Of a stretch of 47,421 nucleotides of DNA, positions 1 to 47,421 are shown one piece after another. Made by a program: the position numbers and the translations under genes. This DNA is from Blastocatellia bacterium (lineage in GTDB: Bacteria; Acidobacteriota; Blastocatellia; HR10): NCBI GenBank assembly GCA_025055075.1, contig JANWYV010000035.1, positions 75,163 to 122,583 of the forward strand. Direction: 5' to 3'. Below the pieces are notes generated by a model. It did not search any database and was not told the DNA's origin. It saw nothing but the letters and a program-made list of their open reading frames with translations. Positions within the stretch are counted from its first letter, which is position 1. Each line of letters opens with the position of its first letter.

Positions 1-555
1 GTCTGCTATTTCGGAGACGGCGCGACAAGTCGCGCCGATTGGCACGAGGGGTTGAACTTCGCCGCCGTCCAACGCTTGCCGATCGTCTACATCTGCAACA
101 ACAATCAGTACGCCTATTCGACGCCGCTCTGGCGGCAGATGGCCGTCGCGAACGTCGCCGATCGAGCGGTCAATTATGGGATCCCGGGAGAGATCGTGGA
201 TGGCAACGATGTGCTGGCCGTCTACGAAGCGACGGCGCGCGCTGTGGAGCGCGCTCGGCAGGGCGAAGGACCGACACTCCTCGAATGCAAGACCTTTCGC
301 ATGACGGGGCACGCGGCACACGATGACGCCTTCTACGTCCCCAAAGAGCTATTTGAGGAATGGGCGAAGAAGGATCCGATCGCGCGCTTGACCGAATATC
401 TCACGACCCGCGGGATCGCGACCGAAAAGGAGCTTCAGGGAATCGAGGCGCGTGTACTGCGCGAGGTGGACGAGGCCATCGCGTGGGCCGAACGGAGTCC
501 CTATCCCGATCCGGAAGAATGCCTGGAAGGGGTATACGCTCCCCCTCCCTCATGA
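1..555 (+). CDS. 2-oxoacid dehydrogenase E1 component, alpha subunit (3' part)
   Basis: The frame is open from base 1 and ends at the TGA at 553-555, so only the last 184 residues are visible and the start lies outside the window. The first residues carry the ThDP-binding signature of E1 alpha subunits: GDGATSRADWHEGLNFAAV, followed by the NNNQYAYSTP segment. The C-terminal part (MTGHAAHDDAFY, then EEWAKKDPI) is also typical. The family decarboxylates pyruvate or branched-chain 2-oxoacids as an alpha2-beta2 E1 that passes the acyl group to the lipoyl E2; it is cytoplasmic. Substrate cannot be decided from this fragment. The beta subunit does not follow: the next gene is on the other strand, so any partner must be upstream or elsewhere. 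Confidence 0.9.
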   Translation, partial: VCYFGDGATSRADWHEGLNFAAVQRLPIVYICNNNQYAYSTPLWRQMAVANVADRAVNYGIPGEIVDGNDVLAVYEATARAVERARQGEGPTLLECKTFRMTGHAAHDDAFYVPKELFEEWAKKDPIARLTEYLTTRGIATEKELQGIEARVLREVDEAIAWAERSPYPDPEECLEGVYAPPPS

Positions 556-647
556 ACACCGCGCGAATTCCTTCCCCGGCCAGCGGCGGGTGACGGACAA
601 GGTTCGCCCTTAATGATCTCCTCACTGGCCTCAGAGGAGTGCGCGAT

Positions 648-2285
648 TCAGAAATATTTCTCCCCGAAGCTCGGAGGTTGCTCGGCGATGCGGACGTTCA
701 CACATGCCGGCTTGCCGCACTCCCGCATGCGCCGGAGCGCCGGAGCGATCTCTTCGGGCCGTTCGACGAATTCCCCGTATCCTCCGAAGGCCTCGACCAC
801 GCGCTCGTAGCGCATGGGTTGGAGTCGCGTCGCCACGGCTCGCTCCTCCCCATAAAGCGCGATTTGCGGACGGCGAATCTGTCCCCACGCCGCATCGTTG
901 CCGATAACGGACATGATCGGGAGGTGAAAGCGCACGGCCGTATCGAACTCGAAGCCATTGAAGCCAAAGGATCCATCGCCGAAGAGCACCAGGACGCGTT
1001 TGTCCGGATGGGCGAGTTGCGCGGCGATGGCGAAAGGCAGACCGATGCCCAAGCACCCGAATGGCCCAGGATCCATCCATTGTCCCGGCCAGTAGACTGG
1101 GAGCACCTTCGTGGCGAGCGAGACAATATCCCCCCCATCCCCGATGATGATGGTCGCTGGATCCACGAATTCAGCCAGCTCGCGACAGAGGCGAAGTGGA
1201 TCAATCGGAATGGCGTCGGAATGAAGGCGCGGCTCCCACTCGCGTTGCTGCTCTAACTCAATGTCGCGCAGCCGATCGCGCCAAGCCGTGAAGCGCAATG
1301 TCGGATATTCGGCGCGCGCGGCTTCGTCCAGCATGTCGAAGATCGCGCGCAGATCGCCAACCAAACCTATGTGGGCCGAGCGATTCTGACCGATGACCGT
1401 GCGATCGAGGTCCATCTGGATGATCTTCACGTCCGCCGCCAGCTCGCGCCCGAAGTTGAGGCGAAAGTCCAATGGGGTTCCAGCGAGGATGAGCACGTCG
1501 GCCTGTCGCAATGCCGAGCGCCGGGCATGGACGAAGAGCTGAGGCGAGTCGGGAGGAATGGCGCCACGCCCCATGCCGTTGGTGAAGGTCGGCAGATGTA
1601 ACCGATCCACAAATCGCGCGAGCGCCTCGTGAGCTTCGGACCACCGCACGCCACTACCGGCGACGAGGACAGGTCGTTCGGCTTGTGCTAGCAGCGCGAG
1701 CGCGTCTCGGATCGCTGATGGTCGAGGGCAAAGCTCCTGTCGCTCTCGCACTATTTCCGGAAATCGCACTGATTTCTCCGAAACGTGATTCATCAAGATG
1801 TCCACCGGGATCTCCAAAAAGGTCGGTCCAGGAATCCCTGCCGTCGCGTGGCGAAGAGCGACCTCGATCATCTCTGGGATGCGCTCCGTGTGCATCACCT
1901 GTCCCGCCCATTTCGTGATCGGGCGCATCAAGCTGACGTGGTCCATCTCCTGCAACGAGCCCTGGCCGAGTTGGAAGGATGGCGCTTGCCCGCCGATGAC
2001 GAGGATCGGACTATTCGCTCGAAAAGCATTGGCTACGCCGGTGACGCTGTCGGTCACGCCGGGTCCGGCCGTCACGACGGCGACGCCCGGCTTCCCCGTG
2101 CATCGCGCCCACGCATCAGCGGCATGCACAGCCGCTTGCTCGTGGCGCACATCAATGAGACGAATGCCCTCCTCCACGCACCCGTCGTAGATCGGCAAAA
2201 TATGCCCCCCGCAGAGTGTGAAGACGACCTCGACGCCCGCCGCTTTCAGCGTCTTGGCGACCAGTTGTCCCCCGTGAAGATTCAC
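648..2285 (-). CDS. ThDP-dependent enzyme of the acetolactate synthase / 2-hydroxyacyl-CoA lyase family
   Basis: A 545-residue protein with the three-domain ThDP enzyme plan: N-terminal PYR domain with the conserved activating glutamate in RHEQAA (E49), a central domain, and a C-terminal PP domain with GDGSFGFNG (about 436-444) and ND 27 residues later for Mg-ThDP. The GTG start at 2285 is chosen because GGGAGG lies seven bases upstream. The frame is open for 60 further codons, but these do not look like the family. It resembles catabolic acetolactate synthase, oxalyl-CoA decarboxylase and 2-hydroxyacyl-CoA lyase about equally. No ilvN-type regulatory subunit or ilvC follows, so a role in branched-chain amino acid synthesis is not supported by context. 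It converges on the E1 alpha gene and diverges from the HTH gene. Confidence 0.85.
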   Translation of the reverse strand: MNLHGGQLVAKTLKAAGVEVVFTLCGGHILPIYDGCVEEGIRLIDVRHEQAAVHAADAWARCTGKPGVAVVTAGPGVTDSVTGVANAFRANSPILVIGGQAPSFQLGQGSLQEMDHVSLMRPITKWAGQVMHTERIPEMIEVALRHATAGIPGPTFLEIPVDILMNHVSEKSVRFPEIVRERQELCPRPSAIRDALALLAQAERPVLVAGSGVRWSEAHEALARFVDRLHLPTFTNGMGRGAIPPDSPQLFVHARRSALRQADVLILAGTPLDFRLNFGRELAADVKIIQMDLDRTVIGQNRSAHIGLVGDLRAIFDMLDEAARAEYPTLRFTAWRDRLRDIELEQQREWEPRLHSDAIPIDPLRLCRELAEFVDPATIIIGDGGDIVSLATKVLPVYWPGQWMDPGPFGCLGIGLPFAIAAQLAHPDKRVLVLFGDGSFGFNGFEFDTAVRFHLPIMSVIGNDAAWGQIRRPQIALYGEERAVATRLQPMRYERVVEAFGGYGEFVERPEEIAPALRRMRECGKPACVNVRIAEQPPSFGEKYF

Positions 2286-2413
2286 CGCTTCACCTCCCGG
2301 CCAAATGTCCCTCGCGCCCCGCCATTTTACTACCTCCCACCCCTTTCCCAAAAGCCAACGGGCCATGGCCCCTTGTTGGGACATCCCGTCTACGAGGCGT
2401 AGCAACTCCGCTC

Positions 2414-2448
2414 TTCGCCGTATCGAGAAATTCCGCCTTTCGCCGTAT
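2414..2448 (+). repeat. Two direct repeats of TTCGCCGTAT, 25 bp apart
   Basis: TTCGCCGTAT occurs at 2414-2423 and again at 2439-2448. The second copy ends where the -35 box of the predicted promoter begins (TTGACC, 2448-2453). The 25 bp period is close to two and a half helical turns. The position suggests an activator or repressor site, but no regulator is known from the sequence. Confidence 0.4.
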
Positions 2449-2476
2449 TGACCGAATGCAGGCATTGTCCTACATT
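2448..2476 (+). promoter_or_regulatory. Sigma-70-type promoter for the HTH / kinase block
   Basis: TTGACC at 2448-2453, a 17-base spacer, then TACATT at 2471-2476. Transcription would start near 2483, about 54 bases before the HTH gene. An inverted repeat TTCGTT-CGCGA-AACGAA lies at 2475-2491 over the expected start point and is a candidate operator. Confidence 0.5.
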
Positions 2477-2536
2477 CGTTCGCGAAACGAAATCCGGTAT
2501 AGCCGAAGTAAGCCTAATTGAACGGGAGAAATCGCG

Positions 2537-2803
2537 ATGGCAGTGCCGAAGGTCGTCTTCACGCTCAAAGAAGTGGCGGAGTATTTGAACGTGCATCCGG
2601 ACACGGTCCGTCGCTATGTGAAGCGAGGGGAGCTGCCGGCCTTTAAGATCGGCACGGACTGGCGATTCAACAAGGAGTCCATCGACCGATGGCGAAAGGC
2701 GCAGGAGGAGCGCTGCCGTCGCGCGCTCCATACCAAACGGCGCTCTCCGAAGCGCGGTTCTCAAAGCTCGAAGAAGCGTCCGACGAACGCGCAGCAGACA
2801 TGA
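2537..2803 (+). CDS. Small excisionase-family (MerR-like HTH_17) DNA-binding protein
   Basis: 88 residues. Residues 7-54 form the helix-turn-helix of the HTH_17/excisionase family: FTLKEVAEYLNVHPDTVRRY, then KRGELPAFKIGTDWRF, then a second helix (DRWRKAQ). The tail is very basic and low in complexity. GGGAG eight bases upstream supports the ATG. Outside phages this domain occurs in small stand-alone regulators and in kinase operons; no integrase or att site is present here, so a phage excisionase role is not supported. The stop overlaps an ATG at 2800 (ATGA) in the frame of the following histidine kinase, so the two are probably co-transcribed. Its target may be the repeats just upstream (inference). 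Confidence 0.8.
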   Translation: MAVPKVVFTLKEVAEYLNVHPDTVRRYVKRGELPAFKIGTDWRFNKESIDRWRKAQEERCRRALHTKRRSPKRGSQSSKKRPTNAQQT

Positions 2804-2892
2804 AAGGCGATCGTCAGCAATCACGCGCGAATGTGGGGTGCCTCGGAGGAGGCGCGGGGCAGATTTTCCTTCAACCGGCGCGCCTGCGAGCG

Positions 2893-5800
2893 ATGCGGAG
2901 CGGGCGCCTTGCGCTCAGCTTTATCGGCCTTCTGATCGCCACTTCGTCGGCCGCGGCCGAACAGTACTATTTCCGCCGCTACACGGCAACGGAGGGGCTC
3001 TCGCAGGCCGTCGTGCAAGCGCTTTATCAAGATCGAGTGGGGTATCTGTGGATCGGGACGCAAGCGGGGCTGAACCGGTACGATGGGACTGCTTTTACCA
3101 CTTATGGGCCAGCTCAAGGGCTCGCACAGGACTGGATCAACGCCATCGTCGAGGATGCGCACGGGCGCTTGTGGATCGCGACTTTAGGAGGCGTGTTCAT
3201 CTGGGACGGGCGGCAGTTCCGCTCCTACACGCGAACCGATGGATTGGCCGACGATCGCGTTACGGCGCTCGCGGTGGATCGAGAGGGAGGAATCTGGTGC
3301 GGGACTTATCGAGGGATCAGTCGCTACGACGGTCAGCGATGGCGCACCTATACGACAGCGGATGGACTTCCGGACCCGCGAGTTAATGTGCTCCTTGTGG
3401 ATGCGCGGGGACGGCTTTGGGCGGGAATGGAGGCAGGGCTCGCCTATTGGACGGGATCGCGATTCGTCGCTTTCGATCCGGAAGGATTGCGCAACCAGAG
3501 CGTGCGCGCGCTGGCCGTAGATCGAGCGCATCGCCTTTGGGTGGGAACGAACAAAGGGGTGCGGGTGTACGAGAGGGAACGCCTGACGAAGCTCTATGCC
3601 ACCGCTCATCCTGTCGTCACGCTATGCGTGGATCGCTTCGGCATCGCGTGGGCAGGAACGCCACAGGGATTGGTGAAGATCGAGCAAGAACGCCTCTTGA
3701 CTCTCACCGCTAGGCATGGGCTCGCGTATACCGACGTGCGAGCGCTTCTGGAGGATCGCGAGGGCATCCTGTGGATCGGCGTTCTGGGCGGACTCTACAA
3801 ATTCCATAGTCGGGCGTTCACGATCTATCGTGTCGAGGACGGCCTCGGCTCCAATGTCGTCCGCCCCATTGTGCGAGATCAGCGAGGATGGCTCTGGGTG
3901 GGGACCAGCGGAGGATTGAGCCGTTTCGACGGAACGCGATGGCGAAATTTCACGCGGCGGGATGGGCTGACGGACGATTACGTCTTCGCTCTGCTGGAGG
4001 ATCGCCAGGGATGGTTGTGGATTGGAACGCGCGCGGGCGTCACGCTCTTTGACGGCGCGCGCTTTCGGAGAGATCCGGTGCTCTCTCGCCTCGGCCTCAC
4101 AGTCGCATTGGCCCAGGATCGCGCGGGTGCCATCTGGATCGCAACCCTGCCCGGCGGCGTTTTCAAGTGGACGGAAGCGCGCCTGGAGCCGATCCGGGTC
4201 GAAGGTCAAACGTTCTCCAACGCCCGCATCCTCGTGGATCGGCGTGGATGGGTGTGGATCTCCGGAGATCGAGGGCTCTCGCGATGGGACGGTCGGAACT
4301 GGCGCACCTATACGACGCGCGACGGGCTGGCGAGCGATCAGCCGTACTTCCTTTGCGAGGATACGCGCGGGCATATCTGGTTCGGGTACCATTCCTCGCA
4401 TGGAGTGACGCGCTTTGACGGCAAGACATTTCAGCATTACACGACGCGCGAGGGATTGACCAACGATGCCGTGTATTCGCTTGGGGCGGATCGGCACGGG
4501 AACATTTGGATCGGCACGGCCCGCGGTGTGGATCGCTTCGATGGCACGACGTTCGTCCACTACGGCGTGGAAGAAGGATATGCGGATCCGGAATCGAACG
4601 CCGGTGGATTCTGGGAGGATGCGGACGGGACACTCTGGTTCGGGACAATGGGCGGATTGAGCCGATACGATCCGCGATTTGACTTGACGCGCGGCGAGCC
4701 TCCAGCGCTCCTCATTCAACAGGTGCGACTCGGCACCCGGTCCTTTCTCCTGGGGGAACTCCAAGGAGCGCGTCCTCCCGAGGTTCGCTACTGGGACAAC
4801 ACCTTGATCGCGCGGGTCGCCGTCTTCTCGTTCCTCAACGAACGTCAGGTGCAAATCGAATACCGACTGATGGGCTTTCAGGAGGAGTGGACACTTTTGG
4901 AAGGTCGGGAGTTGCAGGTGTCCAACCTGCCGCCGGGTTCTTACGTCCTCGAGGTGCGTGCTCGGAAATATCGCGGGGCGTGGTCACCGCTGCAGTCGTT
5001 CGCGTTCGTGATCCGCGCACCGTTTTGGCAGAGATGGTGGTTCTGGGGGACAATGGGAATCGCGCTACTCGGCTTGTTCTACGCCGGGCATCGGTGGCGC
5101 ACGGCGCACATCCGGCGCCGAGCGGAAGAGTTAGAGCAGCGAGTCGCCGAGCGCACGCGCCAGCTCGTGGAGAAGACGGAGGAGCTGGAGTCGTTCATCT
5201 ACACGGTCTCGCACGATTTGAAAGCCCCTGTTATCTCCTTGCAAGGGCTCGCGAGTTTGCTTCGGACAGAACTGGGAGAGCACCTCTCTCCGAACGCGGC
5301 CTTCTATCTGGAGCGGATTCAAGCCAACGCGGAACAGATGCGGCGGCTCATCACCGAATTGCTAGAGCTCTCGCGCATTGGGAGATTGCGCGAGCCGCGC
5401 CGTCCGGTCCCGATGCGCGAGCTCGTCGAGGAGGTGCTCGCCGAGCTGCAGGGACAGATCGAGCTTAAGCAGGCGCGCGTTCGCATCGCCGACACCTTGC
5501 CGACGGTCGTTGGCGAGCGTACCCGGCTGCGCCAGGTGTGGGCGAATCTGATCTCCAACGCCTTGCGCTTCTCGCGTCCGAACGTCCCTCCGGAAATCGA
5601 AATCGGCGCGCGCGAGGAATCCAAAGGCGTCGCCGCTTTCTTCGTTCGCGACAACGGCATCGGCATTGCACCCGAGCATCGAGAGAAGATCTTCGAGATC
5701 TTCTACCGCGTCGCGGGCAAATATCATGGTGACGAGGGAACAGGCGTCGGACTGGCGATCGTGAAGCGGATCATCCAGGCGCACGAGGGACGCGTTTGGG

Positions 5801-5943
5801 TCGAATCAGAGGGGCTCGGAAAGGGGAGCACGTTCTGGTTCACTCTTCCCATCGCCCTGGAGTCGTCGAACGCGACGGAGCCGGCTCTCTCTGTGGAACG
5901 CCCAAGTGAGCCGACATCTTCGGAGCAGAGGAGGAGCGAATGA
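2893..5943 (+). CDS. Membrane sensor histidine kinase with beta-propeller repeats and Y_Y_Y domain
   Basis: About 1016 residues. Order: signal peptide (ALSFIGLLIATSSAAA); roughly fourteen propeller strands with the repeated pattern DGL.D-V-L-D-G-LWIGT-GL-R-DG (about 25-600, Reg_prop type); a Y_Y_Y domain (about 645-710); one membrane helix (about 715-735); a coiled linker; HisKA with phosphoacceptor H774 in SHDLKAP; and an ATPase with N box (885-889), DNGIG (920) and GTGVGLA (949). A periplasmic sensor should thus signal to a cytoplasmic kinase core. There is no fused receiver, unlike Bacteroidetes HTCS proteins. The start at 2893 begins the signal peptide directly; 2800, overlapping the HTH stop as ATGA, is an alternative with a longer leader. 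The next gene, a receiver, overlaps by four bases and is the likely phosphorylation target. The ligand is unknown. Confidence 0.88.
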   Translation: MRSGRLALSFIGLLIATSSAAAEQYYFRRYTATEGLSQAVVQALYQDRVGYLWIGTQAGLNRYDGTAFTTYGPAQGLAQDWINAIVEDAHGRLWIATLGGVFIWDGRQFRSYTRTDGLADDRVTALAVDREGGIWCGTYRGISRYDGQRWRTYTTADGLPDPRVNVLLVDARGRLWAGMEAGLAYWTGSRFVAFDPEGLRNQSVRALAVDRAHRLWVGTNKGVRVYERERLTKLYATAHPVVTLCVDRFGIAWAGTPQGLVKIEQERLLTLTARHGLAYTDVRALLEDREGILWIGVLGGLYKFHSRAFTIYRVEDGLGSNVVRPIVRDQRGWLWVGTSGGLSRFDGTRWRNFTRRDGLTDDYVFALLEDRQGWLWIGTRAGVTLFDGARFRRDPVLSRLGLTVALAQDRAGAIWIATLPGGVFKWTEARLEPIRVEGQTFSNARILVDRRGWVWISGDRGLSRWDGRNWRTYTTRDGLASDQPYFLCEDTRGHIWFGYHSSHGVTRFDGKTFQHYTTREGLTNDAVYSLGADRHGNIWIGTARGVDRFDGTTFVHYGVEEGYADPESNAGGFWEDADGTLWFGTMGGLSRYDPRFDLTRGEPPALLIQQVRLGTRSFLLGELQGARPPEVRYWDNTLIARVAVFSFLNERQVQIEYRLMGFQEEWTLLEGRELQVSNLPPGSYVLEVRARKYRGAWSPLQSFAFVIRAPFWQRWWFWGTMGIALLGLFYAGHRWRTAHIRRRAEELEQRVAERTRQLVEKTEELESFIYTVSHDLKAPVISLQGLASLLRTELGEHLSPNAAFYLERIQANAEQMRRLITELLELSRIGRLREPRRPVPMRELVEEVLAELQGQIELKQARVRIADTLPTVVGERTRLRQVWANLISNALRFSRPNVPPEIEIGAREESKGVAAFFVRDNGIGIAPEHREKIFEIFYRVAGKYHGDEGTGVGLAIVKRIIQAHEGRVWVESEGLGKGSTFWFTLPIALESSNATEPALSVERPSEPTSSEQRRSE

Positions 5944-6401
5944 AACCTATCGTGATCTTGCTCGTCGAGGATAATCCCGATCACGTCTTGCTCATCAAAC
6001 GAGCGTTGGAGCTGAACAACATCCTCAACGAAGTGCACGTTGTCGAGGATGGGCAGGAAGCGCTCGATTACCTCTATCGCCAGGGAAAATACGCTGACCC
6101 GGATTCAGCACCACGTCCGGGGCTCATCCTGCTCGACATCAAGTTGCCGAAGGTGGATGGCTTAGAGGTCCTGCGGAGGATCAAGAGCGATCCCATCCTC
6201 AAGGCGATCCCCATCATCATGTTGACCAGCTCCGAACAAGAGGCCGATATCCTGAGGAGCTATCTGAACGGCGCGAATTCCTATATCGTGAAGCCTATTC
6301 AGTTCGACGCGTTCGTTCAGAAGGTGCGCGAGTTGAAGCTCTACTGGATTCTGGTCAACACGCTGCCTCCAGAGTCGGCGCTCTGGGGGGCGACGCCGTA
6401 A
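5940..6401 (+). CDS. Single-domain response regulator (Rcp1-like receiver)
   Basis: 153 residues, receiver only. The acidic pocket is E10/D11, the phosphorylated aspartate D66 (LILLDIKLPK), the switch threonine T96 (MLTSS) and the lysine K118 (YIVKPI). The long insert between beta2 and beta3 and the VEDNPDHVLLIKRAL start are typical of Rcp1-type regulators paired with phytochrome-like or hybrid kinases. There is no output domain, so it probably passes phosphate on or acts by protein contact. Its ATG overlaps the TGA of the upstream kinase (ATGA), which implies translational coupling and a cognate pair. Confidence 0.92.
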   Translation: MKPIVILLVEDNPDHVLLIKRALELNNILNEVHVVEDGQEALDYLYRQGKYADPDSAPRPGLILLDIKLPKVDGLEVLRRIKSDPILKAIPIIMLTSSEQEADILRSYLNGANSYIVKPIQFDAFVQKVRELKLYWILVNTLPPESALWGATP

Positions 6402-6435
6402 GCCGGAGCGATCGCCTTTCCGAAGAAGAGTCAGG

Positions 6436-6468
6436 CGCTCCGCGAAAGGCGTGAGCAGATGCGGAGCG
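6436..6468 (+). other. Inverted repeat CGCTCCGC / GCGGAGCG between signalling genes
   Basis: A perfect 8 bp inverted repeat (6436-6443 and 6461-6468) with a 17-base loop lies in the 106-base gap after the receiver gene. A second small hairpin (AGAGG, loop, CCTCT) follows before the Shine-Dalgarno of the next gene. There is no T-run, so it is not a clear intrinsic terminator. It may be an RNA structure or an operator. Confidence 0.4.
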
Positions 6469-6507
6469 TCCCAGAGGTGTGTGTTCCTCTAACGCGGAGG
6501 TGTCCAG

Positions 6508-9500
6508 ATGACAGCGCAAGTGTTTGAGCATACGGGGCATTGGTCTCCAGAGGAGCGATCGGCATATCGCATCCTCGTGATCGAGGACGATCCCGACCAC
6601 CGATTGTTGGAGACGCGAGCTTTGAGAGAGCACTTGGGTCAGGAGGCCGTCATCGTGGCGGTCGCGACGGCTGCTGAAGGCCTGAGCGCGTTGGAGCACG
6701 AGACCTTCGATGCCGTGCTGGCTGACTATCGAATGCCCGGGATGGACGGCCTGGAGTTCCTCCGCAGAGTGCGCGATCGAGAGCTGGATGTACCGGTGAT
6801 CCTGATCACGGGACTCGGCAATGAGCGCGTCGCCGCAGAGGCCCTTAAGCAAGGTGCCGCCGACTACGTGATCAAGGAGGCGGGATATTGGGAGCTGCTT
6901 CCTTCCCTGGTCCAGAGGGCGATCCGAGCTCGGCAGACGAAGCGCCAGATAGAGGAGGCACAACGCCGCACAACGATCCTACATGCGTTGACGCAGGCAA
7001 TGAGCCGCACGCTCGAGATGCAGGAACTGTTGCAGATCCTTACGCGAACGTGCGTCGAGGCTTTCCGCGCAGAGCGTGCCACTGTGTATGTGTTGGATCG
7101 GAATGCGGAGACGATCCTCGATGTGGTGACGCACGATACCCGCTCCGGGCGAGCTCATGTCCTGCAATCGCTCAAGGGGCGCCGAACCGATGAATTCCCC
7201 ATCCGATGGAAACTCGAGGAAGCCTCCGGGCCGTTGATCATCTCGGATGCGACGCAGAGCGACCTCCTGCCGGAGGATTTGGTGAAGGCGCTCGGCGTTC
7301 GCTCGATCTTGGGCGTTCCTCTTCGTACGCGAGGGAAACCAATCGCTGCCCTTTTCGTAAGCGCGCCGCAACCGAATTTCTTCACCGCAGAAGATGCGAC
7401 GTTCGCCCAACTGATCGCCGAGCACGCGGCCATCGTGCTAGAGAACGCGCGTCTGTATCAGGAGGTGCGTCATCGAGTCTTCGAATTGAACGGATTGTAC
7501 GAGATCGCCCGTCTCCTGGGGCTGACTCGGAGCCCGCACGAGGTTTACGGAGAGCTGACGGCGCTGATCGCCCATTTGATCGGTGCGACGCGATGCGTGA
7601 TCGCCACATATGATCCGACGACGCGGACCTTGCGAGCGGAACTCCCTGGATATCGGGTCGAGGACGCGCTGGCGAAAGTCGCCTCCTACGTTGTGAGCGA
7701 GGAGTTACGGACCTTCTGGGATCTTCGGTCGCAAGGCCCCTTCATCGCCAATCGTCGGGAAGAGATCCCCCGTCCTTTGCAACCACTTGCCTTGGAATTC
7801 GGCGTCGAGAATCTCTTAGTCGCCGCCATGCTCGCGGAGGGAAGGACGATCGGCATCATCTATGCCTTGGACAAGCCGGGTGGATTCACGCCCGAAGACG
7901 CGCGCGTGCTCAGCATCTTCGCCAATCAAGCGGCGCACGTCATCCAGAGTGCTCGCCTCTATGAAGAGCTGGCGCGCTCCGAACAGAAGTACCGCAGCCT
8001 CTTCGAGAACGCGATTGTGGGGATTTATCGGAGCACGCCCGAGGGGCGAATGCTAATGGCGAATCCGACGATGGCGCGCCTACTGGAGTATCCGAACGTG
8101 GAGGCGCTCCTGGCCATTCCTGCCCACGAGATATGGGCGAACCCGCAGGATCGCGAGCCGTGGTGCCAGCAGGTCGAGCAGCATGGAGTGTTCGAGAGCG
8201 AATACCAGGTTCGGACTCGCACAGGACGAATACGCTGGGTGCACGACGTCGTGCGCGTCGTCCGCGATGCCGATGGGCGCGTGCTCTATTACGAGGGTGC
8301 GCTCCTGGACATCACTGAGTTGAAGCGGGCAGAAGCTGAGCGCGAAGCGATGCTGGAGATCACGCAAGGGGCCACGGCGATCGCCGATCTCGATGAGTTA
8401 TTCCCTGTGATCCATCGCGCTCTGAACCGCGTCCTCCTAGCAGAGAATTTCTTCATCGCGCTGTATGACGCGCAAACCGGCTATTTCCACTTCCCCTACT
8501 TCGCCGATCAGTACGACGCTCCACCTCCCCCCATGCGTTTGGAGAAGACGGCCACGGCCTATGTCTTTCGGACCGGACGACCGCAACGACTCACACGAGA
8601 GCGCTGCCGTCAGTTGATCGAGCGAGGGGAATTGGAACTCGTGGGAACCCCTTCGGCGTGCTGGCTGGGCGTGCCATTGCGCACGCCGAGGGAGACGATC
8701 GGCGTGCTTGTCGTCCAACATTATGAGGATGAACACGCCTACACGGATCGCGACTTAGGATTCCTGGCCTCCGTCGCCAATCACATCGCTGTGATCATCG
8801 AGCGAAAGCGCGCCGAGGAAGCGGAACGACGCACTCGCGAACACTTAGCGCGCATTTACGATCTGGTCACCCGGTTCCAGCGACAGGAGTTGTTCGATCA
8901 TGCGGCTCGCACCCTCGCGCAACTTTTCGAAGTCGAATATGCCTCGCTCGGCGTGGTAGAAGGAGGTACTCGGGTGCGCGCGCTGGCCTTCTACAGCGAC
9001 GGGGAGCTTCAGCATGACCTCTCTTATCCGCTGCATGGAACCCCTTGCGAGAATATCATCTCGCGCGCCGAGTGGTGCGCCTATTCGCGCGGCGCGTGGG
9101 AAGCGTTCCCCGAGGACGAAATCTTAACAACCCTCCGCATCGAATCCTACATCGGTGCGCCGATTCTCAGCAGTACCGGGGAAGTGTTGGGCGTGGTCAA
9201 CGCCTTCGGAAAACGTCCGCGCTCATTCACTGAAGTCGATGCGTATCCACTGCAAATCATTGGCCAACGCGTGGGCGCCGAGATCGAGCGACTCCGCGAG
9301 GAGGAGGCCCGATTGAAATTGCAGGAGCAACTCTATCAGGCGCAAAAGATGGAATCCATCGGCACGCTCGCCGGAGGTATCGCTCACGACTTCAACAATA
9401 TCCTCACGGGAATGATGGGGTTCGCCGAACTGGCGCTCATGGAGCTGGGCTCGAATCATCCGGTCGCCGAAGATCTCCGCCACATCCTCTCCCTCGGGGC

Positions 9501-10458
9501 GCGCGCGCGCGATCTCGTGCGGCAACTCCTGCTCTTCGGTCGTCCCTCTACGGGCGAGCGGGAGAGGTGCAACCTCCGTGGTTTTCTCGTCGAGGTCACC
9601 GCTCTGCTTGGACGCACGCTGCCGGAGCATATCGAGATCGAGTTAGATCTGCCACAAGAAGCGCTCTTCGTCGAGGCCAACCCGTCCCAACTCCAGCAGG
9701 TGCTCCTCAACATCGCCATCAACGCGCGCGATGCCATGCCGGCCGGCGGACGCTTGCGCATCGAAGCGCGGCTCGCAGACGTGGAGGTTCCACCGGTCCC
9801 TCATGTTCGACCGGGACGCTTCGCACGGGTGACGATCAGCGACACCGGTTCCGGCATCCCTCCGCACATTCTGCCGCACATCTTCGAACCGTTCTTCACG
9901 ACGAAGGAAGTCGGTAAGGGAACGGGCCTCGGACTGGCTGTCGCATACGGGATCATCAAGGCGCATGGCGGATGGATTGATGTCGAGAGCGAACCAGGGC
10001 AAGGGACTCGGTTTCATCTCTATCTGCCTGCTTCCGCCTCCTTGCCTGTCTTCGACAAACCCTCCTTCGAGGAAGAGGAGCCTCCGGGTGGACACGAGAC
10101 CATCCTCGTGATCGAAGATGAAGCGGTCATCCTTGAACTCGCTCGGCAGATGCTCCAGTCGCTCGGATATCACGTGCTCACCGCGCGCGATGGTCAGGAA
10201 GGTGTGGCCCTCTACTCAACCTGGCACTCGCAAATTGATCTGATCCTGCTGGATGTCGTCATGCCGCGTATGAGTGGGCATGAGGCCTTTCATCAGCTAC
10301 GTCGCATCAATCCGAAGGCCAAGATCCTGTTGATCACCGGCTATAGCCCGGAGCACGTCGCTGCCGAATTGCTCGCGCAAGGGGCATTGGGTGTCGTGCA
10401 GAAGCCCTACGAGCGAAGGGAATTGGCCCGCATCGTGCGTCAGGCGCTCGATGCGTAG
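6508..10458 (+). CDS. Large multi-sensor hybrid histidine kinase (REC-GAF-GAF-PAS-GAF-GAF-HisKA-HATPase-REC)
   Basis: 1316 residues, soluble, no membrane helix. Domains in order: N-terminal receiver with D73 (LADYRMPGMDG); two GAF domains (about 165-310 and 325-480); PAS with PAC (about 492-615); two more GAF domains (about 620-770 and 785-930); HisKA of the HDFNN type with H960; ATPase with its N box near 1068-1075, DTGSGIP at 1112 and a GxGLGL loop; C-terminal receiver with D1249 (LLDVVMPRMSG). The GGAGGTG before the ATG is strong. Having a receiver at each end suggests it takes phosphate from another kinase, perhaps the propeller kinase upstream, and hands it to a histidine phosphotransferase that is not in this window. 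Its PAS-kinase-REC half resembles the kinase at 35595-37706. Signals are unknown. Confidence 0.9.
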   Translation: MTAQVFEHTGHWSPEERSAYRILVIEDDPDHRLLETRALREHLGQEAVIVAVATAAEGLSALEHETFDAVLADYRMPGMDGLEFLRRVRDRELDVPVILITGLGNERVAAEALKQGAADYVIKEAGYWELLPSLVQRAIRARQTKRQIEEAQRRTTILHALTQAMSRTLEMQELLQILTRTCVEAFRAERATVYVLDRNAETILDVVTHDTRSGRAHVLQSLKGRRTDEFPIRWKLEEASGPLIISDATQSDLLPEDLVKALGVRSILGVPLRTRGKPIAALFVSAPQPNFFTAEDATFAQLIAEHAAIVLENARLYQEVRHRVFELNGLYEIARLLGLTRSPHEVYGELTALIAHLIGATRCVIATYDPTTRTLRAELPGYRVEDALAKVASYVVSEELRTFWDLRSQGPFIANRREEIPRPLQPLALEFGVENLLVAAMLAEGRTIGIIYALDKPGGFTPEDARVLSIFANQAAHVIQSARLYEELARSEQKYRSLFENAIVGIYRSTPEGRMLMANPTMARLLEYPNVEALLAIPAHEIWANPQDREPWCQQVEQHGVFESEYQVRTRTGRIRWVHDVVRVVRDADGRVLYYEGALLDITELKRAEAEREAMLEITQGATAIADLDELFPVIHRALNRVLLAENFFIALYDAQTGYFHFPYFADQYDAPPPPMRLEKTATAYVFRTGRPQRLTRERCRQLIERGELELVGTPSACWLGVPLRTPRETIGVLVVQHYEDEHAYTDRDLGFLASVANHIAVIIERKRAEEAERRTREHLARIYDLVTRFQRQELFDHAARTLAQLFEVEYASLGVVEGGTRVRALAFYSDGELQHDLSYPLHGTPCENIISRAEWCAYSRGAWEAFPEDEILTTLRIESYIGAPILSSTGEVLGVVNAFGKRPRSFTEVDAYPLQIIGQRVGAEIERLREEEARLKLQEQLYQAQKMESIGTLAGGIAHDFNNILTGMMGFAELALMELGSNHPVAEDLRHILSLGARARDLVRQLLLFGRPSTGERERCNLRGFLVEVTALLGRTLPEHIEIELDLPQEALFVEANPSQLQQVLLNIAINARDAMPAGGRLRIEARLADVEVPPVPHVRPGRFARVTISDTGSGIPPHILPHIFEPFFTTKEVGKGTGLGLAVAYGIIKAHGGWIDVESEPGQGTRFHLYLPASASLPVFDKPSFEEEEPPGGHETILVIEDEAVILELARQMLQSLGYHVLTARDGQEGVALYSTWHSQIDLILLDVVMPRMSGHEAFHQLRRINPKAKILLITGYSPEHVAAELLAQGALGVVQKPYERRELARIVRQALDA

Positions 10459-10476
10459 CTCTCACCCCTCTCATGC

Positions 10477-10501
10477 GGGGCCCCGCGCGAGGCGAGGCCC
10501 C
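10477..10501. terminator. GC-rich stem-loop between convergent genes
   Basis: GGGGCC (10477-10482) and GGCCCC (10496-10501) can pair around a 13-base loop in the 54-base gap between two convergent genes. There is no T-run on either side, so it may stop transcription weakly, in both directions, or protect 3' ends. Confidence 0.35.
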
Positions 10502-10512
10502 AGCAGCGGATA

Positions 10513-12078
10513 TCACTCCTGCGGCGGAATCTGAGGCCCAGGCTGCGGTCGCGGCAGCGGCTTGCGAGGGAGTTTCTCATCACGCATGGCCGCGTGATAA
10601 ACGAACGACGCCATGATCACCGCCGCTTGCATCAGATCGCTCGGCAAGAGCCGATCGTACACGTCCATATTCGTGTGATGGGTGCGCGTGCTGTAATCGA
10701 TTGGATCTTGGATGAATTGAAAGGCCGGAATGCCCACGGCATCGAAAGCGAGATGATCGGTGCCTCCCGTCCCGCGAATCGTCACCGTCGTCGCTCCCAA
10801 ATCGTGGAAAGGACGCAGCCAGGCTTCGAAGATCGGGCGCACAGCATCATTGCCCTGAAGATAGATGCCGCGTATCCGCCCCGTCCCGTTGTCGAGATTG
10901 AAATAGACGGAGATCTTCGCATGAGCGGGCTTCAGCTCCATCGTGCGCGGATCGCCGAAATACTTCTCCACATAAGCGCGCGAGCCCAAGAGCCCTTGCT
11001 CCTCTCCTGTCCAGAGGGCGACGCGAATGGTGCGTCGCGGTTGGACGCCGATCGCTTTGAGAATCCGCACGGCCTCCATGACAACGGCCGATCCGGCGGC
11101 ATTATCGGTCGCCCCTGTGCCCGCATGCCAGGAGTCTAAGTGCGCGCCCAACATCACGAGTTCATCCTTCAGCTTCGGATCGACGCCGGGGATCTCCGCG
11201 AGCACGTTGTAACCTTGCAGGTCATCATCGTGAAAGCGGGTCCTAATGGTGATCTCCAGTTTCACGGGGATCTTCTTCTCCAGCAACCGAGCGATCCGCG
11301 CATAATGCTCGATCGCGACGACAAGCGACGGTACTGCCGGTTCCGCATTGATCCGATAGGATCCGCCTCCCGTGACGAAGATCGTTCCGTGTTCCCCTCG
11401 ACTCGGTTCAAGCACGACAGCCACCCCCTCCTCACGGAGGAACCGCTGGATCTTTTCCTGGAGGGCGCGCTGAGCGCGTAGTTCCTCTCGTTGCGCTTCC
11501 ATGGGAGAGCGCACGCCTGGTTCCGGAGCCTGCGCCAGACGTTTCAAATCGTCCTCGCTATGCCGCCGCGCGTCCGGCTCAAAGCGCGTGACTACTTGAC
11601 GCGGCGGCTGCAGCATGACGATGGCTCCCTTGAGCTTCCCTTTGTAGGCCGCGAAATCCTCCTCCGAGCGAAGGGTGACTAACACCGGAGAGCCCACCAC
11701 TGTGCCTTCGGTTCCCGGCGTCCACGCCTTCGGATAGGCGATGATCGGCATGTACGTCGGCTCGAGCATCTCAATGGAAAATCGCTCGACCGACCACCCG
11801 CGCCCGAAGGTCCCCCATGGCTCCAGTCGGGCGTTCGAGAGTCCCCACTCCTTGAACTTCTCGCGCGCCCATTCACTCGCCGCTTTCAGATTCGGGGAGC
11901 CCGTCAACCGCGGCCCATACACATCCGTTAAATAACTCGCGATCTCCATGACCTTGGAATTCCCAAATCCCTCCTGCTTGATCCGCGCGATCACCTGCAA
12001 ATCCACTGGTTCTTCGGCCCGAACCAGCGGAGGGATGACGAGCAGCAGAAAGAGGAACACGGCCATGTGACGCCTCAT
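10513..12078 (-). CDS. Secreted M28-family zinc aminopeptidase with PA domain
   Basis: 521 residues. A signal peptide (VFLFLLLVIPPLVRA) is followed by an N-terminal lid region, an inserted PA domain and the M28 catalytic core. Metal and catalytic residues are visible: H313 in HLDSW, D325 in TDNAAG, E359-E360 in TGEEQG, a later Asp, and the C-terminal histidine in GGTDHLAFD. The family (M28, close to carboxypeptidase Q / PSMA-like enzymes) removes amino acids or dipeptides outside the cytoplasm with two zinc ions. The ATG at 12078 is preceded by GGAGGGAG and begins the signal peptide; the frame is open about 100 codons further upstream without family similarity. It appears to be monocistronic, convergent with the hybrid kinase. 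Confidence 0.9.
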   Translation of the reverse strand: MRRHMAVFLFLLLVIPPLVRAEEPVDLQVIARIKQEGFGNSKVMEIASYLTDVYGPRLTGSPNLKAASEWAREKFKEWGLSNARLEPWGTFGRGWSVERFSIEMLEPTYMPIIAYPKAWTPGTEGTVVGSPVLVTLRSEEDFAAYKGKLKGAIVMLQPPRQVVTRFEPDARRHSEDDLKRLAQAPEPGVRSPMEAQREELRAQRALQEKIQRFLREEGVAVVLEPSRGEHGTIFVTGGGSYRINAEPAVPSLVVAIEHYARIARLLEKKIPVKLEITIRTRFHDDDLQGYNVLAEIPGVDPKLKDELVMLGAHLDSWHAGTGATDNAAGSAVVMEAVRILKAIGVQPRRTIRVALWTGEEQGLLGSRAYVEKYFGDPRTMELKPAHAKISVYFNLDNGTGRIRGIYLQGNDAVRPIFEAWLRPFHDLGATTVTIRGTGGTDHLAFDAVGIPAFQFIQDPIDYSTRTHHTNMDVYDRLLPSDLMQAAVIMASFVYHAAMRDEKLPRKPLPRPQPGPQIPPQE

Positions 12079-12200
12079 ACTCCCTCCCTCCGTTGTGGAA
12101 TGCTCGACTTCAGCCGTGCAGAGATACATGAATCCGTCTGAAAAGGCAAGGTTGATCAATGCTTCGCGAATATTCGGAGGGACACAACGCCCCCACGCCT

Positions 12201-12569
12201 TCAGGAGCGAGGAATGAACACTTCGCGAGGCGGAACACGCTCTCCGCGCCCTGTCAACAGCCCGATTCCATGTTCCCGAACGGCGGCAACGGTATGCTGA
12301 TCGATTCGCACGCCGAAGACGTAGGCCAAGCATGGTCCCGGCACGCCGGCGGCCCGAAGTCGCTTCTGCCATCCGGCAGACTGCATCTGCTGCGCCTGAT
12401 CGCGTACGACGCGGCGGCTCAGCCGCGTCTTAACCTCGACGATCACACAGATCGTCTCACCTGTCGGATCCTGAACAGGGACGACGACGTCAATCTCTCC
12501 GTTCAGAGAGAGGGTGGAAGGTTCGGCCAAAAGACGATATCCCTTTTCCTCCAACACCGTGAGGAGCAC
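12201..12569 (-). CDS. PD-(D/E)XK nuclease-like C-terminal part of a frame-split gene
   Basis: About 122 residues in the -1 frame relative to the coiled-coil ORF just upstream, overlapping it at 12503-12569. The segment GEIDVVVPV followed by ICVIVEVKTRLSRR has the D...ExK spacing of the PD-(D/E)XK nuclease fold. In the family as I know it, this domain is fused behind a DUF3782-type coiled coil through a GATIEEE-like linker, which is exactly where the break lies. The apparent GTG start has no Shine-Dalgarno, so it is most likely not an independent gene. Either it is made by frameshifting or the gene is broken or misread. Function in the family is not established. Confidence 0.6.
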   Translation of the reverse strand: MLLTVLEEKGYRLLAEPSTLSLNGEIDVVVPVQDPTGETICVIVEVKTRLSRRVVRDQAQQMQSAGWQKRLRAAGVPGPCLAYVFGVRIDQHTVAAVREHGIGLLTGRGERVPPREVFIPRS

Positions 12570-13075
12570 GCTTTCGGCTTCTTCTTTTCTTCTTCAATCG
12601 TCGCTCCAAGTGCTCTCTGAAACTGCCCTATCTCCCTAATGGCCGCTTCCACGCGTTCCATGCGCTTCTCCATCCGCTGCTGTGCCTTGGCCAACTGTTC
12701 CGCGGCAGCTTCTAACCGTTCCATTCGTTCCTCCGCCCGCCGTTGCGCATCCGCCAGTCGCTCCACCACGCTCTCTAATCGCTCCACGCGTTTTTCTAAC
12801 TGGTCCACTCGTTCCTCCGTCCGTCGCTGCGCCTGCACCAACTGCTCTACCATTGCCTCCAACCGAGCGACGACAACCGCTAATTCCTCCAGGCGCTCTT
12901 CCGTGCGCCGCTGCGCCAGGGCTAATTGCCGCTGTGCTTCAGCCAACTCCCGGATGATAGCCGGGAGCCTCAAGAGGTCCTCCGTCAAAATCAGACGGCG
13001 CAATTCAGCCTGCCACTCCGGGTGCTGCGCCAAAAGGCGAATCAGATCGGAGAACTCACTCACCGTGAACGCCAT
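12503..13075 (-). CDS. Coiled-coil protein, DUF3782-like, N-terminal part of a frame-split gene
   Basis: 190 residues. After a short N-terminal region (FSDLIRLLAQHPEWQAELRR) comes a long coiled coil (about 45-155) built from repeats of the type LxxAQRRTEERLxxLxxxVERLE. The last 22 residues after GATIEEE (KKKPKACSSRC and on) look like out-of-frame translation. One frame over, the same DNA reads AESVLLTVLEEKGYRLL and continues into the nuclease-like part. The break lies in the purine run GAAGAAGAAAAGAAGAAG near 12577-12595 (plus-strand TTCTTC run). Restoring one base to give six GAA codons would join both halves into a protein of about 290 residues. The start ATG at 13075 is well defined by the conserved N-terminus. 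Confidence 0.65.
   Translation of the reverse strand: MAFTVSEFSDLIRLLAQHPEWQAELRRLILTEDLLRLPAIIRELAEAQRQLALAQRRTEERLEELAVVVARLEAMVEQLVQAQRRTEERVDQLEKRVERLESVVERLADAQRRAEERMERLEAAAEQLAKAQQRMEKRMERVEAAIREIGQFQRALGATIEEEKKKPKACSSRCWRKRDIVFWPNLPPSL
12640..12960 (-). repeat. Degenerate in-gene repeats coding the coiled coil
   Basis: Units of roughly 63-84 bp that encode AQRRTEERL/AQRRAEERM/AQQRMEKRM-type segments recur four times inside the coiled-coil gene. The repeats are diverged at DNA level but clear in the protein. They could promote length variation by recombination. Confidence 0.55.
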
Positions 13076-13223
13076 GATTCTACCGTTCCCTACTCTATTT
13101 CGCCTGACGATGTATCACACTGGCCTCGTGAAAGCGAGCAACTTCGTACTCGCATGAGCATCCTTTCGCGCCGAGGCTTCCCTCCCTCACGTGGATTACG
13201 CCGTTCTTCGCAACCTCATCCCC

Positions 13224-14435
13224 TCACGCCTGCGCCCGAGCGAATTCGAGTAATCGCGCGACAGCCTCTTGAAGCACCTCGAAAGATGTAGCGTAGGAGA
13301 TACGCACATATCCCTCTGTGCCGAAAGACACCCCTGCGGTGAGGGCGATCTGACATTCCTCGAGAAGGCGCGCCTCCAAGTCCCTCGATGTCCGAACGCC
13401 GCGCGCGCGCATCAACTCCCGCACGTCGGGGAAGACATAGAAAGCCCCTTCGGGCTCCCCGCATCGAATTCCCGGCACGCCGTTGAGCGCCTCGACCACG
13501 AAGTCGCGCCGCCGCTGATATTCTCGAAGCATGCGCGCCACCGAGTCCTGAGGCCCCACGAGCGCTTCCAAAGCGGCCTTCTGCGAGATCGAAGTCGGAT
13601 TCGACGTGGAATGGCTCTGGACTTTGATCATCTCTCGAATCCAAGCCAGCGGGCCCACGGCATATCCAATGCGCCATCCCGTCATCGCATAGGTCTTGGA
13701 GAACGATCCGACGAGCAACACGCGCTCGCGCAAAGCTTCCGGCAGCGAGGCCGCTGAGAATGGGACATGAGGGGGATACACGAACTCGCGATAGCACTCG
13801 TCGGAGAGGACGTAGCACCCGCGTTGAACGACTAGCTCCACGATGCGCTCGAACTCGGCTGGCGGGATTACGCGCCCCGTCGGATTGTTCGGCGAGTTGA
13901 GGATGAGAAGCTTTGCCCTTGGCGTCAGCGCTTCCTCAACCATCTCCGCCGTGAGGCGAAACGCATTCATTTCCGTGGGGATGATGACATTTCGTCCGCC
14001 GGCGAACGTGACGATCTGCGGGAACGTCACCCAATAAGGGGCAGGGATTAAGACCTCATCCCCCGGCTCGATGAGGGTCACAATGGCATTGAAGATCGCC
14101 TGCTTCCCTCCGGCCGTCACTATGACCTGCTCAGGGGTATAGGTCGAACCGAAGCGCTCGTTCAAGACTCGAGCGATCGTCGCCCGCAACTCAGCGATCC
14201 CGGCAGCTGGCGTATAGCGAGTGAAATCCTCCGCCAGAGCGCGACGAGCCGCCTCCTTGATATGCTCGGGCGTTGGAAAATCCGGCTCTCCCGCCCCCAG
14301 ATCGAGCACGCGCTGTCCGGCAGCACGCAGTCGCTCGGCGGCTTGCAAGACAGCCATCGTGGACGAGGCTTCCATGAGCTGCACTCGCTCGGCTGCGGGA
14401 AACTCTTCCGCTTTGACCATTCGTTCGTCGCTCAT
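13224..14435 (-). CDS. aspC: Class I aminotransferase, probably aspartate / aromatic aminotransferase
   Basis: 403 residues with the fold-type I PLP plan. Visible are LDLGAGEPDFPTP near the N-terminus, TAGGKQAIFNA, the PLP-contacting SPNNPTG and SDECY motifs, the Schiff-base lysine K247 in SFSKTYAMTGWRIGY, and the substrate-carboxylate arginine near the C-terminus (YVRISYA). It transfers the amino group between aspartate (or prephenate/aromatic acids) and 2-oxoglutarate. The class Ib sequence style fits enzymes annotated as aspartate or aspartate/prephenate aminotransferase, and substrate cannot be settled further. The ATG at 14435 has GGAGGAGAAGAGG just upstream; longer starts lack family similarity. 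coaD lies 26 bases upstream on the same strand, so the pair may be co-transcribed. Confidence 0.88.
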   Translation of the reverse strand: MSDERMVKAEEFPAAERVQLMEASSTMAVLQAAERLRAAGQRVLDLGAGEPDFPTPEHIKEAARRALAEDFTRYTPAAGIAELRATIARVLNERFGSTYTPEQVIVTAGGKQAIFNAIVTLIEPGDEVLIPAPYWVTFPQIVTFAGGRNVIIPTEMNAFRLTAEMVEEALTPRAKLLILNSPNNPTGRVIPPAEFERIVELVVQRGCYVLSDECYREFVYPPHVPFSAASLPEALRERVLLVGSFSKTYAMTGWRIGYAVGPLAWIREMIKVQSHSTSNPTSISQKAALEALVGPQDSVARMLREYQRRRDFVVEALNGVPGIRCGEPEGAFYVFPDVRELMRARGVRTSRDLEARLLEECQIALTAGVSFGTEGYVRISYATSFEVLQEAVARLLEFARAQA

Positions 14436-14461
14436 CCTCTTCTCCTCCCGCCTGCATCGGA

Positions 14462-14944
14462 TTACATTTTTCCAAAAAGCTTCTCCCTCATCCGCCGCTC
14501 GACGCTTGGTGGAACGACGCCCGCGATGTTTCCTCCGAGCGCGCACACCTCCTTCACGAGGCGAGAGCTGAGGTAGGTATAGGGTTCGGCCGGCATCATG
14601 AAGATCGTCTCGATCGTCGGATCGAGCCGCCGGTTCATGAGGGCCATTTGGAATTCGTACTCGTAATCGGAGATCGCGCGAATACCTCGGATGATGACTT
14701 GTGCCCCGACCTTGCGGACGTACTCAACGAGCAATCCGTCGAACGTATCCACGCGGACCTGGGGAGACCGAATAACCTCGCGGATCATCTCCACGCGCTC
14801 TTCGACGGTGAAGAGGGGCGTCTTCGCCGGATTGATGAGCACGGCGACGATCACCTCATCGAAGAGGCGCGCGGCTCGCTCGATCAAGTCCAGATGTCCA
14901 TTTGTGAGGGGATCGAACGATCCCGGATAAACCGCTCGACGCAT
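14462..14944 (-). CDS. coaD: Phosphopantetheine adenylyltransferase
   Basis: 160 residues, the usual length. The N-terminal nucleotidyltransferase motif [16 protein letters not shown] (TNGH at 14-17) and the C-terminal SSRLVKEV segment that binds ATP phosphates are both present, as is the [16 protein letters not shown] stretch typical of CoaD. It joins 4'-phosphopantetheine to AMP, the fourth step of coenzyme A synthesis. The ATG at 14944 is chosen because AAGGAGG lies nearby upstream. It diverges from prfB. Confidence 0.97.
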
Positions 14945-15039
14945 GCCCCCCTCCTTTTGCTTCAATTCCCATTCAGGGAGGTAGGACTTGTCCTCCCGCC
15001 CCCTCCGCATCACGCGGTCCGCTCATCCGCACAAAGTCA

Positions 15040-15068
15040 TTGCGGAAAGGCCAATTTTAAGCTACCCT
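15040..15068 (+). promoter_or_regulatory. Possible prfB promoter
   Basis: TTGCGG (15040-15045), 17-base spacer, TACCCT (15063-15068). The -10 box is weak. It lies in the gap between divergent coaD and prfB, and no clear Shine-Dalgarno precedes either candidate prfB start. Confidence 0.3.
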
Positions 15069-15107
15069 ATTGTCGGATTCAAACCAATGGCATGGTGCGA
15101 TGGACCG

Positions 15108-16233
15108 ATGATCGAAGAGTTTCGCCAAAAGCACGAAGAGCTGAGCGAACGCGCGCTTGAACTCAGGAGGTTTCTTTGACATCGAGTCGAAGCGAGCGGA
15201 GTTGGCTCGACTCGAGGAGACGATGGCGCAGCCGGATTTTTGGAATGATCCGGCGCGCGCGGGACAGACGCTGCGCGTTCGACACCGCTTGGAATCCGAG
15301 ATCGAAGCCCTAGAGCGCATCGAGCACGAGCTGGAGGAGATCGAGGTTCTCCTCGATTTGGCTCAAGAAGACGAAGCGTTCTTCCAGGAACTGCGCGAAC
15401 GTACCTCCCGCCTGGCGACTGAGATCGAGGAGATGGAGTTGAAGGCGCTGCTCTCCGGAGAGCACGATGCGGGCAACGCCATCGTCACGATCACGGCGGG
15501 AGCGGGAGGAACGGACGCGCAAGATTGGGCGGAGATGCTCCTGCGCCTCTATTTGCGCTGGGCCGAGAAGCACGGCTATAAGACCGAACTGCTCGACCTA
15601 CAGCCGGGTCAAGAAGCGGGCATCAAGTCGGCGACGTTCCGCGTCGAGGGGGAATATGCCTATGGCTACCTGAGCGCCGAATCGGGCGTGCATCGGCTTG
15701 TGCGCCTCTCGCCCTTCAATATTGCGCACAGCCGCGAGACGAGCTTCGCTTCGGTCTCCGTCTATCCCGACCTGGGCGAGGACATCGTCATCGAGATCGA
15801 TGAGAAGGACCTGCGCATCGAGACGTTCCGTTCCTCCGGCGCTGGAGGGCAACATGTCAATAAGACGGAATCGGCCGTACGCATCACACACCTGCCGACG
15901 GGGATCGTTGTCTCCTGTCAGAATCAACGCTCCCAGCATCAGAACCGCGAGATGGCCATGCGAATTCTCCGGGCCAAGCTCTACGAACACGAGCGACAGA
16001 AGCGCTTGGCCGAACGGCAGCAGTTTGAGCAGAATAAGCGCGAGATCAGCTTCGGTTCGCAAATCCGAAGCTATGTCCTCCATCCCTACAAGCTGGTGAA
16101 AGATCTGCGCACGCGCTACGAGACGAGCGATGTGGATGCCGTCTTGGATGGCGAGATTGATGAGTTCATCCGGCAGTATCTGATCGCGAAGCGACGGGGC
16201 GCCCTTGAGCCGGCGCCGACGAAGACGGGTTGA
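15108..16233 (+). CDS. prfB: Peptide chain release factor 2, with programmed +1 frameshift
   Basis: RF2 recognises UAA and UGA and releases the finished peptide. The gene is read as 15108-15176 joined to 15178-16233, giving 374 residues. The first 23 codons end CTT TGA C, where ribosomes shift by one base to continue as FDIESKRAEL. The stop-recognition tripeptide SPF is at about 201-203 and the catalytic GGQ at about 246-248, close to their places in E. coli RF2. The start at 15108 gives a first segment about as long as that of E. coli (25 codons). ATG 15087, seven codons upstream, is an alternative; neither has a good Shine-Dalgarno. ftsK follows directly. Confidence 0.97.
15165..15180 (+). 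promoter_or_regulatory. prfB autoregulatory +1 frameshift site
   Basis: AGGAGG (15165-15170), three bases, then CTT TGA C (15174-15180). This reproduces the E. coli arrangement: an internal Shine-Dalgarno three bases before the CTT slip codon, then a poorly terminated UGA-C. When RF2 is scarce, the ribosome slips to TTT and completes the protein, so the site is a feedback control. Confidence 0.96.
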
Positions 16234-16244
16234 AGAGGACGCGC

Positions 16245-18716
16245 ATGGTCGCCTCTCATCCTCCTATGGACAGGTCCTCGCGCTCGCGCGTGGATGAAAT
16301 CCTGGGTCTTTTGCTGTTGGCCATCGGGGTGATCTTCTTGCTGAGCGTCCTCTCCTATCATCCGGAGGATCCCTCATGGAACGTGCTCACCTCTCGCTCC
16401 AGCGTCCAGAACAAGGTCGGGCGCGTCGGCGCATATCTGGCCGATTTCTGGCTTCAGATGCTCGGACTGGCTGCTTTTGGAGTTCCCGCGCTGCTCTTCG
16501 GCTGGGCGTGGGCGAAACTGCGATCGCGACCTCTTCGAGCGCCGCTGATGAAGGGCCTGGGTTGGATGGGCGTCTTGCTGGCCGGGGCGGGATTCCTGAG
16601 CGTACTTTTCCCCAAGGATTACGTTGTGTGGCCGACGGTTCGTCCCGGCGGAATGCTGGGAACGATGGTAGCGACACAGCTTGTGGCCATCTTGAATACG
16701 GTGGGGGCGGCTTTGGTGCTCGGCGTGACGCTGCTCCTCGCGCTCATGACCGTGGGGAATTTCTCCATCATCGCCGCTGGAGAGGCCGCCATTCGCGCCA
16801 TACGCCACCTCGTTGCTCGCTCCCCCAAGCCCATCGAGCCTGCTCCTGAAACACCAACGCCATCAACCCCGGGGTCCACGAGCACGCCGAAGCCGAAGAT
16901 CGTCGCTTGGGACACCCTCGACTTCGCGAAATCGGCGACGGCATCAGAGCGACCGGCCCCGCCTGAGGAACGAGCAACGGAACCCGCGCTCTCCCTTTCA
17001 GAAGCAGAGCTTGAGGCGAAACTGAGGACGCGCAGCCCCGTCCCTCCGGTGCCCGTGGATGTCGAAGAGATCATCGAACGTCGAGACCCATCGCCGATCC
17101 CGACCGCGCGACGCGAACGCGGCGAACCGGCGCGTCAAGCCGTAGCGGATCCCATTGCCGAGATGCTCTCAACGGCTTCGGTCCGAAGCGCCAAGCAAGT
17201 GGAAAAAGCCAGTCCCACGGAACGTTCTGGCGTGATGAACCGGAGTGGGCGATTCCAACTCCCCTCCACCGAGATGCTCATCGAACCTCCGCCCCCACAC
17301 GAACAGGCCCATGACGAGCTGATGCAACGCGCTGTTCTCCTGGCCGAGAAGTTCAAAGAATTCGGCATCACCGGCCATGTGCATCAGATCAGCCCCGGCC
17401 CGGTCGTGACGACCTTCGAGTTCAAACCCGATCCGGGGATCAAATACAGCCGCATCGTCAGTTTGGTCGAGGACCTTTGTCTGGCCCTCGAAGCCGAATC
17501 CATTCGCATTGATCGCATCCCTGGCAAGTCCACCATCGGCATCGAGGTCCCGAACAAGCATCGCGAGCTGATCCGACTGCGCGAGATCATTGAGTCGAAG
17601 AAATTCCAGGAATCCCGCTCTCGTCTGACGATCGCTTTGGGCAAGACGATTGATGGCGGAGTCTACATCAGTGACTTGGCGAAGATGCCACACCTTCTGA
17701 TCGCGGGAGCAACGGGCTCGGGCAAGTCCATGACGGTCAATTGCATCCTCGCTTCCATCCTCTTCAAAGCGACGCCCGAGGAAGCGCGGTTCATTCTCAT
17801 TGACCCGAAGCGCTTGGAATTGGGACTCTACGATGGCATTCCCCATTTGCTGGCGCCCATCGTCACCGATCCGAAACGCGCCGCCTATGCCTTGAAATGG
17901 GCGGTCGCGGAGATGGAGAACCGCTACAAACTGCTCGCGAGCTTCGGCGTGCGCAACATCGAGCAATTCAACCGCGAGATCCGCGATCTCACGGATCGGT
18001 CGTTTGCGCTGGGAAGCGGAGAGTCCGCTCGTCCGCTCCCGTACATCGTCATCATCATTGATGAACTGGCGGATTTGATGATGGTCGCCTCAAGCGAGGT
18101 CGAAGCGGCGATCACTCGCTTGGCGCAGATGGCACGGGCCGTCGGCATTCATCTCGTCCTGACGACGCAACGACCCTCGGTGGACGTCATTACAGGGCTC
18201 ATCAAGGCGAACTTCCCCTGCCGGATTGCCTTTCGCGTTTCCTCGAAGGTGGACTCGCGCACGATCCTCGACACCAACGGCGCTGAGGCCCTTCTGGGGC
18301 GCGGCGACATGCTCTTTCTGCCGCCCGGCTCTTCGCGCTTGGTGCGCGTGCATGGCGCGTTCCTCGAAGAGACGGAGATCAAGCGTCTGGTGGAGTTCCT
18401 GAAAGCCCAAGGTGCGCCGCAATACGATGAGACCGTCTTGATGTCGGACAAAGAGTATGCCGCCGCCCAAAGTGGGGGAGAGAAACGCGACGAGCTGTAC
18501 GAAGAAGCCCTTAAGATCGTCGTGGAGATGGGGCGCGCCTCCACCTCCGTTCTTCAACGCCGTTTGCGCATCGGCTACGGGCGCGCGGCTTCGATCATCG
18601 ACATGATGGAACGCGAGGGGTATGTGGAACCCGCTGATGGGCCGCGTCCGCGCGCCATCACCCGCAAGGCCCTCGAATTTCGCGAACGCCTCCGAGAGAT
18701 GGAAGCTGAGAGGTAG
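16245..18716 (+). CDS. ftsK: DNA translocase FtsK/SpoIIIE
   Basis: About 823 residues. Four membrane helices lie in the first ~175 residues, followed by a low-complexity Pro/Ser/Glu linker (about 190-360), the alpha/beta motor with Walker A GATGSGKS (488-495) and Walker B IIIDEL (about 602-607), and a C-terminal gamma winged-helix (about 750-820, with RRLRIGYGRAASIIDMMER) that reads KOPS-like DNA motifs. It moves chromosomes through the closing septum and activates XerCD at dif. The ATG at 16245 is preceded by a weak AAGAGG. A TTG at 16230 that overlaps the prfB stop is an alternative that would couple the two genes. Confidence 0.94.
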   Translation: MVASHPPMDRSSRSRVDEILGLLLLAIGVIFLLSVLSYHPEDPSWNVLTSRSSVQNKVGRVGAYLADFWLQMLGLAAFGVPALLFGWAWAKLRSRPLRAPLMKGLGWMGVLLAGAGFLSVLFPKDYVVWPTVRPGGMLGTMVATQLVAILNTVGAALVLGVTLLLALMTVGNFSIIAAGEAAIRAIRHLVARSPKPIEPAPETPTPSTPGSTSTPKPKIVAWDTLDFAKSATASERPAPPEERATEPALSLSEAELEAKLRTRSPVPPVPVDVEEIIERRDPSPIPTARRERGEPARQAVADPIAEMLSTASVRSAKQVEKASPTERSGVMNRSGRFQLPSTEMLIEPPPPHEQAHDELMQRAVLLAEKFKEFGITGHVHQISPGPVVTTFEFKPDPGIKYSRIVSLVEDLCLALEAESIRIDRIPGKSTIGIEVPNKHRELIRLREIIESKKFQESRSRLTIALGKTIDGGVYISDLAKMPHLLIAGATGSGKSMTVNCILASILFKATPEEARFILIDPKRLELGLYDGIPHLLAPIVTDPKRAAYALKWAVAEMENRYKLLASFGVRNIEQFNREIRDLTDRSFALGSGESARPLPYIVIIIDELADLMMVASSEVEAAITRLAQMARAVGIHLVLTTQRPSVDVITGLIKANFPCRIAFRVSSKVDSRTILDTNGAEALLGRGDMLFLPPGSSRLVRVHGAFLEETEIKRLVEFLKAQGAPQYDETVLMSDKEYAAAQSGGEKRDELYEEALKIVVEMGRASTSVLQRRLRIGYGRAASIIDMMEREGYVEPADGPRPRAITRKALEFRERLREMEAER

Positions 18717-18742
18717 AAAAGGTCCCGCCGACCCAGTATAAT
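18714..18742 (+). promoter_or_regulatory. Probable pckG promoter
   Basis: A perfect TATAAT at 18737-18742 lies 17 bases after TAGAAA (18714-18719), right at the end of ftsK. It would give a leader of about 175 bases before pckG. That leader contains no ORF with recognisable similarity. Confidence 0.5.
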
Positions 18743-18925
18743 TTTGCTGCAGCGGGTAATTCTGGAGTGCAGCGATGAAAGAGAGCGATAAGAGTCTCTG
18801 TGATTTCCTCATGGCTTTTTTCGCGGCGCCTCGGGCGAGAATCGTCTCTCTTCTCCTGACGGAGATCGCTCTCATCAAAAGCGCATCACAGGTTCGCTTT
18901 TTATCTCTTTTCAGGAGGCACTCAT

Positions 18926-20668
18926 ATGTGCAGCAAAGCCCTCAACGAATGGATCGAAGAAGTGGCGCGAACGACGCAGCCGGATCGCGTCATCTGGTGC
19001 GACGGATCGGAGAACGAATATCATGCCCTCATTGAGGGCATGCTCAGCGATGGAACGCTCTTGCGGCTCAACGAGCAGAAGTATCCCAATTGCTATCTGC
19101 ATCGCAGCCATCCAACGGACGTTGCTCGGACCGAACACCTGACGTTCATCTGCACGCCGAATCCGGAGGACGCTGGACCGACGAACAATTGGATGTCCCC
19201 GCAGGAGGCGCATGAGCGTGTGGGCTCCCTCTTTCGCGGTTGCATGAAGGGGAGAACGATGTACATCGTCCCCTATCTGATGGGGCCGCCCGATTCTCCC
19301 TTCAGCGAAGTCGGCGTCGAGGTGACCGATAGTCCGTATGTCGTCGTGAACATGCGCATCATGACGCGCATGGGAAAGATCGCGCTCGAACATCTTGGGG
19401 ATTCCGATCGCTTCGTCCGCGGCCTGCACTCGCTGGGCGACCTGAGTCCGGAACGCCGCTATATCTGCCATTTCCCTGAGGAGCGCGCCATCTGGAGCAT
19501 CGGCTCGGGATACGGCGGCAATGCGTTGCTCGGAAAGAAATGCCATTCGCTGCGCATCGCGAGCGTCGAGGCGCGGGATGAAGGATGGTTGGCCGAACAC
19601 ATGCTGATCATCGGAGTCGAGGATCCAGAGGGGAATGTGACGTATTTGGCCGGCGCCTTCCCGAGCGCTTGCGGGAAGACGAACCTCGCTATGCTCGTCC
19701 CTCCACCGGCCTTGGGTCGCTACAAGGTTTGGACCGTCGGCGATGACATCGCATGGCTGCGATTCGGGCCGGACGGCCGCCTCTGGGCGGTGAACCCGGA
19801 GACGGGATTCTTCGGCGTCGCTCCCGGCACGAGCATGAAGACGAATCCCAATGCGATGGTCGCGCTCTCGCGAAACTCTATCTTCACGAATGTGGCGCTG
19901 ACGCCGGAAGGGACGCCCTGGTGGGAGGGGATGAGCGACCCGCCGGAATTCGTCTACGATTGGCAGGGGAAGCCTTGGACGCCGGCCAGCGGTCGGCCAG
20001 CCGCTCATCCCAACGCGCGTTTCACGGCGCCAGCACGCCAATGTCCTTCGATCTCTCCGCGCTGGGAGGATCCGCAGGGGGTGCCGATCTCAGCAATTCT
20101 CTTTGGCGGACGACGAGCGCGCGTGGCTCCCCTCGTCTATGAGGCGTTCGATTGGGCGCACGGCGTCTTCGTTGGAGCGAGCATGGCCTCGGAGACCACG
20201 GCTGCCGCAATGGGAGAGATTGGCATCGTGCGGCGCGATCCCATGGCGATGTTGCCTTTCTGCGGTTACAACATGGCCGATTACTTTCGCCACTGGCTTC
20301 GGATGGGCACCCGGAGTTCGAAAATGCCCCGCATCTTTCACGTCAACTGGTTCCGCACGGATGAGAGCGGTCGGTTTCTCTGGCCGGGATTCGGCGAGAA
20401 CCTCCGCGTCCTCCTATGGATCATCGAACGAGTGAACGGACGTGGCGACGCCCAGGAGACGCCGATTGGCTATGTCCCCACGCCTCAAGCCCTCGATTTG
20501 GACGGGCTCGCGCTCTCGAAAGAAACGGTGCGGGAGTTGCTGCGCGTGGATCCCAACGAATGGCGTCAGGAAGCGGAAGCCATTGCCGAATTTTTCCGCC
20601 GATTCGGCAATCGCCTCCCTGAAGAGCTGTGGCAGCAGCATCGCCAGCTTATGCGTCGCTTGGGATGA
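18926..20668 (+). CDS. pckG: Phosphoenolpyruvate carboxykinase (GTP)
   Basis: 580 residues, GTP-dependent PEPCK type, not the shorter ATP type. The P-loop FPSACGKTN (245-253) includes the reactive cysteine C249. The substrate regions [20 protein letters not shown], and [13 protein letters not shown] are present, and GDDIAW follows for the metal. It converts oxaloacetate and GTP to PEP, CO2 and GDP, the first committed step of gluconeogenesis, or runs in reverse as an anaplerotic step. AGGAGG eight bases before the ATG supports the start. It ends in a hairpin terminator and has its own promoter, so it is probably monocistronic. Confidence 0.96.
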
Positions 20669-20675
20669 AGGACCC

Positions 20676-20709
20676 GCCCCTCACGAGGCTTGAATCCTCG
20701 GCGAGGGGC
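20676..20709 (+). terminator. Hairpin terminator after pckG
   Basis: GCCCCTC (20676-20682) pairs with GAGGGGC (20703-20709), with GAGG/CCTC nested inside as a second stem. It starts 8 bases after the pckG stop and is followed by CTTT only, so the U-tract is short. Confidence 0.5.
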
Positions 20710-20800
20710 CTTTGGTCCCCCGCCTGTAGGAGTCAAGCTCCTCCCATCTTCGGAAAAGGCATCCGTCATCGGGAGCGCAAATCCGTCGGGAGCGTCCCCC

Positions 20801-21448
20801 TCACTCCTTCCGTTCCGGACTGATGGAGATCTCGCTCACCTCTTTCTCAAAGGTCGGACCTTCGACGAAGAGATAGTAGGCCACGCCCACCAACACGAGG
20901 ACAACCAGGATGGCGATCACCACGATATACCACGGGAGCCCGTAAGGCATGAGCAGGAGGAACGGTCCAATGATCACCAATCCCAATCCCGTCGCGACCG
21001 AAGCCCGCACAAGAGGAGTTTCCTCCGCTGGCGTTCGCAGGCGCTCCCCAATCAGCGCCCCAGCCACCGTCACGACAATACCAATGGCGATCGTGATCAG
21101 GAAGGACATCCACGCTCCCGCCCTCGCGAAGGAGACCAGGAAGATGGTCTCCGGTGCTCCGCTCAAGACGGCGAGCGAGGTTACGACCATCGCCCCAAGG
21201 GCCGTGACGACCGGCTCCCCCAAGATGACGCGCTCTTGCATGAGGCCGAGGATCAAGCCACCGATGAAGTAACTTCCCAGCGTGATGGCCAAGAACAAAG
21301 GATTCCCAAATCGCAGCGTCGCCATCAGCGGTTCCGATTCTGCTTCCGCGATGCGCTGCGCATAGAGCGAGATCAAAGTCCCAATGACCAGATGCATCCC
21401 CACGATGACGGCCATGCTGATCAGGACTCTCTTCACTCCGCCCCTCAT
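20801..21448 (-). CDS. Integral membrane protein of unknown function
   Basis: 215 residues with about six hydrophobic helices, for example VLISMAVIVGMHLVIGTLI, ITLGSYFIGGLILGLM, VVTALGAMVVTSLAVL, FLITIAIGIVVTVAGALIG, and two more near the C-terminus ending in an acidic tail. I do not recognise a family, and no catalytic or transport motif stands out. Two adjacent ATGs exist (21451 and 21448); the second has the better distance to the GGGGAGGGG. It is the last gene of the tig-clpP-clpX-engB-rho run, 94 bases after rho. Confidence 0.7.
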   Translation of the reverse strand: MRGGVKRVLISMAVIVGMHLVIGTLISLYAQRIAEAESEPLMATLRFGNPLFLAITLGSYFIGGLILGLMQERVILGEPVVTALGAMVVTSLAVLSGAPETIFLVSFARAGAWMSFLITIAIGIVVTVAGALIGERLRTPAEETPLVRASVATGLGLVIIGPFLLLMPYGLPWYIVVIAILVVLVLVGVAYYLFVEGPTFEKEVSEISISPERKE

Positions 21449-21542
21449 CATCCCCTCCCCTCGGGATCTCCTCCACGCAGATCCGGCGAGATCATAAATC
21501 CCCGTCTCGCCCCCTGTCAATCGCAAGCGCGCCGAGAGAAAT

Positions 21543-22802
21543 TCAATCGAGATTTTGCATGGAGGCGAGGAATTCGGCATTCGAGCGGGTCTTACTCAGC
21601 TTCTCCAAGAGCAGCTCCATCGCCTCCACGGGTGAGAGCTGGCTGAGGATACGTCTCAGGACGAAGATGCGATTGAGGTCGTCAGGTGGAATGAGCAGCT
21701 CCTCCTTCCGCGTGCCCGAACGCAAGATGTCAATGGCTGGGAAGATGCGCTTATCCACGAGGCGACGATCGAGATGAATCTCCATGTTGCCCGTTCCCTT
21801 GAACTCCTCGAAGATGACGTCGTCCATGCGCGATCCCGTATCAATAAGCGCTGTGGCGAGAATCGTGAGTGAGCCTCCTTCCTCAATATTGCGCGCGGCT
21901 CCGAAGAAGCGCTTGGGATAGCGCAAGGCATTCGCTTCGATGCCGCCCGAGAGGACTCTCCCCGAGGAGGGAACTGTGGCGTTATACGCGCGCGCCAGCC
22001 GCGTGATCGAGTCTAGGAGGATGACGACGTCGCGTCCATGCTCGACCAATCGCTTCGCCTTCTCGAGGACCATCTCAGCTACTTGGATATGGCGCGTCGC
22101 CGGTTCATCGAAGGTGGAGCTGATGACCTCTCCGTGAACCGAGCGCACCATATCGGTCACCTCCTCGGGGCGCTCGTCAATCAGGAGGACGATGAGGATG
22201 ATCTCTGGATGATTCCGCGTGATGGAATTCGCGATGTTCTGCAAGAGCATCGTCTTGCCCGCTCGTGGTGGAGAAACGATCAATCCCCGCTGTCCCTTTC
22301 CGATCGGCGTCAATAGGTCTAAGACGCGCGCCGAGAGATTCTCCGGCCCCACCTCCATCCGAATCCGCTCGCACGGATAGAGCGGAGTGAGATGATCGAA
22401 AGGGATCTTCTCCCGATGCCATTCTGGCGGCTCGTGGTTGATCGCCTCCACCTTGAGGAGCGCGAAATATCGCTCGCCGTTGCCGGGCGGACGCACCTGT
22501 CCGGCGACGACATCGCCCGTGCGCAGATGGAATCGCCGAATCTGCGATGGGGAGACGTACACGTCCTCCGGACTCGGCAGATACTGATGTTCGGGCGAAC
22601 GCAGGAACCCGAATCCTTCGGGGAGACATTCGAGCACGCCCTCGACGAAGAGGAGGCCGTGGCGCTCGGCCTGCGCTTGAAGGATCTTGAAGATCAACTC
22701 GTGCTTGCGGAGATCCCTCGCGTTTGGGACGCCGAGGTCCTCGGCGATTCGCGCCAGCCGCGAGAGACTCAACTCCCTCAAGCCATTGATGTCCAGGGTC
22801 AT
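21543..22802 (-). CDS. rho: Transcription termination factor Rho
   Basis: 419 residues. An N-terminal helical domain ([18 protein letters not shown]) is followed by the RNA-binding cold-shock-like domain with GFGFLR (63-68), then the hexameric RecA-type motor: Walker A SPPRAGKT (177-184), the R loop in [24 protein letters not shown], and Walker [16 protein letters not shown]. Rho threads RNA and releases RNA polymerase. GGGGG upstream of the ATG serves as ribosome site. It follows engB by 48 bases on the same strand and is probably in one operon with it. The N-terminal region lacks the long insertion seen in Actinobacteria or Bacteroidetes. Confidence 0.98.
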
Positions 22803-22850
22803 AGGCGATCCCCCTTTCTCCGCACGACAAGCGCGTGGCCACCCCCTCGC

Positions 22851-23441
22851 CTAACGAGATGGCAGGCGAGCCAAGGCCTCCTCGATCTCCCGCCACACGG
22901 CCTCGCGACCGAATCCCGTCCGCGCCGAGTATGGGATGATCACCACAGAAGGGAAGACGCGCGCCGCGCGCTCCACCGAGCGCTTCACTTCATTCGTCGA
23001 GAGCTTATCCGCCTTGGTCAATAGGACAATGTACGGCAGCCGATGAAATTCCAACCATTCGCGCATCTGGAGATCCAAGGGGGTCGGCTCATGACGCGCA
23101 TCTACGATGAGCACGGAGAGGCGAATTTGGGGGCGATTCTCCAAATAGCCCTCGATCAACCGCCGCCACGCCCGACGCAAGGAGTGGGGGACTTCGGCGT
23201 ATCCATATCCCGGTAAGTCCACGAAGTAGAAGCGCTCGTTGATCGCATAGAAATGGATGCCGCGCGTCCGTCCCGGAGTAGAGCTGACGCGCGCCAGATG
23301 AGACTTCTGCAACAGACTGTTAATCACGCTCGATTTCCCGACGTTCGAGCGCCCGAGGAAAACGATCTCCGGCTTCTCATCTCGCGGGAGATCTTCCAGC
23401 CGATAGACGCTCGCATGGAAGCGCGCGGACGCGATCTTCAT
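22851..23441 (-). CDS. engB: Ribosome biogenesis GTPase EngB (YsxC/YihA)
   Basis: 196 residues, the usual size. All GTPase motifs are visible: G1 GRSNVGKSS (30-38), G2 threonine in STPGRTRG, G3 DLPGYGYAEV, G4 TKADKL and G5 SA in YSARTGFG. It helps 50S subunit assembly and is essential in many bacteria. GAGG five bases from the ATG supports the start. The usual neighbour between clpX and engB, lon, is missing here; a decayed stretch occupies the place instead. Confidence 0.96.
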   Translation of the reverse strand: MKIASARFHASVYRLEDLPRDEKPEIVFLGRSNVGKSSVINSLLQKSHLARVSSTPGRTRGIHFYAINERFYFVDLPGYGYAEVPHSLRRAWRRLIEGYLENRPQIRLSVLIVDARHEPTPLDLQMREWLEFHRLPYIVLLTKADKLSTNEVKRSVERAARVFPSVVIIPYSARTGFGREAVWREIEEALARLPSR

Positions 23442-23449
23442 AGCCGCCT

Positions 23450-23660
23450 CGGGTGAGGGCGAAGGCGCCCTCGTCTTCTCACCAGATTGAGATCGGCTTT
23501 TGCAAGCGTCGAAGACATCGGGATCGAGACCGACCGCTCAACGGTCTCCTTCGTCCCGACGCGACCACCATGCCCAGGAACGATCCCGCTTCGCTGATGG
23601 GAACGCGCAGGCGATGGATCACCGCCTTGGACACCCAACTGTTGAGCGCGCGCATAGGGG
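23450..23660 (-). pseudogene. Possible remnant of a metallo-beta-lactamase-fold gene
   Basis: The 239-base gap between clpX and engB has no intact ORF, but read on the minus strand in two frames it recalls the C-terminal part of MBL-fold hydrolases. One frame gives RALNSWVSKAVIHRLR; another gives IVPGHGGRVGTKETVERS, where PGHG is the typical zinc-ligand motif followed by a G-T-K-x-x-V-E helix start. Several frameshifts separate the pieces. This is a visual resemblance only. Confidence 0.3.
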
Positions 23661-23680
23661 AACGGATCGCGCCCGACCGA

Positions 23681-24925
23681 TCACCCCGCCTTCTTCTCCA
23701 GAAGCGGAAACATGACGCATCGTTTCTCGACCATCTCGCGCGTGACGACGAACTCCCGGATCTTCTTCTGCGCCGGCAGCAGATACATGGCATCCAGCAT
23801 CAGCTCTTCCAAGATCATGCGGAGGCCGCGAGCGCCGACTTTGCGCCGGAAGGCCTCGCGCGCGATGGCCTGCAAGGCATCTTCGGTGAAGCGCAGCTTC
23901 ACGTTGTCGAACTCGAACTGCTTCTGATACTGCTTGATGATGGCATTCTTGGGCTTGGTGAGGATCTCCACCAGAGCGGCCTCGTCCAGCTCATGCAAGG
24001 TGGCGATCACCGGAAGCCGCCCGACGAATTCCGGGATGAGGCCGAACTTGATCAAATCCTCCGGCTGCACATGCGCGAGGATGTTCTCCCGCTGTCGTTC
24101 GGCGGCCGTACGAATCTCCGCGCGAAAGCCCACCGAACGTCCGCCCAAACGCCGCTCGATGATCTTCTCCAACCCGACGAAGGTCCCCCCGCAGATGAAG
24201 AGGATGTTCGTCGTATCTACGGGAATGAACTCCTGATGAGGGTGCTTGCGCCCTCCATAGGGAGGAACGTTCGCAATGGTACCTTCGAGAATTTTCAGAA
24301 GAGCCTGTTGCACGCCCTCGCCAGAGACGTCGCGCGTGATCGAAGGGCTATCATCTTTTTTAGCGATCTTATCCACCTCGTCAATGTAGATGATGCCGCA
24401 TTGCGCCCGCTCGACGTCACCATTGGCCGCCTGAACCAATCGCAAGATGATGTTCTCTACATCCTCGCCCACATAGCCGGCCTCGGTCAGCGTCGTCGCA
24501 TCCGCGATGGCGAAGGGGACGTCGAGCATCTTCGCGAGCGTCTGCGCGAGCAGGGTCTTGCCCGTGCCCGTGGGCCCGATGAGCAGGATATTGCTCTTTT
24601 GGATCTCCACATCGCTCGTGGTCCGATTCATGAGGACGCGTTTATAATGCTGATAGACCGCGACGGCGAGCTTCTTCTTCGCCTCCTCTTGCCCGATGAC
24701 GTATTGGTCGAGGAATTCTTTGATCTCCGTCGGCTTGGGAAGCTTAGGCTGCGGAGGGGGCTCGATAACGTCGGAGAGGACGGTGTTCTCGCACATGAGC
24801 GCGTTGCAAATCTCGACGCACTCGTTGCAGATGTAGACGTTCGGTCCCGCGATCAGTTTCTTCACCTCGTTCTGGAATCGTCCGCAGAAAGAGCATCGCG
24901 CCACCTCCCCAGTTTTTCGCACCAT
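23681..24925 (-). CDS. clpX: ATP-dependent Clp protease ATP-binding subunit ClpX
   Basis: 414 residues. N-terminal zinc-binding domain with C11, C14, C33, C36; Walker A GPTGTGKT (117-124); Walker B IYIDE (179-183); pore-1 loop GYVGE; pore-2 RKH; and sensor 2 GARGLR. The ClpP-docking loop reads VGF where E. coli has IGF. ClpX unfolds tagged proteins and feeds them to ClpP; clpP is directly upstream, with tig before it, the common order. AAGGAG precedes the ATG. A second, more divergent ClpX lies at 27298-28494. This copy is the canonical one by zinc-domain spacing and by context. Confidence 0.97.
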
Positions 24926-25006
24926 GGGTTCCTCTCCTTGCTCATGAATTTCCCTAGGCCTGCGCTCGCGCCACCATCCCCTCCTGGCTATCGGCGAGGC
25001 CTCACC

Positions 25007-25627
25007 TCAGGTCTCTCCGCGATGGGTGATGACGTGGTCAATGATGCCGTAGCTGACGGCCTGCTCCGCCGTCATGATCAGATCGCGCTCCACATCCCGC
25101 TCGATGACCTCCAAAGGCTGGCCCGTATGTCGAGCCAGGATCGAGGAGATCAACCGTCGCATGCGCAAGATCTCCTCAGCGGCGATCTTAATATCGGTCG
25201 CCTGTCCGGAAATCCCTCCCGCATGAGGCTGATGAATGAGAATGCGTGAGTTCGGCAGAGCGAATCGCTTCCCTTTCGCTCCTCCGGCTAAGAGCACGGC
25301 CGCCATCGAGGCCGCCTGTCCGACGCAGATCGTCTGCACATCGGGGCGGATGAACTGCATCGTATCGTAGATGGCCAGTCCGGCCGTGATCGAGCCTCCG
25401 GGACTATTGATGTAGAGGGAAATGTCGCGATCCGGGTCCTCAGCCTCCAGAAAGAGCAACTGAGCGATCACTAGGTTCGCGACCGTATCATCAATGGGCG
25501 TGCCGATGAAGATGATGTTGTCCTTGAGCAAACGAGAGAAGATGTCATAGGCGCGTTCCCCTCGACTCGTTTGCTCGACGACCATGGGAATCAACGCATC
25601 GTAATCCGTGTATCGCATACCCCTCAT
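25007..25627 (-). CDS. clpP: ATP-dependent Clp protease proteolytic subunit
   Basis: 206 residues. The catalytic serine S107 lies in GQAASMAA and the histidine H132 in LIHQPHAGG; the aspartate is in the ERDVERD stretch (D178 most likely). A short N-terminal propeptide-like part precedes [19 protein letters not shown]. It forms the 14-mer peptidase that works with ClpX. The ATG overlaps the tig stop codon as ATGA, so translation is coupled to trigger factor; a second ATG three codons in is also possible. Only one clpP is present in this window although there are two clpX genes. Confidence 0.97.
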
Positions 25628-26934
25628 TCCTGCTCTTCCTCGGCCGGGGGAGCCACTTCGGTCTCCACCTCGGCAGCCGCCACGACGACCTCCAACGCCT
25701 TTCGTCTCCGAATCTCGTTTCTGATGGTATCGAGCCCCCCCTCCTTTGTCAAGCGGCTCCTCAATTCCGATGCCGGCATCTGCCGCTCAGCAGCCCAACG
25801 TGCGATCTCCGCTTCGACCTCAGCATCGCTCGCTTCGATCCCCTCTTGTTCGGCGATCCGATCCAAGATCAGCATCGCGCGCACATCACGCGCCGCTTCT
25901 TCGACCCGACGACGCGCGATCTGCTCCCAATCGAGGGACGCCGCGGCTGGCGCTTCCCCGGACGCCGCCAGCGCCCGCGCCAAGCGCTGCAAGCGCTCAC
26001 GGGCCAGGCGTTCCACCACCGTCGGCGGGACCTCGAAGGGATGTTCCTGGAGGAGCCGATCTAGAAGCTGCTCGCGCAAGGCGGCCTCTGCTTCCGCCGC
26101 ATGTCGTCGCTCCAATTCCTGTCGGATCAGCTCGCGCAGCTCGTCCAATGTCTCCGCCCGCTGACTCACCATTTGCGCGAATTCATCATCCAGCTCTGGG
26201 ACCTCCTTATGCCGCGCCTCCGTCACGCTGACCGTATACCGAATCGTCTTCCCCGAATCGGCCGGCAGCGAGAAAGTCTTCTCTTGTCCGACCATCAAAC
26301 CTACCACCTCTCGCGCGAACGGATCCTCACTCACTTGTTCTGGTGTCAGCTCCAATGTCAACTCCTCTCGATCGAGAAGACGACGAATGAACTTCCCCTC
26401 CGCATCTCTCTCTTCGGCTGTGACGAGCAGCGTGACTTGATCCCCAATCTCCACCGGTCGACCTTCGACAGGGACCAAAACGGCATGGGCTTGGCGTAGT
26501 CGCTCGAGGGCTTCTTCGATCTCCTGATCGGTTACCGGACGCACGCGTTTGACAGCTCGCAACCCTCGATAGGCGCGCACTTCGATGTGAGGGAAGATCT
26601 CGACGATCGCCCGCATGCGGAGCGGTTCTGTGTCCGAGATGGCGAAATCGGCGATCTCCGGCCTGGCAGCCAATCGCCATTGATGGAGGGAGAGGGCATG
26701 CTCGATCAATTGGGGGATCAATCGGCGTTGCAGCTCTTCCTGGGCTTCCCGCTTGAATCGCTGCCGAGCCACCGAGAGGGGCACGCGCCCCGGTCGAAAT
26801 CCGGGAATGGTCAAACGCCGTGCGAACTCGTTATAGACGCTCTCCAGCTCCGCGCGAACTTCCTCGGCCGGCAACTCGATGAACAGCTCTTTCCGGCATT
26901 CGGAGATGTCCCGGACCTCAACCTTCGGCGCCAT
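25624..26934 (-). CDS. tig: Trigger factor, ribosome-associated chaperone
   Basis: 436 residues. The ribosome-docking signature GFRPGRVP (45-52) is in the N-terminal domain; a PPIase-like FKBP domain follows (about 155-240, starting IGDQVTL), and the helical C-terminal chaperone arms include long Ala/Glu/Arg-rich helices. The tail is acidic ([10 protein letters not shown]). It binds nascent chains at the exit tunnel. AAGG six bases before the ATG supports the start. It leads the clpP-clpX operon, and two tRNA genes lie just upstream on the same strand. Confidence 0.96.
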
Positions 26935-27054
26935 CGTGAACCTTCAACTCCCGTTCTTTCTCGACCAGCAAAAACCCGTTCACCTTCTCAAAGGAACCAA
27001 ACGCCGCTCTTCTTTTGGATCGCGTCGAATGGAGACCGGGAAGGACCTGCATCG

Positions 27055-27140
27055 TGGTGCGAAAGGGGGGATTCGAACCCCCACGGCACGAGGCCACCAG
27101 ATCCTAAGTCTGGCGCGTCTCCCAGTTCCGCCACTTTCGC
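27055..27140 (-). tRNA. tRNA-Leu (anticodon TAG)
   Basis: Acceptor stem GCGAAAG pairs with CTTTCGC, followed by A and an encoded CCA (27055-27057). The anticodon loop is CTTAGGA, giving TAG for CUA codons. A long variable arm and the TTCGAAT T-loop fit a class II leucine tRNA. Confidence 0.95.
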
Positions 27141-27153
27141 AAAGGTGGGACAC

Positions 27154-27230
27154 TGGTGAGCCGTGGAGGACTTGAACCTCCAACCCGCGGATTAAGAGTC
27201 CGCTGCTCTACCAAATTGAGCTAACGGCCC
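27154..27230 (-). tRNA. tRNA-Lys (anticodon CTT)
   Basis: Acceptor GGGCCGT pairs with ACGGCTC with one G-T pair; discriminator A and encoded CCA (27154-27156). The anticodon loop CTCTTAA gives CTT for AAG. It lies 13 bases upstream of tRNA-Leu and shares its promoter. Confidence 0.95.
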
Positions 27231-27257
27231 ACCGCTTTCAAAGATCCGAGCGTCAAA

Positions 27258-27287
27258 AATGTAGCCCGGAGACGGCCTCGATGTCAA
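27258..27287 (-). promoter_or_regulatory. Promoter of the tRNA-Lys / tRNA-Leu unit
   Basis: On the minus strand: TTGACA (27287-27282), 18-base spacer, TACATT (27263-27258). The -10 box ends 27 bases before tRNA-Lys. Read-through could also feed tig-clpP-clpX, since no separate tig promoter is obvious. Confidence 0.65.
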
Positions 27288-27297
27288 GATGGGCGCC

Positions 27298-28494
27298 TCA
27301 GGCCGCGCGCTCGATGCGCCGCACGACCAGGTCTTCACCGAGATGATACACACATCCGGCTCCTTGTCCAGGCAGCTCGAAGAGGACGTCTTCGAACAGA
27401 CGCTCTAAGATCGCCCGCAATCCGCGCGCGCCGATCTTCTTCGCCAAGGCCTCGCGGGCGATGCGGCGCAGCGCTTCTTCGGAGACCGTCAGGCGCGCTC
27501 CCTCCATTTCGAAATACCGACTGAACTGCTTGATGAGGGAATTGCGCGGTTTCACCAGAATGTCCACGAGCGCTTCCTCGTCGAGCGGATCCAAGGTCAC
27601 GATGATCGGCAACCGTCCGATCAGTTCTGGAATGAGCCCGTACTTCAGCAGGTCTTCCGTGAGGACCTCCAGGCGTTGATCCTGTCCAGGCGGACGGCCG
27701 GTGAAGCCGATTCCTCCTTTCTTCGAAATCCGATCCTGGATGATCTTGTCTAGCCCTTCGAACGCCCCACCGCAGATGAAGAGGATGTGCGTCGTATCAA
27801 TCTGCTCCTGATTCGCCTGCGGATGCTTGCGCCCGCCCAATGGCGGCAGCGTCGCCATCGTCCCCTCGATGATCTTCAGGAGAGCTTGCTGCACGCCCTC
27901 GCCAGAGACATCGCGCGTGATCGAAGGGCTCTCGCTCTTGCGCGCGATCTTATCGATCTCGTCAATGTAAACGATGCCGCGTTCGGCGGCTTTGATGTCC
28001 CCATCCGCAGCGACGACCAATCGCGTGAGGACGTTCTCGACATCCTCGCCCACATAGCCGGCTTCGGTCAGCGTCGTGGCATCGGCGATGGCGAACGGCA
28101 CCTTGAGGAACTTCGCCAGCGTCCGCGCGATGAGCGTCTTGCCGGTCCCTGTCGGGCCGATCATGAGGATGTTGCTCTTCTCCAATTCGACATCAGTTTG
28201 TCCCTGATCGAGCAATTGCAACCGACGATAGTGTTGATAGACCGAGAGCGCGACGCGACGCTTGGCGTGTTCTTGCCCGATGACGTATTGATCGAGGAAC
28301 GCCTTGATCTCCGCCGGACGGGGAAGAACCCACGGCTCCGGTTCCGTGCGCGACCGCTGCCGCGCGACGACCGAATCGGCTGCCGCATTCAACGCGCGAA
28401 TGCAGCGCACGCAGATGGCCGCATCCGGGCCGATGCTCACGAACGTCGTCTCCGCGCGCCCACACAAGAAGCAATACTGCACGCGCCTGGCCAT
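27298..28494 (-). CDS. Second ClpX-type AAA+ unfoldase (divergent paralogue)
   Basis: 398 residues, alignable with ClpX throughout. It has a compact zinc domain (C8, C11, C28, C31, two residues tighter than the other copy), Walker A GPTGTGKT (113-120), Walker B IYIDE, pore-1 GYVGE, pore-2 RKH, and a GGIGF loop of the ClpP-docking type, so it can probably still engage ClpP. The zinc domain differs from the canonical copy: [19 protein letters not shown] in place of [19 protein letters not shown]. That domain selects adaptors and substrates in ClpX, so a different client set is a reasonable inference. It has its own promoter (28518-28546) and is followed by the tRNA unit. Confidence 0.92.
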
Positions 28495-28517
28495 AACCTC
28501 ATGACCTCGAAGGTTGC

Positions 28518-28546
28518 AATGTAGAGAAAACCCCTGCCGTCGTCAA
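28518..28546 (-). promoter_or_regulatory. Promoter of the second clpX
   Basis: Minus strand: TTGACG (28546-28541), 17-base spacer, TACATT (28523-28518). It overlaps the last codons of the OPT transporter gene. The ATG is 24 bases beyond the -10 box. Confidence 0.6.
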
Positions 28547-30501
28547 GCGCTCCGATTCGCACGCGCGGCTCGAAGCGGAGGGACGATTAACGCCACAGCT
28601 GTGATCACGAAGACAAGCAAGGCGAGTCCGCTCATGAGCGTTGCCCCGACGACGGGTTTGGGGAGCGTGATTCCTCCAATGAGGAGAAAGGCCAGCACAA
28701 TCGAGGTGATGGATTCTCCAGCGATCAACCCCGAGGCCACGAGCGTCCCCACGTTTTCGATCCGCTCGCGTTCCCCTTCGGAGAGGGAGTGTCGTCGGAG
28801 CACGCTCTCCAAGAGCGCACGGAAGAGGCCCCCGACGAAGATGGCCGCCGTCGAATAGAAGGGCAAATACATGCCGACAGCAATGAGCATCACCGACGGC
28901 ACGCGGAGCAAGATGAGCGCTACCGCCAGGAATGCTCCCATGAGCACGAGCGGCCATGCCATCTGTCCCGCCATGATACCTTGTGACATCATCGCCATTA
29001 ATCCAGCTTGCGGCGCAGGCAGTTGATCCGAGCCAATGACATAGGTCCGGTGCAGGACAATCAACGGGACCGTCAGCACTAACGCCGAAATCCATACGCC
29101 GACCATCTCCCCAAGTTGCATCCGCCAAGGCGTGCCGCCGAGCAACTGGCCCACTTTCAAATCCTGCATCATGTCACCAGCGATGCCCATCGCGCAGCAG
29201 ATCACCGCGGCGACACCGAGCACGGCGAGCACACCGCGTTCGCCACTGACGCCGATGCTCAACAGGATCAATCCGGCGATGATCAGGGTCGAAAGCGTCA
29301 GCCCCGAAATCGGATTGTTCGAGCTGCCGATCAACCCGACCAAGTATCCGGCCACAGCCGCGAACAGAAGCCCAGCCACGAGCATCACAAGCGTCGTGAT
29401 GATGGCTGCCCCCACGCGCTCGGTGAAATACCCGTAGAGGATGCTGATCGGAATGGTCAAGCCAAGAATGCCCAGCAGGACCGCGCCCATAGGCAAGTCT
29501 CGCTCCGTGCGCAGCACTTCGCTCGAAGATGCGCTCCCTCCTCGAAGGAGGCGGAGCAGATCGTGCACAGCGTGCGCGAACGCCGAGCGCAAAGCTTGCC
29601 GCAATCGAGAGAGCGTGTAGAAAGCGGCGACGATCATCGCTCCAACGGCGAGCGGGCGCACTTGCTGCCGCCACACCGTCATCGCCAGATCCATCCAGCT
29701 TCGACTTCCGACGGCCGATTCCAAATGCGGTCCCGCGAACAACAGCAGCGGAACAAGCAATCCCCACGCGATCACCCCTCCGGTGAAGACCAATGCGGCC
29801 AATCGCCATCCGATGATGAAGCCCACGCCCATCAGCATCGGCGACGCTGAGGGCGTCACCCAAACGATCCCTCCCCCATGCTGCACGTCAGGGAGGATTG
29901 GAGAGGCGAACTTGCGAAAAGGCAGGAATCCTCGCGCGTACTCTTGAATGACCTTGATCCCGATTTCGTTTTTGAAGATCTCGATGACAGCGCTCAGCCC
30001 CATTGCGCCGAAGACATAGCTGGCGCCGGTTTGTCCCGCCTGACCAGCCTTGGTCAGCTCCGCGCAAGCGACGCTCTCGGGAAACGGCAGCTCCGGGTCG
30101 TGAACGAGCACGCGGCGCAGAAACGTAATGAACAAGACGCCGAGCGTCCCGCCCACGAGCATGATGAGCGTGCTCTCCCAGTAGTTGAACTCCGCCCATA
30201 CGCCCGTCAGCAGGAAGGCGGGGATCGTGAAGATCGCGCCAGCCACTAACGCTTCTCCCACGGAGGCCGTCGTGCGCGCGACGTTCTGTTCGAGGACGCC
30301 ACCGCCAAGCGGCCGCAAAAGGGCCAGAGCCATCACCGTCGCTGGGAACGTGGCCGCCACGGTCAACCCCGCTTTCATCCCCACGTAAGCATTGGCGGCT
30401 CCCAAGATGATCGCCAGCACGACGCCAATGAAGAGCGAACGAAACGTCAACTCGGGCATCGTTTGCTCTGGTGGAATGTAGGGCGTGTCCTTGCGATTCA
30501 T
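28543..30501 (-). CDS. OPT-family oligopeptide / metal-chelate transporter
   Basis: 652 residues with about 14-16 hydrophobic helices. The start (PYIPPEQTMPELTFRSLFIG), NAYVGMKAGLTVAATFPATV and the PFPESVACAE segment are characteristic of bacterial OPT proteins. Such proteins import oligopeptides or siderophore-like metal chelates with protons; the substrate here is unknown. AAGGAG precedes the ATG at 30501, and longer starts are not supported. There is a promoter at 30557-30585. The gene is divergent from the STAS gene. Confidence 0.9.
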   Translation of the reverse strand: MNRKDTPYIPPEQTMPELTFRSLFIGVVLAIILGAANAYVGMKAGLTVAATFPATVMALALLRPLGGGVLEQNVARTTASVGEALVAGAIFTIPAFLLTGVWAEFNYWESTLIMLVGGTLGVLFITFLRRVLVHDPELPFPESVACAELTKAGQAGQTGASYVFGAMGLSAVIEIFKNEIGIKVIQEYARGFLPFRKFASPILPDVQHGGGIVWVTPSASPMLMGVGFIIGWRLAALVFTGGVIAWGLLVPLLLFAGPHLESAVGSRSWMDLAMTVWRQQVRPLAVGAMIVAAFYTLSRLRQALRSAFAHAVHDLLRLLRGGSASSSEVLRTERDLPMGAVLLGILGLTIPISILYGYFTERVGAAIITTLVMLVAGLLFAAVAGYLVGLIGSSNNPISGLTLSTLIIAGLILLSIGVSGERGVLAVLGVAAVICCAMGIAGDMMQDLKVGQLLGGTPWRMQLGEMVGVWISALVLTVPLIVLHRTYVIGSDQLPAPQAGLMAMMSQGIMAGQMAWPLVLMGAFLAVALILLRVPSVMLIAVGMYLPFYSTAAIFVGGLFRALLESVLRRHSLSEGERERIENVGTLVASGLIAGESITSIVLAFLLIGGITLPKPVVGATLMSGLALLVFVITAVALIVPPLRAARANRSA

Positions 30502-30556
30502 CGTCTCCTTCCCTCCCCGCTGAAATTTTCGGGCAACGCCACCGCGCGCCCGACGT

Positions 30557-30585
30557 AGTGTACGGGATTCCCCCTCCGCCTTCAA
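30557..30585 (-). promoter_or_regulatory. Promoter of the OPT transporter gene
   Basis: Minus strand: TTGAAG (30585-30580), 17-base spacer, TACACT (30562-30557). It gives a leader of about 50 bases. Confidence 0.5.
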
Positions 30586-30606
30586 GAGGCCATCGCGGGT
30601 TTCTCG

Positions 30607-30636
30607 TTGACGTGCCGCGCGGCCGTCACCTATAAT
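30607..30636 (+). promoter_or_regulatory. Promoter of the STAS gene
   Basis: TTGACG (30607-30612), 18-base spacer, perfect TATAAT (30631-30636). The start point would be near 30643, about 33 bases before the gene, with AAGGAGG in between. Confidence 0.7.
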
Positions 30637-30675
30637 GCCTGCGACCGATCCGAGAAAAGGAGGATGGCAGGGACG

Positions 30676-31017
30676 ATGACGATCACGGAACGACGGCACG
30701 ATGACGTAGTGATCCTTGACATTGATGGGAAGATCCTCCTTGGGGAGGGCGACGTACAACTGCGAGAGGCCATTCGCCGACTCTTACAATCGGGCGTTCG
30801 AAAGATCCTCCTCAACTTGGCGAACGTCCCGTATATGGACAGCGCCGGATTGGGCGAGTTGGTGCGCGCCTACACGACGGTACGCCGGGAGGGAGGTGAG
30901 CTGAAGTTGTTGAATCTGACGGCGCGCATTCAGGACCTACTGACCATCACTAAGCTGATCTCCGTCTTCGAATCCTTCGACTCCGAGGAAGCAGCTCTCA
31001 AGAGCTTCGCGCACTGA
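30676..31017 (+). CDS. STAS-domain anti-sigma factor antagonist
   Basis: 113 residues forming one STAS domain. The motif YMDSAGLGELV contains the phosphorylatable serine S56, and MTITERRHDDVVILDIDGKI matches the usual start. SpoIIAA/RsbV-type proteins bind an anti-sigma kinase when dephosphorylated and so free a sigma factor. No anti-sigma kinase or PP2C phosphatase gene is nearby, so its partner is elsewhere. An ATG four codons upstream (30664) directly abuts the AGGAGG and is less likely as start. Confidence 0.9.
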   Translation: MTITERRHDDVVILDIDGKILLGEGDVQLREAIRRLLQSGVRKILLNLANVPYMDSAGLGELVRAYTTVRREGGELKLLNLTARIQDLLTITKLISVFESFDSEEAALKSFAH

Positions 31018-31030
31018 GCTGCGACGGCGC

Positions 31031-31471
31031 TCATCGCCCGCGTCCGGAGAGCATGCGCCAGCGCAGGCGATCCGCCGGCGTTGGTAACGAGATGCGCTTC
31101 GCCCCCGCTAATTTCGCTTCGTCGAAGGCCGCGATCATCGCCTCGAAGGGAGCCTCCGGATCCGTATCAATGATCACCGGCGTATTCGGGTTCTGCTCGA
31201 TCTTCCCCTTGATGGCCGGACCAAGATCTTCGATGCGAATCGGCTGCTCATTGAGCAAATACTGCCCATTGGCGAGGACCTTGACGTAGAGCGCCTGCTC
31301 CGGCCGCACATGCACCATGAGGCTCGGATCCTCTGGCGGCAAGCCGAAGCTTAACCCCTTGATGGCCGCAAACGCCGCCGTCAGCATGAAGAAGATGATG
31401 AGCAGGAAGGCGATGTCGGCCATCGAGGCTGTGGGAATCTCCGAGGTGATCTTCCGACGCGGGACGCGCAT
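31031..31471 (-). CDS. exbD: ExbD/TolR-family biopolymer transport protein
   Basis: 146 residues: short cytoplasmic start, one membrane helix (ADIAFLLIIFFMLTAAFA) with the proton-carrying aspartate D19, then a periplasmic domain. It works with ExbB to turn the proton gradient into motion for TonB-type outer-membrane transport. It is the last gene of exbB-exbD-exbD; the gap to the previous ExbD gene is 10 bases. No TonB or TolB gene lies next to it. GAGGAGG precedes the ATG. Confidence 0.92.
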   Translation of the reverse strand: MRVPRRKITSEIPTASMADIAFLLIIFFMLTAAFAAIKGLSFGLPPEDPSLMVHVRPEQALYVKVLANGQYLLNEQPIRIEDLGPAIKGKIEQNPNTPVIIDTDPEAPFEAMIAAFDEAKLAGAKRISLPTPADRLRWRMLSGRGR

Positions 31472-31481
31472 GATACCCTCC

Positions 31482-31916
31482 TCAACTTGGTCGTCGCGGC
31501 GGACGCCCCTCGGTCAGGAAATACACCGTTCGCGCCCGGCTCAAGCGCAATCGTTCCAAGGCGAACTCCACCAGTTGATACGGCACGGCGCGATCGGCCT
31601 TCACGACGAAGGGGCGATCGGGCGTGCGCCGGAGCACATCGGCGATGAAACGATCGAGCTGCTCGATGCTCTGCACCGTCTCAGAATGCTCCCCATCGGT
31701 GACCTTAATCACGCGATCCACCGTGATTGTGATGAGCGCGCTGTTGCGATAGACGTCTTCCCGATTGACCGAAGTCGGCAAATCCACGACCGTCTGATCC
31801 GTAGTGAACACCGTCGTGACCAAGAAGAAGATGATGAGCAGGAAGGCGATGTCGGCCATCGAGGCCGTCGGGACCGTCGGCGCGATCCGATGAATGCGCT
31901 TCCTCAACTGCAGCAT
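31482..31916 (-). CDS. exbD: ExbD/TolR-family biopolymer transport protein
   Basis: 144 residues with the same plan as the next ExbD: TASMADIAFLLIIFFLVTTV with D22 in the helix, then a periplasmic domain with PFVVKADRAVPYQLVE. The membrane helices of the two ExbD proteins are nearly the same while the periplasmic parts differ, suggesting duplication followed by specialisation. GAGG is found seven bases before the ATG, and the gap to exbB is 9 bases. Confidence 0.92.
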   Translation of the reverse strand: MLQLRKRIHRIAPTVPTASMADIAFLLIIFFLVTTVFTTDQTVVDLPTSVNREDVYRNSALITITVDRVIKVTDGEHSETVQSIEQLDRFIADVLRRTPDRPFVVKADRAVPYQLVEFALERLRLSRARTVYFLTEGRPPRRPS

Positions 31917-31925
31917 ATGTTGTCC

Positions 31926-32630
31926 TCAGCGTCCGGCCATCGGCGTCTCAATCTCCGGCCGTGGCAAATAGGGCTCCATCTCCTTGAGCGTCTCCAGGAG
32001 CATGGCGCCGGCTGTCTCCATGCTGAGGGAGATTTTGTTCACCCGCGTGGTCAGATAGTTATACGCCGCTTGCGTCGGCAATGCAATGATCAATCCCGTG
32101 GCCGTCGTGATCAAGGCTTCTGAGATGCCACCAGCGACGGCGCGCGGATTCCCCAGACCCACTTCCGCCACGCGATCGAAGGCGTTGATCATCCCTGTCA
32201 CCGTCCCCAAGAAACCGAACAGCGGCGCGATGTTGGCGACCGTTGCCAAGACCCAGAGGAATCGCTCCAATCGCGCCACCTCTTGCGTCGCCACGATCCC
32301 CATGATGCGCTCGATCTCCTCGGCCGGCTTGCCGACCTGCAGCAGCCCCGCCTTCAATGTGTTCGCAATCGGTCCCTGGATGGTGTCGCAGACCCGCACG
32401 GCTCCTTCCAGATCGCGGGCATGCAGCGCGCGACGGACGCGGCTGACGATCTCCGCCGCATCGTCCTTGATCCGATGCAGCACCCAGCCACGCTCGATGA
32501 TCACCACCAGCCCGGCCAGCGAACAAATCAACAACGGATACATGACGGGACCGCCTCGCTGGAAGTAATCCACGAGCGTCCCCCATCCGATCAAAAGAAG
32601 CGGTATGCTCACGATGAGATGACTCACCAC
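31926..32630 (-). CDS. exbB: ExbB/TolQ/MotA-type proton channel protein
   Basis: 234 residues, three membrane helices: one near the N-terminus (GGPVMYPLLICSLAGLVVII) and two in the C-terminal half (ANIAPLFGFLGTVTGMINAF and ISEALITTATGLIIALPT), with the conserved polar residues of MotA/ExbB channels. The start is GTG at 32630 with GGGAGAG upstream; a second GTG follows at once. It is first in a three-gene operon with two exbD genes and has its own promoter. Confidence 0.94.
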   Translation of the reverse strand: MVSHLIVSIPLLLIGWGTLVDYFQRGGPVMYPLLICSLAGLVVIIERGWVLHRIKDDAAEIVSRVRRALHARDLEGAVRVCDTIQGPIANTLKAGLLQVGKPAEEIERIMGIVATQEVARLERFLWVLATVANIAPLFGFLGTVTGMINAFDRVAEVGLGNPRAVAGGISEALITTATGLIIALPTQAAYNYLTTRVNKISLSMETAGAMLLETLKEMEPYLPRPEIETPMAGR

Positions 32631-32667
32631 GGTTCACTCTCCCGGCTTGGCCATGTTTCGCCCCAAA

Positions 32668-32695
32668 GATGTACGATGTGAGGCCGAAAAGTCAA
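32668..32695 (-). promoter_or_regulatory. Promoter of the exbB-exbD-exbD operon
   Basis: Minus strand: TTGACT (32695-32690), 16-base spacer, TACATC (32673-32668). It begins at the end of the yjbQ gene and gives a leader of about 30 bases. Confidence 0.5.
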
Positions 32696-32696
32696 C

Positions 32697-33110
32697 TCAT
32701 TCCCCCACGATTTGAAAGATGAGGCGGCGTTGACGCGGATGCGTGTCGAAATCAATGAGGACGATCTGCTGCCAGGTACCGAGCAGCAGCTCCTTGTTCA
32801 CAAACGGCACCGTAAGTGATGGCCCCACCAAGGCCGCGCGCACATGGCTGTGCCCGTTGTCGTCAATGGCATTGTGCCGATACGGCATGTTCTCCGGAAC
32901 GAGTCGGCGAATGGCGTCGGCCAAATCAGCGACCACGTTCGGCTCGTATTCGATCGTCGTCACTCCGGCCGTCGAACCGGGCACGAAAATCGTCACCGTC
33001 CCCGAAGAGATCGCGCTCGAGCGAACGGCCCGCGCGACCTCTGGGGTGATGTCCCGAATCTCGTCTCGCCCCTGCGTCGGGAGCGTCACCTGCTTCGTCT
33101 CAACCGCCAT
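32697..33110 (-). CDS. yjbQ: UPF0047 / YjbQ-family protein
   Basis: 137 residues, full length for the family. The signature region is GVTTIEYEPNVVADL, then RHNAIDDNGHSHVRAALVGPS, and LGTWQQIVLIDFDTHPRQRR near the end; the histidines cluster in a metal-like pocket. E. coli YjbQ has reported side activity as a thiamine phosphate synthase, but the physiological role is unclear. There is no Shine-Dalgarno; the -10 box lies only 12 bases before the ATG, so the message is probably nearly leaderless. Confidence 0.92.
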   Translation of the reverse strand: MAVETKQVTLPTQGRDEIRDITPEVARAVRSSAISSGTVTIFVPGSTAGVTTIEYEPNVVADLADAIRRLVPENMPYRHNAIDDNGHSHVRAALVGPSLTVPFVNKELLLGTWQQIVLIDFDTHPRQRRLIFQIVGE

Positions 33111-33122
33111 AGCGAAAGGGAA

Positions 33123-33151
33123 ATCTTAGCGAAGTCGCGGAGGCTTTTCAA
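33123..33151 (-). promoter_or_regulatory. yjbQ promoter close to the start codon
   Basis: Minus strand: TTGAAA (33151-33146), 17-base spacer, TAAGAT (33128-33123). The ATG begins at 33110, which leaves a leader of only about five bases. Confidence 0.55.
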
Positions 33152-33181
33152 CAGCGCGCGAGTAGCCTCGCTCTCACGCAC

Positions 33182-33210
33182 TGGCCCCCGCAGGGACCAT
33201 CCCGTATAAT
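33182..33210 (+). promoter_or_regulatory. serC promoter close to the start codon
   Basis: A perfect TATAAT (33205-33210) ends 15 bases before the serC ATG. The -35 region (TGGCCC, 33182-33187) is poor. The expected leader is under ten bases and has no Shine-Dalgarno. Confidence 0.5.
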
Positions 33211-33225
33211 GAACGCCCTTGCGTC

Positions 33226-34326
33226 ATGAACCGCATCTACAATTTCTCGGCCGGACCGGCGATGCTTCCCGCGCCGGTCTTGGAAGAAGCGCAGCGCCAC
33301 CTGCGGGCGTTGCCGGGTATCGGCATGTCCGTGTTGGAGATCAGCCACCGCTCCCGATGGTTCGAAGAGCTTCGAGATGAAGCCGAAGCCAACCTTCGAG
33401 CATTGCTTCAATTGCCCAATGACTATCATGTGCTCTTCCTGCAAGGCGGCGCGAGCCTGCAGTTCTCGATGGTCCCGATGAACATGCTGCGCGGTCGCCG
33501 TGCGGTCGCCGAGTATATCCTCACGGGCTTTTGGAGCGAACGGGCTGCCGCGGAAGCGCGGCGTGAGGGCAATGTGCGCGTCCTCTGGAGTGGAGAGTCG
33601 GAGCAATACCGGCGCGCGCCGCGCGCAGATGAGATCCGCGTCGACCCGCAAGCCGCCTACGTCCACTTCACTTCGAACGAGACGATCCAGGGCGTGCAGT
33701 TCGCCACGGAGCCGGAGACGGGCGATGTGCCACTCATTTGCGATGCTTCTTCGGATTTCCTCTCACGTCCCATCCCCATCGAGCGATATGCCTTGCTTTA
33801 CGCGGGCGCGCAAAAGAATGCCGGAACGGCCGGCCTGACCATCGTCTTGCTGCGCGAGGATCTGCTTGACCGCATCCCGGACGGCCTCCCCTCGATGCTC
33901 GATTATCGCGTGCACGTGCGGCATCGCTCGGTCTACAACACCCCACCCGTGTTCGCGATCTATATCCTCGTGCTCGTCACGCGCTGGCTCTTGCGGGAGA
34001 TCGGCGGCTTGGAGCGCATGGCCGCTTTGAATCGTCAGAAGGCGCAACTCCTCTACGACGTCATTGATCACAGCGAAGGCTTCTATCGCGGCCATGCCCA
34101 TCCAGAGAGTCGATCCATCATGAATGTGACCTGGCGGTTGCCGAACGAAGAATTGGAGCGAACGTTCCTGCGAGAGGCTGAAGCGCGCGGACTTTACGAA
34201 TTGAAAGGGCATCGCTCGGTCGGCGGCTTGCGCGCCTCGCTTTACAACGCGATGCCCCTTGAGGGGGTTCGCGCCCTCTGCGACTTCATGCAGGAATTCC
34301 GAGAGCGATACGACCGACGTCGGTGA
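33226..34326 (+). CDS. serC: Phosphoserine aminotransferase
   Basis: 366 residues. The start IYNFSAGPAMLPAPVLEEAQ is diagnostic for SerC. The PLP lysine lies in YAGAQKNAG, and HRSVYNTPPVFAIY and the C-terminal HRSVGGLRASLYNAMP segment bind phosphate. It makes 3-phosphoserine from 3-phosphohydroxypyruvate and glutamate in serine synthesis, and may also serve pyridoxal phosphate synthesis. It stands alone: serA and serB are not in the window. Confidence 0.97.
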   Translation: MNRIYNFSAGPAMLPAPVLEEAQRHLRALPGIGMSVLEISHRSRWFEELRDEAEANLRALLQLPNDYHVLFLQGGASLQFSMVPMNMLRGRRAVAEYILTGFWSERAAAEARREGNVRVLWSGESEQYRRAPRADEIRVDPQAAYVHFTSNETIQGVQFATEPETGDVPLICDASSDFLSRPIPIERYALLYAGAQKNAGTAGLTIVLLREDLLDRIPDGLPSMLDYRVHVRHRSVYNTPPVFAIYILVLVTRWLLREIGGLERMAALNRQKAQLLYDVIDHSEGFYRGHAHPESRSIMNVTWRLPNEELERTFLREAEARGLYELKGHRSVGGLRASLYNAMPLEGVRALCDFMQEFRERYDRRR

Positions 34327-34680
34327 CTCATCCCACAGCGCACCTCCAAACGAGCCGGGGCTGGAAAACCTCCTCGGTGCTCGTCGCTCGAGTCAAGTAA
34401 GGATTGATCGCTCCGACGGCCGCGACAGGGAAGCTGAGCGCGGTCATCAATATCCCGGGCATTGCGGGCGCAATCGAGTTCTCCTCTCCTCGAAGAGTTC
34501 GACCGAACGCCGCGCCTGCGAGAAGTGTCGCCGTTTGACCACACTCGCCGTGGCGAATCCGCCACACGCGGAGGAAGAGCGTGCTTTCTCCAAAGCGCTG
34601 ATCTCTCCTGAATGCGAAACTTGGATAGGGATACGACCGCCCCAAGAGCTTCGGCACAAGGCTTGCTACCGATTTCGCGT
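34327..34680. other. Gene-free stretch between serC and lpxC
   Basis: 354 bases. ORFs exist on both strands (for example minus 34328-34657), but none resembles a family I know, none has a Shine-Dalgarno, and codon use is unlike the neighbours. I see no convincing promoter or terminator. It must contain the lpxC promoter unless serC and lpxC are co-transcribed. Confidence 0.5.
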
Positions 34681-35532
34681 ATGCGCTCGCGTCAACAGAC
34701 CCTCGCGCGTCCGGTGGAAATCGAAGGGATCGGACTGCACACGGGAGTACGCGCGCGGCTGAGGCTATGTCCAGCTCCGGCGTATACGGGACTGCTGTTT
34801 CGCCGCGTGGACTTGGATGGATTTGAGGTTCCGGCTTCGCCGCAATATGTGGCGCACGTCAGCTATGCGACGGCGCTCGTACGCGCAGGCGTCATGGTCG
34901 CGACGGTCGAACATTTGCTGGCGGCGCTCTATGCCTGCGGCGTGGACAACGCCTTCATCGAACTGGATGCCTTGGAAGTGCCCATCCTCGATGGCAGCGC
35001 TGCGCCCTTCGTCGAACTGCTCATGCGCGCCGGACGTCGGACGCTCGACGCACCGCGACAATATCTGCGCGTTCGCCAGCCGATTCGCGTGGGCGATGGC
35101 CAAAAATACATCGCCTTCTCCCCGGATGCGTGCCTTCGCTTGAGCTGCACGATTGAGTTCGCGCATCCGATGATCGGACGACAGCACCGCGAGTTGATCG
35201 TCACGGAAGAGACGTTCGTCGAGGAGTTGGCCCCCGCGCGCACGTTCGGGTTCCTCGAAGACGTCGAGAAGCTCCGCCAGATGGGACTCATTCGCGGCGG
35301 TTCTCTGCAAAACGCCATCGTCCTCACGCGCGACGGCCTCCTCAACTCGGAAGGCCTGCGATTCCCGGATGAGTTCGTGCGCCACAAGATGGTGGACTTG
35401 CTCGGGGATCTCGCATTGCTCGGACGCCCTCTGCTCGCGCGCGTGGAAGCGTGGCGTCCCGGCCACGCCATGAACGCGATGGCCGTGGCTGCCCTCTTGC
35501 GCGATCCTACGGCGTGGGAACTCTCCGATTAA
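34681..35532 (+). CDS. lpxC: UDP-3-O-acyl-N-acetylglucosamine deacetylase
   Basis: 283 residues. LpxC removes acetate from UDP-3-O-acyl-GlcNAc with zinc, the committed step of lipid A synthesis. Zinc ligands H78 (VEHLLAAL), H235 and D239 (RHKMVDLLGDLALLG) are visible, with the catalytic E77 and H262 (GHAMNAM). The start at 34681 fits the usual MRQRTL...GIGLHTG opening; the frame is open 23 codons upstream without similarity. No Shine-Dalgarno is evident. No fabZ, lpxA or lpxD adjoins it. Its presence shows an LPS-type outer membrane. Confidence 0.96.
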   Translation: MRSRQQTLARPVEIEGIGLHTGVRARLRLCPAPAYTGLLFRRVDLDGFEVPASPQYVAHVSYATALVRAGVMVATVEHLLAALYACGVDNAFIELDALEVPILDGSAAPFVELLMRAGRRTLDAPRQYLRVRQPIRVGDGQKYIAFSPDACLRLSCTIEFAHPMIGRQHRELIVTEETFVEELAPARTFGFLEDVEKLRQMGLIRGGSLQNAIVLTRDGLLNSEGLRFPDEFVRHKMVDLLGDLALLGRPLLARVEAWRPGHAMNAMAVAALLRDPTAWELSD

Positions 35533-35549
35533 TCCCACTGGGATTTGAG

Positions 35550-35565
35550 CGGGGTGCACACCCCG
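35550..35565. terminator. Hairpin between convergent lpxC and kinase gene
   Basis: CGGGGT-GCAC-ACCCCG forms a six-pair stem with a four-base loop in the 62-base gap between convergent genes. A short tandem repeat of CCGATGAAT follows. There is no T-run, so strength is uncertain. Confidence 0.4.
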
Positions 35566-35594
35566 ACCGATGAATACCGATGAATGCGGATGCG

Positions 35595-37706
35595 CTACGC
35601 CACAGGCCGAGACAGTTCGCCCAAGAGTGAACTGACCGCTTGCAACAGCTCCTCGATCCGATAAGGCTTTTGCAGGAACCGCACATGGGGATGCTCTGGG
35701 AGACGCGTTCCCAAATTATCCACGTCGTAACCGCTGCAAAGGACGACCTTCATCTGGGGATTCATCTGCACCAACCGCTCGTAGCACATGAATCCTCCCA
35801 TTCGGGGCATCGTCACGTCGAGAATCACGAGCGCGATCTCCCTCTGCCGCTCCCGATAGATCTCAAGTGCTTCAGCACCATCCGACGCCATGATCACATC
35901 GTAACCATGGCGCGTGAGGATGAGCGTGGCGACGCGCCGCACTGCCGGCTCATCATCCACGAGAAGAATGAGCGGACGTGCGCACGAAGGCTCCTCGGAG
36001 ACCTCAGACGCGAGCACTTCCGAAGCCACCGGCAGGTAGAGCGCGAACGTCGTCCCCCGCCCCAGTTGACTCTCGACGTCAATGAATCCTCCGGCGTTCT
36101 TCACGATGCCATAGACGAGCGAGAGCCCCAAGCCCGTTCCCTTCCCCACCTCTTTCGTCGTGTAAAACGGATCGAAGATGCGCGGGATCTGCTCCGGCGC
36201 GATCCCCACGCCGGTGTCGGAGACCCAGATTACCACGTACTCGCCAGCGAAGGCCTCGCCCGCCCGCACGCGCGGATGATCCGGCGAGAGAATGACGTTC
36301 CCCGTTCGAAGCGTCAACAGTCCCCCTTGCGGCATCGCATCGCGCGCGTTCACGCAGAGATTCATGAGCGCCTGCTCCAGATGCGCGGGGTTGATGCGAA
36401 CGGGGCGCAGGTTCGGCGCTAGCTCCGTCCGGATGGAAATGCTGGCGTCGAAAGAGCCGCGCAGCAAGCGCATGAGATTCTCCACCACGTCGTTCACCTT
36501 CACCAAGGTAGGCGGAGCAGTCGAAGGACGACTGAAGAGCAACAGTTGCGACGTTAGCTCGGCCGCTCGCTGCGCCGCTTCTTCGATTGCCTGAAGAGGC
36601 TGACGCGCCGGATCGTCTGGCTGGATTCGGGCCAGGAGAAGCGATGCATAGCCGAGGATCACCGTGAGCAAATTGTTGAAATTGTGCGCGATCCCGGCGG
36701 CCAACGTGCCGACGCTCTCCAATCGCTGCGCATACAAGAGCTGCTGCTGCAGCCGATGCCGCTCCGTCACATCAACGAGCATGCCCTCGTAATAGAGTAC
36801 CTTCCCTTCCTCATCGGTCACCGCGCGCGCATACTCCTGCACGAAGATGTGCCCACCGTCCCGACGACGCAACGCAAACTCCACACCGTTGAGTCGCCCC
36901 GTGCGATGTAAGACCTCCATGTTCCTCCGGCGTTCGGAGGCGTCCACATACAGATCCCGCTCGATGTCCACCTGCAGCAGCTCCTCCACCGAGTCATATC
37001 CGAGCATGCGCGCCAGTGCCGGATTCGCCACGAGGATTCGCCCCTGAGGAGTGCTCTGATAAATCCCCACGACGGCATTCTCGAAGATGCTGCGATATTG
37101 TGCCTCTAAGCGCCGAGCTTGTTGATACAGCTCCGCATGTCGGAGTGCGAGCCCCACTTGATAGCTGACGACGCGAACGAGCTCGATCTCCTCCGCGCTC
37201 CAGGTCCGCGGTCGCCCCGTCATCGTGAACCAGAGAACGGCTTGGAGTTGGTCCTCACGAAGGATCGTTGCGTACAGGATCGCCCGCGCATTCGCAGCGC
37301 GATAGAGCGAGAGCACGGGCTGCGCTAAAGGATGCGCCTCCACATCGTGGAACGCCAGCACGCCCACGCGACGTACGGCTTCAACAATCGGCGCGTAGTC
37401 CGAAAGCCGATACCGCGGTTGAACAGGAGGAACGTCCGGCTTGTGATACTGATGAACGACCTCGACCAAATCCTCCTCCTCGACGATGCGGGCGAAAACG
37501 GCGCGATCTACGTCGAGGAATCGGGCTAGCTCTTCCAGAGAGCGCCGCGCGATCTCTCGCGCATCGAGCCATTCATACATCCGCTCGATAATGCGCCATA
37601 CAAGCACCTCCCGCGCAGTTGCCTGCGGCATTTCCGCAGGGATGTTTTTGGGGAAAGGGGTATCCACGCGCTCTGCTCGTTCTAAGGGTTCCGAAATTTC
37701 GCTCAT
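35595..37706 (-). CDS. Soluble hybrid histidine kinase (GAF-PAS-HisKA-HATPase-REC)
   Basis: 703 residues, no membrane helix. GAF (about 38-195), PAS/PAC (about 200-320), HisKA with H341 in GIAHNFNNLL, ATPase (about 430-570; VNARDAMPQGG N box, DTGVGIAP, GKGTGLGLS), and a C-terminal receiver with D630 (LVILDVTMPRMGG). The phosphoacceptor box reads HNFNN where most of this subfamily has HDFNN. The PAS-kinase-REC part is a paralogue of the C-terminal part of the protein at 6508-10458; both share GIY-STP-GR and YYEG motifs. AAGGG precedes the ATG. It is divergent from the permease gene. No cognate output regulator is adjacent. Confidence 0.9.
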   Translation of the reverse strand: MSEISEPLERAERVDTPFPKNIPAEMPQATAREVLVWRIIERMYEWLDAREIARRSLEELARFLDVDRAVFARIVEEEDLVEVVHQYHKPDVPPVQPRYRLSDYAPIVEAVRRVGVLAFHDVEAHPLAQPVLSLYRAANARAILYATILREDQLQAVLWFTMTGRPRTWSAEEIELVRVVSYQVGLALRHAELYQQARRLEAQYRSIFENAVVGIYQSTPQGRILVANPALARMLGYDSVEELLQVDIERDLYVDASERRRNMEVLHRTGRLNGVEFALRRRDGGHIFVQEYARAVTDEEGKVLYYEGMLVDVTERHRLQQQLLYAQRLESVGTLAAGIAHNFNNLLTVILGYASLLLARIQPDDPARQPLQAIEEAAQRAAELTSQLLLFSRPSTAPPTLVKVNDVVENLMRLLRGSFDASISIRTELAPNLRPVRINPAHLEQALMNLCVNARDAMPQGGLLTLRTGNVILSPDHPRVRAGEAFAGEYVVIWVSDTGVGIAPEQIPRIFDPFYTTKEVGKGTGLGLSLVYGIVKNAGGFIDVESQLGRGTTFALYLPVASEVLASEVSEEPSCARPLILLVDDEPAVRRVATLILTRHGYDVIMASDGAEALEIYRERQREIALVILDVTMPRMGGFMCYERLVQMNPQMKVVLCSGYDVDNLGTRLPEHPHVRFLQKPYRIEELLQAVSSLLGELSRPVA

Positions 37707-37752
37707 CGAATCCCTTTCACCTTCCGAAACCTGCTCTCATTCAGGGCCAATA

Positions 37753-37782
37753 ACCCTATTCCGACGGCGGCGCTTTTGTCAA
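37753..37782 (-). promoter_or_regulatory. Promoter of the second hybrid kinase
   Basis: Minus strand: perfect TTGACA (37782-37777), 18-base spacer, weak TAGGGT (37758-37753). Confidence 0.4.
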
Positions 37783-37816
37783 GGTGCTACCGCCACATGA
37801 CCGGCGAAGGCTCTTT

Positions 37817-37846
37817 TTGACTTCTCTCCCTCGTTTCGGATATGGT
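37817..37846 (+). promoter_or_regulatory. Promoter of the amino-acid permease gene
   Basis: TTGACT (37817-37822), 18-base spacer, TATGGT (37841-37846). It leaves a leader of about 110 bases before the ATG. Confidence 0.5.
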
Positions 37847-37962
37847 TTTGTGCTTCATCGCGAGGTGCATGTGCGCGGCTCACGGCGGAGAGATCTTGCA
37901 GGGCCGGGCGCCTTTCGCCACAGGCTCAGCGAGCCCGACGGAGCGCGTGGGCAGGAGGGATG

Positions 37963-39699
37963 ATGCTCGGAGAACTCTTTCGACGCAAGAGCGTAGATGC
38001 CATCCTCATCGAGAGTGAGAAACCTGAATATCGGCTCAAGCGCACGCTCACGGCCTGGGACCTGACGGCGCTTGGCATCGGCGCCATCATCGGCGCGGGG
38101 ATTTTCGCCCTGACGGGTACGGCGGCAGCCGGAACCGTGGATCCGGTCACCGGACAAGTCCTTCGTCCCGGTGCTGGCCCCGGATTGATCCTCTCCTTTG
38201 TGCTGACAGCCATCGCCTGCGCTTTCTGTGCACTTTGCTATGCCGAATTCGCATCCTTGATCCCCATCTCCGGAAGCGCATACACTTACGCGTATGCGAC
38301 GCTGGGCGAACTGCTCGCCTGGATCATCGGCTGGGATCTGATCCTCGAATACGCCGTCGGCAATATCGCCGTAGCTGTGAGTTGGTCGGGGTATTTCATT
38401 GAACTCCTTCGCGGACTTGGCCTGGAAATCCCTCCGGAATGGCGATGGCTCACGGTGAGCTACAATGTCGGCGTGCATGCTCCGGAGATCGTCGCGCACG
38501 CCCCACGCCTTTTTGGCGTTCCCATCATCGTCAACGTCCCGGCCTTCGCCATCGTTGCAATGCTCACGGTCCTTCTAGTCATTGGCGTCAAAGAGAGCGC
38601 GCGCTTCAATGCCGTGATGGTCGCCGTGAAGCTGCTTGTGCTGCTCTTCTTCATTGTGATCGGGTTCTTCTACGTGAAGCCGGAGAACTGGCAACCCTTT
38701 GCTCCCAACGGCTGGAAAGGGATCATGACGGGCGCGGCGCTCGTCTTCTTCGCCTATATTGGCTTCGACGCCATCTCCACGACGGCGGAGGAGACGCGCC
38801 GTCCGCAGCGCGATCTGCCCCTGGGTATGCTCGGTTCGCTCGCCATCTGCACGATCCTCTACGTGATCACAGCGGCCGTGCTCACAGGGCTCGTACATTA
38901 CTCGGAGTTGAACGTGCCGGAGCCGTTGGCACTCGCGTTGCGTATCCTTGACCTGAATTGGGCGGCAGGGATCGTCGCCTTCGGCGCCGTCGTGGCCACG
39001 ACCTCCGTCTTACTCGTCTTTCAGATGGGACAGCCGCGCATCTTTTTCTCCATGTCGCGTGACGGACTGCTTCCGGCGCGATTCGCGCGCGTGCATCCGC
39101 GATTTAAGACGCCCTATGTGACGACGATCCTCACGGGCGTCGCCGTCGCCATTCCGGCCGCCTTCGTGGACATTGGGGAAGCGGCGGAATTGACCAACAT
39201 CGGCACGCTCTTCGCCTTCGTCCTCGTGTGTGCCGGGGTGATCGTCTTGCGCTATACGGATCCCGACCGGCCGCGTCCATTCCGCACGCCGCTTGTTCCT
39301 TGGATTCCTCTTCTGGGCATTGCCAGTTGTCTTTACCTGATGCTCAGCTTGCCGCGTATCACCTGGATTCGATTTGGCTTCTGGCTGGCTGTGGGATTGC
39401 TGATCTACGTCTTCTACGGGGTCACGCACAGCCGATGGATTCGCCAGCAAACGCCCCGACGCCCGCTGCAGATCGCTGGGCTCGGTGTCTCCCTCATGAT
39501 CTTGGCGCTTGTCGGCTTCGCTGCAAGCCACCATTACCAAGAGTTGATGGCGAAGGCCATGCAGACCGATTCGAGCACATTGCTCGCCTACGCGATGCGA
39601 ATGTATCACCTGACTCGCGTTGGAAGCGTGGGTGGCTTAGGCGGAGGGGCCGTACTGCTGCTCATCGGCCTTTGGTTGGGGCGAAAGCGTCGGAGATAG
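37963..39699 (+). CDS. APC-family amino-acid permease (cationic amino acid transporter type)
   Basis: 578 residues with about 12-14 membrane helices. The first helix carries the APC substrate motif IGAIIGAGIFALTG, and helix 6 region reads FFAYIGFDAISTTAEET followed by RRPQRDLPLG, as in the YfnA/CAT subgroup. It should import amino acids across the inner membrane; substrate is not predictable. Two ATGs are adjacent (37960, 37963); AGGAGG lies four bases before the second. The gene converges on nth with only six bases between stops. Confidence 0.93.
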   Translation: MLGELFRRKSVDAILIESEKPEYRLKRTLTAWDLTALGIGAIIGAGIFALTGTAAAGTVDPVTGQVLRPGAGPGLILSFVLTAIACAFCALCYAEFASLIPISGSAYTYAYATLGELLAWIIGWDLILEYAVGNIAVAVSWSGYFIELLRGLGLEIPPEWRWLTVSYNVGVHAPEIVAHAPRLFGVPIIVNVPAFAIVAMLTVLLVIGVKESARFNAVMVAVKLLVLLFFIVIGFFYVKPENWQPFAPNGWKGIMTGAALVFFAYIGFDAISTTAEETRRPQRDLPLGMLGSLAICTILYVITAAVLTGLVHYSELNVPEPLALALRILDLNWAAGIVAFGAVVATTSVLLVFQMGQPRIFFSMSRDGLLPARFARVHPRFKTPYVTTILTGVAVAIPAAFVDIGEAAELTNIGTLFAFVLVCAGVIVLRYTDPDRPRPFRTPLVPWIPLLGIASCLYLMLSLPRITWIRFGFWLAVGLLIYVFYGVTHSRWIRQQTPRRPLQIAGLGVSLMILALVGFAASHHYQELMAKAMQTDSSTLLAYAMRMYHLTRVGSVGGLGGGAVLLLIGLWLGRKRRR

Positions 39700-39705
39700 C
39701 AACGG

Positions 39706-40449
39706 TCACTTCGTCTTCTGCGGATAGGGGCAAAGGGTCTGCAGCACGCATTGCCCACAGAGGGGTCGGCGCGCGCGACATGTCTCTCGCCCGTGAAAGA
39801 TGAGCCGGTGGCTGAATGCGATCCACTCCCCTTTGGGAATCAGCGCCATGAGGTCCCGCTCGACCTTGTCTCGATCCGTGTGCCTCGTTAATCCAAGACG
39901 CTGCGCAACTCGCAGAACGTGCGTGTCCACGACGATGCCCGAGGGAATGCCAAAGGCATTCTGCAGGACGACGTTGGCCGTCTTCCGCGCTACGCCCGGG
40001 AGCGTGAGCAATGCCTCCATTGTCGCTGGCACCTCTCCGCCGAAATCGGCGACGATCTTCTGACACGCGGCCTTGATCGCCCGCGCTTTGTTCCGATAGT
40101 AGCCAGTGGGCCGGATCAAATGCTCCAACTCACGCAGCGGAGCGGCCGCATAGTCCGCGGCCGTGCGATACTTCTGGAAAAGCTCGGCCGTGACTCGATT
40201 CACCCGCTCATCGGTGCACTGCGCCGAGAGGATCGTTGCCACCAAAAGTTCCAATGGAGTGCGAAAATGTAAAGCCGTGCGCGCGACGGGATATTTCTCC
40301 TGCAACCGCGCGAGAATCTCTCGAGCCCGCGCCTGTTCCTCGGGCGAGGGCGAGCGCGGTTCAACCGCGGCAGGTCCTGCTCCTCGCCTCCGCCGTGCGC
40401 GAGCAGCCTGCGCCATCGTTTCGACTTTCTCGCTCTTCCCTCTCGGCAT
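39706..40449 (-). CDS. nth: Endonuclease III (DNA glycosylase / AP lyase)
   Basis: 247 residues. The helix-hairpin-helix LPGVARKTANVVL contains the catalytic lysine K156; the catalytic aspartate is D175 in VVDTHV; the [4Fe-4S] cluster cysteines C224, C231, C234, C240 have the standard 6-2-5 spacing. It removes oxidised pyrimidines in base-excision repair. The N-terminal ~30 residues are an Arg/Ala-rich extension. The start at 40449 is chosen because the promoter's -10 box lies just eight bases upstream; the ATG at 40476 would fall inside that promoter. It is likely leaderless. Confidence 0.95.
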   Translation of the reverse strand: MPRGKSEKVETMAQAARARRRRGAGPAAVEPRSPSPEEQARAREILARLQEKYPVARTALHFRTPLELLVATILSAQCTDERVNRVTAELFQKYRTAADYAAAPLRELEHLIRPTGYYRNKARAIKAACQKIVADFGGEVPATMEALLTLPGVARKTANVVLQNAFGIPSGIVVDTHVLRVAQRLGLTRHTDRDKVERDLMALIPKGEWIAFSHRLIFHGRETCRARRPLCGQCVLQTLCPYPQKTK

Positions 40450-40457
40450 AGCGCCAT

Positions 40458-40486
40458 AAGGTAGTGGTGCGGCCATTCCGTGTCAA
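40458..40486 (-). promoter_or_regulatory. nth promoter placed directly at the start codon
   Basis: Minus strand: perfect TTGACA (40486-40481), 17-base spacer, TACCTT (40463-40458). The ATG at 40449 sits at the expected transcription start, so the mRNA should be leaderless. It overlaps the -10 region search area of the divergent gene. Confidence 0.5.
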
Positions 40487-40496
40487 GATGCCCCTG

Positions 40497-40505
40497 TGCT
40501 ATAAT
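40497..40505 (+). promoter_or_regulatory. Extended -10 promoter of the zinc-ribbon gene
   Basis: TG-C-TATAAT at 40497-40505 is an extended -10 element; no good -35 box lies at the right distance. The transcript would have a leader of about 118 bases. Confidence 0.5.
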
Positions 40506-40521
40506 GACCGGTGACCTTTAT

Positions 40522-40592
40522 GGAAGGGGAGACAGTTAATCAAGGCGAGTTGAGAAAAAGGCCCGACGTCACTCCTCACTCTCCCCCTTTCC
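40522..40592 (+). other. Long paired 5' leader of the zinc-ribbon gene
   Basis: GGAAGGGGAGA (40522-40532) can pair with TCTCCCCCTTTCC (40580-40592) with two single-base bulges, enclosing about 47 bases. The stem would sit in the untranslated leader. It matches no riboswitch or leader family that I recognise. Confidence 0.35.
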
Positions 40593-40629
40593 CTATCTCG
40601 GGACGAGACCGATATGGGAGGAGGCGATT

Positions 40630-41364
40630 GTGAACCCGGAGCTGGAAAAACTGATCGCCTTGCAAGAACTAGATCTGAAGATCCGAGCGTTGGAAGAAGA
40701 GATCGCCACCGTGCCGACGAAGCGGGCCGAGTTGGAGCGGGAATTTGAGACCTTCGCCGCCGAGTATTTGGAGAAGAAGTCTCGCCTGGAGACCTCCAAG
40801 CGTCAGCATCGGCAGTTGGAGATGGACCTGCAAGACGCCCAACTGCGGCTGGAGAAGTATAAAAACGACCTCATGCGCGTGCGAAATCAGACGGAATATG
40901 CAGCGGCGCTGCGCGAGATTGATATGGCCAAGAAGCTCGTCAGCGCACTGGAGACGCAAATCCTGGAGCTTCTGGAGACGATCGAGACGCTCGAACGGGA
41001 GGTTCAAGAGCGAACGCCGGAGATCGAGGCCAAGCGACAACACGTGGATGCGCTGCTGGCTGAATACGCGACAGCCGTCGAGCGATTGACCGAAGAGTTG
41101 AATCGCATGCGGCAACAGCGCGAGCGCCTCATGCAGACGATCCGCCCGGACTTGCTCAACCGCTACATGCGCTTGGTCGAGCTGCGCGACGGACTCGCGC
41201 TGGCGGAAGTGCGCGATGGGTCCTGTACAGCGTGCTATATGACCATCCGCCCGCAAGTCTACGCTGACGTGCGCAAAGGCGAGGAGATCCTCACCTGCGA
41301 CCATTGCAGCCGGATCCTCTATTACCGCGGGGCCGCCGTCGAAAGCTCCGAATCGGTGGCGTGA
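40630..41364 (+). CDS. Coiled-coil protein with C4 zinc ribbon (CT398-like)
   Basis: 244 residues. A long antiparallel coiled coil (about 3-185), then a C4 zinc ribbon with C199, C202, C223 and C226 (GSCTACYM and LTCDHCSRIL). The pattern RVRNQTEYAAALREI near the coil turn is typical of this widespread family, known from Chlamydia CT398 and the C4-type zinc-ribbon proteins often found near RNase H or rnpB. The molecular function is not settled. The GTG start has GGGAGGAGG seven bases upstream. deoB follows after 145 bases on the same strand. Confidence 0.9.
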   Translation: MNPELEKLIALQELDLKIRALEEEIATVPTKRAELEREFETFAAEYLEKKSRLETSKRQHRQLEMDLQDAQLRLEKYKNDLMRVRNQTEYAAALREIDMAKKLVSALETQILELLETIETLEREVQERTPEIEAKRQHVDALLAEYATAVERLTEELNRMRQQRERLMQTIRPDLLNRYMRLVELRDGLALAEVRDGSCTACYMTIRPQVYADVRKGEEILTCDHCSRILYYRGAAVESSESVA

Positions 41365-41515
41365 AGGTATGCGATCGTCCGAATGAACCCGGCGCCATGG
41401 TCGGCCGAGGGATGTCTTCCTCCGGAGAGGAGGTTCCGAGGCGCGCACTGTTCGAGAGGGATAAAAATCGCACCGCGAGGATTCGCGTAGGACTCTAGGG
41501 GAGGTTCAATTGATC

Positions 41516-42706
41516 ATGTCCGAGAGCATCTTTCGCCGCGTCATCCTCATCGTCCTCGATAGCGTCGGGATTGGGGAAATGCCCGATGCCGATCGGTATG
41601 GTGACCAGGGAAGCGACACGCTCGGCCATCTTTTCGCCTATCGCCCGCTTCAGGTTCCGAACTTGCGCCGTTATGGGATCGCCAATATCAAGCCCGTCGC
41701 TCTGCCTCCGGTCGAGACTCCTCAAGGTGCCTTCGGACGCGCAGCTATCGCTTCAGCGGGCAAGGACACGACGACCGGACATTGGGAGATCGCTGGGATT
41801 ATCACAGATCTCCCCTTCCCCACATATCCGAACGGCTTCCCCCCGGAGATCATCGAGGCCTTCGAACGGGCGATCGGACGAAAAGTGCTCGGCAACAAGC
41901 CCGCCTCCGGAACGGAGATCATCCGGGAACTCGGCGAAGAGCACATGCGGACGGGACGTCCGATCGTCTACACGTCGGCCGACAGCGTCTTTCAAATCGC
42001 CGCTCATGAGGAGATCATCCCGCGCGAGGAGCTGTACCGGATGTGTGAGATCGCGCGGCGTCTACTGGACGGCCCCCATCGCGTCGGGCGCGTCATCGCT
42101 CGACCGTTCATTGGAACGCCGGGGAATTTCCGACGCACGGAAGGGCGGCGGGATTATGCCGTTGATCCCCCCTCGCCCACGTTGCTCGACCTGCTCAAAG
42201 GGTCCGGATGGGAGACGGTCGCCGTCGGAAAGACGGGTTCCATCTTCAATCACCGCGGGTTCACGCGCGAGATCCCCGCGGGCAACAACATGGCCTCGAT
42301 CGAGAGTACCCTCCTGGCCATGCGCGAGACCGACGCGGGATTGATCTTCACCAACCTCGTGGACTTCGACATGCTCTACGGCCATCGCAACGACGTCGAA
42401 GGCTACGCGCGCGCGCTCGAGGCATTCGATGCTCGCCTGCCGGAGATCGAAGCCCATCTCCGCGAAGACGATCTCCTTTTGCTCACAGCCGATCATGGGT
42501 GCGATCCGACGACCCCTTCGACCGATCATTCGCGCGAGTACGTTCCCATACTCGCCTACGGAGCCCGCGTGCGCCGAGGAGTGGATCTGGGAATTCGCCG
42601 TTCCCTGGCCGATATCGGTCAGACGATTGCTGAGAACTTCGGTCTTCGGCTCTCGGCCGGCGAGAGCTTCCTCGCTGAGATCGCTGTCCGCCCGCGCGCG
42701 TTGTGA
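41516..42706 (+). CDS. deoB: Phosphopentomutase
   Basis: 396 residues of the alkaline-phosphatase-like metalloenzyme family. [15 protein letters not shown] provides the first metal aspartate; [10 protein letters not shown] holds the threonine that is phosphorylated; [15 protein letters not shown] and [19 protein letters not shown] hold the other metal ligands. It interconverts (deoxy)ribose 1- and 5-phosphates in nucleoside salvage. The ATG at 41516 fits the conserved start; a TTG two codons earlier has a better spacing to GGGGAGG and is a real alternative. The convergent neighbour hpt also acts in purine salvage. Confidence 0.95.
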
Positions 42707-42743
42707 GCGTCACTTCCGGAATCTCCTCGCGCGCGAGCCCCCG

Positions 42744-43325
42744 TTAACGAGCTGGCGGATCCACAGCCGAGACGTTCTTCAACACGGCGACGAAGGGCAA
42801 ATTCCGATACCGTTGGGCGTAGTCCAAACCGAATCCGACGACGAAGGCATCCGGGATGTCGAATCCCTTGTACGCAACGGGAACATCCACGAGGCGTCGC
42901 GATGGCTTGTTCAACAGCGTAACGATGCGCAGCGATTTGACTCCACGGGAGAGGAAATTGTTCATGAGGTAGTTGAGCGTCAACCCCGTATCGAGGATGT
43001 CCTCCACCAACAGCACATCGCGCCCGGCCAAGCTCTCATCCAAGTCTTTGACGATGCGCACCTCTCCCGATGTCTTCGTCGCATTGCCGTAGCTGGAGAC
43101 GGCGATGAAATCCACAGTGATCGGCAGATCAATGTGGCGAATGAGTTCCGCCAGGAACACCACGGCTCCCTTGAGCACGCACACCAGATGCGGCGTCGTC
43201 CCCGCATAATCGCGGGTGATCTCCGCCCCCAGCTCGGCAATCCGACGCTTGAGTGTCGCCTCATCAATGAGGACTTCAAGGTCCGGATTGTAGAATTCCG
43301 ACATCCGCTCCGTCTGCGGAGCCAT
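42744..43325 (-). CDS. hpt: Hypoxanthine phosphoribosyltransferase
   Basis: 193 residues. The PRPP-binding motif VLLVEDILDTGLTL and the flexible loop region AVSSYGNATKTSGEVRI are typical, and VVGFGLDYAQRYRNLPFVAVL closes the fold. It converts hypoxanthine or guanine with PRPP to IMP or GMP. The ATG at 43325 is preceded by AAGGG and a good promoter; a second Met seven codons in is possible. Confidence 0.96.
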   Translation of the reverse strand: MAPQTERMSEFYNPDLEVLIDEATLKRRIAELGAEITRDYAGTTPHLVCVLKGAVVFLAELIRHIDLPITVDFIAVSSYGNATKTSGEVRIVKDLDESLAGRDVLLVEDILDTGLTLNYLMNNFLSRGVKSLRIVTLLNKPSRRLVDVPVAYKGFDIPDAFVVGFGLDYAQRYRNLPFVAVLKNVSAVDPPAR

Positions 43326-43359
43326 GTTCCCTTCTCCCTTCACTCGATAAGGAAGGCGA

Positions 43360-43388
43360 AATATAGACCGCTCCCCTCGAAGCGTCAA
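43360..43388 (-). promoter_or_regulatory. hpt promoter
   Basis: Minus strand: TTGACG (43388-43383), 17-base spacer, TATATT (43365-43360). It leaves a leader of about 28 bases with a Shine-Dalgarno. Confidence 0.7.
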
Positions 43389-43440
43389 TCGCTCGAGCCC
43401 GCGAAGTGAAATGATCTTGCCCTCGTTGATCTGTCCTCAC

Positions 43441-43470
43441 TTGAAGAAAGGCTCCCGCGACCGATATACT
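43441..43470 (+). promoter_or_regulatory. tRNA-Ser promoter
   Basis: TTGAAG (43441-43446), 18-base spacer, TATACT (43465-43470). The tRNA begins 42 bases after the -10 box. Confidence 0.6.
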
Positions 43471-43511
43471 CCTCGATGGGATTGGCCCCCTTTGGAAGGG
43501 AAGAGCGATGC

Positions 43512-43600
43512 GGAGGGTTGGCCGAATTCGGTAAGGCACCGGTCTTGAAAACCGGCGGGCCTGACGGCCCATGTGGGTTCGAATCCCACACCCTCCGCCA
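43512..43600 (+). tRNA. tRNA-Ser (anticodon TGA)
   Basis: Acceptor GGAGGGT pairs with ACCCTCC, followed by G and an encoded CCA. The anticodon loop CTTGAAA gives TGA for UCA codons. The long variable arm (GGGCCTGACGGCCC region) and TTCGAAT T-loop fit a serine tRNA of 89 bases. Confidence 0.96.
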
Positions 43601-43760
43601 CTCCTCAAGTGGCCTCATGTCCAGCGACCAACAGGGATACCATCTTTCGTGTCGGACGAGCGAGATGACGAAAAGGCGCGACCGCTTCAGTAAAGAGCGC
43701 GCTCGAGAAGTGGTCGCGCCCACGGTCGCTTCTCATTCGCTGGCCACATGGACCAGTTCC

Positions 43761-44285
43761 TTACTCGACGACCAAGCTCGTCGTGAGCGGAATGGGATTC
43801 GTGATGCAATAAGCTCCCGGGCAGCGCTCGCGCGCGAGCCGCTCGATCTCCTCCAGTTTCTCGCGCGGCGCATCGGCGGAGACAGTAACCGTGATCTCCA
43901 CTCCCTCGATGATCGGATTAGAGGAAAGGCCGAGCGTCCGACTCAAGTCCACACGATTTTCGGCAGCCACAATCAGCTTCTTGAGCGTGATCCCTTCCAT
44001 CGCCGCCAGCGTGGCGAACGTCCCAGCGAAACATGATGCTAAGCCGTAGAGGCAGTACTGAATGGGATCGGGTTTCCTCCCACCTCCCCCCATGAACGGT
44101 GCCCCATCAGCTTCGACGACATCTGCGCCCGCCGGATACTCCAACCGCGCGCGAAACTGAGGTTGTCCTTCTTCCAACACCCATTCCCCCTCGACGCGCT
44201 TCCGCTTCTTCGCTGCTTGAGGATCGCGCTGCACATCGGCCGCGAAGGCCATGACGGCTTCAGTATTGACATTGTTCACGCCCAT
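43761..44285 (-). CDS. OsmC/Ohr-family protein
   Basis: 174 residues. The central helix has the first conserved cysteine in GLASCFAGTFATLA, and the second redox cysteine region is RCPGAYCITNPIPL near the C-terminus, so a thiol peroxidase-type active site is possible. OsmC-like proteins reduce organic hydroperoxides or act on related thiol chemistry in the cytoplasm. GAGGAGG precedes the ATG at 44285. It follows the selenocysteine-type disulfide oxidoreductase by 26 bases on the same strand. The pairing suggests that the oxidoreductase may supply electrons to this protein (inference). Confidence 0.9.
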   Translation of the reverse strand: MGVNNVNTEAVMAFAADVQRDPQAAKKRKRVEGEWVLEEGQPQFRARLEYPAGADVVEADGAPFMGGGGRKPDPIQYCLYGLASCFAGTFATLAAMEGITLKKLIVAAENRVDLSRTLGLSSNPIIEGVEITVTVSADAPREKLEEIERLARERCPGAYCITNPIPLTTSLVVE

Positions 44286-44311
44286 CGCTCCCTCCTCGCA
44301 CAAGAATCGGT

Positions 44312-44983
44312 CTACGTTCCAGTTCCTCCTCCGTCTGAGGAGGTCGGCAATGCTGATAACACCTCATCCACAAAAAGCGGCTCGGGGAGCGCCCCCTCGA
44401 TGAACCTCGTCTCGTTGACGACCGTGAGGGGGACGCCCATGACCTGATACTTCGTAATGAGGTACGGGAACTCGGAGACCTCGACCATATCCGCGCGAAT
44501 CCATTCGCACTCGATCGCCATGCGATGTGCCAGCCGCACCGCGGCCGGACAATACGGTCAGGTGGGGGTGACCAAGACCTGAATATGCAGCGGTGCGCTC
44601 ACCCGACGCAGCTTCTCCCGCGTCTCCGGCGAGAGACCGGAATCGGCGCGCGAAACGGCCACGATCGTGTCTATGAGCGCGGCGAACTCGTAGCCGGAGG
44701 GGATGCCGTAGAAGCGAATCCCATAATCCCGCTCCCCCAGGACGACCGTCGCTGGAATCTTATCCACGCCGAAAGTCGCAACCTGCTCGCGATCGAGTTG
44801 GAAGTTATAGACGTCGAGGCGGATCTTGTCGGATACCTCGGCCAGCTCGCGCAAGAGCTGGCCCGTCTCTCGACATGTCGCGCACTCCAGCTCTTGAGTG
44901 AAGAAGACGAGCCGCACGGGATTCACCATGTCGGCTAATCGTCGTTGTAGCTCCATCCGCATGCGTTCATCCAAAAATCCCAT
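44312..44983 (-). CDS. Glutaredoxin-like protein disulfide oxidoreductase, predicted selenoprotein (UPYC)
   Basis: 223 residues if the in-frame TGA at 44560-44558 is read as selenocysteine (position 142). It has two thioredoxin folds, as in archaeal/bacterial PDO proteins. Domain 1 (about 22-112) has the site C34-A-T-C37 and the cis-proline in DKIPATVV. Domain 2 (about 132-220) has QVLVTPT-U-PYC where the family has CPYC, then AAVRLAHRMAIE and the cis-proline in GVPLTVV. Reading continues in the same frame for about 80 homologous codons to a TAG. A hairpin starting a few bases after the TGA fits a bacterial SECIS. GAGGAGGG precedes the ATG; the upstream M50 gene ends 11 bases before. The alternative, a TGC/TGT-to-TGA mutation or base error, cannot be excluded from one sequence. 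Confidence 0.8.
44526..44560 (-). promoter_or_regulatory. Candidate bacterial SECIS element with its UGA codon
   Basis: The UGA is at 44560-44558. Six bases later, RNA 44551-44526 folds as UGU-CC-G-GCCG, loop CGGUG, CGGC-U-GG-(C)-ACA: seven pairs (one G-U), a bulged C, then three more pairs. The apical loop starts 16 bases after the UGA and has G as its second base. Both properties match what is known of bacterial SECIS elements, including a GGU in the loop as in E. coli fdhF. The stem also has to code protein, so chance pairing is possible. Confidence 0.65.
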
Positions 44984-44994
44984 AACGCCCTCCT

Positions 44995-46113
44995 CTACAC
45001 GCCTAACTCCAGGCGGGTACGAATGACACGCATCAGTTGCTCCCGCCCCAAGAGGCCAACGACCCGCCCGTTTTGCACGACGGGCACTTGATTGATGTTG
45101 TGGTCATCCATCAAAGCGAGCACGTCCACAAGCTCCATCTCCGGTGGGACGGCATGCAGTTCGGCCTCCGGAATAGCCACGGCCTCCAGAGGCGTCACCG
45201 CCCACGCCGAGCGCGGCACTTGCCGCACTTGATGCAACGTGATTAATCCCACGAGGCGATCATCCTCGACCACGAGCGCACAGCGCCGCCCCGTGCGCAG
45301 CAAATGTTCCTCCACCAATTCGGCCACGCTCATTCCCCGGGGCAAGAAGAGGCAATCCGTCGTCATCGCCTCCGCAGCCCGAATCCCCCGCAGCAAGCGC
45401 CGTACATCGAGTTGCGCGACGGTCGCTTGTGCGGCGCTCAGGAGGAACCAGCCGATGAATCCCATCCACAATCCGCTCACGAAATTCCCCGAAAACGCGA
45501 TCCAGACACCCGCCACGATGAAGAGATAAGCGATCCCCTGCCCGGCTCCCGAGGCCAAGCGCGTCCCCCGATCATAGCTCCCCGTCGCGTGCCACAACGC
45601 GGCGCGAAGAATCCGCCCGCCATCCAGAGGAAATCCGGGGATCAGATTGAATGCCGCCAACAGGAAATTGATCCGTCCCAGCCACTGGCCGAGTACCTGA
45701 AGTGGCTCGCTGAGTCCCTCGACCCCACGAGAGAAGCCATAGAACGCACTGGCCAGAAGGAAACTCACCACGGGCCCGGCTACGGCGATCTGAAACTCGT
45801 CGCGCGGCTGGCTCGGCTCGCGCTCAATTTGCGCCACGCCACCGAAGACGAAGAGCGTGATCGCACGCACCCGAATCCCTTTGCGCAGAGCGACAAGGCT
45901 GTGTCCCAGTTCATGGAGTAGGACCGAGAGAAACAGCAGAAGGCTCGTCACAACGCCCAAGCTGTACGAGATGCCGCGCGTCCATTCCGGATGCTCAGTC
46001 GCAAATTGCGCCACGAGTGATAAGGTCACGAGCACGAAGACGATGAACCACGAATAATGGAGTCCCACCGGAATGCCGAAGATGTGCCCCAACCGAATGG
46101 TATGCGCGAACAC
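44995..46113 (-). CDS. Site-2-type zinc metalloprotease (M50B) with CBS pair
   Basis: 372 residues. Six or so membrane helices hold the zinc motif HELGH (LSVLLHELGHSLVAL) and the third ligand in NLIPGFPLDGGRILRA; a tandem CBS domain follows (about 245-370). M50 proteins of this subgroup (SpoIVFB/Rip3-like) cut membrane-embedded regulators; CBS pairs usually bind adenine nucleotides and gate activity. Substrate is unknown. The start is a GTG at 46113 with GGAG six bases upstream. It lies 66 bases after citrate synthase and 11 before the disulfide oxidoreductase, probably in one transcript. Confidence 0.92.
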   Translation of the reverse strand: MFAHTIRLGHIFGIPVGLHYSWFIVFVLVTLSLVAQFATEHPEWTRGISYSLGVVTSLLLFLSVLLHELGHSLVALRKGIRVRAITLFVFGGVAQIEREPSQPRDEFQIAVAGPVVSFLLASAFYGFSRGVEGLSEPLQVLGQWLGRINFLLAAFNLIPGFPLDGGRILRAALWHATGSYDRGTRLASGAGQGIAYLFIVAGVWIAFSGNFVSGLWMGFIGWFLLSAAQATVAQLDVRRLLRGIRAAEAMTTDCLFLPRGMSVAELVEEHLLRTGRRCALVVEDDRLVGLITLHQVRQVPRSAWAVTPLEAVAIPEAELHAVPPEMELVDVLALMDDHNINQVPVVQNGRVVGLLGREQLMRVIRTRLELGV

Positions 46114-46179
46114 AGCTCGCTCCTGAAAGAACGCCTGCGCTCCGAAAACGTCCGGAACGCCTATTGCTCATCCCTTACC

Positions 46180-47421
46180 CTACTTCCCCCGCTCCTCGAT
46201 AGGGACGTAATCGCGTCGGGGTGGGCCGATGTAGATCTGCCGGGGGCGGGCGATCTTCTGCTCGGGGTCCTGCAGCATCTCCAACCACTGGGCAATCCAC
46301 CCGGCCGTGCGCGGGATGGCAAACAGCACCGGGAACATCTCCACCGGAAACCCCATCGCCTGATAGATGATCCCCGAATAGAAATCCACATTCGGATAGA
46401 GCCGCCGACTCACAAAATACTCGTCCTCCAACGCAATCCGCTCCAACGCCAACGCAATGTCCAACAGGGGATTGCGCCCCGTCACCTCAAAGACCCGATC
46501 CGCCATCTCCTTGATGATCCGCGCCCGCGGATCGTAGCTCTTGTACACCCGATGCCCAAACCCCATCAACCGCACCTCCCCCGCCTTCACCCGCTTGATG
46601 TACTCCCCCACCCGCGCCACCGACCCGATCTCCTCCAACATCCGCACCACCTGCTCATTCGCCCCCCCATGCAACGGCCCATACAACGCCGCCGCCCCAG
46701 CCGCAATCGCCGAATACAGATCCACCCGCGAACTCCCCACACTCCGCACCGCATTGGACGAACAGTTCTGCTCATGATCCGCATGCAAAATGAACAACAC
46801 CTCCAACGCCCGCTCCAACACCGGATCCGGCCGATACTTCAACTCCGTCACCCGAAACATCATGTTCAAAAAATTCCCCACATACGACAGCTCATTGTCC
46901 GGATACGCATAGGGCAACCCCCGCAAATGCCGATACGCAAACGCCGCAATCGTCGGCACCTTCGCCAACAACCGCACAATCTGCTTCCGCCTCACCCCCT
47001 CATCCTCAATCCGCTTCGCCTCCGGATAAAACGTCGATAACGCCGCCACCGTGCTGATGAAAATCCCCATCGGATGCGCATCGTGATGAAACCCATCCAT
47101 GAACTTCTTGATGCTCTCATGCAAAATCGTATGGTGCCGAATCTCCCACTCCCACGCCCCCAACTCCTCCCGCGTCGGCAACTCCCCATGGATCAACAAA
47201 TACGCCACCTCCAAAAAACTCCCCCGCTCCGCCAACTGCTCCACCGGATACCCCCGATACAACAATACCCCACGCTCCCCATCGATGAACGTGATCCCAC
47301 TGCGACACGCCGCCGTGTTCTGAAACCCCGGATCGTACACCATCAACCCAAAATCCCCCTCCCCCACCTTCACCCGCCGAAACTCCATCGCCCGCACCGC
47401 CCCCTCCTCAATCGGCACCTC
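46180..47421 (-). CDS. gltA: Citrate synthase (5' end outside the window)
   Basis: The frame is open to the right window edge; 413 residues are visible of a usual ~430, so a few N-terminal residues are missing. Type I citrate synthase features: DPGFQNTAACRSGITFIDGE, FLILHADHEQNCSSNAVRSVGSS with the catalytic histidine, LYGPLHGGANE with the second histidine, and FGHRVYKSYDPRA with the catalytic aspartate region. It condenses acetyl-CoA and oxaloacetate in the TCA cycle. The first ~1 kb of the coding strand uses G- or T-ending codons (TTG, GTG, GGG, CGG, ATT) almost only, unlike every neighbour, while the last ~35 codons return to C-ending choices. Confidence 0.96.
   Translation of the reverse strand, partial: EVPIEEGAVRAMEFRRVKVGEGDFGLMVYDPGFQNTAACRSGITFIDGERGVLLYRGYPVEQLAERGSFLEVAYLLIHGELPTREELGAWEWEIRHHTILHESIKKFMDGFHHDAHPMGIFISTVAALSTFYPEAKRIEDEGVRRKQIVRLLAKVPTIAAFAYRHLRGLPYAYPDNELSYVGNFLNMMFRVTELKYRPDPVLERALEVLFILHADHEQNCSSNAVRSVGSSRVDLYSAIAAGAAALYGPLHGGANEQVVRMLEEIGSVARVGEYIKRVKAGEVRLMGFGHRVYKSYDPRARIIKEMADRVFEVTGRNPLLDIALALERIALEDEYFVSRRLYPNVDFYSGIIYQAMGFPVEMFPVLFAIPRTAGWIAQWLEMLQDPEQKIARPRQIYIGPPRRDYVPIEERGK

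Follow-up and report, generated by a model that had tools for sequence, protein, structure and literature searches.

A predicted selenocysteine-containing protein disulfide oxidoreductase in a Blastocatellia bacterium

Genes and reading frame at the locus

The window (the whole stretch of 47,421 nucleotides that was analysed) carries on its minus strand one reading frame, 44983-44312, that encodes 223 residues followed by TAG and is interrupted only by a TGA at codon 142 (Table 1). The frame starts with an ATG (44983-44981) preceded by a Shine-Dalgarno-like GAGGAGG, and its terminal TAG lies at 44314-44312. The residue context of codon 142 is V-T-P-T-U-P-Y-C-P. The first-pass annotation had described two ORFs in the same frame, parted by a single TGA at the first cysteine of a second redox site, and the context T-P-T-TGA-P-Y-C-P is exactly as described. 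Its expectation that standard annotation would truncate the protein was also borne out, as a strict ORF caller ends the gene at 44558 and yields 141 aa.

The read-through protein scored 279.4 bits against the NCBIfam model TIGR02187 (cut-off 185), to which NCBI itself has given the name PDO_seleno_TRX. The match covers residues 6-210, corresponding to positions 2-208 of the 209 in the profile, and runs straight across the TGA, so the homology continues unbroken as had been claimed. Thus, the protein is a full-length member of the family and has its two redox sites (CxxC and C/UxxC), here CATC at residues 34-37 and UPYC at residues 142-145. In addition, the window's protein disulfide oxidoreductase (PDO) has an extra cysteine at residue 159 (IECEW; 44507-44509, minus strand). 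This residue is serine in all five relatives compared (IESEW in four of the genus and MESDL in another genus).

Table 1. Features of the locus and a second selenocysteine gene of the same genome
Feature	Position	Strand	Basis or remark
Predicted selenoprotein PDO gene (TIGR02187 protein disulfide oxidoreductase), 223 residues, Sec at 142	44312..44983	minus	
In-frame TGA, predicted to be read as selenocysteine (U142 of UPYC)	44558..44560	minus	frame and codon comparison with relatives
N-terminal redox site C-A-T-C (Cys34, Cys37)	44873..44884	minus	translation and alignment of relatives
Predicted C-terminal redox site U-P-Y-C (Sec142, Cys145)	44549..44560	minus	translation and alignment of relatives
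Bacterial SECIS-like hairpin	44526..44551	minus	folding, shuffle test
M50 (site-2-type) protease with CBS domains, upstream neighbour	44995..46113	minus	also adjoins the PDO gene in relatives
OsmC-like protein, Cys not Sec, downstream neighbour	43761..44285	minus	ATG 44285; longest frame from TTG 44303
UXX-star family 1 glutaredoxin-like gene	L132; L002 from about 1480; G000:C23:55733-55942	+	

The TGA could in principle separate two genes, one for the shorter protein and one, with an internal start in the frame, for a second glutaredoxin-like protein, and GTG and ATG codons do occur in frame past it. However, no AGGAGG-like sequence precedes any of these starts (GTG at +7 codons, ATG at +13, +24 and +40), in agreement with the first-pass annotation, which saw no support for a second gene. 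Furthermore, the second protein would have neither the active-site residue nor the first strand of its fold, and the Cys-bearing relatives are single genes. We therefore give this arrangement practically no weight. An altered genetic code was also considered and rejected. TGA terminates 19 of the 29 open frames of at least 280 codons in the window (a mechanical list in which non-genes are included), and because of this the code is taken as standard; TGA is an ordinary stop here, as had been noted before.

The protease, PDO and OsmC genes lie in this order on one strand (43761-46113, minus), and at least two further species of the genus (G001 and G002) have kept this order. G005 still has adjoining protease and PDO genes, followed by a different gene. 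The conserved gene order points to co-transcription and to a redox or peroxide-related role, and the three genes are likely a redox-stress operon. The OsmC neighbour was ruled out as a second selenoprotein, because its frame is free of TGA and its score does not reach the NF041052 cut-off.

Codon 142 and the selenocysteine machinery

The genome that contains the window (3.02 Mb, 98.8% complete, a draft assembly of 59 contigs) encodes the selenocysteine (Sec) machinery. Presence of selA, selB, selD and tRNA-Sec had been named as a check on the selenoprotein reading, and all four were found: the profile scores were 587.6 bits for SelA, 372.2 for SelB and 370.3 for SelD, and the tRNA-Sec, with anticodon TCA, scored 75.2 bits.

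There are further candidate Sec codons in this genome. The SelD gene has one in-frame TGA in its own active site (G-A-G-U-A-C-K; L020 1480-2529), and the loop of a hairpin downstream of this TGA also holds GGU. Meanwhile, a UXX-star family 1 glutaredoxin-like protein, which scores above the NF041114 cut-off, has two in-frame TGAs, one in UPYT and one at the C-terminus (U-G-V-stop).

The comparison of codon 142 covered 90 sequences. The genome collection supplied 80 loci, and the remaining 10 came from the genomes of relatives and the window's own genome; one species was counted twice (L026 and L108). The codon was TGA in 16 (the window's own included) and either TGC or TGT in all of the remaining 74, and no other codon was found; the homologues thus carry TGA or Cys at exactly this position, which had been proposed as a second check. 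The TGA-bearing members belong to Acidobacteriota, Chloroflexota, Ignavibacteriota and one further bacterium. In four acidobacterial members (L038, L039, L047 and L066), the second site reads UPHC with Sec, and the N-terminal site lacks both cysteines, L/V-x-x-G replacing CxxC. Judged from these motifs, the four may represent a one-site Sec PDO subfamily.

Within the window's own genus, the species G002 and G004 share the TGA. Compared with G004 and G002, the dN/dS of the part 3′ of the TGA was 0.11 and 0.13, respectively, similar to the values of the 5′ part in the same comparisons (0.08 and 0.11). A dN/dS of about 0.1 means that purifying selection acts on the protein encoded past the TGA.

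These results bear on one alternative, in which the TGA truly ends the gene or arose lately as a nonsense mutation, leaving a 141-residue product and a decaying remainder. In its favour are the end point of the strict ORF caller and the TGC of G003, the nearest relative. However, purifying selection persists past the TGA between TGA-bearing species, 16 sequences, drawn from Acidobacteriota, Chloroflexota and Ignavibacteriota, share a TGA at this codon, and the genome encodes the Sec machinery. A true stop or nonsense mutation is thus very unlikely.

The hairpin after the TGA and Sec/Cys exchange

The first-pass annotation had placed a SECIS-like hairpin within 10 bases of the TGA, and the folding confirmed it. 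The first base pair lies 6 nt past the TGA and the loop begins 17 nt past it. The hairpin consists of an 8-bp core stem (44548-44541 with 44537-44530), a GGU loop (44540-44538), a bulged C and three lower pairs. The 36-nt stretch that holds it (44555-44520) folds with -19.3 kcal/mol (z = -2.83), and only 1 of 200 shuffled sequences was as stable. The published rules for bacterial SECIS elements (PMC13188914) are a loop of 3-9 nt, an upper stem of 4-16 bp, a G in the first two loop positions, a distance of 16-37 nt from the UGA and a minimum free energy of at most -7.5 kcal/mol. The 3-nt GGU loop, 8-bp core stem, 17-nt distance and folding energy of the window's hairpin all agree with them. The SECIS of E. 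coli fdhF, folded likewise, also forms a hairpin right after the UGA, with a GGUC loop from 18 nt. Its stem sequence differs, and the core stem in the window is uninterrupted over 8 pairs.

Sec and Cys members were then compared with statistics that treat related sequences as independent: in a synonymous-recoding test, the hairpin excess had a median p of 0.06 in Sec members and 0.49 in Cys members (Mann-Whitney, p = 6.5e-4), and a cruder hairpin score separated the two types best at the position after the TGA (p = 1.5e-4), with one p of 0.005 and two of 0.03-0.04 at eight other positions of the gene. The weakest Sec members had no excess. For the window's own sequence, the recoding p was only 0.07, because the GC-rich codons of the peptide favour a hairpin anyway. 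Stem covariation across six sequences was weak: 95.5% of the cells were paired, with one compensatory pair and no excess over shuffles.

In the tree built from the 90 sequences, 9 changes of the Sec label are required, at least 8 of which are forced by well-supported branches. The genus of the window is divided, with Sec in G002 and G004 and Cys (TGC) in G001 and G003, and the window's PDO clusters with the Cys species on the tree. Meanwhile, the 19-nt hairpin core of the window is identical to that of G002 and G004, and each Cys sister differs.

A sequencing or assembly error that turned TGC into TGA should also be considered here, since the assembly is a draft in 59 contigs and the sister species G001 and G003 have TGC. 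However, a base-call error is unlikely because G002 and G004 carry TGA as well, and the identity of the hairpin core with these two species, which no Cys sister shares, also argues against it. We would allow an error of this kind only a very small chance.

Close Sec/Cys pairs share about 85-90% protein identity. Loss of the machinery was ruled out as the cause of the Sec or Cys state, because the Cys-bearing G001, G003, G005 and G006 retain selB and tRNA-Sec. It is conceivable, though still short of probable, that within one Blastocatellia genus the PDO gene has undergone two or more switches between Sec and Cys while the Sec machinery was kept. Parsimony on the tree does not settle the direction of the change. 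Sec-to-Cys replacement in bacteria is described as rare and named mainly for FdhA and SelD (PMC13188914), so a genus with two gains, or alternatively two losses, would be of some interest, and no earlier report of frequent Sec/Cys interchange in the PDO family was found in the literature. If the switching is real and its direction was from Sec to Cys, PDO would join the short list of documented bacterial replacements. In addition, the species would offer naturally matched orthologues for studying the benefit of Sec in PDO. With such close pairs, natural orthologues rather than engineered mutants can be used to test why selenium is retained in an enzyme or given up.

Proposed mechanism and known relatives

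The frame, family, machinery, codon 142 pattern, selection and hairpin all support the selenoprotein reading of the first-pass annotation. Each of the refuting conditions named there that was checked here turned out to favour this reading. On this sequence evidence, the gene almost certainly encodes a two-domain thioredoxin-fold PDO, with UGA142 decoded as selenocysteine and UPYC as the C-terminal active site. This call mends a real annotation error, since standard annotation would truncate the gene, and does so for a lineage of Acidobacteriota that is represented here by draft genomes.

From these features we infer the read-through, the Sec chemistry and the electron path as follows. SelB with Sec-tRNA(UCA) would bind the hairpin with the GGU loop 17 nt past the UGA and outcompete release factor 2. 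Sec142, with a low pKa and strong nucleophilicity, would then attack the substrate disulfide, and the mixed selenide-sulfide that arises would be resolved by Cys145. The AhpF N-terminal domain and archaeal PDOs serve as models for the N-terminal CATC, which probably relays electrons from a thioredoxin-reductase-like donor to UPYC.

The PDO structures from archaea and thermophiles (1A8L, 1J08, 2YWM/2AYT and 2HLS) have two thioredoxin-fold domains and two redox sites and align over nearly the full length. The alignment to 1A8L covers nearly the whole protein (E = 2.7e-47), and in a residue-level comparison made for this structure, 1A8L has Cys (CPYC) where the window's PDO has Sec. The AhpF N-terminal domain (1HYU and 1ZYN) is related in sequence over residues 4-200; however, in AhpF it is fused to a flavin reductase, whereas the window's PDO is a standalone protein.

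Selenoproteins of this family have been listed before. CHY_0740, a glutaredoxin-like gene of Carboxydothermus with a TGA, was included in an earlier survey (PMC1914089), and a 2026 review lists TIGR02187, with UxxC and the example ABB15282.1, among the selenoproteins predicted with high confidence (PMC13188914). A literature search for selenocysteine with Blastocatellia gave no match. The reviewed entry, a "homolog of AhpF N-terminal domain (Grx-like domain protein)", has the full-length family, the UxxC site and one Sec in common with the window's PDO, which differs from it only in host lineage and sequence. The window's PDO is a predicted selenoprotein of an already known family and motif, and it is not new in kind.
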